From positions 1 to 64,000 of the forward strand of contig JAQXVT010000029.1 in NCBI GenBank assembly GCA_029225065.1: a DNA stretch of 64,000 bases, given 5' to 3'. This DNA comes from Lachnospiraceae bacterium. GTDB taxonomy: Bacteria > Bacillota > Clostridia > Lachnospirales > Lachnospiraceae. Made by a program: the position numbers and the translations under genes. Below, piece by piece: positions 1 to 64,000 of the stretch; position 1 is the first letter of the stretch; each line of letters starts with the position of its first letter. Below the pieces are notes generated by a model, which worked only from the letters and a program-made list of their open reading frames with translations, was not told the origin of the DNA and searched no databases.

Positions 1-564
1 GCTGCGTTTATCAAAATACTTTGCCAGCACCATGGTATTGTTCAGATAGATATATGGCATGACCGGGTTATCGATATTCGCCACGTCCGGCTGTAATGCC
101 AGCATGTCCACTGGTTTCCCGCTGCGGAAAAAGTCCTCTGAATTAATTTCTTTTAGTATAAAAATATCATCATTAAAATAGACAAACTGCTCTGCTAAAC
201 CTTTTATCCTATGTAGGTTCAATTCTATAGTGTTTGCATTAAACGTAGGGCGATAAGCATCTGGAATAAAATCTCTGTGATTCACGATATGAAGCTTTGG
301 ATGTTCTGTGTTCAACCATTTTGGCAGATGCCCCCAGGTCACAAAGTGAACCTTTCTCACCCACGGAGCACACTTCTCCACGCCGCGGAACCAGTACTGA
401 AGATTGTCCCAGTCGCGGTACCGCTCTTTTCGGTCATCTATATCACAGGAATTTCCCTGCTGAATGCTTATCTTTCTTTTTTCTTCCTGCCACCTGGGAT
501 CACTGCCATCTACCCATATCATTACAAAATCAATATTCTGCTCTCTTTTTTCTGTCGTACTCAT
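1..564 (-). CDS. Stealth-family capsular polysaccharide phosphotransferase, N-terminal part (runs off window)
   Basis: This is the first 188 codons of a protein that continues past base 1. Residues 11-25 read IDFVMIWVDGSDPRW, the conserved first block of Stealth proteins, and YFNDDIFI near residue 128 matches the second block. Stealth proteins transfer sugar-1-phosphates to build phosphate-linked surface polysaccharides. The ATG at 564 is chosen because GGAG lies 6 nt upstream; an in-frame ATG at 618 with GGAG about 11 nt upstream is an alternative giving 18 extra residues. The gene follows two other minus-strand surface-polysaccharide-type genes, so a role in a cell-surface glycan is inferred. 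The C-terminal blocks cannot be checked here. Confidence 0.85.
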   Translation of the reverse strand, partial: MSTTEKREQNIDFVMIWVDGSDPRWQEEKRKISIQQGNSCDIDDRKERYRDWDNLQYWFRGVEKCAPWVRKVHFVTWGHLPKWLNTEHPKLHIVNHRDFIPDAYRPTFNANTIELNLHRIKGLAEQFVYFNDDIFILKEINSEDFFRSGKPVDMLALQPDVANIDNPVMPYIYLNNTMVLAKYFDKRS

Positions 565-671
565 TTTTATCTCCATGCACCTGCCTGAATCAAAACGGAT
601 ATGCGCAATCTGCTTCATTACTTGCTCATACTCCTGTCAAGAGTGAGTCCATCTCACTTATAACACAAGCC

Positions 672-730
672 AAGTCATCTACTGCTTATTGCTCCGCGCT
701 ACCTCGCAGGGGACTTGCCCCACTCGGTTA
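672..730. repeat. Hairpin repeat, GTCCCCTG-type, degenerate copy
   Basis: An imperfect stem (AAGTCATCTACTGC ... GCAGGGGACTTG) encloses a loop reading TTGCTCCGCGCTACC. It resembles the copies at 6735 and 47013 and ends in ACTCGGTTAAA, a tail shared with the REP-like repeats elsewhere in the window. It lies between the DUF4832 gene and the Stealth gene and might act as a partial terminator or processing site. Confidence 0.45.
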
Positions 731-758
731 AAATTTATGCATAAATTCTGTTTTTTCA

Positions 759-2114
759 TTACCACAAAAAATTTTCTCCATCTTCATACTTCCCCGTCAT
801 TGCCAGACGAACGTTTGCTTTTTCCGTCATAGGATCTACGATTCCTACACTCACATGATACTGCTCTCCCGCCAGCTCGGGCAGCTGCTCTGTATCCAGA
901 TAAACCTCTGTCTTTGTCGTTTTCCCCGGAAGAAGGGATGATAATTCCATTTTAATTTCTTTCTCTTCTACCGTGTTTCCATCTTCGTCCGTCACCAAAA
1001 CCCGAACCGGCCAGTCCCTGTAAAAAGGCGCCACGCCGTCATTTTCCCAGGTCAGTTCGAGCTTTGTACCTCTGTACCAGTGAGCAAGCACTGCCTCTGA
1101 GATCCACAGGCGGTATCCCATATTTTTCAGTATCGTTTCGTATCCCTCCGGATACTTTGAGACTGCAATATTGGGGCCTAAAAAGGTCACGTGAGACTCT
1201 CGAATCAGTTCTACGGTCTGAGAAAGATTCGTCTCCAGCATTTCTTCCATCGAAGTGGAACTCGTAAATTCTCCGGCTGCCGGAGCCGTTTTCCAGAAGT
1301 CCGGCATGGCACTTAGTGCATTTGCCTCATCGGTCTGACTGAGATCGCCTCCATTTTGAATTTCCCGCAGCCAGACAGCTGTTTCGCTTGCATCCCCTGT
1401 CATATCATTGTAAAGTCCCGTTCCATATTTCGCAGCATGAGAAAAAGGTCTGCGCATCAGCAGCATTGCATTCGGAAAGGCATCAACCCATGCAGATACG
1501 TATTCGTCTCGCACAGATTCTTTGGGAAGACGCCGAATGCCCGAACTGTAATCTACATGCCATTCTCCCCAGTGACCGAGACTTCCAAGTTCGACAAAAC
1601 TGATCAGCCCATCCTGTCCAAAATGCTCGCCGAGTGCTTTCACCGCTTTTTCATGACATGCGATGAGTGTTTCATTGTTATAATCCGGGGCAAAGCCTTT
1701 TCCGAGTGCTGTATCGTACCAGGCTCCCGCATAACCAATCTTTTCATACAGCCATTCCGGGATATCCATATGCATTTCGCTTCCCGGAATATCACAAACA
1801 AACCTTAAAACGATATGTTTTCCTTCTTTTTTCCATCGTTCAAGCTGGTTTTCTTTTTCAATTTTTTCCCAGTCATACTGCCCTTCCTCCGGCTCCAGTT
1901 CTGCCCAGGTAATGTCCATATAAAGCAGAGAGATGTCCTCTTTCACATTTTCAAGCCATGCACACGGTGCATAACCCATAAGCGGATTGCCGAAAGCCTC
2001 ATCGGTTGTCTCATATTGTTTTCTGTTCTTTCCGGTGCAAAGCCAGACCATATTGATTACGATTACAGTCAGCACTGCAAGCCCTGCGGCAATCCATATG
2101 CGCTGTTTTTTCAT
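759..2114 (-). CDS. DUF4832 domain-containing exported protein
   Basis: This encodes 451 residues with an N-terminal membrane anchor (about residues 5-25) followed by a large extracytoplasmic part. The sequence after the anchor (NPLMGYAPCAW, then a TIM-barrel-like stretch with PEEGQYDWE) looks like the glycosidase-like N-terminal module of DUF4874/DUF4832 proteins; the C-terminal 110 residues look like a beta-sandwich (LELTWENDGVAPFYRDWPV). The biochemical activity of the family is not established as far as I know. The ATG at 2114 follows AGGAG at 7-8 nt; an upstream ATG at 2129 has no good ribosome site. It sits 14 nt downstream of the large membrane protein gene and upstream of the Stealth gene, suggesting one surface-glycan operon. 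Confidence 0.75.
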   Translation of the reverse strand: MKKQRIWIAAGLAVLTVIVINMVWLCTGKNRKQYETTDEAFGNPLMGYAPCAWLENVKEDISLLYMDITWAELEPEEGQYDWEKIEKENQLERWKKEGKHIVLRFVCDIPGSEMHMDIPEWLYEKIGYAGAWYDTALGKGFAPDYNNETLIACHEKAVKALGEHFGQDGLISFVELGSLGHWGEWHVDYSSGIRRLPKESVRDEYVSAWVDAFPNAMLLMRRPFSHAAKYGTGLYNDMTGDASETAVWLREIQNGGDLSQTDEANALSAMPDFWKTAPAAGEFTSSTSMEEMLETNLSQTVELIRESHVTFLGPNIAVSKYPEGYETILKNMGYRLWISEAVLAHWYRGTKLELTWENDGVAPFYRDWPVRVLVTDEDGNTVEEKEIKMELSSLLPGKTTKTEVYLDTEQLPELAGEQYHVSVGIVDPMTEKANVRLAMTGKYEDGENFLW

Positions 2115-2143
2115 AGCCAGTCTCCTCATTTTTCTGCAAAATG

Positions 2144-4603
2144 TCAGGTACCCAGGTTAAACAGATGATCCGGATTCTGTTTTACAACGTAACAGATAAA
2201 ATCCTCATCCTCATAATACACCTTTATCTCATTCGGATAGATTGTCTTAAAATTCTGACACCAGTAATACATCTCCGATTCCAGAATTTTTCTGTTTGTA
2301 AGATTGGAATAAGCATCGGATGCCTTTCCCATAATTGCAAGCGGTTCATTCAGATATCTCTCGGAAATTTTTCCGTGCTTGATCTGGTCCCCTACGCTTA
2401 GAACTGCATTCGAATACTTATAGTACTGCGTGTACTTGTCCTGTGCAAGCCACCTCGGTCCTGCAAAGAAATGATACTGCGCGTACTGGATCGGATTTTT
2501 TTCAATATAGAAAAACAGATATTCGGTTGGAATATAATAGTTTTCCGATTTTGACCGGTTATAAAAATCAAGAATCTCCTCATGTCTTCCCGTTTCAATT
2601 GCCTGATATAATTCTTCGGTCGTAGATATAATCGTATACGTATACTGAGGATATTTACCACTGATATAATTGGTAAGTTCTACCGCCGAATTGTACCGTG
2701 TCAGCTCATAATACAAATATCCATGAAAGACTCCCAGACAATTTGTTCCCACATAAACCGCAATTACCCCTAAAAGTCCTAAATATGGAGAATAAGCTCC
2801 TGCCGCTGAGTTTTCAAACCGGAAAAACAGCTCATCCACAGGAATTGCCATCATAGCCAGAATCAGAATCTGCTCCGTCAGACACAGTCTTGCTCCCGCA
2901 ATAATCTCCGGCAGCCCCAGATAAGGCGCTGCATACAAAACCATAAAAAGAACCGACGCAAACGTGATTCCCACATACAGCTCCAAAGATTTTTTCTGAT
3001 GGCGTATGCGTCTGATAGCCAGATTCAAAATGGTAATAATCGTCGCAAGCAGCGTAAACCTCAGAATCCAGGTGGCACGCATCCGGCCATAAAGCTGCAC
3101 GTATCCATACTGACTGGTTCGTTTCACACTGTCAATCAGCTTATTGACGATATCTTTTACCGAAACTCTTTTTTTGACTTCTGTGCTGCTCTGTGCCTGC
3201 ACATTGCCATCTTTTGCCGGAATCAGTTCACTGATCTCTGACTGCGTCTCGTCATCTTCGGTGGCCGGCTGCTGCTCGGTTTCCGTCTCCTCTAATTTCT
3301 GTGCAAGCTGTGCTCTTCCTTCCTTTGTATCCGTACCATTTATGATATTCATTCCCCAGTTCAGAGAGCCCTGAAGCGGTATACCGGACGCAAACGCCAG
3401 CACCATCGGCAGTGTGGAAACGGCAACGCCTAAAATGACAGCGCCCACAAGCCCCCGAAAGTTTTCTTTTCGAAATATACTCGAAAGTTTCCAGACTGCA
3501 AAGGAACCGCACAAAAAAAACGCCATGATCGTCACATAAAAATGGATGGCAAGTGATGCCGCCAGTGCTGTCATAAACAGGAACAGGTCATCTTTCTTTT
3601 GTCTTGTAAAGCGGACATTTGCAATTTGATTTGCGGTCTGCTCAGACGCGTTGTCGCTTCGTAATCTGGCAATTGGAACTTTCAGCTTCCACCGCTTCGT
3701 GCTCCGTTCACCGGAAGCTTGGGAACGTTTATCTGCGTTTAAAAACCGGATCAGATACAGCACGCACAAAAACTGCGTATACAATCCAAACTCCTGTGGA
3801 ATCGTGTACTGCAGCCTCGAAATACCATAGATCTCATCGACGCATACCACATCTAAGGTGAGGAATGCCGCCAGAATCACATACACGGTATACTTTGATT
3901 TCATCACCTCTCGAAGCAGGCAGAAAACAGCCACCAGCAAAGCTGTGACATGAATTTCTCCTAAAAACAGCAGGCTGCTGTATACCGGGATTCCAAACAA
4001 TACATCCATGCAATAGATAAAGCAATGCATGGCCTCCGGATAAACGCCCTCTGAAAAAATGTTTCCTTCCTTCAGCCCATAGATCCAGGAATGATGCACG
4101 TACATATCGCCCCATCCATAGGAGTGGTTCTGAAATGCACCATAGGAAAAATAAGTGATTGCAAAAATCAGAAGAATACTCAGAACACCAAATTCCAGTC
4201 TTCTTCCTTTTATTTTTCTATTGATGCGTCCAAAAAAAGAGACACTGCTGTTTTTGATCCCTTCCGCCACCTGAAGGATCATGGATTTCCATCCAAGCGC
4301 TCCGGTAAAAAAATTTTTCCCCAGTGAAAAGAAATACTTTCGGAATGCCTTTTCTTTAAAAACGGAAAGGAACAATATTCCGTAAAAGATCAGGAAAACG
4401 ACCCAGCCCTTTAATATATGAAGCAATCCGAGCCCCAGTACAAGGGTATTAATCAGTAAAACCGATACCGTAGAACAAAAAGCAAATCGGAACGTCAAAC
4501 TTTTTCCGGATAATTTTTTTCGAAAGACCACAGAGGGCCAGAAATACATCAGAATGATATAGCCCAAAAATACACGCACAAATTCCAGAATCCAATAGCT
4601 CAT
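2144..4603 (-). CDS. Large polytopic membrane protein, probable surface-polysaccharide glycosyltransferase or polymerase
   Basis: This is an 819-residue protein with many hydrophobic segments from the N-terminus to about residue 630, then a soluble C-terminal part of about 190 residues rich in Tyr. The architecture (multi-pass core with a long C-terminal soluble tail) is like GT-C glycosyltransferases or O-antigen polymerases, but I recognise no diagnostic motif, so this is inference from topology and context with DUF4832 and Stealth genes. A hydrophilic loop at about residues 290-335 includes translation of a REP-like repeat (3606-3645). A second hydrophilic Glu/Gln/Thr-rich loop lies near residues 415-480. 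The start ATG at 4603 has AGGAGG about 14 nt upstream, slightly long. Confidence 0.6.
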   Translation of the reverse strand: MSYWILEFVRVFLGYIILMYFWPSVVFRKKLSGKSLTFRFAFCSTVSVLLINTLVLGLGLLHILKGWVVFLIFYGILFLSVFKEKAFRKYFFSLGKNFFTGALGWKSMILQVAEGIKNSSVSFFGRINRKIKGRRLEFGVLSILLIFAITYFSYGAFQNHSYGWGDMYVHHSWIYGLKEGNIFSEGVYPEAMHCFIYCMDVLFGIPVYSSLLFLGEIHVTALLVAVFCLLREVMKSKYTVYVILAAFLTLDVVCVDEIYGISRLQYTIPQEFGLYTQFLCVLYLIRFLNADKRSQASGERSTKRWKLKVPIARLRSDNASEQTANQIANVRFTRQKKDDLFLFMTALAASLAIHFYVTIMAFFLCGSFAVWKLSSIFRKENFRGLVGAVILGVAVSTLPMVLAFASGIPLQGSLNWGMNIINGTDTKEGRAQLAQKLEETETEQQPATEDDETQSEISELIPAKDGNVQAQSSTEVKKRVSVKDIVNKLIDSVKRTSQYGYVQLYGRMRATWILRFTLLATIITILNLAIRRIRHQKKSLELYVGITFASVLFMVLYAAPYLGLPEIIAGARLCLTEQILILAMMAIPVDELFFRFENSAAGAYSPYLGLLGVIAVYVGTNCLGVFHGYLYYELTRYNSAVELTNYISGKYPQYTYTIISTTEELYQAIETGRHEEILDFYNRSKSENYYIPTEYLFFYIEKNPIQYAQYHFFAGPRWLAQDKYTQYYKYSNAVLSVGDQIKHGKISERYLNEPLAIMGKASDAYSNLTNRKILESEMYYWCQNFKTIYPNEIKVYYEDEDFICYVVKQNPDHLFNLGT
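3606..3645 (+). repeat. REP-like repeat copy inside a coding region
   Basis: GTAAAGCGGACATTTGC and following bases match the head of the dispersed REP-like repeat seen between genes elsewhere (for example 20774 and 42531). Here it is read in frame on the minus strand and contributes about 14 residues (SEQTANQIANVRF) to a cytoplasmic-looking loop of the membrane protein. Confidence 0.6.
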
Positions 4604-4648
4604 ATTCTGATCGGCAACCTCCTTTTGTAAAATCTGCCTTATTTTCCG

Positions 4649-5422
4649 TTACCGCTCCGGCTTTCGAAACGGCAGCGTCTCGATCACATGCAGATCATAC
4701 TTCTTTACCATCTCCTGCGCCATCGCAAGTGCATTCGGATTCCACACGCGTTCCGGCTGGTGGGCGTCGCTGCCGAAGATCACATCGCAGCCAACCTCAC
4801 CGACCATGCGGAAAAAGTCTGGATTCGGGTAATGTCTTTGATCCCAGAGTCCAAGGAAGTTCAGTTCGAGCGGAATGGAAAGCTCTTTGGCCTTCTCGCA
4901 GATTGCATACATCTTTTTCTCGTAAACCTGCGGATCGCCGACATAATGAATCACATCCGGGTGCGCTACATAGGAAAAGCAGCCCGTCTCCATCGCCTCG
5001 ATGACCTGATCGCAGTAGCGCTGCAGCGTCTCATCCGAAGTAAACGGCGCGAATACCATCACATCGCCGATCTCATTTCCAAGGTTATGCTGTCCCAGGA
5101 TATAATATTCGATCGGATACTGCGCAGTCAGTGCCAGCAGCTTGTCGAAATAAGCCGGATAATACTCGACTTCCAGTCCCAGATGGATCTCGATGTCTTT
5201 TTCATATTCTTTTTTGAGTGCCAGTATGACATTTACGTAGTCCTCCAGCTGATCCGGGCGCATTTTTGTGTGGTTTACGTATCTGTCCGGGTAGATCTGC
5301 GGCGTGTGATCTGAAAATCCCAGAATCTTAAGTCCCCCGCGGATCGCCGCCTCCACGTACTCGCGCTCCGTTCCGGTGGCGTGATTGCAGCGCCACGTGT
5401 GTGTATGATAATTTGCGATCAT
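4649..5422 (-). CDS. PHP-domain histidinol-phosphatase (HisK type)
   Basis: This 257-residue protein has the PHP metal-binding start NYHTHTWRC (HTH at residues 6-8), an internal GFSDH motif, LGLEVEY, an AHPD motif near residue 161 and FGSDAHQPE near the C-terminus. These are the metal ligands of the PHP phosphoesterase fold. Length and motif order fit HisK-type histidinol-phosphatase, the last phosphatase step of histidine synthesis, but no his genes are nearby, so another phosphoester substrate is possible. The ATG follows GAGGAGG with about 8 nt spacing. It is 227 nt upstream of, and co-directional with, no clear operon partner. Confidence 0.8.
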   Translation of the reverse strand: MIANYHTHTWRCNHATGTEREYVEAAIRGGLKILGFSDHTPQIYPDRYVNHTKMRPDQLEDYVNVILALKKEYEKDIEIHLGLEVEYYPAYFDKLLALTAQYPIEYYILGQHNLGNEIGDVMVFAPFTSDETLQRYCDQVIEAMETGCFSYVAHPDVIHYVGDPQVYEKKMYAICEKAKELSIPLELNFLGLWDQRHYPNPDFFRMVGEVGCDVIFGSDAHQPERVWNPNALAMAQEMVKKYDLHVIETLPFRKPER

Positions 5423-5490
5423 TTTTTCATCCTCCTCATGTGTGCATGGATTTCTCCATGTCTTTGCCGCCAGGCTGCTCTTTGTTCCGG

Positions 5491-5859
5491 TCAGTGCAGT
5501 CTGCTGTTTGCCTCACTGCGCGCCGCAGCCTCCGGCGATTCTTTTTCCAGATACATTTTACCCCAGTTTCGCATTTCTGTCAGCACCGCAGTCAGACTTC
5601 TTCCAAATTCCGTCAGGGAATATTCTGTTCTTGGCGGTACGACCGGATATACCATGCGGGTGACCAGCCCGTCGCGTTCCAGTTCCCGCAGCTGCTGCGT
5701 CGGCATTTTATCCGTAGCCTGCGGCATTCTTTTATGAAGCTCACTATAACGAAGTGTCTCATTCAGAAGGTGCCACAGGATTATAGCTTTATATTTTCCA
5801 CCGACCAGATCCAGTGTTGCTTCCACCGGACAAAGATACTCTTTTATTTTACGTTCCAT
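5491..5859 (-). CDS. HxlR-family transcriptional regulator
   Basis: This is a 122-residue winged-helix protein. It has the family hallmark start (CPVEATLDLVGGKYKAIILWHL), the RYSELHKRMP recognition-helix region and the wing TRMVYPVVPPRTEYSLTEFG. One Cys at residue 10 could sense thiol or electrophile stress, as known for YodB/HypR members. It is transcribed divergently from a nitroreductase gene, and the shared 194-bp gap holds inverted repeats typical of HxlR operators, so it probably controls the nitroreductase and itself. Confidence 0.9.
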   Translation of the reverse strand: MERKIKEYLCPVEATLDLVGGKYKAIILWHLLNETLRYSELHKRMPQATDKMPTQQLRELERDGLVTRMVYPVVPPRTEYSLTEFGRSLTAVLTEMRNWGKMYLEKESPEAAARSEANSRLH

Positions 5860-5921
5860 ATTGTCTCCCTCTTCGTCTCCTTTACTGAATAAAGCTGTAA
5901 AATTCAGATTAAAACGAACAT

Positions 5922-5989
5922 TACTATCTTTTAGGATAGTATATACCTTAATAGTGCGTACTTATCAAATAGAAATTTCCGGTTACAAT
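5922..5989. promoter_or_regulatory. Divergent promoter region with HxlR-type operator
   Basis: A perfect inverted repeat TACTATC-N6-GATAGTA lies at 5922-5941, overlapped by a second imperfect dyad AGTATATAC-N7-GTGCGTACT. A candidate plus-strand promoter (TTATCA, 16 nt, TACAAT) follows at about 5962-5989. The placement between the HxlR gene and the nitroreductase gene supports autoregulation and coregulation; this is inferred, not shown. Confidence 0.6.
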
Positions 5990-6053
5990 ATAGCTATCAG
6001 ATTCTCTATTCTGTAAATGAATTTTTACATTTTTTCAAAAAGGAGGTTTTTCC

Positions 6054-6572
6054 ATGAATTTTACTGAAATCATTAAGACAAGATGCGCTATTCGAAGCTA
6101 CCTTCCGCAGAAAGTAGAAAAAGAAAAAACTGACCAGATTCTTGAGGCAGCACATGCCGCTCCGACTGCAGCAAATCGTCAGCCGGTCCGCCTGATTGTG
6201 ATTCAAAGCGAGGAGGGTCTTGGCAAGCTGGCAAACGCAGCAAATATCTACCATGCCCCGCTTGCGATCCTTGTCTGCGCCGATCATGAAAAAGCATGGA
6301 CACGCCCTTACGACCAAAAACAGTCCACTGACATCGACGCGTCCATACTGACTGACCATATGATGCTTCAGGCTACCGAGCTTGGTCTTGGCACGGTATG
6401 GATCTGTCATTTCAAACCGGATGTCATTCGCGAAGAATTTTCTCTCCCGGTGCAGCTTGAGCCGGTCAATATCCTTGCGATCGGCTACTCTGCACAGCCG
6501 GCATCAGATCCGCGCCGTCATACCTCCAAGCGTATTCCGCTTGAAGATTTTGTATCCTACGAAACACTGTAA
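6054..6572 (+). CDS. Nitroreductase family protein
   Basis: This is a 172-residue FMN-dependent oxidoreductase-like protein. The N-terminus carries the FMN-binding RCAIRSYLPQKVEKEK block, then AAPTAANRQPVRLIVI; the C-terminal part has ATELGLGTVWIC and LPVQLEPVNILAIGYS, the standard nitroreductase order. The length is typical for the short single-domain subfamily. The start is set by AAAAAGGAGG about 8 nt upstream. Its divergent HxlR neighbour suggests induction by electrophiles or nitro compounds. The substrate is unknown. Confidence 0.9.
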   Translation: MNFTEIIKTRCAIRSYLPQKVEKEKTDQILEAAHAAPTAANRQPVRLIVIQSEEGLGKLANAANIYHAPLAILVCADHEKAWTRPYDQKQSTDIDASILTDHMMLQATELGLGTVWICHFKPDVIREEFSLPVQLEPVNILAIGYSAQPASDPRRHTSKRIPLEDFVSYETL

Positions 6573-6734
6573 ACTAATAAAACAGTGCCTCACTTTTGTC
6601 ATATTTCCTGAAATCCGTCTTGAAATTATAAAGGATTTTACCGGAAATCTCAACACATCGACACAAATCAATTTACATCGCAATTGCATTTGCCTGCAAA
6701 GCGCAACTTTGCTGATAGCTTCGGACACAAAATA

Positions 6735-6779
6735 AGTCCCCTGTCTGTTGCTTTACACAACATTACAGGGGACTTGCTT
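6735..6779. terminator. Bidirectional terminator-like hairpin (GTCCCCTG-type repeat)
   Basis: AAGTCCCCTGT and ACAGGGGACTT form a perfect stem around a loop TTGCTTTACACAAC-like, between the converging nitroreductase and bioY genes. The same stem occurs at 47013, so it is both a putative terminator and a dispersed repeat copy. Confidence 0.6.
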
Positions 6780-6804
6780 ACTTTTTGCTGCAAAACAGAT
6801 ATTT

Positions 6805-7374
6805 CTAAAACAGATTCGCCCGTTTCAGCTGACTGCGGATCTGCGGTCCGATCAGCATCGCAAACACCATCTTAATCAGATCGCCCGGGATAAACGGAAT
6901 CACACCTGCCATCAGTGCTGCCTGGAATCCCATATTTGCCTGATATGCAAGCCATACCGTACCAAACAGATAGCAGATCGCTGTACCTGCAATCATTCCC
7001 AGCAGACATACGACACGCTTGTTGATGTAACGGTCAATAACAAGACCAGCGATGATTGCCATCGGAATAAAACCGATCAGATAACCGCCGGTCGGTCCGA
7101 ACAGCTTGCCAGGGCCGCTTGTGAAGCTGGAAAACACCGGCAGGCCTACAAGACCAAGCAACAGATAAACCAGATAGCTGATCGTTCCTTTCATCGTTCC
7201 AAGTGTGTACAGTGAAAAATAGATCGCCAGATTTGTCAGGGAAATCGGCACCGGCCCAATCGGAAGGGACAGCGGCGCGAGCACGCACGTAACTGCTGTC
7301 ATGACACCGATCACCGCGATCTGTGAAACGGTAAGGCCGCTTTTTGCATTTGATTTTGCTGTGATATCGCTCAT
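6805..7374 (-). CDS. bioY: Biotin transporter BioY (ECF S component)
   Basis: This is a 189-residue six-helix membrane protein. Typical BioY features are the N-terminal IAVIGVMTAVTCVLAPLSLPIGPVPISLTNLAIY segment (described by parts: PIGPVPISL), the GLPVFSSFTSGPGKLFGPTGGYLIGF region, and a last helix pair ending PFIPGDLIKMVFA. BioY binds biotin and works with the shared ECF energising module or alone. The ATG at 7374 is preceded by GAGGAG; the in-frame region upstream of it overlaps the promoter and operator. Regulation by BirA is strongly suggested by the operator at 7459-7493. Confidence 0.93.
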   Translation of the reverse strand: MSDITAKSNAKSGLTVSQIAVIGVMTAVTCVLAPLSLPIGPVPISLTNLAIYFSLYTLGTMKGTISYLVYLLLGLVGLPVFSSFTSGPGKLFGPTGGYLIGFIPMAIIAGLVIDRYINKRVVCLLGMIAGTAICYLFGTVWLAYQANMGFQAALMAGVIPFIPGDLIKMVFAMLIGPQIRSQLKRANLF

Positions 7375-7438
7375 TTTTTTCTCCTCGTTTTCTCTCAGAG
7401 CACACCAATACAGGCGCTCTGAGTGTTTTCCGAGTTGT

Positions 7439-7493
7439 ATTATACTTGCCTGTCGCTTAATTGTCAACCTGTTTTAAAAATAAGTTGACAATT
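7439..7493 (-). promoter_or_regulatory. bioY promoter overlapped by a BirA operator
   Basis: On the minus strand TTGACA (7462-7467), 17 nt, TATAAT (7439-7444) form a consensus promoter for bioY. The -35 box lies inside a perfect 10-bp inverted repeat, AATTGTCAAC and GTTGACAATT, separated by 15 bp (7459-7493). This matches the BirA operator architecture known in Firmicutes, so biotin-dependent repression is expected. Confidence 0.85.
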
Positions 7494-7522
7494 GGTGTGC
7501 TTGAAAAATGATTTATCACGCT

Positions 7523-8896
7523 CTAACGGTAATGCCGCTCCTTCTGATGCTCAAGCCCATGCATCCAGTCTGCTTTCCGATAATAGAGAAAAAACAGAAT
7601 TCCCGACAATGTCCAAGTGATCGGGTACGCCCAGAATACCACCTCAATAATGGGATTGATATGCACCGCAATCGACACATATGGCACACGCAGCAGGCAC
7701 CAGCATACAAGCATCACAGCCATCGGCACCGAGGATTTGCCCGCACCGCGCATGATTCCGGCCGTACAGTGTGAGTAAGCCATCAGGAAATAAAACGGTG
7801 TGATGATGTGCGCCTGCTTCGTCCCATAAGAAATGACCTCTGGATCATTGTTGAAAAAGGAGATTAATACCGGCATTGTCACGTACAGCACAAGACCGAT
7901 CAGTTCGGTCAGCGTCATGCCGCAGAGGATGCCAAACCGCGCCCCTTTTTTTACACGATCGTATTTCTGCGCTCCAAGGTTCTGGCTGATGAACGTCGTC
8001 AGCGCCATCGAAAAACAGGTGACCGGAAGCGCCGCAAAGCCTTCCACCTTCGAATACGCGCCGCAGCCGGCCATCGCGACCTTTCCGAAGCTGTTAATAT
8101 TTGACTGGATAAATACATTTGCAATCGAAATCACCGAATTCTGGATACCGGCCGGCAGTCCGTTTTTAATAATCTGCCGCAGCATAAACGAATTCAGCTG
8201 AATGCGGCGAAGCGATATGCGGTACTCCTCCGGGCTTTTTCTCGTCAGACGGTACAGACAGAGCGCTGCACTGACAAACTGTGAAATCGCCGTTGCGGCG
8301 GCCGCCGATGCAACACCGAAATGGAATACACCGATCAACACAAGATCCAGCACAATGTTTATCACAGAGGAAAAAATCAGATAATACAGCGGATGACGGC
8401 TGTCACCGACCGACTGAAGGATTCCGACGAAATTGTTGTAAAGCACGAACCCTAGCGAGCCGAGGAAATAGACACGAAAGTACGCGGTAGATTCCGGCAG
8501 TACCTCCTCCGGTGTCTTCATCCACACAAGCATGCGCGGTGCCAGCAAAAGTCCTGCCACCATCAGCAGCAGTCCGCACAGAATGCCGAATCCTACTGTC
8601 GTGTGGATTGCTTTCTGCAGCTCCCTGATTTCCCGGGCACCGTAATATCTTGCAATCACTACGCCTGCGCCAACTGCAAGTCCGTTAAAAAATCCAACCA
8701 GCAAAAAGATCAGGCTGCCGGATGAGCTGACCGCCGCCAGCGCATTGCTCCCAAGCAGATTCCCTACGATCAGCGAGTCTGCCGTATTGTAGAACTGCTG
8801 AAACAGATTGCCCAGAAAAAGTGGAAATGCAAACGCAAGCATTTTTTTCCAGATGGTGCCTTCTGTGAGCAGTGTTTTTGAACTTGTTTCTGACAT
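7523..8896 (-). CDS. MATE family efflux transporter
   Basis: This encodes 457 residues with twelve predicted membrane segments in two halves. The start (LTEGTIWKKMLAFAFPLFLGN then FQQFYNTADSLIVG, given in parts) and the repeated second-half pattern (NGLPAGIQNSVISIANVFIQ by parts) are characteristic of Na+ or H+ coupled MATE drug/metabolite exporters. The ATG at 8896 has only a distant GGGGG about 12 nt upstream; a GTG at 8926 with AGGAG very close is the alternative. It lies immediately upstream of the bioY promoter region but is separately terminated from patatin by a hairpin. Its substrate is unknown. Confidence 0.9.
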   Translation of the reverse strand: MSETSSKTLLTEGTIWKKMLAFAFPLFLGNLFQQFYNTADSLIVGNLLGSNALAAVSSSGSLIFLLVGFFNGLAVGAGVVIARYYGAREIRELQKAIHTTVGFGILCGLLLMVAGLLLAPRMLVWMKTPEEVLPESTAYFRVYFLGSLGFVLYNNFVGILQSVGDSRHPLYYLIFSSVINIVLDLVLIGVFHFGVASAAAATAISQFVSAALCLYRLTRKSPEEYRISLRRIQLNSFMLRQIIKNGLPAGIQNSVISIANVFIQSNINSFGKVAMAGCGAYSKVEGFAALPVTCFSMALTTFISQNLGAQKYDRVKKGARFGILCGMTLTELIGLVLYVTMPVLISFFNNDPEVISYGTKQAHIITPFYFLMAYSHCTAGIMRGAGKSSVPMAVMLVCWCLLRVPYVSIAVHINPIIEVVFWAYPITWTLSGILFFLYYRKADWMHGLEHQKERHYR

Positions 8897-8983
8897 ATTT
8901 TTCTTTTGCCCCCTGTTTTTGCACACATTTCTCCTATCACTGTACCATAAAGCAGGAGAATTGTACAGAAGCGGGAGAAATGA

Positions 8984-9025
8984 AAAAAGACCTGCGGACG
9001 TAACTTGTTTTCCACAGGTCTTTCT
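8984..9025 (-). terminator. Rho-independent terminator of the patatin gene
   Basis: AAAGACCTG (8986-8994) pairs with CAGGTCTTT (9015-9023), and on the minus strand the stem is followed by TTTTTTCA. It sits just after the patatin stop codon. Confidence 0.8.
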
Positions 9026-9028
9026 TTT

Positions 9029-9919
9029 TTATCTCAGCAGCCGCTTCCGGCTCACGCACTCTTCCCGTTTTTCCAGCCACTCACGCAGCTGTGGATAAAG
9101 ACGCTCCGCTTCCTCGTAGCCGTGCCAGTAGAAATCCTCCAGCTTTTCCAGATCTCGCTCAGTACGGCTGACACACGGAGCAGTCGGACGAATCACGAAA
9201 ACCAGTCCTTTTTTCTCCAGGCGCTCGACCAGATCCAGCGTGCGGTTGTATGCATGGCTGCGCTGTGCAAGCGCTTTTACGAGGTTTGGATACTTTCGGT
9301 ACCAGATCTTTGCCATACGGATCACCGCATCGGTCTTTTCTTCTTTATAGTAGCCTTTTCTTCTGGTCAGAATAATGATGTTATGGTCAAAGCCATCGGC
9401 GATTGCCTTGCGGATCGGAATCGAATCCGCGATGCCGCCGTCCAGCATCGGAATGCCATCGAGATCTACCATCGGTGCACCGAACGGAAGGCTCGAGGAT
9501 GCACGGCAGGCGTTCATCATCCGCGCTTTATCGCGATACTCCTCGATAAATTCTGCCTTTCCGGTCACACAGTTCGTGACCGCCAGAAGACATCTGGTCG
9601 GTGATTTTACGTATGCCTCAAAATCAAACGGATAAGTGTGGTTTGGAAACTCATCAAAGATCAGATCCATATTCATAAAGTGTTTCGTATGCATCAGGGT
9701 CTTAACGCCATACAGTTCATTGTCAAGCTGTGCATCCAGCATACATTCTTTCGTTCGAAGAATCTGATTGGAAACGTAATCCACTGCGTTGCAGGCTCCG
9801 GCAGATACGCCGATCACATACGGCAGTTCCACCTTTTTCTCCATCAGATAGTCCAGCACGCCGCTCGTGAAAATGCCGCGCTGGCCGCCGCCTTCCAGAA
9901 TCATTCCTGCTTTTTTCAT
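9029..9919 (-). CDS. Patatin-like phospholipase family protein
   Basis: This is a 296-residue cytoplasmic-looking hydrolase. It has the oxyanion-hole loop GGGQRG (residues 10-15), the nucleophile elbow GVSAG with Ser39, and the catalytic Asp in DGG at about residue 160. This is the complete Ser-Asp dyad of patatin-type acyl hydrolases (RssA/YjjU-like). It probably acts on membrane lipids, but the substrate is not visible. The start ATG follows GAGGGAG. It lies 37 nt downstream of the secreted isomerase gene, so the two may be cotranscribed. Confidence 0.9.
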   Translation of the reverse strand: MKKAGMILEGGGQRGIFTSGVLDYLMEKKVELPYVIGVSAGACNAVDYVSNQILRTKECMLDAQLDNELYGVKTLMHTKHFMNMDLIFDEFPNHTYPFDFEAYVKSPTRCLLAVTNCVTGKAEFIEEYRDKARMMNACRASSSLPFGAPMVDLDGIPMLDGGIADSIPIRKAIADGFDHNIIILTRRKGYYKEEKTDAVIRMAKIWYRKYPNLVKALAQRSHAYNRTLDLVERLEKKGLVFVIRPTAPCVSRTERDLEKLEDFYWHGYEEAERLYPQLREWLEKREECVSRKRLLR

Positions 9920-9956
9920 AACACTCCCTCTTTCCTATAACGTAAGCGGGTGACAC

Positions 9957-11231
9957 TTATTCAGCTGCTTCTGTCTGTGCCTCAGTTCCGGCTTCTGTAG
10001 CTGCCTCGGTGCTTTCCTCAGCTGCTTCCGTCTCAGCCTCAGTCTCGGTGGTCTCCTCCACGGTCGTATTTTCCTTAAGGAAATCAAGCACCTTATCCTG
10101 CAGTGCGCTGATGCGGATGGTATCCTCATCGTATGCTGCCTTCAGATCATCCACAGAATCATATCCGTAATTATCCGCATATCTCTGGCACGCAGCTTCG
10201 TAATCGTCGTCACTAACCTCAATGCCTTCTTTTTCCGCGATTGCTTTGAGGTACATCTCTGCATCCAGATTCTGCTTTACTACGTTCAGCGCTTCTTCGT
10301 CGAACTGCTCCTCAGTCATTCCAAAATAATTCTGCAGCAGATCTGCGTACTCCATGTCATACTGGGATGCCATCTGCTTGTATGCGTTCTGCATGTTGGT
10401 GAGACCGTAGTCCAGCATCTCCTGCGGGTAATCCTTGATCGCAGAGTTTTCGCTGATCTGGGAAAGAATGTCGGATTTAATCTCGCTGTCGCGTGAATCC
10501 TCTTTGTTCTGCATCAGTGTTTCTTTTACAGATTCCTTGTATGCATCTACATCCGTGTACTCGCCGTCTGTGATTGAGCTTACCAGATCAGAGGTCACCT
10601 CTTTCATCCGCTGTACGGAATTGACGGTCACGGTAAATACAGTCTCTTTGCCTGCCAGCTCCTCTGACGGATATGCCTCCGGGAAGGTCAGGGTCAGATC
10701 TACGGTATCGCCGATCTTTACGCCTACCAGACCATCCTCAAATCCATCGATAAAAGTGCCGGAACCGATCTCCAGATCGTATCCCTTTGCAGTACCGCCG
10801 TCAAATGCTTCGCCGTCCAGCTTGCCGACATAATCGATATTTGCGGTGTCGCCTTCCTCCACCGTACCTTCGGTCACATCTTCCATCGCATCACTTCCTG
10901 CATTTGCCCTGATCTGAGCAAGAATCTCATCATCCGTCACTTCAAGCGGAGCAATCTTTACAGTCAGGCCCTTGTACTCGCCAAGCTCTACATAATCCGA
11001 TGCTGTATAATCCGGGCGCGGCACTCTCTCGTAGGTTTCCTCTGTGCCCGCCTCGGTACTGTCCTCCGCTGCCTCGGTCGCTGCTTCGGTTACCGCTTCT
11101 GTATCTGCCGCCTCGGTCGCTGCTTCAGTCACTGCCTCTGTCCCCTCTGCCATCACAGCCGGTGCACCGACAGATGCCGTTGCAAGGCATACGGTACATG
11201 CCAGAATTGCCATAAGATTTCTTTTTTTCAT
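9957..11231 (-). CDS. Secreted trigger-factor-like FKBP-type peptidyl-prolyl isomerase
   Basis: This encodes 424 residues. Residues 1-28 are a signal peptide (KKRNLMAILACTVCLATAS, cleavage after MA). A Thr-Glu-Ala-rich linker follows (about 29-70), then an FKBP domain near 118-205 (EEGDTANIDYVGKLDGEAFDG by parts, IDGFEDGLVGVKIGD) and a trigger-factor C-terminal helical region to about 385. It ends in another TEA-rich tail. Trigger factor is normally a cytosolic ribosome-bound chaperone; this version lacks the ribosome-binding domain and is exported, so a role in folding proteins outside the membrane is inferred. The TEA segments resemble those of two other exported proteins in this window. 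Confidence 0.85.
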   Translation of the reverse strand: MKKRNLMAILACTVCLATASVGAPAVMAEGTEAVTEAATEAADTEAVTEAATEAAEDSTEAGTEETYERVPRPDYTASDYVELGEYKGLTVKIAPLEVTDDEILAQIRANAGSDAMEDVTEGTVEEGDTANIDYVGKLDGEAFDGGTAKGYDLEIGSGTFIDGFEDGLVGVKIGDTVDLTLTFPEAYPSEELAGKETVFTVTVNSVQRMKEVTSDLVSSITDGEYTDVDAYKESVKETLMQNKEDSRDSEIKSDILSQISENSAIKDYPQEMLDYGLTNMQNAYKQMASQYDMEYADLLQNYFGMTEEQFDEEALNVVKQNLDAEMYLKAIAEKEGIEVSDDDYEAACQRYADNYGYDSVDDLKAAYDEDTIRISALQDKVLDFLKENTTVEETTETEAETEAAEESTEAATEAGTEAQTEAAE

Positions 11232-11368
11232 ATTTAAGCCCTCTCTTTATCTTTGATTTCCTGCACAATACTTACGCCATTATAGCATATCCGTTTTTAC
11301 TTTTGCACCGGCTTTGCTCTTTTTTAAGAAAAATCACAGAATTTACACACACATGTGCCGCCGCCTTT

Positions 11369-11674
11369 TTACTTCACAGTGACCGGAATCTGCTTTTTAA
11401 GTCCGCTCTTCATCGTACACGTAACGACGGCTTTTCCTGCCTTTACTCCTCTGATCGTTCCGCTTCCGCTCTTATTTTTCGTAACAGTGGTCACCGATGA
11501 ATTGCTGCTCTTCCAGGTAAAAGAGGACAGCAGAAATGACATATAATATCCATATTTTTCACAGCCGCGGTTCTTCCGGTCTACTCTGAGCTGATCTTTC
11601 TCTCCGACCTTAATCTCAGGTCTGTCAGAAGCACTGTATCCGTTTTGATTCAGATTGAAGCACAGCGCATCCAC
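11369..11674 (-). pseudogene. Short Ig-like (Big_2-type) domain fragment
   Basis: A 101-codon reading frame contains a short bacterial Ig-like domain: FTWKSSNSSVTTVTKNKSG then GTIRGVKAGKAVVTCTMKSG and a final strand. It has no signal peptide and its ATG overlaps the end of the GH127 gene by 25 nt, with no separate ribosome site. It therefore looks like the surviving C-terminal domain of a lost surface protein, or a former C-terminal extension of the upstream gene separated by a frameshift. Expression is doubtful. Confidence 0.5.
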
Positions 11675-13590
11675 ACGATCATCTCGCCCTCGCCGCGGTT
11701 GTTCCAGTACGGATACGGAACGGCGGTAAACTCCACGTCCTCAAGCTCCGGCTTGCGCAATCCGTAAAGGCCGCCCTTCCAGGAGGATTCCACGCCGCGC
11801 TTTCCTTTTCCTTTGATCACCACGCAGCCGCCAAACAGCTCCGAGCGCTCCTCTTCAAGCGGCGCATCGGTATCCGGGAAAATCCACGGAAGATTGGATC
11901 CGTTGTCGCACTCCTCGAGGCAGTATACGAGCGGTCCGCGCACGATCGCTGCCTTTCCGGCATCGGCACGCACCTGCGGATTCGCATAAACGTAATGCGC
12001 CGGTGTCTCAAATGCAGTCTCGATGCGGCAGTCCTTCTCCACGTGCAGCTTCCAGTAACCGTTTTCCGTGCGGCTGCCGACTGCTTCGCCGCCGATTGTC
12101 ATACGATAATTTTCCGCGTAATCCGGCACACGCACGAGCAGATCCATTCCATTCTCCGGCACATTTGAAAGTGCAAAGCGGACGCTCGGCTCCCACGGGA
12201 AACGTGTTTCCATGCAAACCTGCATTGCCTGTCCTTCTTCAAAAGCGATCTCCGTCGTGTTCGATACGAAAAGATTAACATACAGCTCGCGTTTTTTGTC
12301 GTCAACGGAGTAAATATACTGACCAAGCGATGCCAGCGTACGCGCAATATTCGGCGGGCAGCACGCTACACCAAACCATTTCTGGCGGATCGGTTTGACA
12401 TGCTTTTTGGAAGTGCCCGGCATACATGCAGGCGGCCACACCTCAAGCGGATTTACATAGAAGAAACTCTTTCCGTCAAGCGCAATGCCCGCAAGGACTG
12501 TATTGTAAAGCGCGCGCTCCACAACGTCCGCATAACGGGACTCCTTCGTGATCTGATTCATCCGCAGGCCAAACATCGCCAGTCCGATCGATGCACAGCT
12601 CTCTGAATAATTGTACTCGTTCGGCAGATCATAATCGACTGTGAATCGCTCCAGATGCCCTGACGAACCGATGCCGCCGGTTAAATACATGCGCTTCTGT
12701 GTGATATTCTCCCACAGCGTCTCGCAGGCTTTTTTCAGTCCGTCATCATCGTAAGCCTCTGCCAGATCCGCCATGGCGCTGTAAAGGTAAACGGCACGCA
12801 CCGCATGGCCCTCTGCCGTCTTCAGCTCACGCACCGGGCGGTCTGACTGAGAATATGCCGGCGTATAATCCGCAAACTCAGGGAAGATCATCTTATAATC
12901 CGGGCGGCTCATTTCCTTCATAAAATAGTTTTCTCCGACGCCGCGCGCATCGATGAAATACTTCGCGAGATCAAGATACTTCTGGTTACCGGTCACACGG
13001 TACAGCTTCACAAGTCCGATCTCGACCTCCTCATGGCCCGGATAGCCGTGAATTTTGCCTTCCTCCGTGCCGAACGTATCCGCGATCAAATCGGCAAACC
13101 GGCACATGCAGTCCAGGAATTTCCGTTTTCCGGTACCCTCATAATAAGCAACCGCCGCCTCCATCAGGTGACCGGCTGTGTACAGCTCGTGACCCTCGCA
13201 CAGGTCACTCCACCGTTTTTCCGGCTCTTTGATCGTAAAATACGTATTGATGTAGCCATCGTCGCACTGCGCCTCGGCAATCAGGTCAATGACCTCATCC
13301 GCCGTCTTCTCAAGCGCCGCGTCCGGATAGCACGCAAGTGAAAATCCGACTGCCTCCAGCCACTTTGCCACGTCGGTATCCTGAAATACCGCGCCGTAAA
13401 ATTCGCCCTCGCTTCTGCCCGCCGCAATGCGGAAGTTCTCCAGGCAATGGCTCGACTCCGCGTCCGGAATCCGGTCATTCATCGCCTCCCACTGATACGG
13501 AATGATTGCATTTCTTACCAGATCCACGTGCTTGGACCAGAACGGATCGTTGATCTGAATCTTTTTTAAATCAAGGGAATGTAAACGCAT
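11650..13590 (-). CDS. GH127 beta-L-arabinofuranosidase-type glycoside hydrolase
   Basis: This is a 646-residue protein without a signal peptide, so it is intracellular. The N-terminus (DPFWSKHVDLVRNAIIPYQWE by parts) and the all-alpha (alpha/alpha)6 barrel pattern fit GH127. Zn-ligand/catalytic motifs are visible: NEYNYSESCASIG (Glu and Cys ligands) near residue 325 and GVACCPPN near residue 407, where the first Cys of the pair is the known nucleophile of HypBA1-type enzymes. It would release L-arabinose from arabino-oligosaccharides taken up by the cell. The ATG follows AAGGAGAG. No sugar transporter is adjacent. Confidence 0.92.
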   Translation of the reverse strand: MRLHSLDLKKIQINDPFWSKHVDLVRNAIIPYQWEAMNDRIPDAESSHCLENFRIAAGRSEGEFYGAVFQDTDVAKWLEAVGFSLACYPDAALEKTADEVIDLIAEAQCDDGYINTYFTIKEPEKRWSDLCEGHELYTAGHLMEAAVAYYEGTGKRKFLDCMCRFADLIADTFGTEEGKIHGYPGHEEVEIGLVKLYRVTGNQKYLDLAKYFIDARGVGENYFMKEMSRPDYKMIFPEFADYTPAYSQSDRPVRELKTAEGHAVRAVYLYSAMADLAEAYDDDGLKKACETLWENITQKRMYLTGGIGSSGHLERFTVDYDLPNEYNYSESCASIGLAMFGLRMNQITKESRYADVVERALYNTVLAGIALDGKSFFYVNPLEVWPPACMPGTSKKHVKPIRQKWFGVACCPPNIARTLASLGQYIYSVDDKKRELYVNLFVSNTTEIAFEEGQAMQVCMETRFPWEPSVRFALSNVPENGMDLLVRVPDYAENYRMTIGGEAVGSRTENGYWKLHVEKDCRIETAFETPAHYVYANPQVRADAGKAAIVRGPLVYCLEECDNGSNLPWIFPDTDAPLEEERSELFGGCVVIKGKGKRGVESSWKGGLYGLRKPELEDVEFTAVPYPYWNNRGEGEMIVWMRCASI

Positions 13591-13972
13591 AGATTCTCTC
13601 TCCTTTTCTTTTGTTTCTGCAGCCTCCGGCTGCTGTTTTCATACATCTGGCAAAACTCTGCCAGTTTTCGTCCACCTGACGCTCTTCCGCCGAGACTATT
13701 TGATGTCCGTTTCCTTCGGTTTCCGGCACTGTCCATACCTTTTTCGAAATCGTCAGGACTTATCCACAGTGTACCATACATTTCTCCACCTTCCAAGTCT
13801 GATACTGCTTCCACCAAAAGATCTAGACAGCCACGAAAGTCCCCCGCGTCAATTGTAACTATCCGCTTGCTCCTCCCTCTCCTCACCCTGATTTTTTCCC
13901 TCACTTACTGCTTGCACTTTCCCCGGAACAATGCTAAAATATGGGTTGAATTCTGTTTGTGGGAGGGTACAT
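13591..13972. other. Gap of about 380 bp, mostly unexplained; holds one promoter
   Basis: No convincing gene is seen. A minus-strand frame from a GTG at 13904 runs for 112 codons into the GH127 start; it includes a protein-like stretch (GGEMYGTLWISPDDFEKG) but has no ribosome site and ends in a low-complexity Arg/Lys part, so it may be a gene relic. The right end carries the promoter described for the 13973 gene. Confidence 0.35.
13912..13940 (+). promoter_or_regulatory. Promoter for the 13973 gene
   Basis: TTGCAC (13912-13917) and TAAAAT (13935-13940) are separated by 17 nt and lie about 33 nt before the chosen start codon. Confidence 0.6.
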
Positions 13973-14488
13973 ATGTCGACATTTTTCAAGGTATTACTGG
14001 TTATCCTGATTATTCTTGTCATCGCACTCGTTGTCCTCTACTTCGTTGGCCGGAAGATGCAGAAAAAGCAGATGGCACAGCAGGAACAGATGGAGGCTGT
14101 AAAGCAGACCGTCAGCATGCTGATCATCGATAAAAAACGAATGCCCATCAAGGAAGCGGGACTGCCGCAGATGGTCATCGACCAGACGCCAAAGCTGATG
14201 CGTCGTTCCAAGCTTCCGATCGTAAAGGCAAAAGTTGGTCCAAGAATCATGACACTCGTCGCGGACGCAGCAATCTTTGACACCATTCCGGTGAAAAAAG
14301 AAGTCAAGGCTGTTGTCAGCGGTATTTACATCATGGAAGTACGCGGTGTGCGCGGACCGCTTGAGACTCCGCCAAAGAAAAAATCCATGATGCAGAAGCT
14401 CAGATCCAAGCTTACCAAAGCCCAGAAAGAGCTGGAAGCCGAAGAGGCAAAATCAAAAAATCAGAAGGCAAAGAAAAAAAGTAAATAA
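13973..14488 (+). CDS. Membrane-anchored conserved protein of unknown function
   Basis: This 171-residue protein starts with one transmembrane helix (residues 4-26), followed by a basic, Gln/Met-rich stretch, a central compact domain (about 45-125, including ADAAIFDTIPVKKEVKAVVSG by parts) and a Lys-rich coiled tail. I recognise no named domain. The ATG at 13973 is preceded by GGGAGG at 6 nt; the longer frame from 13931 overlaps the -10 box and is excluded. It stands alone, with its own promoter and terminator, between oppositely oriented genes. Confidence 0.75.
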   Translation: MSTFFKVLLVILIILVIALVVLYFVGRKMQKKQMAQQEQMEAVKQTVSMLIIDKKRMPIKEAGLPQMVIDQTPKLMRRSKLPIVKAKVGPRIMTLVADAAIFDTIPVKKEVKAVVSGIYIMEVRGVRGPLETPPKKKSMMQKLRSKLTKAQKELEAEEAKSKNQKAKKKSK

Positions 14489-14499
14489 ACCAGTATAAA

Positions 14500-14537
14500 A
14501 AAGGCTCCGTGGAATTCCACAGAGTCTTTTCTTTTTC
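14500..14537 (+). terminator. Rho-independent terminator
   Basis: GGCTCCGTGGAATTCCACAG forms a stem (CTCcGTGG/CCACaGAG) followed by TCTTTTCTTTTT, directly after the stop at 14488. Confidence 0.8.
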
Positions 14538-14599
14538 CTCTCACCCTGGCCGACAGCTTTGGTGACACTGGGTGACATTTGGTGACATCTCAGGTGACA

Positions 14600-14695
14600 C
14601 TATCGCAAAAACTTCCGCATCACCTCATACAGCTTCTCAATCCGAAACGGCTTCGCCAGATGCTCGTTCATCCCGGTGTCCAGAAACGTATTTTG
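14600..14695 (-). pseudogene. C-terminal relic of a receiver domain (hybrid histidine kinase or response regulator)
   Basis: On the minus strand the last 26 codons before a TAG at 14600-14602 read GMNEHLAKPFRIEKLYEV and then MRKFLR. This is the K-P loop and last helix of a CheY-like receiver as found at the end of hybrid sensor kinases. Nothing upstream continues the domain, because the DUF1934 gene begins immediately, so this is a deletion scar of a lost gene. A GGTGACA triplet repeat lies just beside it (14562-14600). Confidence 0.7.
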
Positions 14696-14710
14696 ACGAC
14701 TCCCGTTCTC

Positions 14711-15163
14711 CTACATCAGCCGGAACAGTCCGCTGTCCTTCGCCATAATCCTGATATGAATCGCAGCGTCTGACACGTGTTCATAATTCATTTCCAGAAT
14801 GTAATCGATATTGATATCGATCAGATCCTCACTCTCCTGCACATCCATTCCGATCACTTCGATCCCGGCCAGCATATTTCCATACGGCGTGCCGTACCAG
14901 CTCATATTCTTTTTGCCGTTTTCAAAGACCATATTTGTCTTCATCGGACCGGTCTTGCGAATCTCCATGGCTCCGTCCGAGAGCTTGAGCCGGTTCTTGA
15001 TAATGTCGCCGGTCTCCTCCACCACTTCATCGTAGAGCACAAAATGCTTTCCATTTTTCTTATAATATTTTCCTGCCGAGGTGATTTCCACTTCATCCTC
15101 CGCATCCTTTTCCCCGTTTACCGCGTGAAGTCCGGTTACGGTAATCAGTACATCTTCCGTCAT
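14711..15163 (-). CDS. DUF1934 family beta-barrel protein
   Basis: This encodes 150 residues with the DUF1934 (YwiB-like) pattern: an N-terminal VLITVTGLHAV strand, a KYYKKNGKHFVLYDE segment, NRLKLSDGAMEI and a C-terminal DAAIHIRIMAK strand. The family forms a lipocalin-like small barrel with no assigned reaction. It starts 10 nt after the murI stop and is probably cotranscribed with it, an arrangement that suggests a housekeeping link but does not define a function. Confidence 0.85.
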   Translation of the reverse strand: MTEDVLITVTGLHAVNGEKDAEDEVEITSAGKYYKKNGKHFVLYDEVVEETGDIIKNRLKLSDGAMEIRKTGPMKTNMVFENGKKNMSWYGTPYGNMLAGIEVIGMDVQESEDLIDINIDYILEMNYEHVSDAAIHIRIMAKDSGLFRLM

Positions 15164-15173
15164 AATGTGTTTT

Positions 15174-16049
15174 TCAATACTCCTCTATGTTGATTTTCCG
15201 CGCACGTTTCACGTCATACGGCAGAATCGAGTTTGCAAACTCTCCGAATTTCTCCGCCGCGTCGCTGACGTAAAACTGATGCATCTCGTCTTTTTTATTG
15301 TTCTCTCCTGTGTTGATCAGCTGTTCCTGCTCCAGAAGCCTGCGCAGCTCCTGCGCCGTTTCATATGCCGGATTGACAAGCGTCACCTGATCGCCTGCGA
15401 TTTTGCCGACGAGTGAGCGAATCAGCGGATAGTGCGTGCATCCAAGCACAAGCGTATCAATATCCTTACGCAGCAGCTCGCTCAAATACCGTCTTGCGAC
15501 CTCCTCTGTCACGCTGTCCTTCAGCCAGCCTTCTTCAACGAGCGGCACAAAAAGTGGGCATGCCTTTCCAAACACGACAATCTCCGGATCCTGCTGCTGG
15601 ATAAAACGGTCGTATGTGCGGCTGCGGATCGTGCTTTCCGTTCCGATTACGCCGACACGCTTGTTGTGCGTCGCTTTCGCCGCCATGTGCGCACCCGGTT
15701 TGATCACTCCGATAATCGGGATATCCAGATCGGATTCCACCGCGTCAAGTGCCAGCGCACTCGCCGTGTTGCACGCGATGACGATCGCTTTCACGCCCTG
15801 TGTCCGCAGAAAATGAATAATCTGCTTCGAAAACCGGATTACATTTTCCTGAGATTTGCTTCCGTACGGCACGCGCGCTGTGTCACCGAAGTAGACAATC
15901 TTTTCATTTGGCAGGTTGCGCATGATCTCCCGCACAACCGTAAGCCCGCCCACGCCGGAGTCGAAGACACCGATCGGGGCGTCGGAAAGGGTTGATGGCG
16001 TGCTGTTTTCCGTATTTTTTATTTCAGATTCTTTTTTTGTTGCTGTCAT
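15174..16049 (-). CDS. murI: Glutamate racemase
   Basis: This is a 291-residue enzyme that makes D-glutamate for peptidoglycan. Catalytic landmarks are present: IGVFDSGVGGLTVVREI (proton-acceptor Asp region), YFGDTARVPYGSKS, the first catalytic Cys in IACNTASA and the second in VLGCTHYPL. The 20-odd residues before the conserved start are a low-complexity Lys/Thr/Ser extension. The ATG at 16049 is preceded by AGGAGACGG; an upstream in-frame ATG at 16067 lacks a ribosome site. The downstream DUF1934 gene is close enough to share the transcript. Confidence 0.95.
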   Translation of the reverse strand: MTATKKESEIKNTENSTPSTLSDAPIGVFDSGVGGLTVVREIMRNLPNEKIVYFGDTARVPYGSKSQENVIRFSKQIIHFLRTQGVKAIVIACNTASALALDAVESDLDIPIIGVIKPGAHMAAKATHNKRVGVIGTESTIRSRTYDRFIQQQDPEIVVFGKACPLFVPLVEEGWLKDSVTEEVARRYLSELLRKDIDTLVLGCTHYPLIRSLVGKIAGDQVTLVNPAYETAQELRRLLEQEQLINTGENNKKDEMHQFYVSDAAEKFGEFANSILPYDVKRARKINIEEY

Positions 16050-16191
16050 TTTACCGTCTCCTGACATTACTTTTCTTATTCTGACTCTTCTATGCGACTT
16101 ATGATACGCACTGCATTTTCTCAGAAAAGCGATCCTTGTGCCGTCTGCATGGCAGTCATCATCGCTCTGATCATGATACCACTCCGCCTGC

Positions 16192-16839
16192 TCAGAAAAT
16201 CAGCGGCTCCCCGTCCACAAATGCAAAGCACACCGCTTCCTCTTTGATAAACTCCGCGCGCCCGTTTGTGCCTTCCGTGATCGCCTCTTTGAGTTCCTGC
16301 AGCTGCGCCTGCGGCACCAGTGTTTCCACCGTCACAATGTCCGTGTACTCGGAGCCTGTGATGGTAAGCCCCCTCTGCCCAAGCAGATACTGCACCTTGC
16401 CAAGCCCGTTGTAGTCCGTCCGGATTCCGAGCAGCGCGCCGATCTTTTTCTCAATGATCTTGCTCGCGCGCAGCCCCTCCTGCACGGATTTTGAGTAGGC
16501 GCGCACCAGACCGCCCGTGCCGAGCAGTGTGCCGCCGAAATAACGCGTCACGACAACCGCCGCATTGTGGATTTCCTCGCCGAGCAGCACGTCGAGCATC
16601 GGACGCCCCGCCGTTCCCTGCGGCTCCCCGTCATCACTGCACCGCTGCAGCTCCTGGTTTTCACCCACTACAAACGCCGAGCAGTTATGCGTTGCATTCC
16701 AGTATTTTTTCTTCATCGCCGCGATAAACCCCAGCGCTTCCTCTTCACTTTCCACCGGGCGCACCGTCGCGATAAACCGTGATTTCTTCTCAATCAGTTC
16801 ACCCTCGCCGCCCTCGTATACTATCTTTATCTCTTTCAT
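16192..16839 (-). CDS. YigZ family protein (IMPACT-like)
   Basis: This 215-residue protein shows the UPF0029/IMPACT N-terminal domain (EKKSRFIATVRPVESEEEA by parts, ATHNCSAFVVG, RCSDDGEPQGTAGRP) and the YGGTLLGTGGLVRAYS-like motif, followed by the YigZ C-terminal alpha/beta domain. The molecular role in bacteria is not settled. The ATG at 16839 follows AGGTGA. It is divergent from the penicillin-binding protein gene. Confidence 0.9.
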   Translation of the reverse strand: MKEIKIVYEGGEGELIEKKSRFIATVRPVESEEEALGFIAAMKKKYWNATHNCSAFVVGENQELQRCSDDGEPQGTAGRPMLDVLLGEEIHNAAVVVTRYFGGTLLGTGGLVRAYSKSVQEGLRASKIIEKKIGALLGIRTDYNGLGKVQYLLGQRGLTITGSEYTDIVTVETLVPQAQLQELKEAITEGTNGRAEFIKEEAVCFAFVDGEPLIF

Positions 16840-17028
16840 GGTTTCACCTGTTTCTGTTTTTGGCAGGTAGCTTGCCCCTTTTGATTTCTGACCTACATCA
16901 TAGCAAGATTTCGGTGCTGTGGCAAGCATCCGGTGCATGTTTTTCCCCCTTCTTGGAAATACTGGTTACCGTTCAGAACAGTAATAAACACTGTTACAGA
17001 AAACCTGTCCATCATAAAGGAGCCTGCC

Positions 17029-19458
17029 ATGAACCACCTGTCTTTCCCGCAAAAATTTCATTTTCCGAAGATCAGCAGCCTGCCTCATCGCCTGCGCCGT
17101 CTTCCCTGGCGCAAAATTCTGATCGGCGCTGCCATCTCGTTTGGGATACTGTGTCTGCTTTTCCTTCTTTTTCTGTGGCGTCTGATCGCCTCCGCGCCCT
17201 CGATCGATGCGATTTCCGTCTCCCCGCAGGAATCCGCCACTTATCTGTGTGATCAGGAGGGCAACGAAATCCGCCGCCTGACGCTTGCTGCCTCCAATCG
17301 CGACATCGTGGGACTTGATGAAATCTCCGTTTATCTCCAGAATGCCGTCGTCGCCATCGAGGACCGGCGCTTTTATGAGCACCACGGAATAGACACAAAG
17401 GGCATCCTGCGTGCATTTTTCAGCGGCATCACCCACGGCTCCTTTTCTGAGGGGGCGAGCACGATCACTCAGCAGCTCATCAAAAACAGCGTCTTTACGC
17501 AGTGGACGCAGGAGAACTCCTTTTATGACCGCGTGCGCCGCAAGGTACAGGAACAGCATCTTGCGCTCCAGCTTGAAAAACGACTTTCCAAAGAAGAGAT
17601 TCTGGAAAATTATCTGAACACCGTAAACTTCGGCTCTGGATGCTACGGTGCACAGGCTGCTGCAAAGAGGTACTTTGCAAAGGATGCCTCTTCCCTCACG
17701 CTCTCCGAGGCAGCTGTGCTCGCCGCCGCACTGCAGAATCCCTCCGGCTATGACCCGGCTCTGCATCCCGCGGCAAGCAGAAGCCGCCAGCTCACCGTTT
17801 TGAATTACATGCAGCAGCAGGGCTACATTTCCGCTGCCGAGCATCAGGCGGCAGAAAATGATCCGGTCTACAACCGGGTCCGACAGACAGGCCCGGAAAT
17901 GGACACCGGATCCGTCTATTCCTATTATGAGGACGCGCTGATTGCCCAGGTGCAGGAGATTCTGATGACGGAAAAAGGATACTCGCAGGAACAGGCCGCC
18001 CGCGCCGTTTTCTGCGGTGGCCTGCGCATTTACTCGGCGCAGGATGACGCCCTCCAGCAGATCTGCGAGGAAGAGTTTTCCAATCCCGCCAATTTTCCCG
18101 ATGAAGCCGGAAGCGATGCGCAGCTGCAGGCTTCGCTTGTCCTGATCGACCAGAAAACCGGCTGCGTGCGCGCCATCGTCGGCGGCCGCGGCAAAAAAAA
18201 CGCCAGTCTCACGCTAAATCGCGCCACTGATTCGCTGCGTCAGCCCGGCTCTACGTTTAAAATTCTTGCTGCCTACGCCCCGGCACTGGACGCCTGCGGC
18301 AAAACGCTCGCTTCCTGCTATGAAAACGAACCGTTTACCTACGCGGACGGCACCCCGGTCGGCAACTGGGATGAAACTGACTACGGCGGAACCGTCACCA
18401 TCCGCGAGGCAATCGTGCGCTCCATCAATGTCGCTGCGGTGCGATGCATCACGGAAATCTCGCCGCAGGTCGGTTTTTCCTACGCCAGACGGTTCGGCAT
18501 TACAACGCTTCATGACGCGGACGGATCGGACGGCGCATCCGATGTCATCCAGCCGCTTGCCCTCGGCGGTATCACGGAAGGTGTTTCCAACCTGGAGCTT
18601 GGTGCCGCCTACGCCGCCATTGCAAACGGAGGCATTTACCGCACACCGCGATTTTTCACGCGAATTGAGGACCGAAACGGCGCTGTCCTTTTTAATTTTT
18701 CTGATACCAATGGAAAAGTGCGCGATTTTTCCGCCTCGGAATTTTTCCAGGAAACGCCGGTGCAGCGCGACAACACCCGTATCTTAAAAGACAGCACCGC
18801 GTTTCTGCTCACCGATGCGCTGTGCAGCGTCGTTTCCGGTCCATCCGGAACTGCTTATGGAACAGTCTCTGCCGCAGGACAGCCCGTCGCCGGAAAAACC
18901 GGCACCACCTCCGGCTACCGCGACATCTGGTTTGCAGGCAGCACCCCGTATTATACGTGCTCCGTCTGGGGCGGATACGACGATCACAGCGCGCTCCCCG
19001 CCTCCGCACACAGCTATCAGAAAACGCTCTGGAGCACCGTCATGAACCGTGTCCACACCGGCCTTACTATCGGCACGTTTCCGCAGCCGGACTCTGTCGT
19101 TTCTGTTTCCATATGCAAAGACAGCCATCTTCGTGCAAACGAAAACGGCTGTCCCGATACGTATCTGGAATATTTTGCTGACGGCACGCAGCCGGAGGAG
19201 ATCTGCTCCCTGCATACCGCCGTGCTCACGCCGGAAACGCAGCAGCAAAGCGAGCAGGCTGTCATTTATCCGGAGCTGCTTGAGCAGACAGGAGGCAGCC
19301 GCAGCAACTCCAATGCAGATAACCACGATGAAAATTCGTTGATATCTGAGCACGCGGCACAGAAAAGTGATGGTGCTGCGGATTCTGCCCTCCAGCAGGA
19401 AACAAACTCCCTTGAGGACCTGATGCGGCGCCTTTATGGCAAGCCTGCGTTGCCCTGA
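17029..19458 (+). CDS. Class A penicillin-binding protein (transglycosylase/transpeptidase)
   Basis: This 809-residue bifunctional wall polymerase has a basic cytoplasmic start, a transmembrane helix at about 36-56, then the GT51 domain with the catalytic Glu in VAIEDRRFYEHHG (near residue 111), GASTITQQLIKN and the KRLSKEEILENYLN block. The transpeptidase domain has SxxK in PGSTFK (near 406), SxN in SIN (near 464) and KTGT (near 622), so all active-site motifs are intact. The last 70 residues are a Ser/Glu/Asn-rich tail. The ATG follows AAAGGAG; the upstream in-frame ATG at 16933 is not supported. Confidence 0.95.
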   Translation: MNHLSFPQKFHFPKISSLPHRLRRLPWRKILIGAAISFGILCLLFLLFLWRLIASAPSIDAISVSPQESATYLCDQEGNEIRRLTLAASNRDIVGLDEISVYLQNAVVAIEDRRFYEHHGIDTKGILRAFFSGITHGSFSEGASTITQQLIKNSVFTQWTQENSFYDRVRRKVQEQHLALQLEKRLSKEEILENYLNTVNFGSGCYGAQAAAKRYFAKDASSLTLSEAAVLAAALQNPSGYDPALHPAASRSRQLTVLNYMQQQGYISAAEHQAAENDPVYNRVRQTGPEMDTGSVYSYYEDALIAQVQEILMTEKGYSQEQAARAVFCGGLRIYSAQDDALQQICEEEFSNPANFPDEAGSDAQLQASLVLIDQKTGCVRAIVGGRGKKNASLTLNRATDSLRQPGSTFKILAAYAPALDACGKTLASCYENEPFTYADGTPVGNWDETDYGGTVTIREAIVRSINVAAVRCITEISPQVGFSYARRFGITTLHDADGSDGASDVIQPLALGGITEGVSNLELGAAYAAIANGGIYRTPRFFTRIEDRNGAVLFNFSDTNGKVRDFSASEFFQETPVQRDNTRILKDSTAFLLTDALCSVVSGPSGTAYGTVSAAGQPVAGKTGTTSGYRDIWFAGSTPYYTCSVWGGYDDHSALPASAHSYQKTLWSTVMNRVHTGLTIGTFPQPDSVVSVSICKDSHLRANENGCPDTYLEYFADGTQPEEICSLHTAVLTPETQQQSEQAVIYPELLEQTGGSRSNSNADNHDENSLISEHAAQKSDGAADSALQQETNSLEDLMRRLYGKPALP

Positions 19459-19479
19459 TTTGAGCTATGCACTCAAATC
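19457..19479 (+). terminator. Hairpin after the PBP gene
   Basis: GATTTGAG and CTCAAATC form an 8-bp stem around a 7-nt loop, starting inside the PBP stop codon. There is no strong T-run after it, so its terminator role is uncertain. Confidence 0.4.
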
Positions 19480-19489
19480 TGCTCCACAA

Positions 19490-19535
19490 ATCAAAGCAAA
19501 TATACGCAATCCGCTTCGCAGCTTATGGCGCTTAA
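19490..19535 (+). repeat. REP-like repeat copy
   Basis: ATCAAAGCAAATATACGCAA followed by CCGCTTCGCAGC matches the repeat consensus (AAGCGGAT-N7-ATCCGCTT) with a degenerate left arm. Confidence 0.6.
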
Positions 19536-19569
19536 GTACGCGATCGCAAGCACACTGCTCAGTGAATTT

Positions 19570-19922
19570 TCATTCACCAGGCATCGTAAACTCGTCAAAA
19601 TTATTCAGGGCAGACTGCGTTTTTTCCTTCCTGATCGGCAGGATTCCGGTAAGGTACGCCAGCTGGATTGATACACCACTGAATATCCAGATGAATTGCA
19701 TCATACTGATTCAGATGCTTTTTAAAATCAGGCGCATTGCTGATTTCCAGGCCGGAAAACATTGCCTCCGAATCACAGCCCCTGCTGTAATATGCGGTCA
19801 GCATATTTGCCGTGATCGATTTTCCAAAGCGTCTTGGACGGCTGTTGCAGATATAGCATGTAAATCTCTGAATTAAGCGCAACCTGAAACGCCGAATGAT
19901 CCGGATTTACGAACCTTCCCAT
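19570..19922 (-). pseudogene. Relic of an AAA-ATPase-like (PD-(D/E)XK-associated) protein
   Basis: Three pieces of one well-known Lachnospiraceae protein type are present in order but in different frames. The start MGRFVNPDHSAFQVALNSEI (19922 downward) jumps by a frameshifting deletion to ICNSRPRRFGKSITANML (Walker A region, Arg/Lys-Gly-Lys-Ser), then after HLDIQW a second deletion joins AYLTGILPIRKEKTQSALNN. The original gene would be over 1.5 kb; about 350 bp remain. It cannot encode a working ATPase. Confidence 0.8.
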
Positions 19923-19924
19923 TG

Positions 19925-20752
19925 TTACATTCCCCCGTCAAACCGGAACTCCACCGGGTATCCGCGTTTTGATTTTCCGGTATCCAACGCAGCCATCTGC
20001 TCCATATCCGCGTCCTCCAGCGTAAAATCCCAGACATTAAGGTTCTGGCGCTGGCGCTCCGGATGAACGGATTTCGGTATTACAGTCAGGCCACGCTGCA
20101 GATGCCAGCGCAGTACGATCTGCGCCGGTGTCTTTTCGTATTTTGCAGCCAGCTGCCAAAGCAGCGGCTCGCCAAGATCCTTTCCTTTTCCAAGCGGTCC
20201 CCACGCTTCCGGCACAATACCCTCCTTCTGACAAAATGCCACAGCCTGTGACTGCTGGAAACACGGATTGCTCTCGATCTGATCTATCACCGGGCAGACA
20301 TTTGCTTTCGCAAGCAGTTTCTGCAGATGCACCGGCTGGAAGTTGCAGACACCGATTGCCCGGATCTTTCCGGCCTCATACAGCCGTTCCAGCACTTTCC
20401 AGGATTCCGCCACCTCGCCAATCGGCCAGTGCAGGTAATACAAATCAATGTAATCCAGTCCCAACGCTTCGAGGCTCTTATAAAAAGTCTCCTCCTGTCG
20501 CCCGCCACACATATCCGTATACCAGATCTTCGACGCGACAAACAGTTCCCTGCGCGGAATCCCGCATGCGCGGATGCCTGCTCCAACATCCTCCTCATTG
20601 TGGTAATACATCGCCGTATCGATTCTGCGGTATCCCGCTTCTACTGCGCTGCAGAGCGTTTTTTCCGCCTCCTCACCGCGTACCTCCCAGAAACCGAGGC
20701 CGATGCGGTCTATTTCAATTCCATTATTTAATTTTATGGTTCTGCTCTTCAC
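19925..20752 (-). CDS. Aldo/keto reductase
   Basis: This 275-residue TIM-barrel oxidoreductase has IGLGFWEV at the N-terminus, the catalytic tetrad in GYRRIDTAMYY (Asp45, Tyr50), SKIW (Lys near 75) and YLHWP (His near 108), and the NADPH-binding VIPKSVHPERQRQN at 225-238. It would reduce carbonyl compounds with NADPH; the substrate is unknown. The start is a GTG with GCGGAGGAA upstream. A REP-like copy lies just upstream. Confidence 0.92.
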   Translation of the reverse strand: MKSRTIKLNNGIEIDRIGLGFWEVRGEEAEKTLCSAVEAGYRRIDTAMYYHNEEDVGAGIRACGIPRRELFVASKIWYTDMCGGRQEETFYKSLEALGLDYIDLYYLHWPIGEVAESWKVLERLYEAGKIRAIGVCNFQPVHLQKLLAKANVCPVIDQIESNPCFQQSQAVAFCQKEGIVPEAWGPLGKGKDLGEPLLWQLAAKYEKTPAQIVLRWHLQRGLTVIPKSVHPERQRQNLNVWDFTLEDADMEQMAALDTGKSKRGYPVEFRFDGGM

Positions 20753-20773
20753 AGTTTGTTCCTCCGCTATGTC

Positions 20774-20816
20774 TGTAAAGCGGACATTCGCAATCCGCTT
20801 CGCGACCTGTGTTCAA
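20774..20816 (+). repeat. REP-like repeat copy
   Basis: TGTAAAGCGGACATTCGCAA then TCCGCTTCGCGACCTGTG. This is one of the best-conserved copies, with a near-perfect AAGCGGA/TCCGCTT stem. Confidence 0.75.
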
Positions 20817-20988
20817 TCCACGATCCGTATTTTCACGAAATCTGACATACAAAATATACTTCGACAGCAATTTGCTTCACGTCAGTAAGAGAGACCGTTT
20901 TCTCTTCATCCGACACTGCAGTTATCGTTCTTCCGGCAATTTCTCTCACTCATTTATCTTGTCAAAATTTAGATATATCTATCTGCGC

Positions 20989-22884
20989 TTACGCCACTGC
21001 TGTGTCTCCGGACGGCGCTGCCTCTGGATGATCCCCGTTTGAATTTTCCGGATATACTCCACTTTGCTCTCCGTTGTATCCCGGCTGCTCTGCATTCTGT
21101 TCCCCACCATATTCCGGCTGCTTTACGTTTTCCTCATCCGTCCTGTAGCCATCTCCCGGAAGCGCGCTGTCAGCGCCGTAATCCGGTTCTTCATCTTCTC
21201 CGATTTCATGCTCGTCATACGCATAATCTTTTCCGTACAGTTCATCCTCTGTCTCCGGCTGCTCCGGCATAAATTTTTCCTGCCATGCTGTCCCTTTTTC
21301 CTGAATTTCCATCATCAGATTGAGCAGCTGCGCCTGCGTCAGCTCGAAAAACATTTTTTCATTTTCCGGCGCTTTCAACTCTCCCGGGCCGGTCTGCACA
21401 GAAACGGTTCCACTCATAGAACCTGCACCTGTCTCATCCGCTATCGTGAGGCCATCCACTCTCAGATCAAAACTTTCTCCCGCTTTGATCTCTGTAAAAG
21501 CAGCGTCAACCCCAATCATTCCGACTTCCTCTCCAAAATTCAGAACACTGTCATATTCTCCCGTTTCAGCATTAAAGCTTACGCAATAAAAATCATCATC
21601 AAATTCGACTCCATCTACATCGCTCAGCAGCAGGTGAAGTGTATATGTTTCCGTATTTCCAGTCTGTTTCCGCTCACCCGACAGCTCCACAGTGATCACA
21701 TTTTCGCCATTTTCGAATTTTAAAGAACTCTCAAACCCGGCATTTGGATTCTTTGGATCTGTAAATTCAAACGAGAGCTTTTCTGTGATGACCCCGGTAC
21801 CCTCAAGATAAATATCGGTAGGACCATCTGCTCCACCTATGATCTGTGCGGAGCCCTCTTTCTGGTCTGCTTCTGCGTTCTCCGCATTTGTCCCGCCAGT
21901 CTCAGTCTGAGTGCCCGGTAAACCAGCCCCAAATGATGCCGTCGGTCCATCCGAATTTTCTGAATTTCCCTGCTCTTTCTGATATTCCTCAACCGCGGCC
22001 ATATTGAGCGTCGTTTCCAGCGTAACATTTGTCAAAAGCGTATCCTTTACATGAAAATCAAGTACACACTCTTCTTCCATCGCCTCTTTGAGGCAGGCAA
22101 AGAATGCTTCTTCATCACCATATGTTGTCACCGTTGCCATGCTCGCAAGCCATTCTACCATTCCGTCATACTGTGCCTGGCAAAATTCCAGAAAGGTTTC
22201 CGTCGGTACGATCACCGAGTAAACCGTCTCATCCCCCTGCTCGCTTTTCTCCACGCGCGCGGCATCTTTTACCAGATCCCAGGAATCATCTTCCTGTATC
22301 TCATCATCTTCCTGTGTCTCATCATCTTTCTTCTCACCCGGAACAAACGACAGATCAACATCCCCCTCAAGCGGCGTCTCTGACATCTGCTCCAGCCACG
22401 AACCACTATACTGCTGCAAAAGGCTGCCGGAGCGAATCGCAAGCGCTCCATCATAAAACTGCGGAATCGACATCGCCAGCTGATCTTCATCTGCATACAG
22501 GGAGAAATTAAGAAACTTCGTATTCTCATCCGTTGCAGCCTCCAGATCAAACTGCCATTTTTCCGCATCCTGTGCCGCCCTCAGATTCATCTGCAGATAC
22601 CCGTCTTCTGACATCAGTGCCTCTACGCCAAGCAGCTTCCACGTTTCTCTGGAGACTCCAAATTTCGTCTGCACAGAAAATCCCTCTTCCTCCATATTTT
22701 CCTGCAGTTCATCCAAGCCAAGCGTTTTGGAAAGTAATGATTTTTCTCCCCGATCCATCTGCTCTTCCAAAATCTCTTTCAGTTCTTCCCCCGGATCCTC
22801 CTTCGCCTGTGCCGCTGCCGGTACAACCAGAGCCGCCGCAAAGATAGCTGCCTGCCTTGCAAATTTACCTGTTCTTTTTCTCAT
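20989..22884 (-). CDS. Large secreted protein of unknown function with an IIGGADGPT motif
   Basis: This encodes 631 residues: a signal peptide (residues 1-27, ending AAAQA), a long mixed region with no recognised domain, an acidic EDDETQEDD-type stretch near residue 205, and a Glu/Tyr/Gly/Asn-rich C-terminal tail (about 555-631). Near residue 345 it has SAQIIGGADGPTDIYLEG. IGGADGPT is a signature of the beta subunit of Na+-pumping decarboxylases, but nothing else here resembles that membrane protein. The repeated beta-strand-like segments suggest a surface or lipoprotein-carrier type fold, without firm evidence. The gene stands alone, with REP-like and AT-rich sequence downstream. Confidence 0.6.
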   Translation of the reverse strand: MRKRTGKFARQAAIFAAALVVPAAAQAKEDPGEELKEILEEQMDRGEKSLLSKTLGLDELQENMEEEGFSVQTKFGVSRETWKLLGVEALMSEDGYLQMNLRAAQDAEKWQFDLEAATDENTKFLNFSLYADEDQLAMSIPQFYDGALAIRSGSLLQQYSGSWLEQMSETPLEGDVDLSFVPGEKKDDETQEDDEIQEDDSWDLVKDAARVEKSEQGDETVYSVIVPTETFLEFCQAQYDGMVEWLASMATVTTYGDEEAFFACLKEAMEEECVLDFHVKDTLLTNVTLETTLNMAAVEEYQKEQGNSENSDGPTASFGAGLPGTQTETGGTNAENAEADQKEGSAQIIGGADGPTDIYLEGTGVITEKLSFEFTDPKNPNAGFESSLKFENGENVITVELSGERKQTGNTETYTLHLLLSDVDGVEFDDDFYCVSFNAETGEYDSVLNFGEEVGMIGVDAAFTEIKAGESFDLRVDGLTIADETGAGSMSGTVSVQTGPGELKAPENEKMFFELTQAQLLNLMMEIQEKGTAWQEKFMPEQPETEDELYGKDYAYDEHEIGEDEEPDYGADSALPGDGYRTDEENVKQPEYGGEQNAEQPGYNGEQSGVYPENSNGDHPEAAPSGDTAVA

Positions 22885-23520
22885 AAAAATCCCCCTTTTT
22901 TATTGTCGGATCTGCTGCGATATCCGACCACTTTTAATTAATTGAATAGCCTACTGAACCACGAATATCCATTCTCGTTGATTACAATAAATATTCTCAA
23001 TCCAATCCCATAAACAACCAGCTCATAACTTCTTCTCACCGTGCCAGCCAAAAACTCTCACACATTTGCCTCACCCGATAAAACTCTTAATCCCAGTATA
23101 ACATAGCCGTACACCACTGCCAATCGCACAATTCTTAATCTTTTCTCATCTTCTTTTCTCATCTTCTTTTTTCTCTCCGCACACAGACGGAAGCGGAGTA
23201 TATTTTCTTTTTCTTCCGCATACAGAACATATCCGAGACAGATTCTTATTTCTCCCGCACGCAGACGGAGCCGGAGTGCGTTTTCGATTTTCCACATGTC
23301 TGCGACGGATGTACGGTCAGGGCGGATACAATCCGTCATGAACGAACAGACATCAGAAAGACAATGTGGAATGAAAATGTACTCCGGCTCCGTCCCCTTC
23401 CGGGAATCCGACTAACCCCGTTTCATTCCCTTCCGGGTATCCACTTAACCTGTTTCCAGCCTCTTCCGGGCAGCCACTCAACGCATTCCCGGCTTCCCCT
23501 CAGGCCACCAATTCTATTTT
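22885..23520. other. Long intergenic region with short repeats
   Basis: No credible gene is seen in about 635 bp. It holds two kinds of repeats: ACTCCGGCTCCGTCTGCGTG-like units twice on the minus strand (about 23180 and 23268) and once inverted on the plus strand (about 23382), and an imperfect tandem of about 32 bp beginning CTTCCGGGNATCCACT at 23395-23490 (three units). Reading frames across it are made of these repeats and are unlikely to be genes. Confidence 0.5.
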
Positions 23521-24126
23521 TTATTTTCCCTGCGCTGTCTTACAAATCAGATCCACACACGCCGCAATGCCAAGCGATGAGCTGTCCAGCACAAGGTCAT
23601 AGCCGCGGTTATCATCCCAGCGCATGCACGTATTCGCACTGTAAAAATTGGAACGTCTGCGATCGAAACGCTTCAGCACATTTTCCACCTTGCGCTCCTC
23701 AATGCCGTATTCCTGAATTGCACGCTTCTTTCGGAACTCGCGGTCCGCATGAATAAATACCCGCAGCACATCCTCTCGCTCCCGCAAAATCCAGCCCGCG
23801 CACCGGCCAACGATGACGCATGGCCCCTGCAGTGCCATATCCCGGATTACCTGCTCCTCCACCACATAGAGCTCGCCTTCCTCCGTCAGGCCATCCCGCT
23901 CGCCAAGTGCCACACGGTTTGCCATGCCAAGTGAAAAAAGAAAACTGTTCGATGTCGATTCCTCCAGATGAATCAGTCGCTCCGGCACTGTCTGCATGCG
24001 CTCTGCCGCCCGTTCCAGAACTTCTTTTCCATAGCACGGCACATCCAGTTCCAGGCCTACGCGCGCTCCGATTTCGCTTCCGCCGGACGCGTACTCTCTC
24101 TCAATTGCTATGATACGGTATTTCAT
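23521..24126 (-). CDS. Cytidylate-kinase-like family protein
   Basis: This encodes 201 residues. The start IIAIEREYASGGSEIGARVG corresponds to the P-loop region of the cytidylate kinase-like family (Pfam CLK-like), in which the usual GKGT is replaced by SGGSEIG. VIVGRCAGWIL and the basic HADREFRKKRA LID-like region follow. Such proteins are common in gut Clostridia and their substrate is not known; a true CMP kinase is less likely given the altered P-loop. Confidence 0.85.
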   Translation of the reverse strand: MKYRIIAIEREYASGGSEIGARVGLELDVPCYGKEVLERAAERMQTVPERLIHLEESTSNSFLFSLGMANRVALGERDGLTEEGELYVVEEQVIRDMALQGPCVIVGRCAGWILREREDVLRVFIHADREFRKKRAIQEYGIEERKVENVLKRFDRRRSNFYSANTCMRWDDNRGYDLVLDSSSLGIAACVDLICKTAQGK

Positions 24127-24210
24127 GCTCTCCGCCCCTCTCGTAACTCACCGAAGTGGCGGCAAAGTTTTTCCTGCCGCCCTCCGGCTCTTTCATTGTT
24201 TTTTATTTTT

Positions 24211-26046
24211 TCACGCTGTCTGCTCAAACTGGCTGTTGTACAGATCTGCGTAAAATCCACCTTTTTTCATCAGCTCTTCGTGGTTGCCCTGCTCGATGAT
24301 ATCGCCATCCTTCATGACGAGGATCAGATCCGCATCACGAATCGTAGACAGACGGTGCGCAATCACAAAGCTTGTACGGCCTTCCATCAGCATATCCATC
24401 GCCTTCTGGATCTGAATCTCCGTACGCGTATCGACAGAGGACGTCGCCTCATCCAGAATCAGGATGCGGTTGTCTGCCAGAATCGCACGTGCAATCGTGA
24501 GCAGCTGCTTCTGGCCCTGCGAAATGTTGCTCGTCTCCTCATTGAGCACCATCTGATAGCCGCCCGGCTGCTGCATGATAAATTTATGCACATGCGCCGC
24601 CTTCGCCGCCGCGATAACCTCTTCATCCGTCGCGTCCAGTCTGCCATACCGGATATTTTCCATGATCGTTCCGGAAAACAGCCACGTATCCTGCAGCACC
24701 ATTCCGAACATTTCACGCAGCTCGCCGCGGTTGAAATCTCTCACATCATGGCCGTCAATCCTGATGCTTCCTTTATTTACATCGTAGTAACGCATCAGCA
24801 GCTTGACCATCGTCGTCTTTCCTGCTCCGGTCGGTCCGACAATCGCAATCTTCTGGCCATCCTTTACCTTTGCAGAAAAATCATGGACGATGATCTGCTC
24901 CGGATCATAACCAAACTGTACATGCGCAAATTCCACATTTCCCTTCAGTCCTTCAATCGATGCCGGATGCTCTGCCGTCTGGTCTTCCTCGTCCTCCTCC
25001 AGGAATTCAAACACACGCTCAGATGCCGCTGCCGCAGACTGGAGCATGTTTGTCACCTGCGCGATCTGCTGAATCGGCTGAGTGAAGTTTCGGATGTACT
25101 GGAAAAACGACTGAATATCACCGACCTCGATCGCATTTTTGATAACCATAAAGCCACCGAGAATCGCCACAACCACGTATCCGAGGTTTCCGATAAACTG
25201 CATGATCGGCATCATGATTCCGGAAAAGAACTGGGACTTCCATGCTGAATTATACAACTCTTTATTTACTTTTTCAAATTCCTCTACGACGTCCTTTTCC
25301 TTATTAAATACCTTTACAACATTGTGTCCGCCGTATACCTCTTCAATCTGACCATTTACTTCACCGAGGTACTTCTGCTGATTTCGGAAAAATCTCTGGG
25401 ATTTTCCCATCACGCCCCCGATAATCCCCATCGAGACCGGAAGAATCACAAGTGCTGCCAGTGTCATCCATACATTGATGCTCAGCATCATGATAAACAC
25501 GCCGATCAGCGTCGTCACAGAGGTAATCAGCTGCGTCACGCTCTGGTTCAGTCCGTTCTGAAGCGTATCCACATCATTGGTTACTCTTGAGAGAATTTCA
25601 CCGGTTGTTCTGCTCTCATAATATTTCAGCGGAAGCCGGTTGATCTTTTTTGAAATATCTCTTCTGAGACTGTAGGTCGTATCATTTGAAATGCCGGTCA
25701 TAATAAATCCCTGAATAAAGGAGAAGATCGACGAACATACATACAGCCCCAGTGTAAACAGCAGGATCTGCGTAATCTTTGCAAAATCGATTCCACCGGT
25801 GCCTCCAATCTTCGCCACCAGGCCGTTAAACAGCTCTGTGGTTGCCTTACCAAGAATCTTCGGTCCAATGATATTGAAAACCGTGCCTGCGATCGCAAAC
25901 ACAAACATAATCACAAAACGAAATTTATATTTTGACATATACCGGATCAGCTTTGCCATGCTGCCCTTAAAATCCTTCGCCTTTTCTCCGGCCATCATTC
26001 TCGGACCGCCGCCCGGGCCTCTGCGCCTTCCCGTATTATTACTCAT
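24211..26046 (-). CDS. ABC exporter subunit, ATP-binding/permease (second of a pair)
   Basis: This 611-residue half-transporter has a Gly/Arg-rich N-terminus, six membrane segments (about 35-320) and a C-terminal ABC domain with Walker A GPTGAGKTT, signature NISQGQKQ (a variant of LSGGQ) and Walker B ILILDEATSS. It forms a probable heterodimer with the adjacent subunit at 26182-28470. The ATG at 26046 follows AAGGAG. A MarR gene upstream suggests regulation by a ligand, as for multidrug exporters. Confidence 0.93.
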   Translation of the reverse strand: MSNNTGRRRGPGGGPRMMAGEKAKDFKGSMAKLIRYMSKYKFRFVIMFVFAIAGTVFNIIGPKILGKATTELFNGLVAKIGGTGGIDFAKITQILLFTLGLYVCSSIFSFIQGFIMTGISNDTTYSLRRDISKKINRLPLKYYESRTTGEILSRVTNDVDTLQNGLNQSVTQLITSVTTLIGVFIMMLSINVWMTLAALVILPVSMGIIGGVMGKSQRFFRNQQKYLGEVNGQIEEVYGGHNVVKVFNKEKDVVEEFEKVNKELYNSAWKSQFFSGIMMPIMQFIGNLGYVVVAILGGFMVIKNAIEVGDIQSFFQYIRNFTQPIQQIAQVTNMLQSAAAASERVFEFLEEDEEDQTAEHPASIEGLKGNVEFAHVQFGYDPEQIIVHDFSAKVKDGQKIAIVGPTGAGKTTMVKLLMRYYDVNKGSIRIDGHDVRDFNRGELREMFGMVLQDTWLFSGTIMENIRYGRLDATDEEVIAAAKAAHVHKFIMQQPGGYQMVLNEETSNISQGQKQLLTIARAILADNRILILDEATSSVDTRTEIQIQKAMDMLMEGRTSFVIAHRLSTIRDADLILVMKDGDIIEQGNHEELMKKGGFYADLYNSQFEQTA

Positions 26047-26080
26047 GCTGCCAGCTCCTTTCCTGATTGCTGTTCTGTTC

Positions 26081-26120
26081 TGTAAAGCGAACATTTACAG
26101 TCGCTTCGTGCACTGCGTCC
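26081..26120 (+). repeat. REP-like repeat copy
   Basis: TGTAAAGCGAACATTTACAG then TCGCTTCGTGCACTGCG: a degenerate copy with both stem arms recognisable, between the two ABC subunit genes. Confidence 0.6.
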
Positions 26121-26181
26121 GCTTTGCTTTTCGCCTGCATTTTTTCTGCACGGCGTATATCTTTTCTGCTGCAGTTCTCTG

Positions 26182-28470
26182 TCATTTCGCAAGCTCTTCC
26201 TCCGACAGCTGAGAGGTCGCGATCTGACGATATACCTCACAGTTTTTCAGCAGTTCCTTATGTGTACCGATTCCGGCTACTCTGCCCTCGTCGAGCACAA
26301 TGATCTGGTCTGCATGAAGAATCGTGCTGATACGCTGTGCAACGATAATCGTCGTGGTCTCCGCTGTTGACTCCTTCAGTGCACGCCGCAGCGCCACATC
26401 CGTCTTATAATCCAGTGCGGAAAAGCTGTCGTCAAAAATCAGGATCTCCGGCTTCTTGGCAATCGCCCGTGCAATCGACAGTCTCTGCTTCTGACCGCCG
26501 GATACGTTCGTTCCGCCCTGAGCAATCGGTGTATTATACTTTTCATCTTTTTCTTCGATAAACTCGCTTGCCTGTGCAATTTCGGCTGCCTTTTTAATCT
26601 CCTCTTCCGACGCGTTTACACATCCGTAGCGCAGGTTGGAATCGATCGTACCGGAAAACAGGATACTCTTTTGCGGTACATATCCGATCCTGTCGCAAAG
26701 CTCCTGCTTTGCCAGTTCCCGGACATCCACGCCATCTACACGGACTGCACCGGAAGTCACATCATAAAACCGCGGAATCAGGTTGATCAGTGTACTCTTA
26801 CCGCTTCCCGTACTTCCTATGATCGCTACCGTCTGTCCCTTTTCGGCACGGAATGAAATATCCTCCAGTACCTTCTCATCTGCCTCCGGATAAGCGAACG
26901 AAACATGATCAAACTCAACAATTCCCTTTTCGCCATTTGCCGGAAGCTTCGGCTGCTGCGGGTCATGAATGGTCGGCTCAGTGCTCAGAACCTCATAGAT
27001 ACGCTTCGCAGCGACATTCGCACGCGGAATGATAATCGACATCATTGCAATCATCAAAAATGACATAATAATCTGCATTGCATACTGAATAAATGCCATC
27101 AGGTCGCCGACCTGCATCGTGCCGCCGTCGATCGCATAAGCGCCCTTGTAAACGATCAGCACAGAAATTCCATTCATGATAACCATCATAATCGGCATCA
27201 TGAAGGTCATACAGCGGTTTACAAACAGGTTCGTCTTTGTCAGATCCTGGTTTGCCTTCTCAAAACGCTCCTCCTCGTGCTTCTCTGCACTGAACGCTCT
27301 GGAAACCATGATACCGGTCAGCTGCTCTCTCGTGACCAGATTCAGCCGGTCAATGAGCGTCTGCAGCTTTGTGAACCGCGGCATTGCCACCTTAAACAGC
27401 ACGCCGATCACAATCATAATGAGAATAACCGCAAGTGCAATGATCCAGCTCATCGATACATCCGTCTTTACCACCTTCAGCACACCGCCGATACCAAGAA
27501 TCGGAGAGTACAGCACCAGACGGAAGCCCATTGCCAGCAGCATCTGTACCTGCTGAATATCATTCGTACTTCTCGTAATCAGAGAAGCTGTTGAAAACTG
27601 ATTAAACTCATGGCTGTTGAATCCGATGACCTTGCGGTATACATCCCCGCGCAGATCGTGTGCCACAACTGCTGCCACCCTCGCTGAGAAAAAGGTTACC
27701 AGCACGGAAGCCAGCATCGCCAGCAATGCCAGAAGCACCATCTGTACACCAACCTTTACCAGATAGCTGATCTGAAAGCTGTCCAGATCCTCCCCCAGCG
27801 CCTCATATTCATTTTGTACGAACAGGATTGCCGACTGCTCTGTCATCATCTCCGGCATGTCCGCAAATTTCTCTTTGATCTGCTCTACGATCTGGCTGCG
27901 CATTGCCTCCGGAAGTGCTTTCACCGCATCGACCGCAGAAACACCCGCCGGGAGCTGCATAGTGCCTGCCTGAGCCATCGCACTCTGTGCCGATGCATCT
28001 TCTGCCGCGTCCTGTGTGGTCTCGCTCTGTGCCGATGCACCTTCTGTCGCATTCTGTCCATCTTCTGTGCTCTGAACATCTGCGGTGCTGCTGTCTGCAC
28101 TCTGCGCACTCTCCATCTGCTGCAGCGCTGTCACTACCATCTCACCGTCCAGCAGGGAGTCTGCCAGCGCCTCGCGCTTCTCTCCCTTTATGCTGCTTTT
28201 CAGCTCATACACATCGCCGTCCAGCTCATAGCTGTCTTCCAGAACACTCTGCCCGTCTTCATCCAGAAACGTCATCAGTGTATCGTACGTCTCCGCCCGC
28301 ATCCTATCCGGCACGCCGTCCTCGATGCCTTTTTGCTGAATTCCTTCATTTACAATTTTTGAAGTATACTCCGGCAAAGTCAGGTCACAATACGCCTGTA
28401 AAAACAAAAGCGCAACGATTGCGACCACCAGCCCTGCCGAGCTCTTCAGATACTTTGCAAGTTTTGTCAT
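26182..28470 (-). CDS. ABC exporter subunit, ATP-binding/permease (first of a pair)
   Basis: This 762-residue half-transporter is longer than usual because of a large insertion between the first and second membrane helices (about residues 45-245). The insertion includes a Ser/Ala/Gln/Thr-rich low-complexity stretch and should be extracytoplasmic. The ABC domain has Walker A GSTGSGKST, the canonical signature NVSGGQKQR and Walker B ILIFDDSFSALD, where Asp replaces the catalytic Glu, typical of the degenerate site in heterodimeric exporters. ATG at 28470 follows GGAGG. It is 13 nt downstream of marR. Confidence 0.93.
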   Translation of the reverse strand: MTKLAKYLKSSAGLVVAIVALLFLQAYCDLTLPEYTSKIVNEGIQQKGIEDGVPDRMRAETYDTLMTFLDEDGQSVLEDSYELDGDVYELKSSIKGEKREALADSLLDGEMVVTALQQMESAQSADSSTADVQSTEDGQNATEGASAQSETTQDAAEDASAQSAMAQAGTMQLPAGVSAVDAVKALPEAMRSQIVEQIKEKFADMPEMMTEQSAILFVQNEYEALGEDLDSFQISYLVKVGVQMVLLALLAMLASVLVTFFSARVAAVVAHDLRGDVYRKVIGFNSHEFNQFSTASLITRSTNDIQQVQMLLAMGFRLVLYSPILGIGGVLKVVKTDVSMSWIIALAVILIMIVIGVLFKVAMPRFTKLQTLIDRLNLVTREQLTGIMVSRAFSAEKHEEERFEKANQDLTKTNLFVNRCMTFMMPIMMVIMNGISVLIVYKGAYAIDGGTMQVGDLMAFIQYAMQIIMSFLMIAMMSIIIPRANVAAKRIYEVLSTEPTIHDPQQPKLPANGEKGIVEFDHVSFAYPEADEKVLEDISFRAEKGQTVAIIGSTGSGKSTLINLIPRFYDVTSGAVRVDGVDVRELAKQELCDRIGYVPQKSILFSGTIDSNLRYGCVNASEEEIKKAAEIAQASEFIEEKDEKYNTPIAQGGTNVSGGQKQRLSIARAIAKKPEILIFDDSFSALDYKTDVALRRALKESTAETTTIIVAQRISTILHADQIIVLDEGRVAGIGTHKELLKNCEVYRQIATSQLSEEELAK

Positions 28471-28483
28471 AGTTTCCTCCTTT

Positions 28484-29203
28484 TCATTTTCTTTCTTTCT
28501 TTTTTGCACCGCCCTCTGGCAGCTTCTGACATGCTTCTGCTTCGGCGGCAATTTCCGACTCCTGCGCAAATCGCTCCATATTTTCTGTCATACGCCGAAA
28601 GTACTCTCTCAGCTGATCCAGCTCCTCGCCGGAAAATCCCTCAGTCAGCATCTGCTCATTTTGTCGGATATTCCAGAGCATTTCCTCTGCAATCCTTTTT
28701 CCTTTTTCCTGCAGATACAGCCGGCTGATCCGATGGTCCTTCGGATCCGGTCTGCGGTACACCACATCTGCCTTTTCCAGACGTTTGGCCGCCACCGCTA
28801 CTGTCGGCGGCTTCACATGAAGCCCTTCTGCCAGCTCCCGCTGACTGATTCCTTCATGCTCGCTGATCGCTTTTACAAATCCAAGCTGCCCCGGATGAAT
28901 CCCTATGCCGAGAAACCTTTTATAATTCGCAGAAACACAGCAGTGCATCAGCCGCATAAAACAGGCCTGAATACTGTTTTCGCCCTCTTTTGGGCCTTTC
29001 ATAAATTCATTTTCCCCGTCTGTTTCCGGTTCAAACCGGTCGCTGCCGCATTTTGGGTCTGTCCACGGGTGCCCACTGCAACGCTCCTTTTGCTGCTTTC
29101 CCTGTTTGCCGCTTCGCTTTGAAGCTTCGGTCTCGCAGCTTTCCCCATATAATTCATCCCGGTGCGCCGGGGTCCTGTGCAAAGCTGCTCCTTCATCATT
29201 CAT
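28484..29203 (-). CDS. MarR family transcriptional regulator
   Basis: The winged helix-turn-helix domain lies at about residues 75-215 of a 239-residue frame (GQLGFVKAISEHEGISQRELAE by parts, PPTVAVAAKRLEKADVV, wing RPDPKDHRISRLYL). The first 67 residues are unusual: hydrophilic with no predicted structure. The ATG at 29203 has AAGGAAGGG 5 nt upstream, so the extension may be real; an internal ATG near residue 68 is the alternative. It is the first gene of the operon with the two ABC exporter genes, so it most likely represses them. Confidence 0.88.
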   Translation of the reverse strand: MNDEGAALHRTPAHRDELYGESCETEASKRSGKQGKQQKERCSGHPWTDPKCGSDRFEPETDGENEFMKGPKEGENSIQACFMRLMHCCVSANYKRFLGIGIHPGQLGFVKAISEHEGISQRELAEGLHVKPPTVAVAAKRLEKADVVYRRPDPKDHRISRLYLQEKGKRIAEEMLWNIRQNEQMLTEGFSGEELDQLREYFRRMTENMERFAQESEIAAEAEACQKLPEGGAKKKERK

Positions 29204-29223
29204 GCAATCCCTTCCTTTCCGGG

Positions 29224-29275
29224 GTTAAAGCGGATATTCACAGTCCGCTTTGCTACTTTCCTGACTTGGTTAAAT
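29224..29275 (+). repeat. REP-like repeat copy with tail
   Basis: TTAAAGCGGATATTCACAG then TCCGCTTTGCTACTTTCC and the tail CTGACTTGGTTAAA, shared with the inverted copy at 52917. Confidence 0.7.
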
Positions 29276-29320
29276 TAGTTAGTCGGCTAATATCATATAC
29301 TTTTTTACAAAAAAATCAAC
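29274..29320 (-). promoter_or_regulatory. marR-ABC operon promoter with dyad operator
   Basis: On the minus strand TTGATT, 16-17 nt, TATGAT form a promoter. Just downstream of the -10 box lies the imperfect palindrome ATTAGTTAGTCGGCTAAT (29274-29291), well placed for autorepression by the MarR product. Confidence 0.6.
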
Positions 29321-29530
29321 TCCTTTTTGTGCACTTTATAAAAAATTCATAGTTTTTATTTCTTGTAAACTTAACAGTGGAAATACTTTTTTATCGATTT
29401 GATAATGGTAAACTGAAATGAAAATCCATTTTTCTCCTATTGCTATATTATTACGAAATTGTTACAATTCTTTTGTAATCAGCTGATACATGCCTGCAGG
29501 GATAAAATACAAGAAAAGAAGGAGGATAAA

Positions 29531-29605
29531 ATGATGTGTTTTTCTTTTAATAACTGTTCTGAGTTATTCCAGGCAATCTGCAACTACTTTAACTTTGGTT
29601 GCTAA
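29531..29605 (+). CDS. 24-residue cysteine-containing peptide with strong ribosome site
   Basis: ATGATG at 29531 is preceded by AAGGAGGATAAA, an almost ideal Shine-Dalgarno. The frame encodes 24 residues (MMCFSFNNCSELFQ then AICNYFNFGC) and stops at 29603-29605. Four Cys residues at 3, 9, 17 and 24 and many aromatics are not what random sequence would give. A terminator follows at 29652. I do not recognise a family. It could be a secreted or membrane-active peptide, a leader peptide, or a metal-binding micro-protein; no leader-peptidase or maturation genes are adjacent. Confidence 0.6.
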   Translation: MMCFSFNNCSELFQAICNYFNFGC

Positions 29606-29651
29606 TTTTTGAGAATCGGTAATTATGACCGGACAAATGATATAATCTGAA

Positions 29652-29673
29652 AAAGGGAGCTGTTGCTCCCTTT
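29652..29673 (+). terminator. Rho-independent terminator-like hairpin after the short peptide
   Basis: AAAGGGAGC-TGTT-GCTCCCTTT is a perfect 9-bp stem with a tetraloop. The flanking A-run and T-run would let it serve both the peptide gene and the converging MATE gene. Confidence 0.7.
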
Positions 29674-29703
29674 CACGTCTGCATTTCTGAGCGAAATGGC
29701 TCA

Positions 29704-31035
29704 TCACATTTTCTCCCGCTCCCACGCTCTTCTATGATAAAACAGTACCGACAGCGACGTTGCAATCGACCAGCCCACCGGCCATGCACACCAGATACCG
29801 GTCACGCCGAACGCGTGCGACAGCACGATCGCAAGTGCTACACGCAGCAGCAGATCAGTAAACGTTGTCACCATAAACTGTTTCATCAATCCTGTACCGC
29901 GCAGGATTCCGTCTGCCACCAGCTTTGCCGATACCACAAGATAAAACGGGGACAGAATCCGCAAAAACAAAATACCCGTATGCATCGCCGTATCCGTCGG
30001 CTGATCCATGAACAGATACAAAAGCCATCTCCCGGCCAGAAAATATAGCACGATCATCGGAATACAAATCGTCCAGATCATTTTCAGCCCGGCACGAAAT
30101 CCCTGCCGGATTCGTTCCAGCTTTCCAGCCCCGAGATTCTGCGCCGTATAATTGGAAATCCCGTTTCCGATCGTTGTAAATGAAGTGATGACCAGATTAT
30201 TCAGCTTGACCGCAGCAGCATAACCGGCAATGACGCTCGGCCCGTATCCGTTGATGACCGTCTGGATGATGATATTTCCAAACGAAATGAAGCTCTGCTG
30301 CAGAATACTCGGCACCGCAATTCGCACAATCTTTCCAAGAATCTTCCAGGAAAACAGCGCCGCTTTTTTCCCGGTTCGAATACCTGACAGCCGTCTCAGT
30401 ACTACCGCGACCGCCAGTACTGCACTGATTCCCTGACACAGAAACGTAGCCCAGGCTACTCCGGCTACTCCCATATGAAATCCAGCAACAAATAAAATGT
30501 CCACAAGAATATTTGCAGTTGATGAAACAGCCAAAAAGACAAACGGTGTTTTAGAATCCCCAAGTGCTGAGAATACACCCGTGGCAATATTGTAAAAAAA
30601 CAGAAACGGCAGTCCCCAGATATATACATCCAGATACAGCTTCGAATCCGCCATGATTTCCTCCGGCGTCCGAATCAGCGAAAGCAATGCCTGCGCGCCC
30701 AAAATTCCGGCGGTCATTAAGATCAGGCAAAGCACACCGCTTGCGATCATCGTCGTGTACACCGCTGTTTTTACATCATTCAGCCGCTTCGCTCCAAACA
30801 GCTGTGAAACAATAACCGAACAGCCGATGTTGCAGCCAAACGCGAATGCAAGAAAAATCAGCGTGATCTCATAGCTGTTTCCAACCGCCGCCAGCGCATT
30901 TTCTCCAATAAATTTCCCCGCTACCAGACTGTCCGCAATGTTGTACAGCTGTTGAAAAATAATACTTCCAAACAACGGAAGGCAAAAGGTCCAAAGTACC
31001 CGTTCCGGTTTTCCGACTGTCAGATCCTTATTCAT
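29704..31035 (-). CDS. MATE family efflux transporter (second)
   Basis: This encodes 443 residues with twelve membrane helices and MATE family signatures (VLWTFCLPLFGSIIFQQLYN by parts, ADSLVAGKFIG, VPSILQQSFISFGNI by parts). It is not a close duplicate of the 7523 transporter. The ATG at 31035 has GGAG about 14 nt upstream, an unusually long gap; a GTG upstream at 31113 would start inside a REP-like repeat and is rejected. The substrate is unknown. Confidence 0.9.
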   Translation of the reverse strand: MNKDLTVGKPERVLWTFCLPLFGSIIFQQLYNIADSLVAGKFIGENALAAVGNSYEITLIFLAFAFGCNIGCSVIVSQLFGAKRLNDVKTAVYTTMIASGVLCLILMTAGILGAQALLSLIRTPEEIMADSKLYLDVYIWGLPFLFFYNIATGVFSALGDSKTPFVFLAVSSTANILVDILFVAGFHMGVAGVAWATFLCQGISAVLAVAVVLRRLSGIRTGKKAALFSWKILGKIVRIAVPSILQQSFISFGNIIIQTVINGYGPSVIAGYAAAVKLNNLVITSFTTIGNGISNYTAQNLGAGKLERIRQGFRAGLKMIWTICIPMIVLYFLAGRWLLYLFMDQPTDTAMHTGILFLRILSPFYLVVSAKLVADGILRGTGLMKQFMVTTFTDLLLRVALAIVLSHAFGVTGIWCAWPVGWSIATSLSVLFYHRRAWEREKM

Positions 31036-31081
31036 TTGTGAATTTTTCGCTCCTTTCTTTCCCGCCAAACCCTGCTTCTTA

Positions 31082-31125
31082 GCAAAATGGGCATTTGCAA
31101 CCCGCTTCGCCACCTGCTCACCTGA
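31082..31125 (+). repeat. REP-like repeat copy
   Basis: GCAAAATGGGCATTTGCAA then CCCGCTTCGCCACCTGCTC, lying upstream of the MATE start codon. Confidence 0.55.
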
Positions 31126-31183
31126 TTAATGGGCAGAATTTTATCCATACAAGCAAAAAAATTTATAGAAAAGCAGGCTTTTT

Positions 31184-31462
31184 TTACAGACTTGCAAAAG
31201 CTGATATTAACCACCAGACAAAGGCAATTGTCAGCAGAAATCCAATTATGGAAATGAAAGTTTCAAAGAATTCTTCTTCTGTCTTTTCTATCGGCGTATA
31301 TTCGCGTGGCGGTTCTTTTTTCTTCTCCCATGCACCATTCTCTTTCCAGTCCTCAGTAACTTTCTTATATACGTAGAAGTCGGTCATTCTGTCAAAATTA
31401 TCGTATTTGCCATCTTTGTTCCAGTCTCTGCCACCAAACGGTATCTTATCTTTGTCAGCCAT
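31184..31462 (-). CDS. Small membrane protein with a dockerin/EF-hand-like calcium loop
   Basis: This 92-residue protein has an N-terminal loop DWNKDGKYDNFD at about residues 13-24, matching the D-x-N-x-D-G-x-x-(N/D)-x-x-D spacing of dockerin-type calcium loops. A Lys/Glu/Pro-rich middle follows, then one hydrophobic segment near the C-terminus (about 70-88). It is therefore probably a membrane-anchored protein, and the loop could bind Ca2+; topology is uncertain. The ATG follows AGGGAAA. No function can be assigned. Confidence 0.7.
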   Translation of the reverse strand: MADKDKIPFGGRDWNKDGKYDNFDRMTDFYVYKKVTEDWKENGAWEKKKEPPREYTPIEKTEEEFFETFISIIGFLLTIAFVWWLISAFASL

Positions 31463-31499
31463 GATAATTTCCCTTTTTTTCTTGTTATATCACATTCCC

Positions 31500-31690
31500 G
31501 TGCTGCGCACAATCCTGTTTACTGTGTTTCCGGAAAGTCCCATGCCGCAGACAGTATCAGAGATGCGCGTGCTTTCGCACTTGCCAAACCCGCGTTCATT
31601 CCTGGACTAATTAAATCACGTTCAAACTGACTCAAGCCAGACATGATGGTAAGTACGAAAGCCGAGTGATCTTGAACGAGACACGGAGAC
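31500..31690 (-). pseudogene. Serine recombinase (resolvase) relic
   Basis: The minus strand reads LTIMSGLSQFERDLISPGMN and AGLASAKARA, which is the end of the catalytic domain (long helix E start) of Tn3/Hin-type resolvases. The N-terminal catalytic Ser region is missing and the frame stops shortly after. It lies just downstream of the tRNA-Ser gene, a common place for integration leftovers. Confidence 0.75.
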
Positions 31691-31808
31691 TTTAAACAAG
31701 TTTGAAGCTGCCTTATCCTTTCGTATAACTCCAAAATCCTTTCCTTTTTCAAAAAGAAAAAGAGCCGAAATCCCGTATAACTACAGGACTTCCGCTCTTT
31801 CATCGGTA

Positions 31809-31896
31809 CGGAGACGGAGGGATTCGAACCCTCGTGCCGGTTACCCGACAACTTGATTTCGAGTCAAGCTCGTTATGGCCACTTCGATACGTCTCC
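31809..31896 (-). tRNA. tRNA-Ser (anticodon CGA)
   Basis: The 88-nt minus-strand gene begins GGAGACGTATCGAAGTGG and ends GGTTCGAATCCCTCCGTCTCC plus discriminator G, described by parts. The acceptor stem GGAGACG/CGTCTCC is perfect, the anticodon loop is TTGACTCGAAATCAA with CGA, and a long variable arm is present as expected for tRNA-Ser. CCA is not encoded. Confidence 0.95.
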
Positions 31897-31951
31897 AGAT
31901 TATAAAATGTGTTACCACATCTAAATATTATAAAGCAGGGGCAGAGATACG

Positions 31952-32473
31952 TCAACTGTTTTCTTCCATTTTTGTTGCGGTCCGCTCTGCTTTCTCCCTC
32001 TTTTTCTTCTCCCTCAGCTCCCGGAAAAATCCCGACAACATCGCTGAACACTCTTCCTGCAGCACACCGCGCTCCACATCAACCTGGTGGTTGAATTCCT
32101 GCATCTCCAGAAGATTCAGAACAGAGCCTGCACAGCCGGCTTTCGGGTTCATGCTGCCGATCACAGCCCTTGTAATCCGGGACTGAACGATTGCACCGGC
32201 ACACATCTGGCACGGTTCAAGCGTGATATAGATCGTACAGCCCTCCAGCCGCCAGTCACCAAGCTTTTTACTCGCCTTGCGGATTGCGTTAATTTCTGCA
32301 TGAGATGTCGTATTTTTGTCCGTGTTGCGGCGGTTATAGCCCCGCGCAATGATTTTGCCCTCATACACGATGACACAGCCGATCGGAACCTCCATCAGCG
32401 CATACGCTTTCTTTGCCTGACGCAGTGCTTCTTTCATATATTTTTCATCTTCCGTCAGTTCCTGCTTTTCCAT
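31952..32473 (-). CDS. tadA: tRNA-specific adenosine deaminase
   Basis: This 173-residue zinc deaminase converts A34 to inosine in tRNA-Arg(ACG). Zinc and catalytic motifs are intact: TSHAEINAI (His ligand and Glu proton shuttle) near residue 58 and EPCQMCAGA (two Cys ligands) near residue 88. The C-terminus has a Lys/Glu-rich extension of about 20 residues. It is located between the tRNA-Ser and SRP RNA genes, an arrangement often seen in Clostridia. Confidence 0.95.
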   Translation of the reverse strand: MEKQELTEDEKYMKEALRQAKKAYALMEVPIGCVIVYEGKIIARGYNRRNTDKNTTSHAEINAIRKASKKLGDWRLEGCTIYITLEPCQMCAGAIVQSRITRAVIGSMNPKAGCAGSVLNLLEMQEFNHQVDVERGVLQEECSAMLSGFFRELREKKKREKAERTATKMEENS

Positions 32474-32517
32474 CCGTCTGTTCCTTTCTGCATCTCGCTC
32501 CCTGCCACAATATCTGC

Positions 32518-32556
32518 GGTAAAGCAGAGATTCGCTGCTTGCTTATCTGTGTTCAA
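32518..32556 (+). repeat. REP-like repeat copy, degenerate
   Basis: GGTAAAGCAGAGATTCGCTG then CTTGCTTATCTGTGTTCAA keeps the head and the GTTCAA end of the consensus but has lost part of the stem. Confidence 0.45.
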
Positions 32557-32619
32557 AAAAAATCATCGCAAATCGTAAATCCTGCTTTCGATCAAGCACC
32601 TTTACCCTTTGCGATGACT
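32554..32619 (-). terminator. SRP RNA terminator
   Basis: On the minus strand TCATCGCAAA and TTTGCGATGA pair across about 35 nt and are followed by TTTTTTTT, just downstream of the SRP RNA 3' end. Confidence 0.75.
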
Positions 32620-32621
32620 TT

Positions 32622-32893
32622 TTTATCCGCGCGCCTTGCTTCGAACGCATACCATGGACGTTACCTGAACAGTTAACTCGACCCAGGCACCCTTACGGCA
32701 CACAGGTGGTCCCGCTTAGTGCTGCTCCATTCCTGACCTGACACGGTTCACGGGTTCCTGTTGCGCAAGACCCAGGCGTCAACATCACTTATTCAGGGCA
32801 GCTCCACAGCAGTACGCCCTCGGCTCGGCATCACCCTCGCTGTAGCGGATTGCGAGTACAGGGCACCGCTATCTCCCCGGCTGCGCGGATGTT
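32622..32893 (-). ncRNA. ffs: Signal recognition particle RNA, large Gram-positive type
   Basis: The minus-strand RNA of about 270 nt carries the Alu-domain segments GGGGAGATAGCGGTGCCCTG and CTCGCAATCCGCTACAGCGA, the GTGTTGACGCCTGGGTC stretch, and the domain IV hairpin GTCAGGTCAGGAATGGAGCA. The ends pair (ATCCGCGC with GCGCGGAT). Compared with the usual domain IV consensus (GGTCCGGAAGGAAGC), the GGAA tetraloop is closed by an A-U instead of C-G pair and one loop A is G. It guides co-translational targeting together with Ffh. Confidence 0.95.
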
Positions 32894-32896
32894 TCA

Positions 32897-32925
32897 ACTA
32901 TACAGGTTTTGCGCAGATTTGTCAA
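32897..32925 (-). promoter_or_regulatory. SRP RNA promoter
   Basis: TTGACA (32920-32925) and TATAGT (32897-32902) on the minus strand have a 17-nt spacer and end a few bases before the RNA 5' end. Confidence 0.85.
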
Positions 32926-32933
32926 GCATTTGT

Positions 32934-32972
32934 AAAAACGCCTGCGCTTCCATCCGGAAACACAGGCGTCTT
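32934..32972 (-). terminator. Terminator of the DUF1980-type GTPase gene
   Basis: GACGCCTG ... CAGGCGTTTTT forms a stem with a T-run on the minus strand, immediately after the stop at 32982. Confidence 0.8.
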
Positions 32973-32981
32973 ACCTGGGAC

Positions 32982-33932
32982 TCAGTTAAAATATACAACC
33001 TCATCTGCCGGCTTCTCCGCGGTCTCATAGCTGATACCGTAAAGCACCGGTCCCTCTTCTCCGTACTCTTTTGCGTATTCATTCCGGATTTCTGCCGTAA
33101 TCCAGATCCACTGGCGGGATTTCAGCAGATTTGCAAATTCTGCCTTGCACAGATAACCCACGAAACGGATATCATTTTCGCAGCAGGTCATCGCATTGCG
33201 GCCCGGGATAAATACACCCTGCGGGAAACGGTTTGACTTCATGACCTTTGCAAGGAACCGCACCTTTTTGCCCTCGTAACGCTCCGGATTGTCGGAGACA
33301 TCAAGATACCAGAGTCCATAATCCATATCGTCGATCTGAATCACATCCGCATTCAGATCATACGGCGGTTCTTCCATGCCCGGGTCAACCGGGTTGCCTT
33401 CCTCGTCCTCAAAGTAAACCATGGCACGCGGATTGACACCGCGTACTGCGCGGCGGAAGGAATGCAGCGGCATATCCTCGGTGCAGCGATTGAAAATTAC
33501 CATCTCCGTGTACGTAAACAGGTTGCTCAGAATGCCCTTCATATTGTTGACGTACACCTGGAATGTACTTCCGTCCACAATCGTGATTACCTGCGCAATC
33601 TCGATCTCGCGCGGAAGAGCACTGTCAAACATCCATTTGCAGTCCCACATACCGTTCATCTCAACGAAAATGCGTTTCGGACGATATTTCCGGATGCAGT
33701 TCCGCAGATATTCTCCATTAAAATCCTTCTCCTCATCTACCGTCAGAGAAAGAATGTTCAGATTCGTCAGTTCGGACTGATCGTACTCGACCTCCCCCTC
33801 CTCACACAGAATCAGCAGTGTCTTCTGACCATCTGCAAAATCACCGTTTGTGAGCACATCCTGAATAAAAGAGGTCTTGCCGCCCTCCAGGAATCCATTG
33901 ATCAGATAAAGTGGTATCGTATTAGAAAACAT
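32982..33932 (-). CDS. COG0523-like GTP-binding protein fused to a DUF1980-like domain
   Basis: This 316-residue protein has an N-terminal G3E GTPase-like domain (residues 1-195) with Walker A GFLEGGKTS and EMNGMWD as the E-x-x-G-like element, but it lacks the CxCC metal motif of typical CobW proteins. The C-terminal 115 residues (GLWYLDVSDNPERYEGKKVR by parts, GYLCKAEFANLLKSRQW) resemble the OB-like DUF1980/TIGR03943 domain that usually accompanies these GTPases in Firmicutes. Metal handling is inferred from the family. It lies downstream of a second, His-rich COG0523 gene. Confidence 0.8.
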   Translation of the reverse strand: MFSNTIPLYLINGFLEGGKTSFIQDVLTNGDFADGQKTLLILCEEGEVEYDQSELTNLNILSLTVDEEKDFNGEYLRNCIRKYRPKRIFVEMNGMWDCKWMFDSALPREIEIAQVITIVDGSTFQVYVNNMKGILSNLFTYTEMVIFNRCTEDMPLHSFRRAVRGVNPRAMVYFEDEEGNPVDPGMEEPPYDLNADVIQIDDMDYGLWYLDVSDNPERYEGKKVRFLAKVMKSNRFPQGVFIPGRNAMTCCENDIRFVGYLCKAEFANLLKSRQWIWITAEIRNEYAKEYGEEGPVLYGISYETAEKPADEVVYFN

Positions 33933-34094
33933 TTCGTCACTTCCTTTTTATTTTGTAATTCATCTCTCCGCTTTGGCTGTAGGAGAATCCTTCCCTTTTT
34001 GTTGAACAGTTCCTTATCTGTAATAGTTCAGACCTGCAGCGAAACAACCGCCTGCAGGTCTGTTTTTTACGTCCTTCACCAATGCGTGCCGCAA

Positions 34095-34150
34095 ATCCCA
34101 ATCCGCTGCTTATTACTCCATGCAGCCTCGCAGGAAACCTGCCTGACTCA
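34095..34150. repeat. Hairpin repeat, GTCCCCTG-type, degenerate copy
   Basis: GCTTATTACTCCATGCAGCC then TCGCAGGAAACCTGCCTGACTC resembles the loop and right arm of the copy at 672-730, with the CCTGACTC tail. It lies between the two COG0523 genes. Confidence 0.4.
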
Positions 34151-34202
34151 ACTGAAGAATACACTCAATGACTGCCGTATTTCCCGAAATTGCTATAACT
34201 GT

Positions 34203-35516
34203 TTACAGCTGGAACAGCTTTTCAAGCTTTGCCTCATCGAGCTTCGAGCCGATCACACACAGTCTTCCGGTGTAGTCTGCTGAACCATTTCGGATCTCAT
34301 ACTCGCCAGGTACCAGATCAAAGTGCAGCCAGGTACCCTCGGTATCCGGCAGCATTCCCTTTGCACGCAGTACAATTCCGTACTCCTGCGAATCGCTCAA
34401 GGTCTTCAGGATCTGCTCCAGCTCATCCTTTGTATACTTTCTCGGTGTCTCACGTCCCCAGGAAGTGAAAACTTCGTCTGCGTGATGATGGTGGTGATGA
34501 CCATCCTCATCATGATGGTGACCGCAGCTGCATACACCGTTCTCATCGTAGTGATGATGATGCTCGTGATCGTGCTCATGGTCGTGACCGCAGCCACACT
34601 CCTCGTCATGGTCGTGATGATGGTGCTCGTGATCATGATCATGGTCGTGACCGCAGCCGCACTCCTCGTCATGGTCGTGATGATGATGCTCGTGGTCGTG
34701 CTCATGGTCATGACCACAGCCGCACTCCTCGTCATGGTCGTGATGATGGTGCTCGTGATCATGATCATGGTCGTGACCGCAGCCGCACTCCTCGTCATGG
34801 TCGTGATGATGATGCTCGTGGTCGTGCTCATGATCATGACCGCAGCCGCACTCCTCGTCGTGGTCGTGATGATGGTGATGATGATGCTCTGCCTCCTCCA
34901 GCAGTTCCTTTGCCAGAGAATCTGTACCCTCGATTGCCTTTAAGATCTGCTCCCCTGTGATATCATCCCACGGAGTCGTGATGACAACTGCCTTCGGGTT
35001 CTTCTCGCGGATCAGCTCTGCTGCCTGCAGCTGCTTCTCCTGAGAGAGCTTCTGTGTACGGCTCAAAATAACTGCTCCCGCATTTTCGATCTGATTGTTA
35101 TAGAACTCACCAAAGTTCTTCATATACATTTTAATCTTGGCGGCATCCGCTACTGTAACCAATGCATTGATCTCAAGTCCTGCTTCTTTGGAAGCATCCT
35201 CTACCGCACGGCGGACATCAGAAAGCTTGCCAACGCCTGACGGCTCAATGATAATGCGGTCCGGATGATACTCGTCTGCCACTTTTTTCAGTGCCTTTCC
35301 AAAATCACCGACCAGAGAACAGCAGATACAGCCGGAGTTCATCTCTGTGATATTGATTCCCGCGTCTCTTAAAAAGCCACCGTCGATACCGATCTCACCA
35401 AATTCATTCTCAATCAGTACGATCTGCTGGCCTGCAAATACCTCTTTAATCAGCTTTTTGATCAGTGTTGTCTTTCCGGCTCCAAGGAAACCGGAAAAAA
35501 TATCAACTTTTATCAT
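34203..35516 (-). CDS. COG0523 (CobW-type) GTPase with a long His/Asp/Cys repeat
   Basis: This 437-residue metallochaperone-type G3E GTPase has Walker A GFLGAGKTT (residues 8-16), the CxCC metal motif in SGCICCSL, the Walker B-like IIEPSGVG and a C-terminal CobW_C domain. Between them (about residues 210-345) lie five units of about 21 residues built from HDHDEECGCGH and HDHEHDHEHHHH-type segments, alternating between two versions, so the underlying DNA has a 126-nt higher-order period. Such His-rich loops bind Zn2+, Ni2+ or Co2+. The start ATG follows AAGGA. Family members insert metals or buffer zinc; the exact metal is unknown. Confidence 0.9.
   Translation of the reverse strand: MIKVDIFSGFLGAGKTTLIKKLIKEVFAGQQIVLIENEFGEIGIDGGFLRDAGINITEMNSGCICCSLVGDFGKALKKVADEYHPDRIIIEPSGVGKLSDVRRAVEDASKEAGLEINALVTVADAAKIKMYMKNFGEFYNNQIENAGAVILSRTQKLSQEKQLQAAELIREKNPKAVVITTPWDDITGEQILKAIEGTDSLAKELLEEAEHHHHHHHDHDEECGCGHDHEHDHEHHHHDHDEECGCGHDHDHDHEHHHHDHDEECGCGHDHEHDHEHHHHDHDEECGCGHDHDHDHEHHHHDHDEECGCGHDHEHDHEHHHHYDENGVCSCGHHHDEDGHHHHHHADEVFTSWGRETPRKYTKDELEQILKTLSDSQEYGIVLRAKGMLPDTEGTWLHFDLVPGEYEIRNGSADYTGRLCVIGSKLDEAKLEKLFQL
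34480..34890 (-). repeat. Tandem repeat encoding His/Asp/Cys units
   Basis: About five 63-nt units within the COG0523 gene, each encoding HHHH-DHDEECGCGHDH-type sequence. Adjacent units alternate between HDHEHDHE and HDHDHDHE, which indicates duplication of a 126-nt double unit. Copy number could vary by slippage. Confidence 0.85.
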
Positions 35517-35595
35517 AATACAATTCCTTCTTTCAAATAATATAACTGCCGCTTCCCCGAATCGCCGCAAAACAGCAATTCGATTATGAAATAAA

Positions 35596-35672
35596 TACCG
35601 GAGCGGACCCCAAAGATCCGCCCCGGTACTTTGTGCCGTTGCTACTATAACACAGATTCCTCAATTGTGCAA
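35596..35672 (-). promoter_or_regulatory. Promoter and leader hairpin of the His-rich COG0523 gene
   Basis: TTGCAC (35667-35672), 17 nt, TATAGT (35644-35649) form the promoter on the minus strand. A strong stem, TACCGGGGCGGA paired with TCCGCTCCGGTA (35596-35628), follows near the RNA start with only a weak T-rich tail, so it may stabilise or attenuate the leader. No obvious Zur box was seen. Confidence 0.6.
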
Positions 35673-35694
35673 ACAGCAAAACAGGTTTCCACTG

Positions 35695-36456
35695 TTATCT
35701 TTCGCTGATTCTTCCAAGAAATTCACGAATTCTCGCATGATCCGCGTCAAATACCTCGTCCGGCTTTCCTTCCAGCGCCACAACACCTTTATCCATAAAG
35801 ATTACGCGGTCGGAAATATCCCGTGCAAAGCTCATTTCATGCGTGACGATCACCATCGTAATCTGCAGATCAGCAAGTGAGCGGATGACCTTCAATACCT
35901 CTCCTGTCAGCTCCGGATCGAGCGCACTCGTCGGCTCATCAAAAAAGAGGATTTTCGGATTGAGTGCAAGCGCACGTGCGATCGCAACTCTCTGACACTG
36001 TCCGCCGGAAAGCTGGCATGGGTAAGCATTTTCCTTATCTGACAATCCCATCTTTTTCAGCAGCTCCCTTGCCTCCTGATATACCTCTTCTTTTCCGCGC
36101 TTCTGAATCCGGATCGGCGCATCCGTAATATTTTTCATCACCGAAAAATGCGGAAACAGGTTAAAATTCTGAAATACCAGTCCAAAATACGAATGGATTT
36201 TTCTCGCCTGCTCTCCCTTCGGGTAATGCTTCGTTCCATTTTCATCGACACTTGCAACGGTCTCTCCCATATATCGAAGCTCGCCGCCATCGATCTCCTC
36301 CAGCATCGTCGCGCATCGCAGCAGCGTCGATTTGCCGGAGCCGGACGGACCGATGATCGAAAGAATCTCGCCCTCTTCCACCGAAAGAGAGATGTCCTTC
36401 AGCACGCCAAGCCCGTCAAATTCTTTTTTTATGTGATTCATTTCCAGCAGTTTCAT
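35695..36456 (-). CDS. Polar amino acid ABC transporter, ATP-binding protein
   Basis: This 253-residue ATPase has Walker A GPSGSGKST, the Q-loop GLVFQNFNLFPH typical of GlnQ/HisP-type subunits, signature LSGGQCQR and Walker B ILFFDEPTSALD. Together with the permease (36635) and binding protein (37609) it forms an importer for polar amino acids. The ATG at 36456 follows GTGGAGG. It is the last gene of the operon. Confidence 0.94.
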   Translation of the reverse strand: MKLLEMNHIKKEFDGLGVLKDISLSVEEGEILSIIGPSGSGKSTLLRCATMLEEIDGGELRYMGETVASVDENGTKHYPKGEQARKIHSYFGLVFQNFNLFPHFSVMKNITDAPIRIQKRGKEEVYQEARELLKKMGLSDKENAYPCQLSGGQCQRVAIARALALNPKILFFDEPTSALDPELTGEVLKVIRSLADLQITMVIVTHEMSFARDISDRVIFMDKGVVALEGKPDEVFDADHARIREFLGRISER

Positions 36457-36634
36457 ATTTTCCTCCACGTTCCATACATTAACCCAGGCCTTAGAGCGCA
36501 TTTGAAAAATGCTTCCATGATCACAGTCACATTAAAATGTCTGTGTCCACATCATTTTTCTCCTGAACGAACTTTATCCACATATTCCCGCTTCCAGCCG
36601 GAGCTTATCCACAGTCAGCCGATTGCATCCCATT

Positions 36635-37285
36635 TTACTGGTAATAACTCATCTTCTTCTCGAGCGTCTCCATTGCCACCGCTACTACCAGATTGAATAC
36701 ATAGTAGAAAATTGCCGCCACAACAAACGGGATAAATGTCGTCTGTGACGCTGCGATCTGCTTTGCGATCGTAAACATTTCCGCATACGCAAGTGAAAAG
36801 CTTAAGGAAGTATCCTTTACCAGCGTGATTACCTCATTCGTGATCGATGGAAGAATCCGTTTTACAACCTGCGGAAAAATGATATGACAGAAGCACTGCG
36901 TTTTCGTATAACCAAGCACTCGCGCTGCCTCATACTGTCCCTGCGGCATTGACTCGATTCCGGAGCGGTAAATCTCCGCAAAATACGCCGCATAGTTCAA
37001 CGCAAATCCAATGATGATCGCAAGAAAGCGGTAGGAACCGCCGATTTTCATTCCAAACAAATAAAAGGGGCCAAAGTAAACCACCAGCAGCTGCAGCATC
37101 AGCGGTGTGCCGCGCATCACAGAAATATAGACTTTCATTACCGTGCGCAGAATTTTGTTCTTCGACATTCTTCCGAATGCAATCAGAAGACCGAGCGGCA
37201 GTGAAAAAATAAGTGTCAGGAAAAAGATTCCCATCGACTTGAGCATACCGCTGCTCAGCTGTTCCAGCATGACTGAAAATTTCAT
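36635..37285 (-). CDS. Polar amino acid ABC transporter, permease
   Basis: This 216-residue HisM/GlnP-type permease has an EAA-loop region in AEIYRSGIESMPQGQYEAAR (given as one motif of 20) followed by ALGYT-like VLGYTKTQ, and about five membrane helices. The ATG at 37285 follows ACGGAGG; the longer in-frame upstream part is not supported by a ribosome site. It lies between the ATPase and binding-protein genes. Confidence 0.94.
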   Translation of the reverse strand: MKFSVMLEQLSSGMLKSMGIFFLTLIFSLPLGLLIAFGRMSKNKILRTVMKVYISVMRGTPLMLQLLVVYFGPFYLFGMKIGGSYRFLAIIIGFALNYAAYFAEIYRSGIESMPQGQYEAARVLGYTKTQCFCHIIFPQVVKRILPSITNEVITLVKDTSLSFSLAYAEMFTIAKQIAASQTTFIPFVVAAIFYYVFNLVVAVAMETLEKKMSYYQ

Positions 37286-37608
37286 ACGTTCCTCCGTTTC
37301 TTTTTCGGCGCTGCAAAGTTCGTTCCTGCCAATAAAGTGTTTCAGGCATATAAAGAGATGCCCTATACGCAGTAAAACTGACATTCACGGCCTGCATTTA
37401 CTATATCCGCCGGATATTTTGCTTCTCCATCAGCGCAAAAGAGGCTGCCGCGGTAAAATGCGGCAGTCCCTGTGCATTTTTCTTATTATTTATGTCCGAA
37501 TTTTGAGATCCTGCCTCAGCCTGAATCCCATATCTTTTCAGCTGAATCAGTATTGAAAAATATTTTCTGCAAAATTGCTGAAATAATTTTTCAAACAGCC
37601 TCTAATGT

Positions 37609-38475
37609 TTACGCCTCAGTTTCTGCCTCAGTCTCAGCTGCTGCCTCGGAAGCACCTTCCGTTGCTGCTTCGGTTGCTGCCTCTGCATCGCTGTCCTCGC
37701 CCAGGCATACCATATCGGTCAGCTCATATTTCTCAGCCAGCGCATCAAATGTGCCGTCCTCTTTCAGCTGCATCAGAGAATCGTTCACGATGTCGCGCAG
37801 CTCCTCATTGCCAAGCTTGAAGCCAACTGCGTATTTCTCGCTGTTGAGTGCTTCATCAAGAATCTTGTATCCCTCATGCTGCTTCAGCTGATAATTTGCA
37901 ACTCCGATGTCCATTGCGATCGCATCGATGCTGCCTGCCTGCAGTTCAATAAATGCGTTGTTGTAATCCGGGAACTGCTGCAGAGTACCGAATGTTGCTG
38001 CCAGATCTGCCTGATCTCCACCGTCACTTAACAGCTCCAGTGCAGCAGATGCTGCCTGTACGCCCACGGTCTTTCCCGCCAGCCCTGCAAGATCTGCGAT
38101 ATCAGAATCCTCCGGAATGATGATTACCTGGCTGTTATCTACGTACGGTACTGACCAGGTGTAATCATCCTCACGACCGTTTATTGTAAATCCGTTCCAG
38201 ATGCAGTCAATTGCTCCGGAATTCAGCTCCATATCCTTGGAGTCCCAGTCGATCGGAGTCTTTACCAGCTCCCAGCCCTGCAGATCACAAACCGCCTGAG
38301 CCAGCTCCAGATCGAATCCGGTGTACTCACCGTCCTCATCCATATATCCAAACGGCGGATACTCCGCATCAAATCCAACGGTAAAAGTCTTTGCTTCGTC
38401 CGCCAGGCAGACATTTCCCATCATGGATACCGCAAGTACGGCTCCTGTTAATACACATACCAGACTTCTTCTCAT
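37609..38475 (-). CDS. Polar amino acid ABC transporter, substrate-binding protein with TEA tail
   Basis: This 288-residue exported binding protein has a signal peptide (residues 1-25), the family 3 SBP core (TFTVGFDAEYPPFGYMDEDG by parts, GFDLELAQAVC, LAGKTVGVQAAS) and a C-terminal 25-residue Ala/Glu/Thr-rich tail. No lipobox Cys is placed for lipidation: the only nearby Cys is in NVCLADEA, which is a possible but atypical lipobox. It would deliver an amino acid to the adjacent permease. The first gene of the operon, with its own promoter at 38537-38565. Confidence 0.92.
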   Translation of the reverse strand: MRRSLVCVLTGAVLAVSMMGNVCLADEAKTFTVGFDAEYPPFGYMDEDGEYTGFDLELAQAVCDLQGWELVKTPIDWDSKDMELNSGAIDCIWNGFTINGREDDYTWSVPYVDNSQVIIIPEDSDIADLAGLAGKTVGVQAASAALELLSDGGDQADLAATFGTLQQFPDYNNAFIELQAGSIDAIAMDIGVANYQLKQHEGYKILDEALNSEKYAVGFKLGNEELRDIVNDSLMQLKEDGTFDALAEKYELTDMVCLGEDSDAEAATEAATEGASEAAAETEAETEA

Positions 38476-38536
38476 AATTTCATCCTCCTGTGAATGCTTT
38501 ATTTTAGTAGCACTCTACCTTGCTAAACTGCTATCC

Positions 38537-38565
38537 AGTTTAACAGAGATGTGGGCATGTGTCAA
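38537..38565 (-). promoter_or_regulatory. Promoter of the amino acid ABC transporter operon
   Basis: TTGACA (38560-38565) and TAAACT (38537-38542) on the minus strand are 17 nt apart. A short dyad AACTG-N5-CAGTT overlaps the start region and could be an operator. Confidence 0.7.
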
Positions 38566-38706
38566 GCGAATATTCTTTTATCTAAAGTCAAAAAACAGGA
38601 ACCCCATCAAACACCCCAGCCAGTTCCAAAGGTCCGGACCTGCACACAATCGGTATGCATGTCTCACCTTTGTTTCTGTCTGTTTTGTTTGTGGGATTCC
38701 TGCCCT

Positions 38707-40542
38707 CTACTCTTCCTCGCCGCTCATCTTCGTACGATACTGGAAAATCCATACACCGAACAGTACCATCCAGCCAATCTGGCCGACTGCACTGATGATT
38801 GTGCCAATTTCCGCATTTACGATACCAGAAAGCAGGCTGATGATTCCAAACAGACCCATAATGATGTGAATCACTGCCACATAACCTGATGCCGTACCGT
38901 AAACCTCACCATTCGCATTTTTGCGGAAGGTTTTCAATGTTGCAAGATAGCTGAAATAGTACATCACAACCAGCATTGTCGCCACAATCAGAAGAATCAG
39001 GACGATTGCTGATACTACAATCACACTCTTTGAACCGGCTACCCATGCGGAAACGACGAGCGCTACGCTGATGACCAGACCTGCCAGCATCGCAATGCAT
39101 GCGCCGATCATTCCGATAATCACATATGCTTTCCAGAAGCCAAGTCCTGTGCCGGACATTTTTTCCTTCTTCGTGCGTGCCGCAATCACAGTCATCCAAA
39201 GACCGATGCACAGCAGCAGCTCCGGAATGCGCGGAATCAGGCTTGCCACGATCGCGCCGCTTCCCATTTTAGAGATAACACCAAGCACGCTGTTCATATA
39301 ACCGGCCATCTGTGCCGGGAAATTTACATTGGAGAGGAGTCTTGCAACCTGTGAAAAATCCACCTGCTTCAAAAAGACCGCCATCACGGAGCCTGCAAGA
39401 TAGGCCGTCTGCAGCAGCGCCACAAGAATCAAAAGCGGAGATTTCAGTGCGCCTCTCGCCGTCATGGCAAGCCGCTGTGCCGCATAATTGACCGGGCGGG
39501 CTGCATTTACGTAAGTGCCAGCCGGACGGTTCAGCATGTTGACCGGTCCGCCCTGTACATTGACCGGACGCACCGCCGCCGGACCACGGTTCGGCACTCC
39601 CTGTCCGCTATTCGGACTTCCCGCTGCGCCGTTTGCCTGTACCGGGCATCTGCCATTTGCTGCTCCTGGCTGCACCGGACGGCCGCCGTTTCCTGCTCCT
39701 GCCTGCGGTGCACGGCCACCATTTGCTGTCCCCTGCTGTACTGCACGGCTATCATTTGCTGCTCCCGGCTGCACCGGGCGTCTGCCGTTTCGCGCTTCTG
39801 CCTGACGTCTCTGCATACCGCCCATATCTTCCGGACGAGCCTGCTCAGCTGCATTTCTTCCCTCCGGACGCCGCGCTCCTGATGCTCTCCCCGACATCTC
39901 TGCCGGCTTGCGCACATCCGCCGGTCTGGCAGCCCCTCTTGCCGGAGCGTCAGCCAGTGACCCCTCATATGCACGTCCCATCTCTCTTCGGATTGCTCCG
40001 GATGTCATCCGCTGCTTTCCTGAACGGTCCGCGTCGCTCTGCCCGTAAATATGCGGTTCACCGCGAAGCGGAGCCGCCTGCTTTTTCACTTCTTCCGCAT
40101 CCTGTGCGGCTTTTTCTTCCGGATCAGCCGCCATGCGCGGCACCTCGTACAGCGATGCATCTTCCTCCGGCTCTGCCGCTTTCTGTTGCGGCACATACGC
40201 CAGATCTTCTTCCTCTGCCGAAGCAGACGAATCAAGTGGCTCATATTTTGCTTCCGACTCTGCTGTATCCGCTTCTGCACTTACATTTTCTGCCTGACCA
40301 CTCTCCTCTGCCGCTTCCGGCACAAAAGTCATGTCAGCATCTTCCTGCTCATCATTTTCCTCTTTATATGTATCTTCAACAGATGCTGTATCCTCTTCAT
40401 ATACAGCATCTGCGTCATCCATCTGTTCGTCTTCTTCCGCACTGTAATTCGATTCCCGGATATCCAGATACGGATTGCCGCATACTTCGCAGACCGTGCT
40501 GTCGTCACTGCCCACATTTCCGCAGATAATACACCGCTTCAT
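38707..40542 (-). CDS. Zinc-ribbon membrane protein with long low-complexity region
   Basis: This 611-residue protein starts with a zinc ribbon (CIICGNVGSDDSTVCEVCG, two CxxC pairs), continues with an acidic Glu/Asp/Ala-rich region (to about 140), a Gly/Arg/Ala/Asn/Pro-rich region with PVQPGAANGGR-like units (about 180-335), and ends with five or so membrane helices (about 360-600). The order zinc ribbon, disordered linker, membrane core is seen in many uncharacterised Clostridia membrane proteins. The ATG follows TAGGAGG. Function unknown; it is probably in the cytoplasmic membrane with the ribbon inside. Confidence 0.75.
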   Translation of the reverse strand: MKRCIICGNVGSDDSTVCEVCGNPYLDIRESNYSAEEDEQMDDADAVYEEDTASVEDTYKEENDEQEDADMTFVPEAAEESGQAENVSAEADTAESEAKYEPLDSSASAEEEDLAYVPQQKAAEPEEDASLYEVPRMAADPEEKAAQDAEEVKKQAAPLRGEPHIYGQSDADRSGKQRMTSGAIRREMGRAYEGSLADAPARGAARPADVRKPAEMSGRASGARRPEGRNAAEQARPEDMGGMQRRQAEARNGRRPVQPGAANDSRAVQQGTANGGRAPQAGAGNGGRPVQPGAANGRCPVQANGAAGSPNSGQGVPNRGPAAVRPVNVQGGPVNMLNRPAGTYVNAARPVNYAAQRLAMTARGALKSPLLILVALLQTAYLAGSVMAVFLKQVDFSQVARLLSNVNFPAQMAGYMNSVLGVISKMGSGAIVASLIPRIPELLLCIGLWMTVIAARTKKEKMSGTGLGFWKAYVIIGMIGACIAMLAGLVISVALVVSAWVAGSKSVIVVSAIVLILLIVATMLVVMYYFSYLATLKTFRKNANGEVYGTASGYVAVIHIIMGLFGIISLLSGIVNAEIGTIISAVGQIGWMVLFGVWIFQYRTKMSGEEE

Positions 40543-40631
40543 TTTCGATCCTCCTATCTTTTTGCACGCTCTTCGCTGCAAAAAACCATTACTTTTTATT
40601 ATACCTTATATCAGATATCAGAGCAAGCAAA

Positions 40632-40670
40632 AAAAGACAGGGACGGTAAATTCCGCCCCTGTCTTTCATG
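40632..40670 (-). terminator. Terminator of the aminotransferase gene
   Basis: AAAGACAGGG and CCCTGTCTTT pair across the GCGGAATTTACCGT loop, and on the minus strand the stem is followed by TTTTTGC. Confidence 0.85.
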
Positions 40671-40674
40671 TAGA

Positions 40675-41961
40675 TTATTTCTCTTCAAGCAACTTTTCTG
40701 CTGACGCAAGCTTTACACAGATCACAAACAGCTCCGCTGCCTTTCCGAGCTCTTCCAGTGTCGGGAAAGACGGTGCGATACGGATGTTGCTGTCTTTCGG
40801 ATCCTTGCCGTACGGGTAGGTTGCTCCTGCTCCGGTCAGTACAAGACCTGCCTCTTTTGCCATCGCCACGATCCGCTTTGCACAGCCGTCCAGAGAATCA
40901 AAGGAAATGAAATAGCCTCCCTTCGGCTTTGTCCAGGTACCGATCTCAAGTCCGCCAAGGCCTTCCTCCAGTGTTTTCTGTACCAGCTCAAACTTCGGAC
41001 GCAGGATTGCCGCATGCTTTCTCATGTGCTCATGCATGCCGTCCATGTCCTTGAAGAAACGCACATGTCGCAGCTGGTTGAGCTTGTCATGACCGATGGT
41101 CTGATAGTTCATCCACTTTCTTGCATCATTCAGGTTTGCCTCGGACGCTGCCATTGCCGCGATACCGGAACCCGGGAAGCTTACCTTTGAAGTGGAGATA
41201 AATTTGTATACCATATCCTCACTGCCGACCTTTTCGCACTCGGTGAGCAGCTCCGGAATCACATCCTGATCGTCATCGTACAGATGATGGATGGAATATG
41301 CGTTGTCCCAGAAAATACGGAAATCCGGGGCAGCCGGTTTCAGTCTTGCGAACCGCTTTACAGTCTCATCCGAGTAGGAAATACCGGTCGGATTCGAATA
41401 TTTCGGTACACACCAGATTCCTTTGATGGCGTCGTCCTCCGCTACCAGCTTTTCTACCAGATCCATATCCGGGCCGGTCGGCAGCAGCGGAACGTTGATC
41501 ATCTCAATTCCAAAAAACTGCGTGATACCAAAATGACGGTCATAGCCCGGTACCGGACAGAGGAATTTTACCTTGTCCAGCTTGCTCCACGGTGTATGTC
41601 CGCAGACGCCCATCGTCATCGCGCGGGCAACTGTATCAAACATTACATTCAAACTGGAGTTGCCGTAGATCTGAATATTTTTCTCCGGCACTTCTGACAT
41701 ATCCGCCAGCAGCTGTCGTGCTTCCGGAATACCATCCATGATTCCATAGTTTCTGCAGTCCACGCCTGCCTCGCATACCATATCTGAACTGCTGTTCAGT
41801 ACGTCCATCATTCCGTTGGAAAGGTCAAGCTGTGCCTTGGACGGCTTTCCTCTCGACATATCAAGCTTCATTCCCCTGTCCTGAAACTCTTTGTATTTGG
41901 CTTCAAGCGCCGCTTTTTCCTTCTGCAGTTCCTCACGGGTCATTTCTCTGTATGGCTTCAT
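40675..41961 (-). CDS. Aminotransferase class I, aspartate/MocR-like type
   Basis: This 428-residue PLP enzyme has the N-terminal KLDMSRGKPSKAQLDLS segment, NYGIMDGIPEARQLLADM, the NPTG-like KYSNPTGISY, DNAYSIHHLY (Asp that contacts the pyridine N) and the PLP-lysine region STSKVSFPGSGIA. The sequence belongs to the long aspartate-aminotransferase-like class (PF12897) of Firmicutes. It likely transfers amino groups between aspartate or alanine and 2-oxo acids. The ATG at 41961 follows TGGAGGAG. Its own terminator separates it from the gene behind. Confidence 0.9.
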   Translation of the reverse strand: MKPYREMTREELQKEKAALEAKYKEFQDRGMKLDMSRGKPSKAQLDLSNGMMDVLNSSSDMVCEAGVDCRNYGIMDGIPEARQLLADMSEVPEKNIQIYGNSSLNVMFDTVARAMTMGVCGHTPWSKLDKVKFLCPVPGYDRHFGITQFFGIEMINVPLLPTGPDMDLVEKLVAEDDAIKGIWCVPKYSNPTGISYSDETVKRFARLKPAAPDFRIFWDNAYSIHHLYDDDQDVIPELLTECEKVGSEDMVYKFISTSKVSFPGSGIAAMAASEANLNDARKWMNYQTIGHDKLNQLRHVRFFKDMDGMHEHMRKHAAILRPKFELVQKTLEEGLGGLEIGTWTKPKGGYFISFDSLDGCAKRIVAMAKEAGLVLTGAGATYPYGKDPKDSNIRIAPSFPTLEELGKAAELFVICVKLASAEKLLEEK

Positions 41962-42026
41962 AGTCCGTCTCCTCCAGTATTTTTTCATTCTCCTCAGTGT
42001 CTTTAATACACGCACAATTGTCGCGT

Positions 42027-42455
42027 CTAAAAACTCACTTTCCCTATTTTAGTACCTGCCTCACTATTCGTCAAGTCTTTTTCCTGCCTCTTTTTCGCCT
42101 TATACTGCGAAACATTCACCGCATCCTCGATCTCCAGATCCCGCTCACCCGCCAGCGATTCCAGATGATGACGGAATTCATGCAGCAGGACTTTGCGGAT
42201 CTGCACGCGGATTTCTTCCTCGCTGCAGCCGCCGCAGCACTGCGCAAACGAACCGTAGTACAGTACAATAAACCGCCCTAAATAGCGGTCAATATGGTAT
42301 TCACCCAAAATAAAAAGGTCATGATCCTCCGCAGCCGGATGCAGCGGGCTGCCGGCTCTGACCATGACTCCTCCATTCAGTTCCCGGAAAAATACTTCCG
42401 GGAACGAATCTGCTGTTTCCATTGTATACTCTTCAAATGCTTCCAGTGAAATCAT
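42027..42455 (-). CDS. Metallopeptidase family protein (zincin-1 like)
   Basis: This 142-residue protein contains LLHEFRHHLES near residue 93, an HExxH zinc-peptidase motif. The N-terminal MISLEAFEEYTMETADSFPE by parts and the FILGEYHIDRYLGRFIVLYYGSF region fit the small PF06262 (MMP-like) family. The substrate is unknown. It has a predicted interior Cys pair CCGGC of uncertain role. It ends 65 nt upstream of the aminotransferase start and is possibly cotranscribed. Confidence 0.82.
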   Translation of the reverse strand: MISLEAFEEYTMETADSFPEVFFRELNGGVMVRAGSPLHPAAEDHDLFILGEYHIDRYLGRFIVLYYGSFAQCCGGCSEEEIRVQIRKVLLHEFRHHLESLAGERDLEIEDAVNVSQYKAKKRQEKDLTNSEAGTKIGKVSF

Positions 42456-42530
42456 AAACCTCCCACCGATTCCGGAGCCTGTTCAAAAAACTATTCCCGC
42501 AATCTGTACGCACATCCTGCAGAAAGCACT

Positions 42531-42572
42531 GTAAAGCGGGCATTCGCAATCCGCTTCACGCCCTGCACTCAA
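42531..42572 (+). repeat. REP-like repeat copy
   Basis: GTAAAGCGGGCATTCGCAA then TCCGCTTCACGCCCTGCACTC: a well-conserved copy between two minus-strand genes. Confidence 0.7.
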
Positions 42573-42579
42573 ACACACT

Positions 42580-42804
42580 CTACAGTTCATTCATAATCTG
42601 CCCCATCAGCAGACATGTCTTCGTATGCTCACATCTGCCCCAGGCACAGTCCGACGAAACAATCTCCTTTTTTCCGTCCGGCAGCACCTTAAGCTCGCAC
42701 ATCACCATGCGCGTCTGGTTCTGCGCCTTACAGAATCCGCTGGCAAACTCTTCAATGATGTCGTCGTCATCCATTTCATTTTCAGCCTGCTTCTTTTCTT
42801 TCAT
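42580..42804 (-). CDS. Small conserved cysteine-containing protein of unknown function
   Basis: This 74-residue protein has an acidic start (ENEMDDDDIIEEF), then CKAQNQTRMVMCELKVLPDG and CAWGRCEHTKTC (total five Cys). The CxxxxC and CxxxxxC spacing could coordinate a metal or form a cofactor site. I know of similar short proteins in Lachnospiraceae but no assigned function. The ATG follows AGAAGGAAG. Confidence 0.65.
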   Translation of the reverse strand: MKEKKQAENEMDDDDIIEEFASGFCKAQNQTRMVMCELKVLPDGKKEIVSSDCAWGRCEHTKTCLLMGQIMNEL

Positions 42805-42832
42805 TTTTCTTCCTTCTAATTTGTCCCGTCAC

Positions 42833-42870
42833 ACAAAGCTGATATTCACAACCACCTTCACTGGCTGTTC
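42833..42870 (+). repeat. REP-like repeat copy, degenerate
   Basis: ACAAAGCTGATATTCACAA then CCACCTTCACTGGCTGTTC retains the head and general spacing only. Confidence 0.4.
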
Positions 42871-42954
42871 ATTCTTCAGAAATTCTGCCTCTATCGCGTT
42901 GCCTGTTTTTTCGCTCCACAAAAGTGCACCTGCAATACAGCATTGCTTTATCAC

Positions 42955-43833
42955 TTACCGCTTCAGCCACTTGCCCTTCTGCTCTTTGATCGCAGAGAAA
43001 TCCACCTCGCTGCGGATACCGTCCAGCTTTTCCGCCATGGATTTCTTCAGGTCTGCAAATGTCTCTCTGTGCTTGAATGATACGGCCGTCGGATTTCGCT
43101 TCAGCAGACCACGGATGGACTTTGCATATTTAATCTGAAGCTTCTGCTTCATACCGCCCGCCGTCATATACAGCTCCTGCAGTTCCTGACGGATCTGTTC
43201 CTTCGCTCTGTCTCCTTTTCCTGCAACTGCCTTTTCAAGCGCAGCCTCCAGCTCTTCCTTCTTCCCCGCAAGCTTTTTCAGCTCTTCCGTAATGCGCTCT
43301 TTGCTGATCAGGATATCACGCAGACGCATTGCCGCAATGAACGATGTCACAAAGTCAACCGTAAGCAGCGGTGTAGCGATCAAAACGATCAGATCGACCA
43401 CCTGCGTGCTCAGCAGCATCACGACATGCTCGATGCGCACATGGATCACGTCAACCACCAGAATCGTCATCACGCCCCAGCAGAGAATGGATGACAGGCA
43501 GATATAGCCGTTGATATTCAGAAACTTACCGGTATAATCCCAGTACCGCACACGGAACAATCGCTCCATCACGTAACCGGTCACGTACTCCAGAATCGCC
43601 GCCGCTATCATGCCCACGATGCACATCGCCGGAATATTGCCGCGCACCGGAATCGTCACGACCAGAATACAGATCGCACCGCTTCCGTAGATCGGCAAAA
43701 ACGGTCCCTTCAAAAATCCTCTGTTTACAAGTTTTTTTTCACATACTGATACATAAATGCTCTCCCAGACCCAGCCGAGAAAACAGTAAATGTAAAAAAA
43801 CAACAGCCACTGTGACACAGTATACTCTGTCAT
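42955..43833 (-). CDS. Putative ABC-transporter-permease-like membrane protein (CmpB family)
   Basis: This 292-residue protein has about five membrane helices in the first 170 residues (FYIYCFLGWVWESIYVSV by parts, GFLKGPFLPIYGSG, YWDYTGKFLNINGYICL) and a coiled-coil tail of about 120 residues (KERITEELKKLAGKKEELE by parts). These are the hallmarks of the PF06541 family, often called putative ABC permease though no partner is adjacent. Function remains unassigned. Confidence 0.85.
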   Translation of the reverse strand: MTEYTVSQWLLFFYIYCFLGWVWESIYVSVCEKKLVNRGFLKGPFLPIYGSGAICILVVTIPVRGNIPAMCIVGMIAAAILEYVTGYVMERLFRVRYWDYTGKFLNINGYICLSSILCWGVMTILVVDVIHVRIEHVVMLLSTQVVDLIVLIATPLLTVDFVTSFIAAMRLRDILISKERITEELKKLAGKKEELEAALEKAVAGKGDRAKEQIRQELQELYMTAGGMKQKLQIKYAKSIRGLLKRNPTAVSFKHRETFADLKKSMAEKLDGIRSEVDFSAIKEQKGKWLKR

Positions 43834-43922
43834 CGAATCTCCCCTTTTCCTTTTTTGTCACCCAAACGGCACTTTCGCATCTGCTCTGCCGTCCGGATCC
43901 GCGCTGACACGCGCTCCCCTTT

Positions 43923-44048
43923 TTATTCTTCCTCGTCTTCCTCCTCCGCGATCACGCCGGAAACGACCGATACGACCGCTGCCACGACTACAACCGCCAC
44001 GATCACAACCATCAGAATCAATACTGCAAGTAATACTCCGCTGTCCAT
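43923..44048 (-). CDS. Small single-helix membrane protein
   Basis: This 41-residue protein (MDSGVLLAVLILMVVIVAVV start) consists of one strongly hydrophobic helix rich in Val and Ile and an acidic tail EEEDEEE. ATG at 44048 follows GAGGTG with 7 nt spacing. The longer frame from 44144 has a basic leader without a ribosome site. Such micro-proteins may regulate membrane complexes; function unknown. Confidence 0.6.
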   Translation of the reverse strand: MDSGVLLAVLILMVVIVAVVVVAAVVSVVSGVIAEEEDEEE

Positions 44049-44378
44049 ACTCTGCACCTCGCTTTTCTTTTTTTTCGGCAGTTTACCTCTCAGGTTTGCT
44101 TTCGATTCCTGCTTATAAATACAGATATTTTTCGATATCCGCATTCAAAACTGCCGCTTATTTTTTTACTCACTTCTTCCGCCCGTCGTCTTCTGTACAC
44201 ACCATTTTAGCCACAAGAGCCCGCAGACGATTATTTCTTATCAGTATAGCACAGCTTGCGCGGATTGTCATTGAAAATCAGCACTATGAATCGATTTCCC
44301 TCACTGTCCGACCCAGTCCAAAACAGATATTCTCTCTTTTACCTTTTATAAAACAACATAACTTCTTCCGGAGACGAT
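44049..44378. other. Intergenic stretch with no clear feature
   Basis: About 330 bp between the small membrane protein and the sugar-transporter relic. I see no gene, RNA or strong promoter. Confidence 0.4.
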
Positions 44379-44970
44379 ATGTTCATGAGTGGAAAAATCG
44401 CAATGTTCACCGCAGGTGTATGGAAAATCTCCACTTACGCAAATATTACTTCTTTTAATTGGGATGTTGTGCAGCTTCCGCTCGACCCAAAGACCGGAGA
44501 GCGCAAGTCTTCCAGCAACATGCTCGGATGGATCATCAATCCAAACACCAAAAACCTGGATGCAGCTGTAAAACTTCTTTCAAAAGCTACGAACAGTTAT
44601 TTCAGTTTCCGCCAAAATTTGGGGTATGGCCACTGCGGTTTGCAAATTACCCGGTGGCCTTCCACTATCCCGCCTTTCGGTTCGGACAATTTCTTCCTCC
44701 ATTGTTGCCTTTGGTTTCTCCAGAATTAAATGGAAGGGCCGCGATAAAATCTTTGTTCTGGTCATTCTTACCATGATCATCCCAACAGAAATCGTTTTGA
44801 CTCCGCTTTATCTGATCTATACAAATCTGGAACGAAAAGAACTGAATAAATGGTATGTCAGGGACGTATGTGCAACCGTTTCCGTAAAACTTCCCTGTAA
44901 TATGTCTCACAGTAAAATTTTGTCCGAGATTCGCCTTCTGGAAGGGATTCGCTACGTAAAAGAATTATGA
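44379..44970 (+). pseudogene. Fused relic of a sugar ABC transporter (binding protein and permease pieces)
   Basis: The first part reads like a carbohydrate-binding protein (FMSGKIAMFTAGVWKIS by parts, WDVVQLPLDPKTGERKSS, GWIINPNTKNLDAAVKLL, about 44380-44590). After a junction and frameshift, a MalG-type permease fragment follows (SSIVAFGFSRIKWKGRDKIF by parts and VILTMIIPTEIVLTPLYLI, about 44680-44835). The remaining 45 codons (KLPCNMSHSKILSEIRLLEG) are of uncertain origin, possibly an MgtC-type C-terminus. The genes between are deleted. Confidence 0.75.
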
Positions 44971-45078
44971 CAGGCTTTCTGGCCCTCTGCTACTTTTAGC
45001 ACCATCTTAACATTCCGCCATACTCAAGTACAAAAATTTATAGTATACTATCCCCAAAAGAAAGGAGGCCCGCCTCTC

Positions 45079-46290
45079 TTGACCACCCCAAAATTTCTTT
45101 CCGGCAAGTTCAAACGTCTGAGCACCGATACCGTACTGCATGACATCCTTGTCTCGATCGCACTTTTTGCCTTCGGGACAGTTCTTTGTGTGCTCATGCG
45201 GATTACCACGCAGAATATCCTGAATGCTTCTTTTATTTATCTGATGATTGTCGTTACAATCGCGCGTTTTACAACCGGCTATCTCTATGGCATTCTCGCT
45301 TCTGTCATTGGTATTATATGCATCAACTGCTTTTTTACCTATCCTTATATGCGGATTAATTTTACCTTGGACGGTTATCCACTCGCCTTTCTCTCGATGC
45401 TAGTGATCTCCTCGATCACCAGCGCCACCACGACCAACTTAAAAGCGCAGACGAAAATCCGCATTGAGCAGGAAAAGCAGCTCGCAATGGCAGAAAAAGA
45501 AAAAATGCGCGCCAATCTTCTGCGGTCCATCTCGCATGATCTGCGCACGCCGCTCACCGGTATCATCGGTGCCTCCAATCTGTACCTGGAAAACGGCAGC
45601 CAGCTTAATGAGCAGGAAAAAAAGACACTCATCTGCAACATCCAGGAGGATGCCAACTGGCTTTTAAATATGGTTGAAAACCTGCTGTCTGTCACGCGGA
45701 TCAATGCCTCAAATGCAAAAGTGACCAAATCGCTGGAACCAGTTGAGGAGGTGCTTTCCGAGGCTGTGCAGCGGCTGAAAAAAAGACTGCCTGACGCACA
45801 GATCAATGTGCGGATTCCGGATGAATTTCTCATGCTTCCGATGGATGCAGTATTAATCGAACAGGTCATCATCAACCTGCTCGAAAATGCAGTGGTTCAC
45901 GCCAAAAGCACCCGCCCGATTGATTGTTACATCACGTATGACGACGCTTCCGTATCGTTCCACATCCGCGATTACGGAGTTGGCATCTCAGAAGAAAAGC
46001 TGCCGGTCATCTTTGACGGCACCGGTGCCGCGCCAACCGGCAATTCCGACAGCAGCCGTGGCATGGGCATCGGCCTTTCCATCTGCAAAACGATCATTGC
46101 CGCACACGATGGAACAATCACGGCGCGCAACATTCCGTCCCCGGAAAATGAATCGGATCAGCGCCGCCTTGCACCATTTCATCGCTACAGCGCTGTGCCG
46201 GAGAAACCATCTTCATTGCGGGGCGCAGAATTTTGCTTTACACTTCCGAGGGAAGAACAGGATACGGTACAAACGGAGGAAAAGAAATGA
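45079..46290 (+). CDS. KdpD-like sensor histidine kinase, short form without the N-terminal KdpD and USP domains
   Basis: This encodes 403 residues: DUF4118-type four-helix membrane domain (about 20-115; ASFIYLMIVVTIARFTTGYLYG by parts), HisKA with the phospho-acceptor His in SISHDLRTPLTG near residue 153, and HATPase with N box NLLENAVVHA, G1 box RDYGVGI and G2 GMGIGLSIC. Full-length KdpD has about 500 additional N-terminal residues; these and kdpFABC are absent. The start is TTG with AAAGGAGG 10 nt upstream. The gene overlaps the kdpE-like gene by 4 nt (ATGA), so the pair is translationally coupled. It may sense something other than K+. Confidence 0.9.
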   Translation: MTTPKFLSGKFKRLSTDTVLHDILVSIALFAFGTVLCVLMRITTQNILNASFIYLMIVVTIARFTTGYLYGILASVIGIICINCFFTYPYMRINFTLDGYPLAFLSMLVISSITSATTTNLKAQTKIRIEQEKQLAMAEKEKMRANLLRSISHDLRTPLTGIIGASNLYLENGSQLNEQEKKTLICNIQEDANWLLNMVENLLSVTRINASNAKVTKSLEPVEEVLSEAVQRLKKRLPDAQINVRIPDEFLMLPMDAVLIEQVIINLLENAVVHAKSTRPIDCYITYDDASVSFHIRDYGVGISEEKLPVIFDGTGAAPTGNSDSSRGMGIGLSICKTIIAAHDGTITARNIPSPENESDQRRLAPFHRYSAVPEKPSSLRGAEFCFTLPREEQDTVQTEEKK

Positions 46291-46988
46291 ATACGAAAAT
46301 TTCCATTCTGATTATAGAAGATGAAAAAAATATCTGTGATTTTATCGCGGCGGCCCTCATCAGCCAGGGATACCGTGCATTCAAAAGCTATTCCGGAACA
46401 GACGGAATCTCCCAGATCACTTCCCGCTGTCCGGATGTCCTGCTTCTCGATCTAGGCCTGCCGGACATGGACGGCATGAACATTATCGAGGAAGTCCGCA
46501 AATGGTCCTCCATGCCGATCATCGTCATCTCCGCACGCACACAGGAAAACGAAAAAGTGCTGGCGCTTGACGCCGGCGCGGATGATTATATCACAAAGCC
46601 GTTCGGCACTTCCGAGCTGCTTGCCCGCGTCCGCACCGCAGTCCGCCATCTCTCTGCCGCAAACGGTCAGGGCGCACAGTCTCATATTTTTGAGGCACAT
46701 GGCCTCGTGATTGATTTTGACCGCCGCCGCATTTTTGTCCACGAGCAGGAGGTTCACCTGACGCAGGTCGAATATAAGATTGTTTCCATGCTCGCAAAAA
46801 ATTCCGGCAGAGTCATCACCTACGACGCGCTGATCTCCCACGTATGGGGGCCTTACGCGGATGACAACAACCGCATCCTGCGCGTCAATATGGCAAATAT
46901 CCGCCGTAAACTCGAGCAGAATCCCGCTCAGCCGGAATACATTTTCACAGAGATCGGAATTGGGTATCGGATGATTGATGCGGACTGA
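46287..46988 (+). CDS. KdpE-like response regulator
   Basis: This 233-residue OmpR/PhoB-family regulator has the acidic pocket EDE, the phospho-acceptor Asp in LLLDLGLPDMDG near residue 53, the conserved ISAR and DYITKPFG (Lys switch), and a winged-helix domain in residues 135-230 (LTQVEYKIVSMLAKNSGRVI by parts, HVWGPYADDNNRILRVNMAN by parts). The HVWGP-Y signature is typical of KdpE. Its target genes are not obvious here because no kdpFABC follows. Confidence 0.93.
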   Translation: MNTKISILIIEDEKNICDFIAAALISQGYRAFKSYSGTDGISQITSRCPDVLLLDLGLPDMDGMNIIEEVRKWSSMPIIVISARTQENEKVLALDAGADDYITKPFGTSELLARVRTAVRHLSAANGQGAQSHIFEAHGLVIDFDRRRIFVHEQEVHLTQVEYKIVSMLAKNSGRVITYDALISHVWGPYADDNNRILRVNMANIRRKLEQNPAQPEYIFTEIGIGYRMIDAD

Positions 46989-47012
46989 AGCAACAGGATT
47001 CTTGGTACAAAC

Positions 47013-47058
47013 AAGTCCCCTGCTTCTTGCTTCGCGCAACCCAGCAGGGGACTACTTG
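47013..47058. terminator. Bidirectional terminator-like hairpin (GTCCCCTG-type repeat)
   Basis: AAGTCCCCTGCT and AGCAGGGGACT form the stem, with the loop TCTTGCTTCGCGCAACCC, very close to the hairpin at 6735. It lies between the converging kdpE-like and telA genes. Confidence 0.6.
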
Positions 47059-47140
47059 TCTGACTCTGTCTTTCTTCAATTTTATAATCCACTATCTTAT
47101 TTCTGTCAAATGGATATTCTCCTTTTTATGCAATACTGTT

Positions 47141-48289
47141 TTATTTCTTAATCTCCAGCAGCTTGCCCTTGAGCTCTTCCTCCATCCGGTTCAGCTCCGC
47201 CTCAGCCGCACGACGCTTCTGCCGCCCGTCCTCCTGAATCTTCATGACCTCATCAAACGTCGAGATCAGCGCCTGATTTGTATTCTTTAAGGTCTCAAGA
47301 TCGACGATTCCGCGCTCGGAAGCCTTTGCGCTCTCCACCGTCGCGGTCTTGAGAGCCGCCGCATTTTTGCGCAGGAGTTCGTTCGTCATATCCGTCACTT
47401 CACGCTGTGCCTTCGCCGCCTGATTTGCATGCTCCACGCCGAGCGCAATCACCATCTGGCTTTTCCACAGCGGAATCGTGTTGACAATCGTCGACTGAAT
47501 CTTCTCGATCATAACCGTATCACTCGACTGTACGAGGCGGATCTGCGGTGCCGTCTGGATCGCGATCATCCTTGTCAGCTCCAGATCATGAATTTTCTTC
47601 TCAAACCGGTCACATTTATCCTCCAGATCCCTCGCTGCCTGCGCATCCTCCGGCAGATTGCTCGCCTGCGCCTTCGCCACGGCCTCCGCAAGTTCATTCG
47701 CCCGCACCTGTGCGAGCTTTTTCTTGCCTGCCAGAATGTACATGGAGAGTTCTTTAAAATAAGAAAGATTCAGGCCATACATCTTATCAAGCACTGCCAC
47801 ATCTTTCATCAGCTGTACCTGATGACCTTCCAACACCTCGCAGATTTTCTCCACGTTGACCTCTGCCTTCTCATACCGCGCGCGCATCGTCGTCAGCTTA
47901 TTGCCGGATTTTTTGAAAAGACCCAGAAAGCCCTTTTCCTCCTCTTCTACATCAAAGCTTTTCAGCTCTGTCACAAGGCCCGAAATCATATTTCCAACCT
48001 CACCGAGATCCTTTGTCTTCACATTTTTCAGTGCATTTTCCGAAAAGTCCGCCATCTTCTTCTGTGTACCGACGCCGTACTGCAGAATGCCGTTCGTATC
48101 GTTCAGATTAATCTGCTTGCTGAAATCGTCCACCATCTTCCGCTCTTCCTCGGTCAAAATGCTGTCGTCCAGCTGCGGCTCCTCCGGCTTTTTCGTCTCT
48201 GCCGGCACTTCCTTCTCTTCTTCCACCGGCGCGCCAAATGTCAGCACCGGTGCCGGTGCCTCGTCAAACTCCTTAAATTCGTCGCTCAT
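47141..48289 (-). CDS. Toxic anion resistance protein (TelA family)
   Basis: This 382-residue, mostly helical protein begins with an acidic, Pro-rich leader and continues with the TelA core (QLDDSILTEEERKMVDDFSK by parts, GTQKKMADFSENALKN, LDKMYGLNLSYFKELSMYI by parts, VIALGVEHANQAAKAQREV by parts). TelA proteins were linked to tellurite and bacteriocin/antibiotic tolerance, but the mechanism is unclear. It follows the XpaC gene, a conserved pair in Firmicutes, which suggests envelope stress function. ATG follows GGAGGAGCAG. Confidence 0.9.
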   Translation of the reverse strand: MSDEFKEFDEAPAPVLTFGAPVEEEKEVPAETKKPEEPQLDDSILTEEERKMVDDFSKQINLNDTNGILQYGVGTQKKMADFSENALKNVKTKDLGEVGNMISGLVTELKSFDVEEEEKGFLGLFKKSGNKLTTMRARYEKAEVNVEKICEVLEGHQVQLMKDVAVLDKMYGLNLSYFKELSMYILAGKKKLAQVRANELAEAVAKAQASNLPEDAQAARDLEDKCDRFEKKIHDLELTRMIAIQTAPQIRLVQSSDTVMIEKIQSTIVNTIPLWKSQMVIALGVEHANQAAKAQREVTDMTNELLRKNAAALKTATVESAKASERGIVDLETLKNTNQALISTFDEVMKIQEDGRQKRRAAEAELNRMEEELKGKLLEIKK

Positions 48290-48525
48290 TTCCTGCTCCT
48301 CCTGATGTTTTCTATTTTGTTTCCTGCCACCTGCGTTTTATTTTTTGCAGCATATTCTGTCACAAAGTTTTCCTGCTTCATCGCGTTATGACTATTTTTC
48401 GTTTTCCGGCATGCCGCATATCCAACTTTTGCATCATTACATAAACAAATACTTCTCTTTCCCGACAGCTCTGTACATCCACTCAAAAGCCTTGTACAGT
48501 TCTTCTCACACATCACGCCTGCATT

Positions 48526-48565
48526 GTCAAAGCAGGATATTCGCTTCGCTACTTGCGCTCAAACT
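48526..48565 (+). repeat. REP-like repeat copy overlapping a stop codon
   Basis: GTCAAAGCAGGATATTCGC then TTCGCTACTTGCGCTCAAAC. The repeat provides the last codons and stop (TAG at 48549) of the XpaC gene on the other strand. Confidence 0.55.
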
Positions 48566-50012
48566 GGTTCCCCGTCAGCCCCTCCTGCGCCAGCATCGTA
48601 TTCAGCACGCTGATGTCCGAGGAAATATCCCACGCCTGCTCCTCAAACAGATCGTCAAGCAACTTTTCAAACGCTGCATTTAAGGTATCCAGCGTATCCT
48701 CAATCTCCCTCTTCATGCTGTCAATATTCTGGCCGCTCACCGGCTGTTCATTCAAATTGCAGTAGGCATCCAACAGCTTCTTTGTGGTCGGCAGATAGTA
48801 GCTCATCATCTTTTTGAGGTCGTCCACTACCTCCGGATTCCGCTCCGCCTCGGTAAAGATTCTGGTTGTCACTAATTCCAGCCGCGCCAGTTTTTCTGAC
48901 ATCGCCTCATCCGGAATACGGTCATTGCACTCATGGATATGGCGGATGTAGCTCCTGCCCTGTGCGATCAGCTCTGCGCATTTCGGGTCCAGGTCTTTCC
49001 GGATACCGCCATCTGAAAAACCATCAGAAGCTGCTCCATCTGGATTCGCTCCGCTTCGCTTTGCAGCCGTACTTTCACTCTCCGCCCTGCTTCTGGAGTC
49101 CAATTCTGTCTCAAACTGCTGCTGTGTGCCATCCTGTGTTCCAAAAGCAGTACTCTGCTGTGCCGCTTTCTGTCTCTCCTCATACGACTGCTGCGCATTC
49201 TGATACTGCTGATACGTCTGCTTATCGGTAATCAGGCATGTCTCCTTCTGGTCGAGATATCCCTGTGGGAAAAAGCCCTGCCGAATCATCTTTTTCAGAT
49301 CTTTCCGTACAAATTTACTGCTCTCACCGACGGAATCCGCCAGTTCCTCCACCATACAGTACGTCCGGTTTCCGAGCACGCCCACATATTTTTTGAAACG
49401 CTGTCCAAGCTCCAAGCGCTTCTTTCCTCCGATGCCAAGCCCCAGCGAACCGGCAAACAGCACGCCTAAAATGCCGATCGGCAGCGCCAGTGAAACTCCC
49501 GTTGCCGCTCCGACTACACCAAGGATTGCAAGTGACAGACCAAACATGCCGCTGCAGCTGTATCCAACCCATTTCATCACCGTGCCGCTGACCCGCCCCG
49601 GCGCTTTTACCGGTACGAGCGCCGTGCTCTCTTTCTGAGCATGCTTCGTATCCTTCGTCTGATGCGTCCTCTCCACATTGATCCGGATGCGGTCGGCCGC
49701 TTCCTGCCTCGCCTGCGTCGTCCAAGTCTGATAAGGACGGCGGGTGCGATACGTAGCGCCTGCCTGATTCCGGGCATTTTGCCCGCCGCTATACCGTGCC
49801 CCGGAACTTTCTTTTTCTTCTCCGGCCGCACTTCCCGTCTGCCGCGCCCCGTCTCCAAACGAATCCTTCAGTGCCTTCTCCAGCCCGCTCATCGTATCGT
49901 TCACCACATTTGAGATCGTACTGCTCAGCTGTGAAAAATCTTCCTTATCAATTGCGTCCTGTACGAGATTCCGGATCTGGTCTCCGGCCTCATACCAGTC
50001 TTTCTTCGTCAT
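48549..50012 (-). CDS. 5-bromo-4-chloroindolyl phosphate hydrolysis family protein (XpaC-like)
   Basis: This 487-residue protein has an Arg/Gln/Ser-rich cytoplasmic N-terminus, two adjacent membrane helices (about 150-200, GVVGAATGVSLALPIGILGV by parts), and an XpaC C-terminal helical domain. Long Gln/Ser/Glu-rich linkers surround the helices. The XpaC/TelA pairing is conserved. The ATG at 50012 follows CAGGAGATT; the longer frame upstream is not supported. Function at the envelope is unknown. Confidence 0.85.
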   Translation of the reverse strand: MTKKDWYEAGDQIRNLVQDAIDKEDFSQLSSTISNVVNDTMSGLEKALKDSFGDGARQTGSAAGEEKESSGARYSGGQNARNQAGATYRTRRPYQTWTTQARQEAADRIRINVERTHQTKDTKHAQKESTALVPVKAPGRVSGTVMKWVGYSCSGMFGLSLAILGVVGAATGVSLALPIGILGVLFAGSLGLGIGGKKRLELGQRFKKYVGVLGNRTYCMVEELADSVGESSKFVRKDLKKMIRQGFFPQGYLDQKETCLITDKQTYQQYQNAQQSYEERQKAAQQSTAFGTQDGTQQQFETELDSRSRAESESTAAKRSGANPDGAASDGFSDGGIRKDLDPKCAELIAQGRSYIRHIHECNDRIPDEAMSEKLARLELVTTRIFTEAERNPEVVDDLKKMMSYYLPTTKKLLDAYCNLNEQPVSGQNIDSMKREIEDTLDTLNAAFEKLLDDLFEEQAWDISSDISVLNTMLAQEGLTGNQFERK

Positions 50013-50173
50013 AAAAATCTCCTGAATCAAAAAAGTGAAAAAACAGCCGCTAAAAACAGGCTCTAACAGCTGTTTTCTGTGTTGTTTCGAGTATAGCACC
50101 ATAGCGCGCAGCGCGCAACAAAAAGCAGTGTTCATTCCACGCCCTTTTCCTTCATCCTCTTTCTCTCCCGAAA

Positions 50174-50223
50174 AAAAGGGAAGCGGCACCCAGGTTTTTC
50201 TCCCTGCGTGCCGCTTCCCTTTT
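50174..50223 (-). terminator. Strong terminator of the NlpC/P60 gene
   Basis: AAAAGGGAAGCGGCAC and GTGCCGCTTCCCTTTT form a 16-bp stem. On the minus strand a T-run (TTTTTTTCGGG) follows. A T/G-rich tract (50224-50274) separates it from the stop codon. Confidence 0.85.
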
Positions 50224-50277
50224 GGGTTTTGGTTTGTTTAGTTTGTTTTGGTTTTGGTTTTTTGGTTGGTTTGTATA

Positions 50278-52467
50278 TTACCAATATCTCCTTGCACTGC
50301 ACGGTGTACGATAACCGTAGTCAGAGATAGTAATACCTGTACTTGCGTTGCTTGCGTGTACGACCTGTCCGTTGCCCATGTAGATCGTAACGTGGCCGAT
50401 TCCGCTGTCTCCGTAGTAGAAGAGCAGGTCGCCTGCCTGAATCTCACTTAAGTCTACCGGTGTTCCGCTGGATGCCTGTGCTGCTGCCGTACGCGGAATG
50501 GAAATACCAAAGTTTGCAAATACCGACTGGGTAAATCCGGAACAGTCTGCTCCGTTTGTCAGGCTTGTGCCGCCCCATACGTACGGATTGCCAACGAACT
50601 GTGTTGCGAAGTTGACGATTGCCATTCCGGCAGAAGATGCCGGAGCTTCCGTCTGCGGTGCCTCGGTTTCCTCATACTGAGGAGCCTCGGTCTCTTCGTA
50701 TGTCGGAGCTTCTGTTTCCTCATACTGGGGTGCTTCCGTCTCCACATAAGTCTCTTCGTACTGAGGTGCTTCCGTCTGCGCGGTTTCCTCTGTATATCCG
50801 CCAGCTGCTGCCTCATCGGCTGCTGTCTGAGCATTTACATATGCCTGATATGCTTCCTGTGCCGCTGCTGCAGTGTCATATACTGCCTGCTCATCTGCCT
50901 GGGAGGTTGCTGCGTCTGCTGCTGCCTGTGCCTCCAGATATGCCTGATATGCTGCATCAGCCTGTGACTGTGCATCACCTGTATTGCTGTAATCTTCTGT
51001 ATTACCGGAATCCTCTGTATAGCTGTAATCCGAAGCCGGTGCTTCCGTCTGCGGTGTTTCATCATAATACTGTGCAGCTTCTGTCTCCTGATAAGTTGAC
51101 TCATCTGTATAACCGCCAGCTGCTGCTTCATCTGCTTCTGCCTGCGCATTTACATATGCCTGATATGCTTCCTGCGCTGCTGCTGCGGTATCGTATACCT
51201 GCTGCTCATCGGCCTGAGTCGTTGCCTCATCTGCTGCCGCCTGTGCATCCAGATAATTCTGATATGCCGCATCGGCCTGCGCCTGCGCGTCGCTGCCAGA
51301 ATCATAAGCTGCCGCCTCTGCCTGTGTATCACTGCTGTAATCGTAAGCTGCCGCCTCTGCCTGTGCATCGCTGCTTTCATCATAGACTGCTGCTTCCGCC
51401 TGCGGAGCTTCATACGACTGTGTCTGATAAAATGCTTCCTCCGCACTGCTCTGCGCTGCCTGCTCGTCCAGATAAGCCTGCCACTCCTGATTCTGTCTGT
51501 CTTCTTCTGCCTGCTGCTGTGCAAGATAGTCTGTCCACTGCTGATCCAGACGTGCCTGCTCCTCATCCAGCGTTTCTGCTGTTGCGTAATACGTATCGTA
51601 ACCTACATAGTAAGCATTCACATAACCGTAAACGTCATTGCCAAGTGCAACCTTCATCCAGTCACCCTCATACGCTACAACCTCCAGCTGATCTGAGCTG
51701 TATACGGTTCCAATTGCCTCGGAATCCTCGCTCGGCAAAGACCGTATGGTCAGTGCGTCTGAATAAACGGTAGCCACATTGTAGGCAACTTCCTGCGCAA
51801 TGGCATCTGCAGCCGCACCGGTTGCAAAATATTCTGCATTTACGTAGCCCGTCGCATTGCCGGACTGTACTTTATACCATCCATCGATCGCACCGAGAAT
51901 CGTAACGGAACCATTATTGTACACCTTTCCGACTACTTCACTGTCTGCGCTCGCTTCTTTTCTTACGTTAATATATTCTTCACACTGAGCAAATGCCTGC
52001 TCACCACTCATGCTGGTATCCAGCACGTCTGTCTGCTGCGTGCTTTCTGTCACATCCTCAGCCGGAACTGCTTCTGTCGTTTCCTGGGCTGCTTCAGTTG
52101 GCTCCTCTGCTGCAGTTTCCTGAGCTGCTTCAGTTGACTCCTCTGCCGCAGTTTCCTGCGCTGCCTCAGTTGTCTCCTCCACTGCAGTTTCCTGGACTGC
52201 CTCAGTTGGCTCCTCTGCTGCAGTTTCCTGCGCCGCTTCGGTTGCCTCCTCGGCTCCATCCTGTACCTCTCCAATCACAGACTCTTCCGTCTGTGTCTCG
52301 CTCTCCTGCGCATCTCCTACTTCATTTCCGGATATGCTCTGTATTGCTGTGCTGCCAAATCCGGCCAGCGCATCGTCCTTCGCTGCAAATGCCGCGATCC
52401 CTGTTCCGGATACGGTCATGCCCGCCGCCAGAACACATGCTGTAAACTGTAATACTGCTCTTTTCAT
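50278..52467 (-). CDS. Secreted SH3-domain NlpC/P60 wall hydrolase with repeats
   Basis: This 729-residue protein has a signal peptide (residues 1-30), a Glu/Ala/Thr-rich repeat region (AAQETAAEEPTEA units, about 80-140), two bacterial SH3 domains (about 165-300), long Ala/Gln/Tyr-rich repeats with AAAQEAYQAYVNAQ twice, and TEAPQYEETEAP units. The C-terminal NlpC/P60 domain has catalytic Cys in NGADCSGFTQSVF and His in GIGHVTIYMGNG. It probably cleaves peptidoglycan stems. ATG at 52467 follows TTGGAGGTTTGG. The first region of its 5' leader is complementary to the 3' UTR. Confidence 0.93.
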   Translation of the reverse strand: MKRAVLQFTACVLAAGMTVSGTGIAAFAAKDDALAGFGSTAIQSISGNEVGDAQESETQTEESVIGEVQDGAEEATEAAQETAAEEPTEAVQETAVEETTEAAQETAAEESTEAAQETAAEEPTEAAQETTEAVPAEDVTESTQQTDVLDTSMSGEQAFAQCEEYINVRKEASADSEVVGKVYNNGSVTILGAIDGWYKVQSGNATGYVNAEYFATGAAADAIAQEVAYNVATVYSDALTIRSLPSEDSEAIGTVYSSDQLEVVAYEGDWMKVALGNDVYGYVNAYYVGYDTYYATAETLDEEQARLDQQWTDYLAQQQAEEDRQNQEWQAYLDEQAAQSSAEEAFYQTQSYEAPQAEAAVYDESSDAQAEAAAYDYSSDTQAEAAAYDSGSDAQAQADAAYQNYLDAQAAADEATTQADEQQVYDTAAAAQEAYQAYVNAQAEADEAAAGGYTDESTYQETEAAQYYDETPQTEAPASDYSYTEDSGNTEDYSNTGDAQSQADAAYQAYLEAQAAADAATSQADEQAVYDTAAAAQEAYQAYVNAQTAADEAAAGGYTEETAQTEAPQYEETYVETEAPQYEETEAPTYEETEAPQYEETEAPQTEAPASSAGMAIVNFATQFVGNPYVWGGTSLTNGADCSGFTQSVFANFGISIPRTAAAQASSGTPVDLSEIQAGDLLFYYGDSGIGHVTIYMGNGQVVHASNASTGITISDYGYRTPCSARRYW

Positions 52468-52505
52468 TACTGCCAAACCTCCAAAAAACCAAACCAAATA
52501 TATTT

Positions 52506-52565
52506 ATTACGAATTTGTTACATTTCTTATGTCGTAATCATAGCAAATATGAACTCAGATGTCAA
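52506..52565 (-). promoter_or_regulatory. Promoter of the NlpC/P60 gene with WalR-like box
   Basis: TTGACA (52560-52565), 17 nt, TATGAT (52537-52542) on the minus strand. Downstream lies TGTAAC-N5-CGTAAT (52506-52522 rc), one mismatch from the WalR (YycF) consensus TGTWAH-N5-TGTWAH, so cell-wall stress control is inferred. A nearly identical 17-mer lies at 29450-29466. Confidence 0.55.
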
Positions 52566-52663
52566 GTATTATTAATATTTTTTAATTTTCGTAATTTTTT
52601 CGATATGATTTCGATAACAATATTCGTCTATTTTGTAACTTATGTGGGAGTGATATGACAAGA

Positions 52664-52710
52664 TCAAAGCAGATATTCACAACCTTTTTCATAATGTAAC
52701 TGTTCAGAGC
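52664..52710 (+). repeat. REP-like repeat copy, degenerate
   Basis: GATCAAAGCAGATATTCACAA followed by CCTTTTTCATAATGTAACTG; the left arm and spacing match the consensus, the right arm has diverged. Confidence 0.45.
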
Positions 52711-52764
52711 CAACCTCCAAAATGCTGCGCAGTCTCACCGGTGACTCGCCTGAATCCATAAAAA

Positions 52765-52790
52765 GACCGGGAATGCTGTCACTCCCGGTC
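52765..52790 (-). terminator. Terminator of the thioredoxin reductase gene
   Basis: GACCGGGA and TCCCGGTC form the stem; on the minus strand it is followed by TTTTTAT. It lies 180 nt after the trxB stop, so a repeat lies between stop and terminator. Confidence 0.7.
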
Positions 52791-52916
52791 CTTCCTATTA
52801 TTAACGATATTTTCTTTTTACGGCCTGTTTTCCGACTGATTTACTTCTCCTCCGGCAGAAATCTCATCCACCCTCGCGCATGACGCAGGAGAAGCTTATC
52901 TGCATTCATGATTTAA

Positions 52917-52970
52917 CCGAGTCAGGCAATCAGCGAAGCGGATTGCCAATATCCACTTTGACCAGACTTC
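52917..52970 (-). repeat. REP-like repeat copy, inverted orientation
   Basis: On the minus strand it reads GGTCAAAGTGGATATTGGC and AATCCGCTTCGCTGATT and ends in CCTGACTCGGTTAAAT. It is the only copy seen in this orientation and overlaps the trxB stop region. Confidence 0.7.
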
Positions 52971-53890
52971 TACGCTTCCATCAGGTACTTCTGTGCCGCA
53001 ATTGCCGCGTTCGCTCCGTCCGCCGCAGCCGTAATAATCTGCCGCAGCGCCTTTGTCCGGATATCGCCCGCCGCAAAAATGCCCGGCCGACTCGTAACGG
53101 TATCCTCCCCCGCCACAATATAACCTGTTTCATCGGTCTGTAACAGTTTCGAAACAATTTCCGTCTGCGGCGCCATGCCGACGGCAATAAACACACCATC
53201 CAGATCCAGCATCCGTTTCTCACCCGTTTTGGCATCCTTCAGCCATACACCTTCGACATGTTCCTCTCCGACGATCCGCGTGATTTCCGTGTCCCATAAA
53301 AATGTAACATTTTCACAGCGCCTCAGCTGCTCCTGTAAAATCGCTGCCGCCCGCATCGTATCACGCCGATGAATTACGTAAACTCTCTCACATCCCCTGG
53401 CCAGATAAATCGCATCCTCCGCCGCTGCATCGCCGCCTCCGATGACCGCCACCGTTCTTCCTTTAAAAAATGCGCCATCGCACGTCGCGCAGTAGGAAAC
53501 GCCCATGCCGGTCAGTTCCTTTTCTCCCGGAACGCCGAGCATCCTGTGCCTTGCCCCCATCGCAAAGATTACACTTCTGGCACGGTACACTTCACCGTCC
53601 GTATAGATCACCTTAACCCGCCCTTCGTCCTCAAGCTCGATATGTCTTACTTCTATATTAATAAAGGAAACGCCAAGTCTGTCCGCGTGTTCCCGCAGCT
53701 TCATGCCAAGCTCAAAGCCTCCGATTCCCGGAAGCCCCGGATAATTGTCCACCTCATACGTGTTCAGCACCTGACCGCCGCTCATACTCTCCTTTTCCAG
53801 AACGAGAAATGACAATCCCGCACGTCTTGCGTAAATAGCCGCCGTCAGGCCGGCTGGCCCGGAACCTGCGATAATCAGATCATAAACCAT
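52970..53890 (-). CDS. trxB: Thioredoxin-disulfide reductase
   Basis: This 306-residue flavoenzyme starts with the FAD motif IIAGSGPAGLTAAIYARRAG and has the redox-active CATC in VSYCATCDGAFF near residue 138, NADPH motif VIGGGDAAAEDAIYLA and the C-terminal GIFAAGDIR. It reduces thioredoxin or a thioredoxin-like protein. The ATG at 53890 follows GGGAGG. The gene is divergent from the Fur-family regulator, consistent with an oxidative-stress context. Confidence 0.95.
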   Translation of the reverse strand: MVYDLIIAGSGPAGLTAAIYARRAGLSFLVLEKESMSGGQVLNTYEVDNYPGLPGIGGFELGMKLREHADRLGVSFINIEVRHIELEDEGRVKVIYTDGEVYRARSVIFAMGARHRMLGVPGEKELTGMGVSYCATCDGAFFKGRTVAVIGGGDAAAEDAIYLARGCERVYVIHRRDTMRAAAILQEQLRRCENVTFLWDTEITRIVGEEHVEGVWLKDAKTGEKRMLDLDGVFIAVGMAPQTEIVSKLLQTDETGYIVAGEDTVTSRPGIFAAGDIRTKALRQIITAAADGANAAIAAQKYLMEA

Positions 53891-54245
53891 GCTTTTCTGC
53901 CTCCCATTTTCTTCCGAATCGATTCTGGAGATTTCCTTTGATGACTGCCATCGTCCACGCATCTCTCCATATCTTTCGGATTTGCTGTTTCATTGCGCTG
54001 CTGTCCCACACAGCCTTTATAAATCTCCCTGCTCTTACAGTTTCTCTGTTCTGCAGCCTTTTTATCCATACTGCTTTCCTTTTTGCAGCTCTTTTGGCCG
54101 GGCGCGTGTCCGAAAAATCATTCCGGCAAGCGATACACCGCCCGACCTCTGTATCTTTAGAATACCATTTTCCATCCTGAATCGCAACCAGAACACCGTT
54201 TGCTTCCCGTTTAATTTCCGGGCAGTCAGGTTGTGGATTCGCCAT
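53880..54245 (-). CDS. Possible small protein of unknown function upstream of trxB
   Basis: A 121-codon frame starts ATG at 54245 and overlaps the first bases of trxB (ATG...TGA). The first half looks protein-like (CPEIKREANGVLVAIQDGKW by parts, a CxxC in CIAC), while the second half is basic and of low quality. No ribosome site is visible. It may be a real small gene or a chance frame in the trxB leader; I lean slightly to the latter. Confidence 0.3.
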   Translation of the reverse strand: MANPQPDCPEIKREANGVLVAIQDGKWYSKDTEVGRCIACRNDFSDTRPAKRAAKRKAVWIKRLQNRETVRAGRFIKAVWDSSAMKQQIRKIWRDAWTMAVIKGNLQNRFGRKWEAEKHGL

Positions 54246-54275
54246 CTGAATCTGTTTATTTTTTTATATTTCTCC

Positions 54276-54331
54276 TTTACAGTTCCAAAATCTTCTGCTA
54301 TATTAATTATAGTAACAATTATAATTATTAA
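54276..54331 (+). promoter_or_regulatory. Promoter and operator of the Fur-family gene
   Basis: TTTACA (54276-54281), 17 nt, TATATT (54299-54304), followed by an ATTATA-N8-TATAAT dyad resembling Fur/PerR boxes. Autoregulation is inferred. Confidence 0.6.
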
Positions 54332-54344
54332 GGAGGCGCAGTAT

Positions 54345-54743
54345 ATGCAGAGAAAATACAGCAGACAGCGCGAGGCGATCAAGGAGTTCCTGGATGGTCG
54401 TACCGATCATCCAACTGCCGACACGGTCTACACCTGCCTCCGCGAGCAGTACCCGAATATCAGTCTCGGCACGGTCTATCGAAATCTTACGCTCCTCACT
54501 GAGATGGGTGAGATCATGAAGATCACGACAGGTGAAGGTGCCGACCGGTTTGACACCAATGTGCAGCGGCATCACCATTTTATCTGCACCAGCTGTCAGA
54601 GTGTCTACGACCTTCCGGGCATGGGAAACATCGATTCCGTGATGGATACCGCAGCCGCCAGCTGCAAAGGACAAATCGATACGTACCGGATCAATTTTTA
54701 TGGAACCTGTGAGCATTGTCTGAAAACAAAAAATCCTTCCTGA
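54345..54743 (+). CDS. Fur-family transcriptional regulator, PerR-like
   Basis: This 132-residue protein has a winged-helix N-domain (KYSRQREAIKEFLDGRTDHP and PTADTVYTCLREQYPNISLG with TVYRNL) and a dimerisation domain with the metal-binding RHHHFIC motif and two CxxC pairs (CTSC and CEHC) that form the structural zinc site of Fur/PerR. Together with the downstream rubrerythrin, PerR-type peroxide sensing is the best guess. The ATG follows AAGGAGG; the frame upstream is not used. Confidence 0.9.
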   Translation: MQRKYSRQREAIKEFLDGRTDHPTADTVYTCLREQYPNISLGTVYRNLTLLTEMGEIMKITTGEGADRFDTNVQRHHHFICTSCQSVYDLPGMGNIDSVMDTAAASCKGQIDTYRINFYGTCEHCLKTKNPS

Positions 54744-54771
54744 GAATTTGCAAAAATTTTTCAATAAGGCC

Positions 54772-54819
54772 TTGACAATCAGATAGCGATGTGCTATATT
54801 AAAACAGTAATAGTTACTG
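54772..54819 (+). promoter_or_regulatory. Rubrerythrin promoter with palindromic operator
   Basis: TTGACA (54772-54777), 17 nt, TATATT (54795-54800) precede a perfect 15-bp palindrome CAGTAATAGTTACTG (54805-54819). Placement just downstream of -10 fits repression by the upstream Fur/PerR-type protein. Confidence 0.75.
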
Positions 54820-55007
54820 ATATTAATTAAATACTTCAGTACTTTTACTACACTGTTTCAGAACGAATAGCTGATCCTCAGCTTATCAGAAGAATCTACT
54901 TCCTCTGATACAGGCAGATTCATCCGCACAGCTGTGAAGAGAAATGACTGCCTGATTCGGTTAAAATAACAACATTTAAAATCAAAAAAGAAAAGGAGAT
55001 TATCACT

Positions 55008-55550
55008 ATGAAGAAATTTGTATGCAGCGTATGTGGATATGTATATGAGGGAGAAGCAGCACCGGAGGTCTGTCCGATCTGTAAAGCACCGGCTTCCAAA
55101 TTTATTGAGCAGTCTGCTGAGAAGACCTGGGCCGCTGAGCATGTAGTTGGTGTAGCATCTGACGTTCCGGAAGATATCAAGGCTGACCTTCGTGCAAACT
55201 TTGAGGGCGAGTGCTCTGAGGTAGGTATGTATCTTGCAATGGCAAGAGTTGCTCACAGAGAAGGATATCCGGAAATCGGTCTGTACTGGGAGAAAGCAGC
55301 TTACGAAGAGGCTGAGCATGCAGCAAAATTTGCAGAGCTTCTTGGCGAAGTTGTTACCTCCAGCACCAAGAAAAACCTTGAGATGCGTGTAGAGGCAGAA
55401 AACGGTGCTACCGCAGGCAAGACTGATCTGGCTAAGCGTGCAAAGGCTGCAAATCTGGACGCAATTCATGACACCGTACATGAAATGGCTCGTGACGAGG
55501 CTAGACACGGAAGAGCATTCGAGGGACTGCTTAAGAGATACTTCGGCTAA
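55008..55550 (+). CDS. Rubrerythrin family protein (rubredoxin domain first)
   Basis: This 180-residue protein has an N-terminal rubredoxin-like iron site (Cys 6, 9, 22 and 25 in [13 protein letters not shown] and EVCPICK) followed by a ferritin-like four-helix domain with the ExxH diiron ligands ([20 protein letters not shown] by parts, [20 protein letters not shown]). It detoxifies H2O2 or superoxide in anaerobes. The 3' end (55480-55552) is repeated at 61462-61534 and is the integration site of the following element; the gene itself is intact. Confidence 0.95.
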
Positions 55551-55552
55551 TC
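55480..55552 (+). other. Left attachment site repeat (attL), 73 bp
   Basis: The sequence from ATGAAATGGCTCGTGACG to TTCGGCTAATC is identical to 61462-61534. It is the last part of the rubrerythrin coding region plus 2 nt. Integration at the 3' end of a gene with exact duplication is the usual signature of a tyrosine-integrase element. The core crossover site within the 73 bp cannot be pinpointed. Confidence 0.9.
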
Positions 55553-55581
55553 TGCAAGCCGCATAAAATAAGGATTTTTAC

Positions 55582-55617
55582 GAGGGGAAATCACGAAAGT
55601 GGTTTCCTCTTTTTTTG
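55582..55617 (+). terminator. Rubrerythrin terminator (left copy)
   Basis: GAGGGGAAATCAC-GAAA-GTGGTTTCCTC then TTTTTTTT. A close relative follows the right repeat at 61566-61600, so the terminator sequence is also shared by both junctions. Confidence 0.85.
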
Positions 55618-55679
55618 CTGCTTCTGCTGATTTTTTATATTTCCTGTGTCCTTTGCGTGTCCTGCTCCCTTTTTGAAAA

Positions 55680-55835
55680 TCCTAAATGCAAGAAAATGTG
55701 TCCTTTAAAAATGTGTCCCGCATTTTAGTTGTTCTCTGTCATATTTACAGGCTGTAAAAGTGTCCCTTGTGTGTCCCACTGCCTTTTGTCAAGTCCAAAA
55801 GTAAGAAAATGTGTCCTTTAAAAATGTGTCCCTAA
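55680..55835. repeat. Direct repeats near the left end, possible integrase arm sites
   Basis: AAGAAAATGTGTCCTTTAAA followed by AATGTGTCCC occurs twice (about 55690 and 55805). The core AATGTGTCC also occurs at 61345-61353 as its complement near the right end. Arm-type sites like these are known for Tn916-type integrases. Confidence 0.55.
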
Positions 55836-55837
55836 AT

Positions 55838-56446
55838 TTAATTGTTTTCAGTCATGTTTACAAGTTTATAAAAGCTTGTTCTTTTGGTATTTGTCTGTTC
55901 CATTGCGGTCTTTGCAGTAATCTCTCCCGCTTTCCAAGAGGAATAGACTTCATTCCAGTTTTCGGGAAATGTGAGTGCGGGACGTCCAAGACGTTTTCCG
56001 TTCTGTTTGGCTGCTGCAATCCCCTCTGCTTGACGCTGTTTGATTGTTGTGCGTTCTTGTTCTGCGATTGTTCCTAATACTTCAATCAGAATGTTGTTCA
56101 CCATCTCAAAAACCCACTCTTGCCCCTCTGGTAAGTCCATCATAGTAGTTGGCAAGTCAATCACTTTCAAACGAATGCCGTTGTCTTTGAAATACTGCAA
56201 TTCGTTGTGAATGTCACTTTTGTTTCTGCTCAATCTGTCAAGGGATTTTACAACAAGTGTATCGCCGCGGCGCAGCATGGCATTTTTTAATGCTTGATAA
56301 CCTTTTCTGTCTAAATCTTTTCCGCTTTCCTTATCTGTGATAATATCCCTTTCATCTGCTCCAAGAGCCTTGAAAGCTGCTATCTGACGGTCAAGGTTCT
56401 GTTCTTTACTTGATACTCTTGCATAATAGTATGTGCGGCTGTTCAT
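55838..56446 (-). CDS. Serine recombinase (resolvase/invertase family)
   Basis: This 202-residue protein has catalytic Ser12 in YYYARVSSKEQNLDRQ, DRLSRN and the conserved EQERTTIKQRQAEGI end of the catalytic domain, followed by a short HTH region (TAKTAMEQTNTKRTSFYKL). It could act as an invertase or resolvase within the element. ATG at 56446 follows GGAGGGCGC. Its promoter carries TTCGTA/TACGAA repeats, suggesting self-regulation. Confidence 0.92.
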   Translation of the reverse strand: MNSRTYYYARVSSKEQNLDRQIAAFKALGADERDIITDKESGKDLDRKGYQALKNAMLRRGDTLVVKSLDRLSRNKSDIHNELQYFKDNGIRLKVIDLPTTMMDLPEGQEWVFEMVNNILIEVLGTIAEQERTTIKQRQAEGIAAAKQNGKRLGRPALTFPENWNEVYSSWKAGEITAKTAMEQTNTKRTSFYKLVNMTENN

Positions 56447-56476
56447 GTTTGCGCCCTCCCATTTCCTTATGTTCGT

Positions 56477-56520
56477 ATTATATCAAAAGTGTTCGTAAAT
56501 ATCAATATATTTTACGAATA
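56477..56520 (-). promoter_or_regulatory. Promoter of the serine recombinase gene with TACGAA boxes
   Basis: TTGATA (56500-56505), 17 nt, TATAAT (56477-56482). TACGAA occurs three times in and around the promoter, twice as an inverted pair, making a likely operator for autoregulation. Confidence 0.6.
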
Positions 56521-56607
56521 TGTTTGTAAATATAAAAATAACTTTCTCGAACATAAAAATACACGCTATTTTGCGTGTTTGTAAAGGTGTACTCTTGCGA
56601 ACAGATA

Positions 56608-56640
56608 AAATAAGGAGCAGGCCGCGCACCCTGCTCCTTA
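56608..56640 (-). terminator. Terminator of the secreted protein gene
   Basis: AATAAGGAGCAGG and CCTGCTCCTTATT form a stem in the gap after the 56677 stop; on the minus strand it is followed by TTATC. Confidence 0.7.
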
Positions 56641-56676
56641 TTCACTACAGTAAATTTCAATCTATTTTCATTTGAT

Positions 56677-57945
56677 TTACTCTTCTGTAAATTCGTGTAA
56701 CGGCATATTATTTTCATCATATAAGACAATCATCATAGCTGGGCCATTTCCAGACGCTCCACATAACAAATAATATCCATCGTGATCTAATGATTTAACT
56801 TTATACTTATTTTCCGCTTTTGCGGGCGCCACTGTACGAATCAGTTCTCCATTTTCTATTCTCCAACTTCCATTAATTTCAGGCCAATTTGGATTTATTT
56901 CCTCCCTTGTGCGATAACTGTCATCTGTTCCAAAACGTCCAAGCTGTTTTGTATTACCATCTGCGTCATATTCATAAAGATCTCCTGCACCTGGCGTTCC
57001 AGCTAATACAGGATTAACCAGATAATATCTAAACCTACAGGGGAAAATAGCTGATAACTCTTCTTCTGTTAAATCCTCAAATTCATCTGCATGACCATTA
57101 AAATAATAATATCCGCTTTCATAATTATTATCTGCATCTGCATGATTCACATAAGCTGCGATAAAATCAGTTTTGGATTTTATAACACTTTCTGCTTTTT
57201 CCAGATGCGCATCCGCTTTCTGATCTTTAAATCTTTGTTCTTGCCCCTCTGCATCTAAAGGTTTTTCCAAATTATTTTCATCAATAATTTTTTGAAAATT
57301 TCCTGCTTCTAAAGTAAATTTATACTTTGAAGAACCTATTTCAACAATACAACGAACATCATTTCCTTCATATAAATCTTTTAACAGTAATTCTCCATTT
57401 CTTTCAAAACCAGTTACACCCATTATTACTGGATTTACTAAAAGATCGCTGTTATCTTCATTTCCTATTAAAATATACTCTTCGACATCCTCACCAACTT
57501 TTGTCTTCAGAATCATATTATCCGATTTCAAATGTGTAGCAGGCGTTTTATCATATTCTAATAGTCTGAATTGTACATTATATGCAGAAGTAGGATATGT
57601 AAGAGTATTCCTAATTAAAGTAGCATTATCAGATATAAAATCGCTGCTATATGCAGGAACGCCCATTGTAATAGATGCCACTACTGTCAAATTACTCTCA
57701 GCCGTCGCCGTGTTGCTGAAAGTTCCCGATACGACCGATCTTATAGCAGATTCACCTGTAGCATCTCCAAATTCATCAACCACCTCTGTATTTTCCCAGC
57801 TTCCGACACTGTCATCCTCTAAACCAGAAATATTTGCTTCTGCATAAGCCTTTTCTACATTCAACGTAAAAACAGTAGAAAAAGCGACCGTTCCAATAAG
57901 CATTGTTGAAAAAAGCGTTTTAAATATATTTGTGCATTTTTTCAT
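56677..57945 (-). CDS. Secreted protein of unknown function, element cargo
   Basis: This 422-residue protein has a clear signal peptide (residues 1-35, ending VEKAYAEA). The rest is hydrophilic with a few Cys; there are three similar-looking beta-rich stretches with N-E-D-N/G-type turns and VNPVIMGVTGF or VNPVLAGTPGA repeated (residues near 170 and 320), suggesting an internal duplication. I recognise no domain. As the only non-mobilisation gene of notable size in the element it is the likely cargo. ATG follows GGGAGGATGG. Confidence 0.7.
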   Translation of the reverse strand: MKKCTNIFKTLFSTMLIGTVAFSTVFTLNVEKAYAEANISGLEDDSVGSWENTEVVDEFGDATGESAIRSVVSGTFSNTATAESNLTVVASITMGVPAYSSDFISDNATLIRNTLTYPTSAYNVQFRLLEYDKTPATHLKSDNMILKTKVGEDVEEYILIGNEDNSDLLVNPVIMGVTGFERNGELLLKDLYEGNDVRCIVEIGSSKYKFTLEAGNFQKIIDENNLEKPLDAEGQEQRFKDQKADAHLEKAESVIKSKTDFIAAYVNHADADNNYESGYYYFNGHADEFEDLTEEELSAIFPCRFRYYLVNPVLAGTPGAGDLYEYDADGNTKQLGRFGTDDSYRTREEINPNWPEINGSWRIENGELIRTVAPAKAENKYKVKSLDHDGYYLLCGASGNGPAMMIVLYDENNMPLHEFTEE

Positions 57946-57999
57946 TATCCATCCTCCCGCAATCCTCTATTCGTTTTTTTCATTGCATTCATTTCTTTT

Positions 58000-58191
58000 T
58001 CAAACATTATCTTGCATTAAATTATTAACCGCCAGTCTCACATTCAGCGGTACACCTTTCATCTGTATGTATTTCGATACAGTGCTTGCACTACGTCCAA
58101 TAGCACGCGCAACGGCGGCATAATTACCAAGCTGCGCATATAAACGGTACATTTGAACGATTTCCTGCGGTGTTACACGCGGCGCGCCCAT
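58000..58191 (-). CDS. Small helix-turn-helix protein
   Basis: This 63-residue protein (PRVTPQEIVQMYRLYAQLGN by parts, YAAVARAIGRSASTVSKYIQ) has a Hin/homeodomain-like HTH typical of small regulators. The ATG overlaps the stop of the upstream 58191-58490 gene (TAATG), so the two are translationally coupled. It may control the element. Confidence 0.75.
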   Translation of the reverse strand: MGAPRVTPQEIVQMYRLYAQLGNYAAVARAIGRSASTVSKYIQMKGVPLNVRLAVNNLMQDNV

Positions 58192-58490
58192 TACTTTTTA
58201 TCAATAGTCGCAGTGTCAGCAGAAATATTACTTTCGCTAGTTGCAACTGACTCAGCGGCACCATTCGATTTTCTGGCACGTGTAGTGGTCTTTGCATTTG
58301 ACTGTGTCAGTAAACGGTTATCCGTATCATTCATTGCAATTTCAAATGACTTTTTAATACGGTCGATTGCTTTCACTGGTTTTGCACCATATTTTTCCAG
58401 TTTTTCGTTTTCCTCCATAATTTTCTTGAAAAAATTGTCTGGAATAATAACAATGTCTCTGTCAAGATCAATAGTCACACGCATTTTCAT
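58191..58490 (-). CDS. Small protein of unknown function in the element
   Basis: This 99-residue protein begins MKMRVTIDLDRDIVIIPDNFF, followed by a basic helix-rich stretch and a Ser/Thr/Ala-rich tail. No family recognised; possibly a partition or regulatory partner of the small HTH protein. The ribosome site AAGGAGG lies 8 nt before the ATG. Confidence 0.55.
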   Translation of the reverse strand: MKMRVTIDLDRDIVIIPDNFFKKIMEENEKLEKYGAKPVKAIDRIKKSFEIAMNDTDNRLLTQSNAKTTTRARKSNGAAESVATSESNISADTATIDKK

Positions 58491-58967
58491 TTCCTCCTTA
58501 GAATAATATTTTATGTATTTTGCATAAAATTTGCACTTTTAATTATATATATATATATATTCTGTCAATATGCAGTATGCATAGTATTTAATATTATCAA
58601 AAATCATCTTAATAAAGCTTATTTCTTTTCTCATTTTTGTTATTTCGTTGTAATAAGGTTTATTTCAATGAAATAAGCCTATATCATATCTTATTTTTAT
58701 CTATTTAGCGCGATTAGGCTTAAATAAGGCTTATTTTACGATAACGGCAAATAAAAATACCTTTTCGTGTCGCGGTTATCCACGCATAAGCCGCGTCACG
58801 CATAAAAATAATATTTTTCCCGAAATAGGGGCGGGGGGTGGCAGCAGGTTTATTGTATTCTCCTGCCAAGTTAAAACGCCCTTTATTTTATTCAAATAAA
58901 AAATTTTGTTATAATATGTTCATAAGAAAAAGAAATTTCTTAAATCTAAAAGAAAGGGGGATACCGT
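58491..58967. other. AT-rich origin-like region in the element
   Basis: It contains repeated AAATAAGCCTTATTT-type palindromes (at about 58617, 58660, 58690 and 58725), a DnaA-box-like TTATCCACG (about 58779) next to GCGTCACGC and a G-rich run. No gene. It resembles iteron origins of plasmids or ICEs and may allow replication after excision. Confidence 0.45.
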
Positions 58968-59219
58968 ATGTTTGGTGACAACGGATTTACTTATCAATTT
59001 GCTGAATTTCTGAGAAAAGCAGGAGATGTAAATTTATCATATACATTCCAAAAGGAAATGATGAATCAGCAACTTTATAAGCAATTAGAGCATGAACAAA
59101 TTGTCCACGAAGTAACCGAAGAAGTTTTATCACGTTTAAATACAGCAGTTGACACGCAAGAGATATTTAACAAAATAGATGGACTAAACGACAAAATAAA
59201 CAGTTTAGAACGTAAATAA
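58968..59219 (+). CDS. Small protein of unknown function in the element
   Basis: This 83-residue protein (FTYQFAEFLRKAGDVNLSYT by parts, with a C-terminal LNDKINSLERK coiled coil) has a good AAAGGGGG ribosome site and looks coding, but I cannot assign a family. Confidence 0.6.
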   Translation: MFGDNGFTYQFAEFLRKAGDVNLSYTFQKEMMNQQLYKQLEHEQIVHEVTEEVLSRLNTAVDTQEIFNKIDGLNDKINSLERK

Positions 59220-59277
59220 GAATACACTGGCGGGCGGTTCTGCCGCCCTGCCATTCCAATAGAAAAGAGGTTTATAT

Positions 59278-59781
59278 ATGCCTTATACAGTACCTAATCA
59301 GCGTACCGTATTCATTCATAGAAACATGCTTTTAAATGATTTCTTAGGAATACAAAACGCAAACTGGCAAGCTGCGGCGCGCGACTTAGGCGCACACGCG
59401 CTCATGCTTTATTTATATCTTGCGTCTAATGCTAATAATTATGAGTTTGCGCTCTCACCTGCTGCCATAAGGCAGGCAATAGGAATGCCTGCGTCTACTT
59501 ATCGCGACCAATTTGTAAAACTGGTAGATAAAGGGTATCTTGTGCAGCGCAAGGAAAGTAATATCTATGATTTCTATGAAATACCACAACGCGTCACGCA
59601 TACAGAGCCAATAGAAACGATTGACGGCTTAGACTTTACGGCTGACGCTTATGGAACGCCGCAAACCGTAAATAACGAAGCGGGAAAGGATATAGAAATA
59701 AATATAAATAAAACAGATACTATAAATATTAGCGGCGTGGAGAAACAAGTTTCTCCTACGCCGATACAATTCAATTTTTAA
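59278..59781 (+). CDS. Winged-helix protein, possible replication initiator-like
   Basis: This 167-residue protein has an N-terminal winged helix (AARDLGAHALMLYLYLASNA by parts, SPAAIRQAIGMPASTYRDQF by parts, LVDKGYLVQR), which resembles the N-domain of RepA/DnaD-type replication proteins and phage regulators. The C-terminal third is Asn/Ile/Thr-rich and disordered. Lying next to an origin-like region, a replication role is inferred. ATG follows AGAGG. Confidence 0.55.
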   Translation: MPYTVPNQRTVFIHRNMLLNDFLGIQNANWQAAARDLGAHALMLYLYLASNANNYEFALSPAAIRQAIGMPASTYRDQFVKLVDKGYLVQRKESNIYDFYEIPQRVTHTEPIETIDGLDFTADAYGTPQTVNNEAGKDIEININKTDTINISGVEKQVSPTPIQFNF

Positions 59782-59796
59782 AGGGGAGAACTCACT

Positions 59797-59991
59797 ATGA
59801 CAGAAAAAGAAATGTTAGGAACTTTACAACTTGTTTGGGATAATATGGGCTTACAAATGCAAGATAGAGAAGTATGCGGAGAAATGCTTGTACTTCTGGA
59901 TAATATGTATCATCTTTTACATGACGATTTACAGTGTCCTTATCCTGTGCGTAAATATGAGATAAATGAGGGTGGAGTATTTGATTTCTAA
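59797..59991 (+). CDS. Small protein of unknown function in the element
   Basis: This 64-residue acidic protein (EMLGTLQLVWDNMGLQMQDR by parts) follows the winged-helix gene by 15 nt with a good GGGGAGA ribosome site, so it is likely in the same operon. No family recognised. Confidence 0.6.
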   Translation: MTEKEMLGTLQLVWDNMGLQMQDREVCGEMLVLLDNMYHLLHDDLQCPYPVRKYEINEGGVFDF

Positions 59992-60107
59992 TAGCTTTAA
60001 AATAAGCGGGAAGCCTTGCGCGTCCCGCTTTTCCTTTGTATAGATAAAATATCCGTCTGCTGCTGCCGCGTGCCGTAAATAGCCGTTTCATGCGTCACAC
60101 GCTTATT

Positions 60108-61319
60108 TTATATAGCGTTTAAATTTCTTACAAGAATATCAATTCCAGACTTTGAAACTGCAAGATAATAACGCTCTGTGACTTTTCCGCTTGCGTGTCC
60201 CATCTGATTACAAAGAATGTGTGTAGGTGTATTTAACTCTGCAAGCCGCGTGCCGTATGTATGGCGCAGATAGTGATATTTAAAGTCTATTTTTAATGCT
60301 GTTTTGATTGTTCGGCTGTGATATTTCATAGAATTTACAGTCTGTATTTTTCCGTTCGATAAACTGTTTACTAATTCTAAAGATGAAATTTTGTTACCGT
60401 CAACATCATAAATATAAGTGCAATTTTGCGCCCGCTGCGCCTTTAAATCAACCTCATGCGCTTTTGTTTCTGCCGCAAGTCTTACAAAATAGTCTTTTAG
60501 CTTCTGGCTCATATATATTACACGCCGCGCGTTGCGCGTTTTCAGCGGTACAAGTTTAATCAAGCCATCTTGATACTGCATTTGTCGGTCTATAGTTATT
60601 CTGCCGTTCTCAATATCAACATTTTCCCATTTCAAGCCGTAACACTCATTGATACGCAAGCCACAGCACTTTCCCAACAGATAAGCGGTTTCTGCATTTG
60701 TGCCTTGAAAATAAGTGTCAAGGCGTTCTGTTTCTTCTTTGCTGAATGCTACAATTTCGGTATCTTCATCAATCTTCATTTTCGGCATACGAATCCGAAC
60801 ATCTTTGTTTACACATAATTTGTTATATACATCTACGTCTAAATAATTGCGGGAATACGCCTGTCCGAATATCAGATAGAACATTTTCAAAAAACCCTCT
60901 ACATACTTATAAGCGCGTCCCTCGTTGTAATACAGAAAAGAAAGATAGTCATTTACTTCCGCAACAGAAATGCTGTCAACATAGCGCGAACCAAATTTTT
61001 CTTCAAGATGATTTTTCCATAAGCTGTTTTGTTTCTTTATCGTGGAATATGCTTTTCCGCTGCGCCCCTGTTCGCAATATTCCATGTAAACCTCTCCAAA
61101 AGTCATGCGGTGTTCTGGCTTCTGGTTCAGACTTGCTTCAAAACGCATTTCTGCAATCGCTTTTGCCTGTGCTGCTGCCCGCTTTGTTTTCAAAGGGTTT
61201 CCCGCTTCATCTTTTGAGCCTTTGCGATTTACTCTTTTCCCATCAACTGTTTTTGTGAAACGATAGCACCAGTTTCCGTTTGGTAATTGAGATATTCCTA
61301 AATCCTGTGTTTTTGTCAT
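60108..61319 (-). CDS. Tyrosine site-specific integrase
   Basis: This 403-residue Tn916-like integrase has an N-terminal arm-binding segment, a core-binding SAM-like domain (about 70-180), and the catalytic domain with Arg in CCGLRINECYGLKW (near 220), Lys in LKTRNA, H-x-x-R in YHYLRHTYGT (near 350), His in MGHASG and the Tyr nucleophile in ERYYLA (near 383). All residues are intact. It lies about 140 bp from the right repeat and probably catalyses integration at the rubrerythrin gene and excision. No excisionase gene is recognised, though the 63- and 99-residue genes are candidates. Confidence 0.95.
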   Translation of the reverse strand: MTKTQDLGISQLPNGNWCYRFTKTVDGKRVNRKGSKDEAGNPLKTKRAAAQAKAIAEMRFEASLNQKPEHRMTFGEVYMEYCEQGRSGKAYSTIKKQNSLWKNHLEEKFGSRYVDSISVAEVNDYLSFLYYNEGRAYKYVEGFLKMFYLIFGQAYSRNYLDVDVYNKLCVNKDVRIRMPKMKIDEDTEIVAFSKEETERLDTYFQGTNAETAYLLGKCCGLRINECYGLKWENVDIENGRITIDRQMQYQDGLIKLVPLKTRNARRVIYMSQKLKDYFVRLAAETKAHEVDLKAQRAQNCTYIYDVDGNKISSLELVNSLSNGKIQTVNSMKYHSRTIKTALKIDFKYHYLRHTYGTRLAELNTPTHILCNQMGHASGKVTERYYLAVSKSGIDILVRNLNAI

Positions 61320-61461
61320 TTTTGTCGCCCTTTCCTGTGTTCTGGGGACACATTTTTTAGGATTTTTCTTTTACTTTTGGAGACACCTGTGTTTCTTATA
61401 AAAGATAAGAAATCCTTTATAATACAAAGGTTTTGAAGTCACGAGCGAAGCGAAATGACTT
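61320..61461. other. Right end of the element, possible arm sites
   Basis: GGACACATT (61345-61353) and a similar GAGACACC (61379-61386) are the inverse of TGTGTCC repeats at the left end. They lie between the integrase start and the right repeat, as expected for integrase arm sites. Confidence 0.5.
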
Positions 61462-61534
61462 ATGAAATGGCTCGTGACGAGGCTAGACACGGAAGAGCAT
61501 TCGAGGGACTGCTTAAGAGATACTTCGGCTAATC
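61462..61534 (+). other. Right attachment site repeat (attR), 73 bp
   Basis: Exact copy of 55480-55552. It contains the last 23 codons of a rubrerythrin gene without its beginning, so it is the duplicated target and not a gene. Confidence 0.9.
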
Positions 61535-61565
61535 AGAAAATTTCATAAAATAAGGACTTTAACGA

Positions 61566-61600
61566 GAGGGAATCACGGGAGTGGTTCCCTCATTTTTTAT
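61566..61600 (+). terminator. Terminator at the right junction
   Basis: GAGGGAATCAC-GGGA-GTGGTTCCCTC then ATTTTTTA. It resembles the left copy at 55582 and is probably the chromosomal rubrerythrin terminator. It also faces the LysR gene from the other side. Confidence 0.75.
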
Positions 61601-61603
61601 TTC

Positions 61604-62533
61604 CTACTGTTTATTATCCAATGCTTTATGAAGGGATGAGATGAACAACTGAGCAATTTTCGGCAAATAGGTATCTTTTTTATAAACTGCTGCCAGTGGC
61701 CAGTGAAAATCCGGGTCATCCACCATAAAGAATGTGACCAGCCCAGGATGGCTGCATACCTTTGCCCCTTCTGCAGGTACAAAAGCACAGGCAACATTTC
61801 TGGCCACCAGATTAATGGCAGTGGTAAGGTTTCCCGTATCCATTAATATCTGTGGTTCCAATTGATTTCTGCTAAGAAAATATTCGATTTCGTAGGTAAG
61901 ATTCTGTCCCGGTTTCGTAATAATAAGCGGAAGCTGCGTTAGAATATCAATGGGTGCAATTGGATAAAAATTATGATACTTACAGTTCTGTAACAATTCT
62001 TGAATGGCGGGATGTGTGGTAGGGGCCGCAAGAAGAATAGGTTCTTCTATGATTTTTTCACAGGTAAGTTTCCCATAATTCAGATTATGAGGAAGGTTCA
62101 TGACCGCCAGGTCTATGTTGTCATGAAGAAGAGCTGCTTCCAGCTGATTGGAACGGCCTTCAAACAATTCTATTTCAATGCCAGGATATTTTTCATGGAA
62201 TTCCGGATAAACCTCAGGAAGAAGGCAGGCTCCGCGCCAAAGAGCAATCCCAAGGCGAAGACGACCACAAATATCATTTTTAATATCATGAAATTCTTTC
62301 AGCAGTTCTTTATCCATTTTCTGAAGCTGTAATACATGGCGGTAATAACGCTCCCCGGTAAAAGTAAGCTTTAAAGGAGAGGTACTCCTGTCAAACAATT
62401 CAACCCCAAGGCTTTTTTCAAGGCGTTTTAAATACTGGCTAAGTGCCGGTTGAGTCGTGTACAGTATCTGCGCAGCTTTTGTCAGATTTCCTACTTCAGC
62501 GATAGTTAGGAAATATTCATAATTATGATTCAT
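61604..62533 (-). CDS. LysR family transcriptional regulator
   Basis: This 309-residue regulator has the N-terminal HTH (YFLTIAEVGNLTKAAQILYTTQPALSQYLKRLEKS by parts) and a C-terminal effector-binding domain. It is more AT-rich than the host backbone. ATG at 62533 follows AGAGGTGC. It is divergent from the SLC13 relic and 2-hydroxyacid dehydrogenase genes and probably controlled them, likely responding to an organic acid. Confidence 0.92.
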   Translation of the reverse strand: MNHNYEYFLTIAEVGNLTKAAQILYTTQPALSQYLKRLEKSLGVELFDRSTSPLKLTFTGERYYRHVLQLQKMDKELLKEFHDIKNDICGRLRLGIALWRGACLLPEVYPEFHEKYPGIEIELFEGRSNQLEAALLHDNIDLAVMNLPHNLNYGKLTCEKIIEEPILLAAPTTHPAIQELLQNCKYHNFYPIAPIDILTQLPLIITKPGQNLTYEIEYFLSRNQLEPQILMDTGNLTTAINLVARNVACAFVPAEGAKVCSHPGLVTFFMVDDPDFHWPLAAVYKKDTYLPKIAQLFISSLHKALDNKQ

Positions 62534-62696
62534 AAGCACCTCTTTTAACTATAACAAAAATATTATACTTTTTATCTTATTATTCTAATTTGCTTTTGTC
62601 AATGAATGTGAGTAAAATAAAAAACACAGTAAGGATGCGCATAAATCTTACAAAAGCAAAAGAAAATCATAAAATAAATTTATAGGGAGGTATGTG

Positions 62697-62975
62697 ATGA
62701 ATCCTGCGATTATTACATTAATTGTATTAGGTATCATGGTTATACTTTTTGTCACAAATAAGTTTCCACTGGGACTCAATCCGGTAGCAATCGGTGTAGC
62801 TATTTGTGTCGCAGCCTCAGCACCATTTTTAACTCCGGTTGGTTCCGGAACAAATACTCTGATTATCAAACCGGGCAATTTGGGATTTCGTGATTTCTTT
62901 GTTCCAGGTATAGGTCTTACGCTGGTAACATTGATCGGTTCGTTGATTTTGATACCAATATTTTGGCCATTGTAA
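62697..62975 (+). pseudogene. Internally deleted SLC13-type anion transporter
   Basis: The first 26 residues (NPAIITLIVLGIMVILFVTN) are the N-terminal helix of a DASS/SLC13 or related transporter. They are joined in frame to a C-terminal segment (AICVAASAPFLTPVGSGTNT and FRDFFVPGIGLTLVTLIGSL) whose PVGSGTNT resembles the second SNT-type motif of the family. The normal protein would be about 450 residues; about 350 are missing. ATG at 62697 follows GGGAGG. Confidence 0.75.
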
Positions 62976-62989
62976 AAAGGAGATCAGAC

Positions 62990-63817
62990 ATGAAAGCAGT
63001 AGTCGTAGATAAAGATTATGGCAGTGTAACTGCCAAAGAACTGGAAACAGTAAAAGAGGCCTATGCAAAGGCTGGTATTGAACTGGAGCTGTGCCATTTT
63101 ACCACGGAGGAAGAGATTATCGCGGGATGCCAGGGAGCTATAGCCATTCTTGGAACGGGAAATCCGCCAGTCACACGAAAGGTAATCGAGGCACTTCCGG
63201 ATCTGAAATTTGTTCAGCGCTTTGGCGTTGGCGTGAATTCCATTGATCTGGATGCAGCAGCAGAACATGGCGTTATCGTGCTGAATCTTCCGGGATTCTG
63301 CGCAAAGGAACTGGCAGATCTTGCCTGTGCCATGATTATGGGCTTGATCAGAAACACCAATTATTATGATAAAGAAATTCGGAAAGGGAACTGGCCAAAA
63401 TGTCAGTATCTGCTTCCACCTGACGTAAGAGACCTGACGCTGGGGCTGTATGGATTCGGCGCTGCCGGAAGATATCTGCATGACATTTTTCACGGTGGCT
63501 TTGGCACCAAAATTATTTCCTGCGATCCCTATGTATCGGATGCAGTCAAGGCACAGTATCCACATGTAGAGTTTGTTACATTTGATGAAATGATTGAGAA
63601 AAGTGATATTATTTCCGTTCATGTAAATCTGACACCGGAGACCACGCACGTTTTCAATAAGGAAACATTCCGTAAGATGAAAAATACTGCCATGATCATC
63701 AATACATCCCGTGGACCGGTTATTAATCAGAAAGATCTTGCATGGGCACTTGAAAACGGCGAGATTCTTTATGCCCGCATTTCACACATTTTTTGCTCAT
63801 ACTTTTCTCCTCTATAA
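62990..63817 (+). pseudogene. 2-hydroxyacid dehydrogenase, truncated at the 3' end
   Basis: This 275-residue frame contains the D-isomer 2-hydroxyacid dehydrogenase substrate-binding start (VVDKDYGSVT), the NAD-binding GLYGFGAAGR and the catalytic Arg in INTSRGPVINQ. It then diverges after ALENGEI: the Glu- and His-bearing loops that complete the catalytic triad and the last helix are replaced by an unrelated tail (LYARISHIFCSYFSPL). A recombination junction lies near 63765, so the enzyme is probably inactive. RBS AAAAGGAG precedes the ATG. Confidence 0.75.
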
Positions 63818-64000
63818 GACCTCCATCAGATGAAGTATATTTTTGTATCTTTTCTCCGGGTTTACCATCGTACAACGCTGCACAATCCGGCCCATCCTGC
63901 CCTTCGCAAGCTTCCTGGACGGATGCTCACCCGTCAGCATGATATTGAGCAGCACACCGACCGCATAAATATCGGCACGTCCGTCCGACTGAGACATCCC
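63812..64000 (-). CDS. Ser/Thr protein kinase, C-terminal part (runs off window)
   Basis: The last 63 codons of a gene transcribed leftward into the window. They read GMSQSDGRADIYAVGVLLNI by parts, TGEHPSRKLAKGRMGRIVQR by parts and NPEKRYKNILHLMEVL, i.e. the D-x-x-x-x-G motif of subdomain IX and the Arg of subdomain XI of a Hanks-type kinase. The frame has no sign of a membrane tail, so it may be a cytosolic kinase. It overlaps the truncated dehydrogenase by 6 nt, end to end. Confidence 0.75.
   Translation of the reverse strand, partial: GMSQSDGRADIYAVGVLLNIMLTGEHPSRKLAKGRMGRIVQRCTMVNPEKRYKNILHLMEVL

Follow-up and report, generated by a model that had tools for sequence, protein, structure and literature searches.

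Within the window, by which we mean the whole 64,000-nucleotide stretch of Lachnospiraceae DNA that was analysed, a rubrerythrin gene is followed by an insertion bounded by two direct repeats (Table 1). Inward from the left repeat lie a serine recombinase gene with a res-like region upstream, a cargo gene and two small genes, all on one strand. An AT-rich intergenic region separates these from three genes on the opposite strand, among them one for a replication-initiator-like (Rep-like) protein, and a tyrosine integrase gene adjoins the right repeat. An earlier note, made from the sequence alone, had described 73 bp of the insertion site repeated exactly at both ends, an intact tyrosine integrase beside the right repeat, a serine recombinase beside the left, an origin-like region and a secreted cargo protein, with no conjugation or phage structural genes. 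This layout was borne out; secretion of the cargo is a candidate property, read by eye from its signal-peptide-like start, and the origin role is putative.

Table 1. Coordinates of the element and its flanks in the window
Feature	Position	Strand	Basis
Host rubrerythrin gene, 180 aa	55008..55550	+	ORF; PF21349 and PF02915 (RUBY_RBDX, Rubrerythrin) by Pfam
Left 73-bp repeat, attL	55480..55552	+	Exact match to 61462-61534
Terminator-like stretch after left repeat	55553..55616	+	Diverged relative of 61535-61598; 137-nt repeat at 90%
Candidate arm-type sites of the integrase: TGTGTCC, six times within 187 bp	55645..55831	+	Motif count
Serine recombinase, resolvase type, 202 aa	55838..56446	-	PF00239 E 1.6e-31 (Pfam); adjoins left repeat
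Res-like region upstream of serine recombinase	56470..56603	.	Dyad GTTCGTAAAT..ATTTTACGAAT (56491-56519), further half-site pair (56576-56603)
Cargo, 422-aa protein, signal-peptide-like start	56677..57945	-	Start read by eye
63-aa helix-turn-helix (HTH) protein	58000..58191	-	PF13936 just above cut-off; cluster 15, 5 elements
99-aa protein, conserved in sub-family	58191..58490	-	Cluster 12, 7 elements
AT-rich divergent intergenic region	58491..58967	.	Repeats of AATAAGNNTTATT type; TTATCCAC once, at 58776
83-aa conserved protein	58968..59219	+	Cluster 18, 4 elements
Replication-initiator-like protein, 167 aa	59278..59781	+	phrog_270 E 3.7e-9
64-aa protein conserved next to rep	59797..59991	+	50-52% in L055-L058, L094
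Tyrosine integrase, 403 aa, rubrerythrin-targeting family	60108..61319	-	PF00589 E 3e-14, PF14659; adjoins right repeat
TGTGTCC, arm-type site candidate at right end	61346..61352	-	Motif count
Hairpin AAGTCA..TGACTT, loop core GAGCGAAGCGAA	61436..61461	+	Abuts right repeat
Right 73-bp repeat, attR	61462..61534	+	Exact match to 55480-55552
Terminator-like stretch after right repeat	61535..61598	+	Part of 137-nt repeat at 90%

Comparison within the window showed the two repeat copies to be identical across 73 bp, with similarity extending to 137 nt at 90%, into a terminator-like stretch. The left copy forms the 3' end of the rubrerythrin ORF and holds its last 23-24 codons; from the crossover onward, the 3' end of this gene is probably element-borne. 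The terminator-like stretch after the left repeat was probably brought in by the element, and the one after the right repeat is probably the host's original rubrerythrin terminator; the terminators of genus relatives, compared with those of the window, did not separate host flank from element flank. A 241-bp query containing the repeat matched the source genome (a draft of 88 contigs) at the two repeat positions only, and no third attachment-site copy was found in this assembly. Two phage records that match the repeat, MT837799 and MT837586, were set aside because they seem to be contigs of chromosomal origin that include rubrerythrin sequence. Genes for Fur and/or TrxR adjoin rubrerythrin in the genus loci fetched.

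The integrase ORF is whole, and residues R222, H349, R352, H375 and Y385, which we take to be catalytic, are invariant among the six sequences compared. Its best profile match among solved structures is 6en0 ('Int protein'), presumably a Tn1549-type integrase. The search of other genomes that the earlier note had suggested was carried out by scanning species genomes, in which 90 relatives were found and 80 kept. Of the 74 loci that could be evaluated, 66 have a rubrerythrin 3' end at a distance of 124-422 bp from the start of the integrase. The other eight have no second copy at the expected place: the attachment copy is wholly absent from L126 and L129, and rubrerythrin sequence lies elsewhere in the locus in L062, L095, L116, L120, L123 and L132. 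Among 299 sampled family genomes there are eight integrase relatives besides the host's, all beside rubrerythrin sequence, five of them apparently being the same records as in the species scan. By these counts, the integrase family prefers the rubrerythrin 3' end as its site. Relatives from the plasmid collection are about 21-26% identical (10 of 39 records listed).

Elements with both ends recognised comprise that of the window and 30 relatives, the latter measuring 2.4-11 kb as bounded by the flanks fetched; L109, in Oribacterium sp. KHPX15, is one such two-ended relative. Across these 31, the attachment copies agree at codon positions 1, 2 and 3 in 471, 489 and 359 of 496 cells, respectively (95, 99 and 72%), a pattern that fits a functional gene end carried by the element, and they agree only 41-48% after the stop codon. 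Judged by codon position, the conservation of the carried gene end is of coding type. One relative, L064, was counted complete by position and kept in the two-ended, 66/74, gene-content, codon-position and arm-repeat counts; it may instead be a chromosomal stretch flanked by two rubrerythrin genes, since some of its ORFs resemble phosphate-uptake genes on a reading of the ORFs and of PhoU and PBP families, which were matched in the locus without assignment to particular proteins.

Both ends carry further candidate integrase sites. TGTGTCC occurs 11 times in the window versus 5.0 expected, and seven of these occurrences fall at one or other end of the element. Short repeats common to both ends were detected in 22 of the 31 elements, compared with a mean of 0.13 in shuffled sequences and 0 in interior stretches; the nine that failed this test include the close relatives L057, L058 and L094. 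In the hairpin abutting the right repeat, all seven stem pairs covary across six sequences. The general GNA-loop hairpin motif was found at 11 of 67 right ends (the window and ten relatives) and nowhere else in 1.30 Mb; the loci fetched from the two genus carriers, L151 and L152, lack the hairpin. GAGCGAAGCGA has two other copies in the host genome, neither of which forms a hairpin.

The serine recombinase is closest among solved sequences to 2r0q (Tn552 bin3; Sin group; E 4.5e-28), matches phrog_125 (DNA invertase) in PHROGs, and is present in 21 of the 31 complete elements. The dyad and half-sites upstream of it were read by eye in six of eight aligned elements, from which we infer a res site. 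A Tn3-type transposon, suggested by the resolvase, was rejected on finding neither a transposase nor terminal inverted repeats in the window element.

Profile matches suggest, if weakly, that the 167-aa protein is a replication initiator; it has no significant Pfam or NCBIfam match. A Rep-like relative at 48% in L052 matches phrog_270 (E 2e-9), the DnaD-like phrog_186 (E 1e-8) and HTH families. This Rep-like protein occurs in only 8 of the 31 complete elements, and no relative of it was found among 72,556 plasmids. The AT-rich region is a putative replication origin, as its position and conservation would suggest, with a conserved block at about 58740-58840 that includes CCCGAAATA at 58819. 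A conserved non-coding block of approximately GGAAACGGNNACGG...CTCCCGAAATATACCCC recurs at this intergenic position in the sub-family to which the window belongs, as well as in a few elements of different gene content, among them L070, L085 and L127. A DnaA box with AATAAG repeats, which the window has, was considered as a family-wide origin signature and discarded, the exact TTATCCAC and AATAAGNNTTATT being found in none of five relatives tested. A search of 54500-62000 against Rfam gave a single sub-threshold match, taken as chance.

The cargo protein has no significant match in Pfam, PHROGs, NCBIfam or solved structures, and it was found in only one of 299 family genomes, its own. Relatives at 26-27% occur in L101 and L128, and two cargo-like stretches (28-33%) lie on the outer side of the integrase in L116. 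The gene order int-rep-p99-HTH-cargo-resolvase is common to the window, L057, L058 and L094, but the cargo differs from that of the window.

The eight element proteins gave no match to relaxase, type IV secretion system (T4SS) or phage structural families in Pfam, PHROGs or NCBIfam, two PHROGs matches aside: the cargo against a minor tail protein (E 0.15) and the 63-aa HTH protein against a terminase small subunit (phrog_4044; E 0.099). Both are taken as noise, the HTH protein matching many HTH families. T4SS and coupling protein genes were likewise not found in the window element by these searches, nor was the relaxase of its own by which an integrative mobilizable element (IME) is recognised. 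Of the relatives that were scanned, L049 gave a weak match to Rep_trans; a relative of that protein, at 33%, is present in L050. For the larger relatives, 25 of 57 and 25 of 192 family matches were listed, and transfer or phage genes may be present there.

The comparison with genus relatives, also suggested in the earlier note, was made with one genome per species. The integrase is present in 3 of 47 genus genomes, and the same three have a partial rubrerythrin 3' end adjoining it; on this sampling, presence of the element within the genus is patchy. The rubrerythrin query matched 36 other genus genomes, and in 28 of the 29 loci fetched the alignment of the gene stops no more than two codons short of its end; the 29th (L034) has Ns at the rubrerythrin end, and one of the 28 (L033) comes from a carrier, G334. 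In the integrase tree, the window groups with sequences from Oscillospiraceae hosts in a clade supported at 100/99. In many pairs, similarity is higher for the element genes than for host rubrerythrin (window versus L094, DNA identity: integrase 76.0, serine recombinase 77.5, rubrerythrin 63.5%), and the opposite holds in some (window versus L062: 67.6, 49.8 and 75.3%); many hosts are metagenome-assembled genomes, in which binning errors may fake host jumps.

We consider it very probable that the insertion is a plasmid-like integrative element of 5,982 bp with exchangeable cargo, for whose tyrosine integrase the rubrerythrin 3' end is attB. It has the features by which an integrative element at a gene 3' end would be recognised: repeats that correspond to the end of the target with the gene left whole, an intact integrase beside one repeat, an attB shared across the clade, and a target that is uninterrupted in genus relatives of other species. 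The attP would carry a copy of the last ~24 codons of rubrerythrin and a terminator, and recombination within this copy, with the crossover predicted near the codons for MARDEARH, would complete the host gene with a 3' end supplied by the element (attL) and displace the original host 3' end beyond the other end of the insertion (attR). The integrase would excise the element as a circle, to be replicated from the AT-rich region by the Rep-like protein, with multimers resolved by the resolvase at the res-like site. Because no transfer gene was found, spread between cells is proposed to rely on DNA uptake, on a phage or on a conjugative element resident in the same cell. The reading in the earlier note, an integrated element that keeps the end of its target gene whole, is strongly supported by relatives through the 66/74 loci, the codon-position agreement and the 3/47 genus genomes. 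Its suggestion of a small mobilisable or satellite element may hold, with neither a relaxase nor a convincing satellite gene found and an oriT that is at most a candidate. Its phrase 'compact unclassified' understates membership in a large integrase family.

A possible reading, which we hold only tentatively, is that of a relaxase-less mobilizable element of the iOriT type, in which the conserved non-coding block would serve as oriT for a relaxase supplied by a resident conjugative element, which would nick it, and the Rep-like gene would do no more than maintain the circle. The recurrence of the block would fit, and iOriT elements are a recognised class in the consulted portion of PMC11389934. 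A search of 30 genomes with PF03432 alone found relaxases over cut-off elsewhere in 19, the host among them, and on no element contig (the complete relative L064 left out). However, an origin would be expected at the very position that the block occupies, and CTCCCGWAATATACCCC was found in 0 of 299 family genomes, so its exact form is no common oriT beside resident relaxases; this is a weak test, as neither the copy in the window nor that in L127 has this exact form. The 12 viral contigs with a looser form of the block look unrelated, and the conserved CCCGAAATATACCCC block as oriT is not supported by these searches. Doubtful in our view is a broader proposal, in which a large undescribed plasmid-like family is specialised on rubrerythrin, an oxygen-defence gene conserved in anaerobes, and part of it carries the GNA-triloop hairpin abutting the attP core as an ssDNA-type signal used by the integrase, a relaxase or RNA polymerase, such that integration would follow ssDNA entry or be tied to oxidative stress.

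Packaging as a satellite by a helper phage would suit the size, the integrase and the lack of structural genes, as would integration at gene ends, known for satellites from the accessible text of PMC10111431, and the weak terminase match of the HTH protein. It is nevertheless unlikely: the window element has no significant terminase, capsid-remodelling or AlpA/primase match in Pfam, PHROGs or NCBIfam, its integrase is only about 23-26% identical to phage-collection relatives (10 of 132 records listed), and IMG/VR gave two weak short integrase matches only. We regard it as quite unlikely that the insertion is what is left, no longer mobile, of a larger ICE or prophage, even with no transfer genes found and some relatives looking degraded (an in-frame stop in the L005/L048 integrase; little besides the integrase next to rubrerythrin in L120), for the integrase ORF of the window is whole and decay would not converge on the one compact gene order seen in L057, L058 and L094. 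That gene duplication or misassembly of the draft produced the repeats is extremely improbable, the second copy being confined to the 3' portion of rubrerythrin and lying by the integrase start in 66 of the 74 loci, which come from many assemblies.

Dozens of related, differently loaded elements land at the same gene end in gut Clostridia, a poorly tractable group, with a widespread integrase family and an apparently undescribed protein-gene attB. The 73-bp core with its integrase is a candidate for site-specific delivery into these bacteria, the family carries exchangeable cargo, and such elements can be sought in draft genomes by a rule, namely a further rubrerythrin 3' end at 124-422 bp from the start of an integrase. 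The earlier note knew of no described family with a rubrerythrin target, and the literature agrees as far as it was sampled: the passages retrieved on rubrerythrin concern oxidative stress and the spore coat, none describes it as an integration target, and the word rubrerythrin was not found in the portions available of PMC6907783, PMC10111431 and PMC5704250.

Among known systems, the Tn916/Tn1549 integrase group provides the best solved-structure match (6en0) and likewise has repeats at both ends, whereas the window element has no conjugation module and a defined gene-end target. Tn916/Tn1549 integrases are loose in their choice of target. The circular 5.2-kb plasmid pRGF00006 (HG796773), presumably of rat gut origin, has a serine recombinase 63% identical to that of the window and a Rep-like stretch at 33%, but no tyrosine integrase among its ORFs by eye; its 381-aa ORF we take to be a Rep_3-type initiator. 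The iOriT elements, in the part of PMC11389934 consulted, are integrated, lack their own relaxase and would need helpers, as here, but the window element has a Rep-like gene and a resolvase and its oriT is only a candidate. IMEs of Firmicutes, as covered in the available part of PMC5704250, are similar small integrated elements with a tyrosine integrase and cargo genes, some with replication initiators for the excised form; they differ from the window element, in which no relaxase was detected, and rubrerythrin is not mentioned for them there. PICI-type satellites differ in that the window element has no convincing satellite gene and targets an ordinary cell gene, but, in the accessible text of PMC10111431, they share with it the pairing of one integrase clade with one attB and an attP that usually carries a replacement gene end.

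We compared the exact 73-bp repeats that the earlier note had claimed at both element ends, and the two stretches were identical; similarity continues through a terminator-like stretch (137 nt at 90%). The left repeat is the terminal part of the rubrerythrin ORF, which is neighbored by Fur and/or TrxR genes in the window as in the fetched loci of the genus. A search with 241 bp holding the repeat found no third place for it in the host genome.

Among 299 genomes of the host's family, eight integrase relatives besides the host's own were identified at E 1e-60 or better (40-64% identity), and rubrerythrin sequence adjoins all eight. At a relaxed limit of 1e-25 a single further match appeared, a broken fragment with no rubrerythrin match within its 3.3-kb locus. 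A scan of species genomes, a wider search of the kind proposed in the earlier note, yielded 90 relatives. Eighty were kept, of which six had less than 300 bp beside the integrase, leaving 74 evaluable loci (L-numbers denote fetched loci of other genomes). A rubrerythrin 3' end lies 124-422 bp from the integrase start in 66 of these 74, a count not independent of the family-genome count, as five loci are common to both; none was found at the expected distance in L062, L095, L116, L120, L123, L126, L129 and L132. Both ends were found for the window element and thirty relatives (L064 being a doubtful member), the relatives spanning 2,393-11,030 bp, with any larger elements truncated by the 10-kb flank. 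Some sites carry more than one rubrerythrin end, with four in a row near one integrase in L090, which suggests repeated insertion.

Agreement between left and right copies in the 31 complete elements, counted for the 16 codons that end the gene, is 95.0% at codon position 1, 98.6% at position 2 and 72.4% at position 3, and it drops to 41-48% past the stop codon. On this pattern, the carried gene end evolves as coding sequence, as is required for it to serve the host gene as its working end. On the integrase side, homology begins around ATGAAATGGC in several relatives as well as in the window. Variation at third positions is lowest some 51 to 39 nt upstream of the final base of the stop, and our guess is that crossover would occur there.

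Uninterrupted rubrerythrin genes, anticipated in related genomes, were indeed found: alignment reaches two codons or fewer from the gene end in 28 of 29 loci fetched from the 36 other genus genomes with a rubrerythrin match. In the remaining locus (L034, from genus genome G302), an assembly gap of Ns coincides exactly with the attachment core within rubrerythrin, the pattern expected of a mixed population of which only part carries an element. The integrase is present in 3 of 47 genus genomes, and those same three have a partial rubrerythrin end beside it. Other second or odd rubrerythrin matches in the genus were near full-length on a second contig (G332), partial and spanning an assembly gap (G302), or 27 bases long (G319). 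Element genes are more similar than host rubrerythrin in many pairs, not in all, and host families are intermingled in the integrase tree, although mixing alone is no proof of transfer.

Coordinates of features in the window and fetched loci
Locus	Feature	Position
Window	Conserved CCCGAAATA motif, followed by GGGGCGGGG	58819-58836
L034 (G302)	N gap at attachment core	1791-2044
L090	Four rubrerythrin 3' ends in a row	11392-13250 (reversed coordinates)

Between integrase and right repeat lies a hairpin of variable stem and GA-NN-GNA-NN-GA loop, abutting the repeat (-3 to +5 nt). The pattern occurs at 11 of 67 right ends, including the window's, and is missing from 56; all 11 occurrences in 1.30 Mb of these loci are at right ends, versus 0.0 in shuffled right ends. 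In a further 0.45 Mb of fetched loci it was seen only where these overlap the window or L127, and once as a stray in L054, away from that locus' attachment copy. It is absent from L151 and L152, the carriers within the genus. A looser test gave 13 of 67 right ends versus 0.85 in shuffles, gaining L111, L113 and L121, with the six-pair stem of the window falling below its limit. In six chosen sequences, 7 of 7 stem pairs covary. GCGNAGC forms an unusually stable DNA mini-hairpin. Candidate arm-type sites, defined as short motifs with three or more copies at the left end that also recur at the right end, were detected in 22 of 31 elements; shuffled sequences gave 0.13 and interior stretches 0. 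Nine elements, L057, L058 and L094 among them, had none.

The window element encodes the integrase, a resolvase-type serine recombinase, secreted-looking cargo, an HTH protein, three small conserved proteins and a Rep-like protein. The latter matches phrog_270 (3.7e-9), with no significant match in Pfam or NCBIfam, and a 48% relative matches phrog_270 and DnaD-like helicase-loader profiles. The serine recombinase occurs in 21 of the 31 complete elements, window-type Rep in eight and a Rep_trans-like protein in two. A dyad readable upstream of the serine recombinase gene in six of eight elements has the layout of a res site and is a putative res. Of 30 genomes searched for PF03432 relaxase, the sole MOB family covered genome-wide, 20 had matches (19 over cut-off), and by comparison of contig numbers none of these matches was on an element-bearing contig. 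The CCCGAAATA motif is followed by GGGGCGGGG in the window and GGGGGCGGGG in L094; downstream of it several relatives have TACCCCGCC-like sequence, as if a G/C tract were inverted.

Larger rubrerythrin elements (e.g. L070, L078, L079, L096, L118) carry adjacent paralogous proteins of ~145 aa, family unassigned (41 copies, 22 loci), often alongside a WYL regulator; neither of two scanned matched Pfam. A set of 57 proteins taken from elements and from partial loci (alignment A2) includes restriction-modification and other defence families; in this set, genes from loci lacking a left boundary are candidate element genes only.

In the portions of full text available from open-licence papers, no rubrerythrin integration target was found, which does not imply absence from print; the rubrerythrin passages retrieved concern oxidative stress or the spore coat, and the word does not appear in the text seen of three mobile-element papers (PMC6907783, PMC10111431, PMC5704250). 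Among solved sequences, the integrase is nearest to the Int protein of 6en0, and the serine recombinase to the Tn552 bin3/Sin resolvases.
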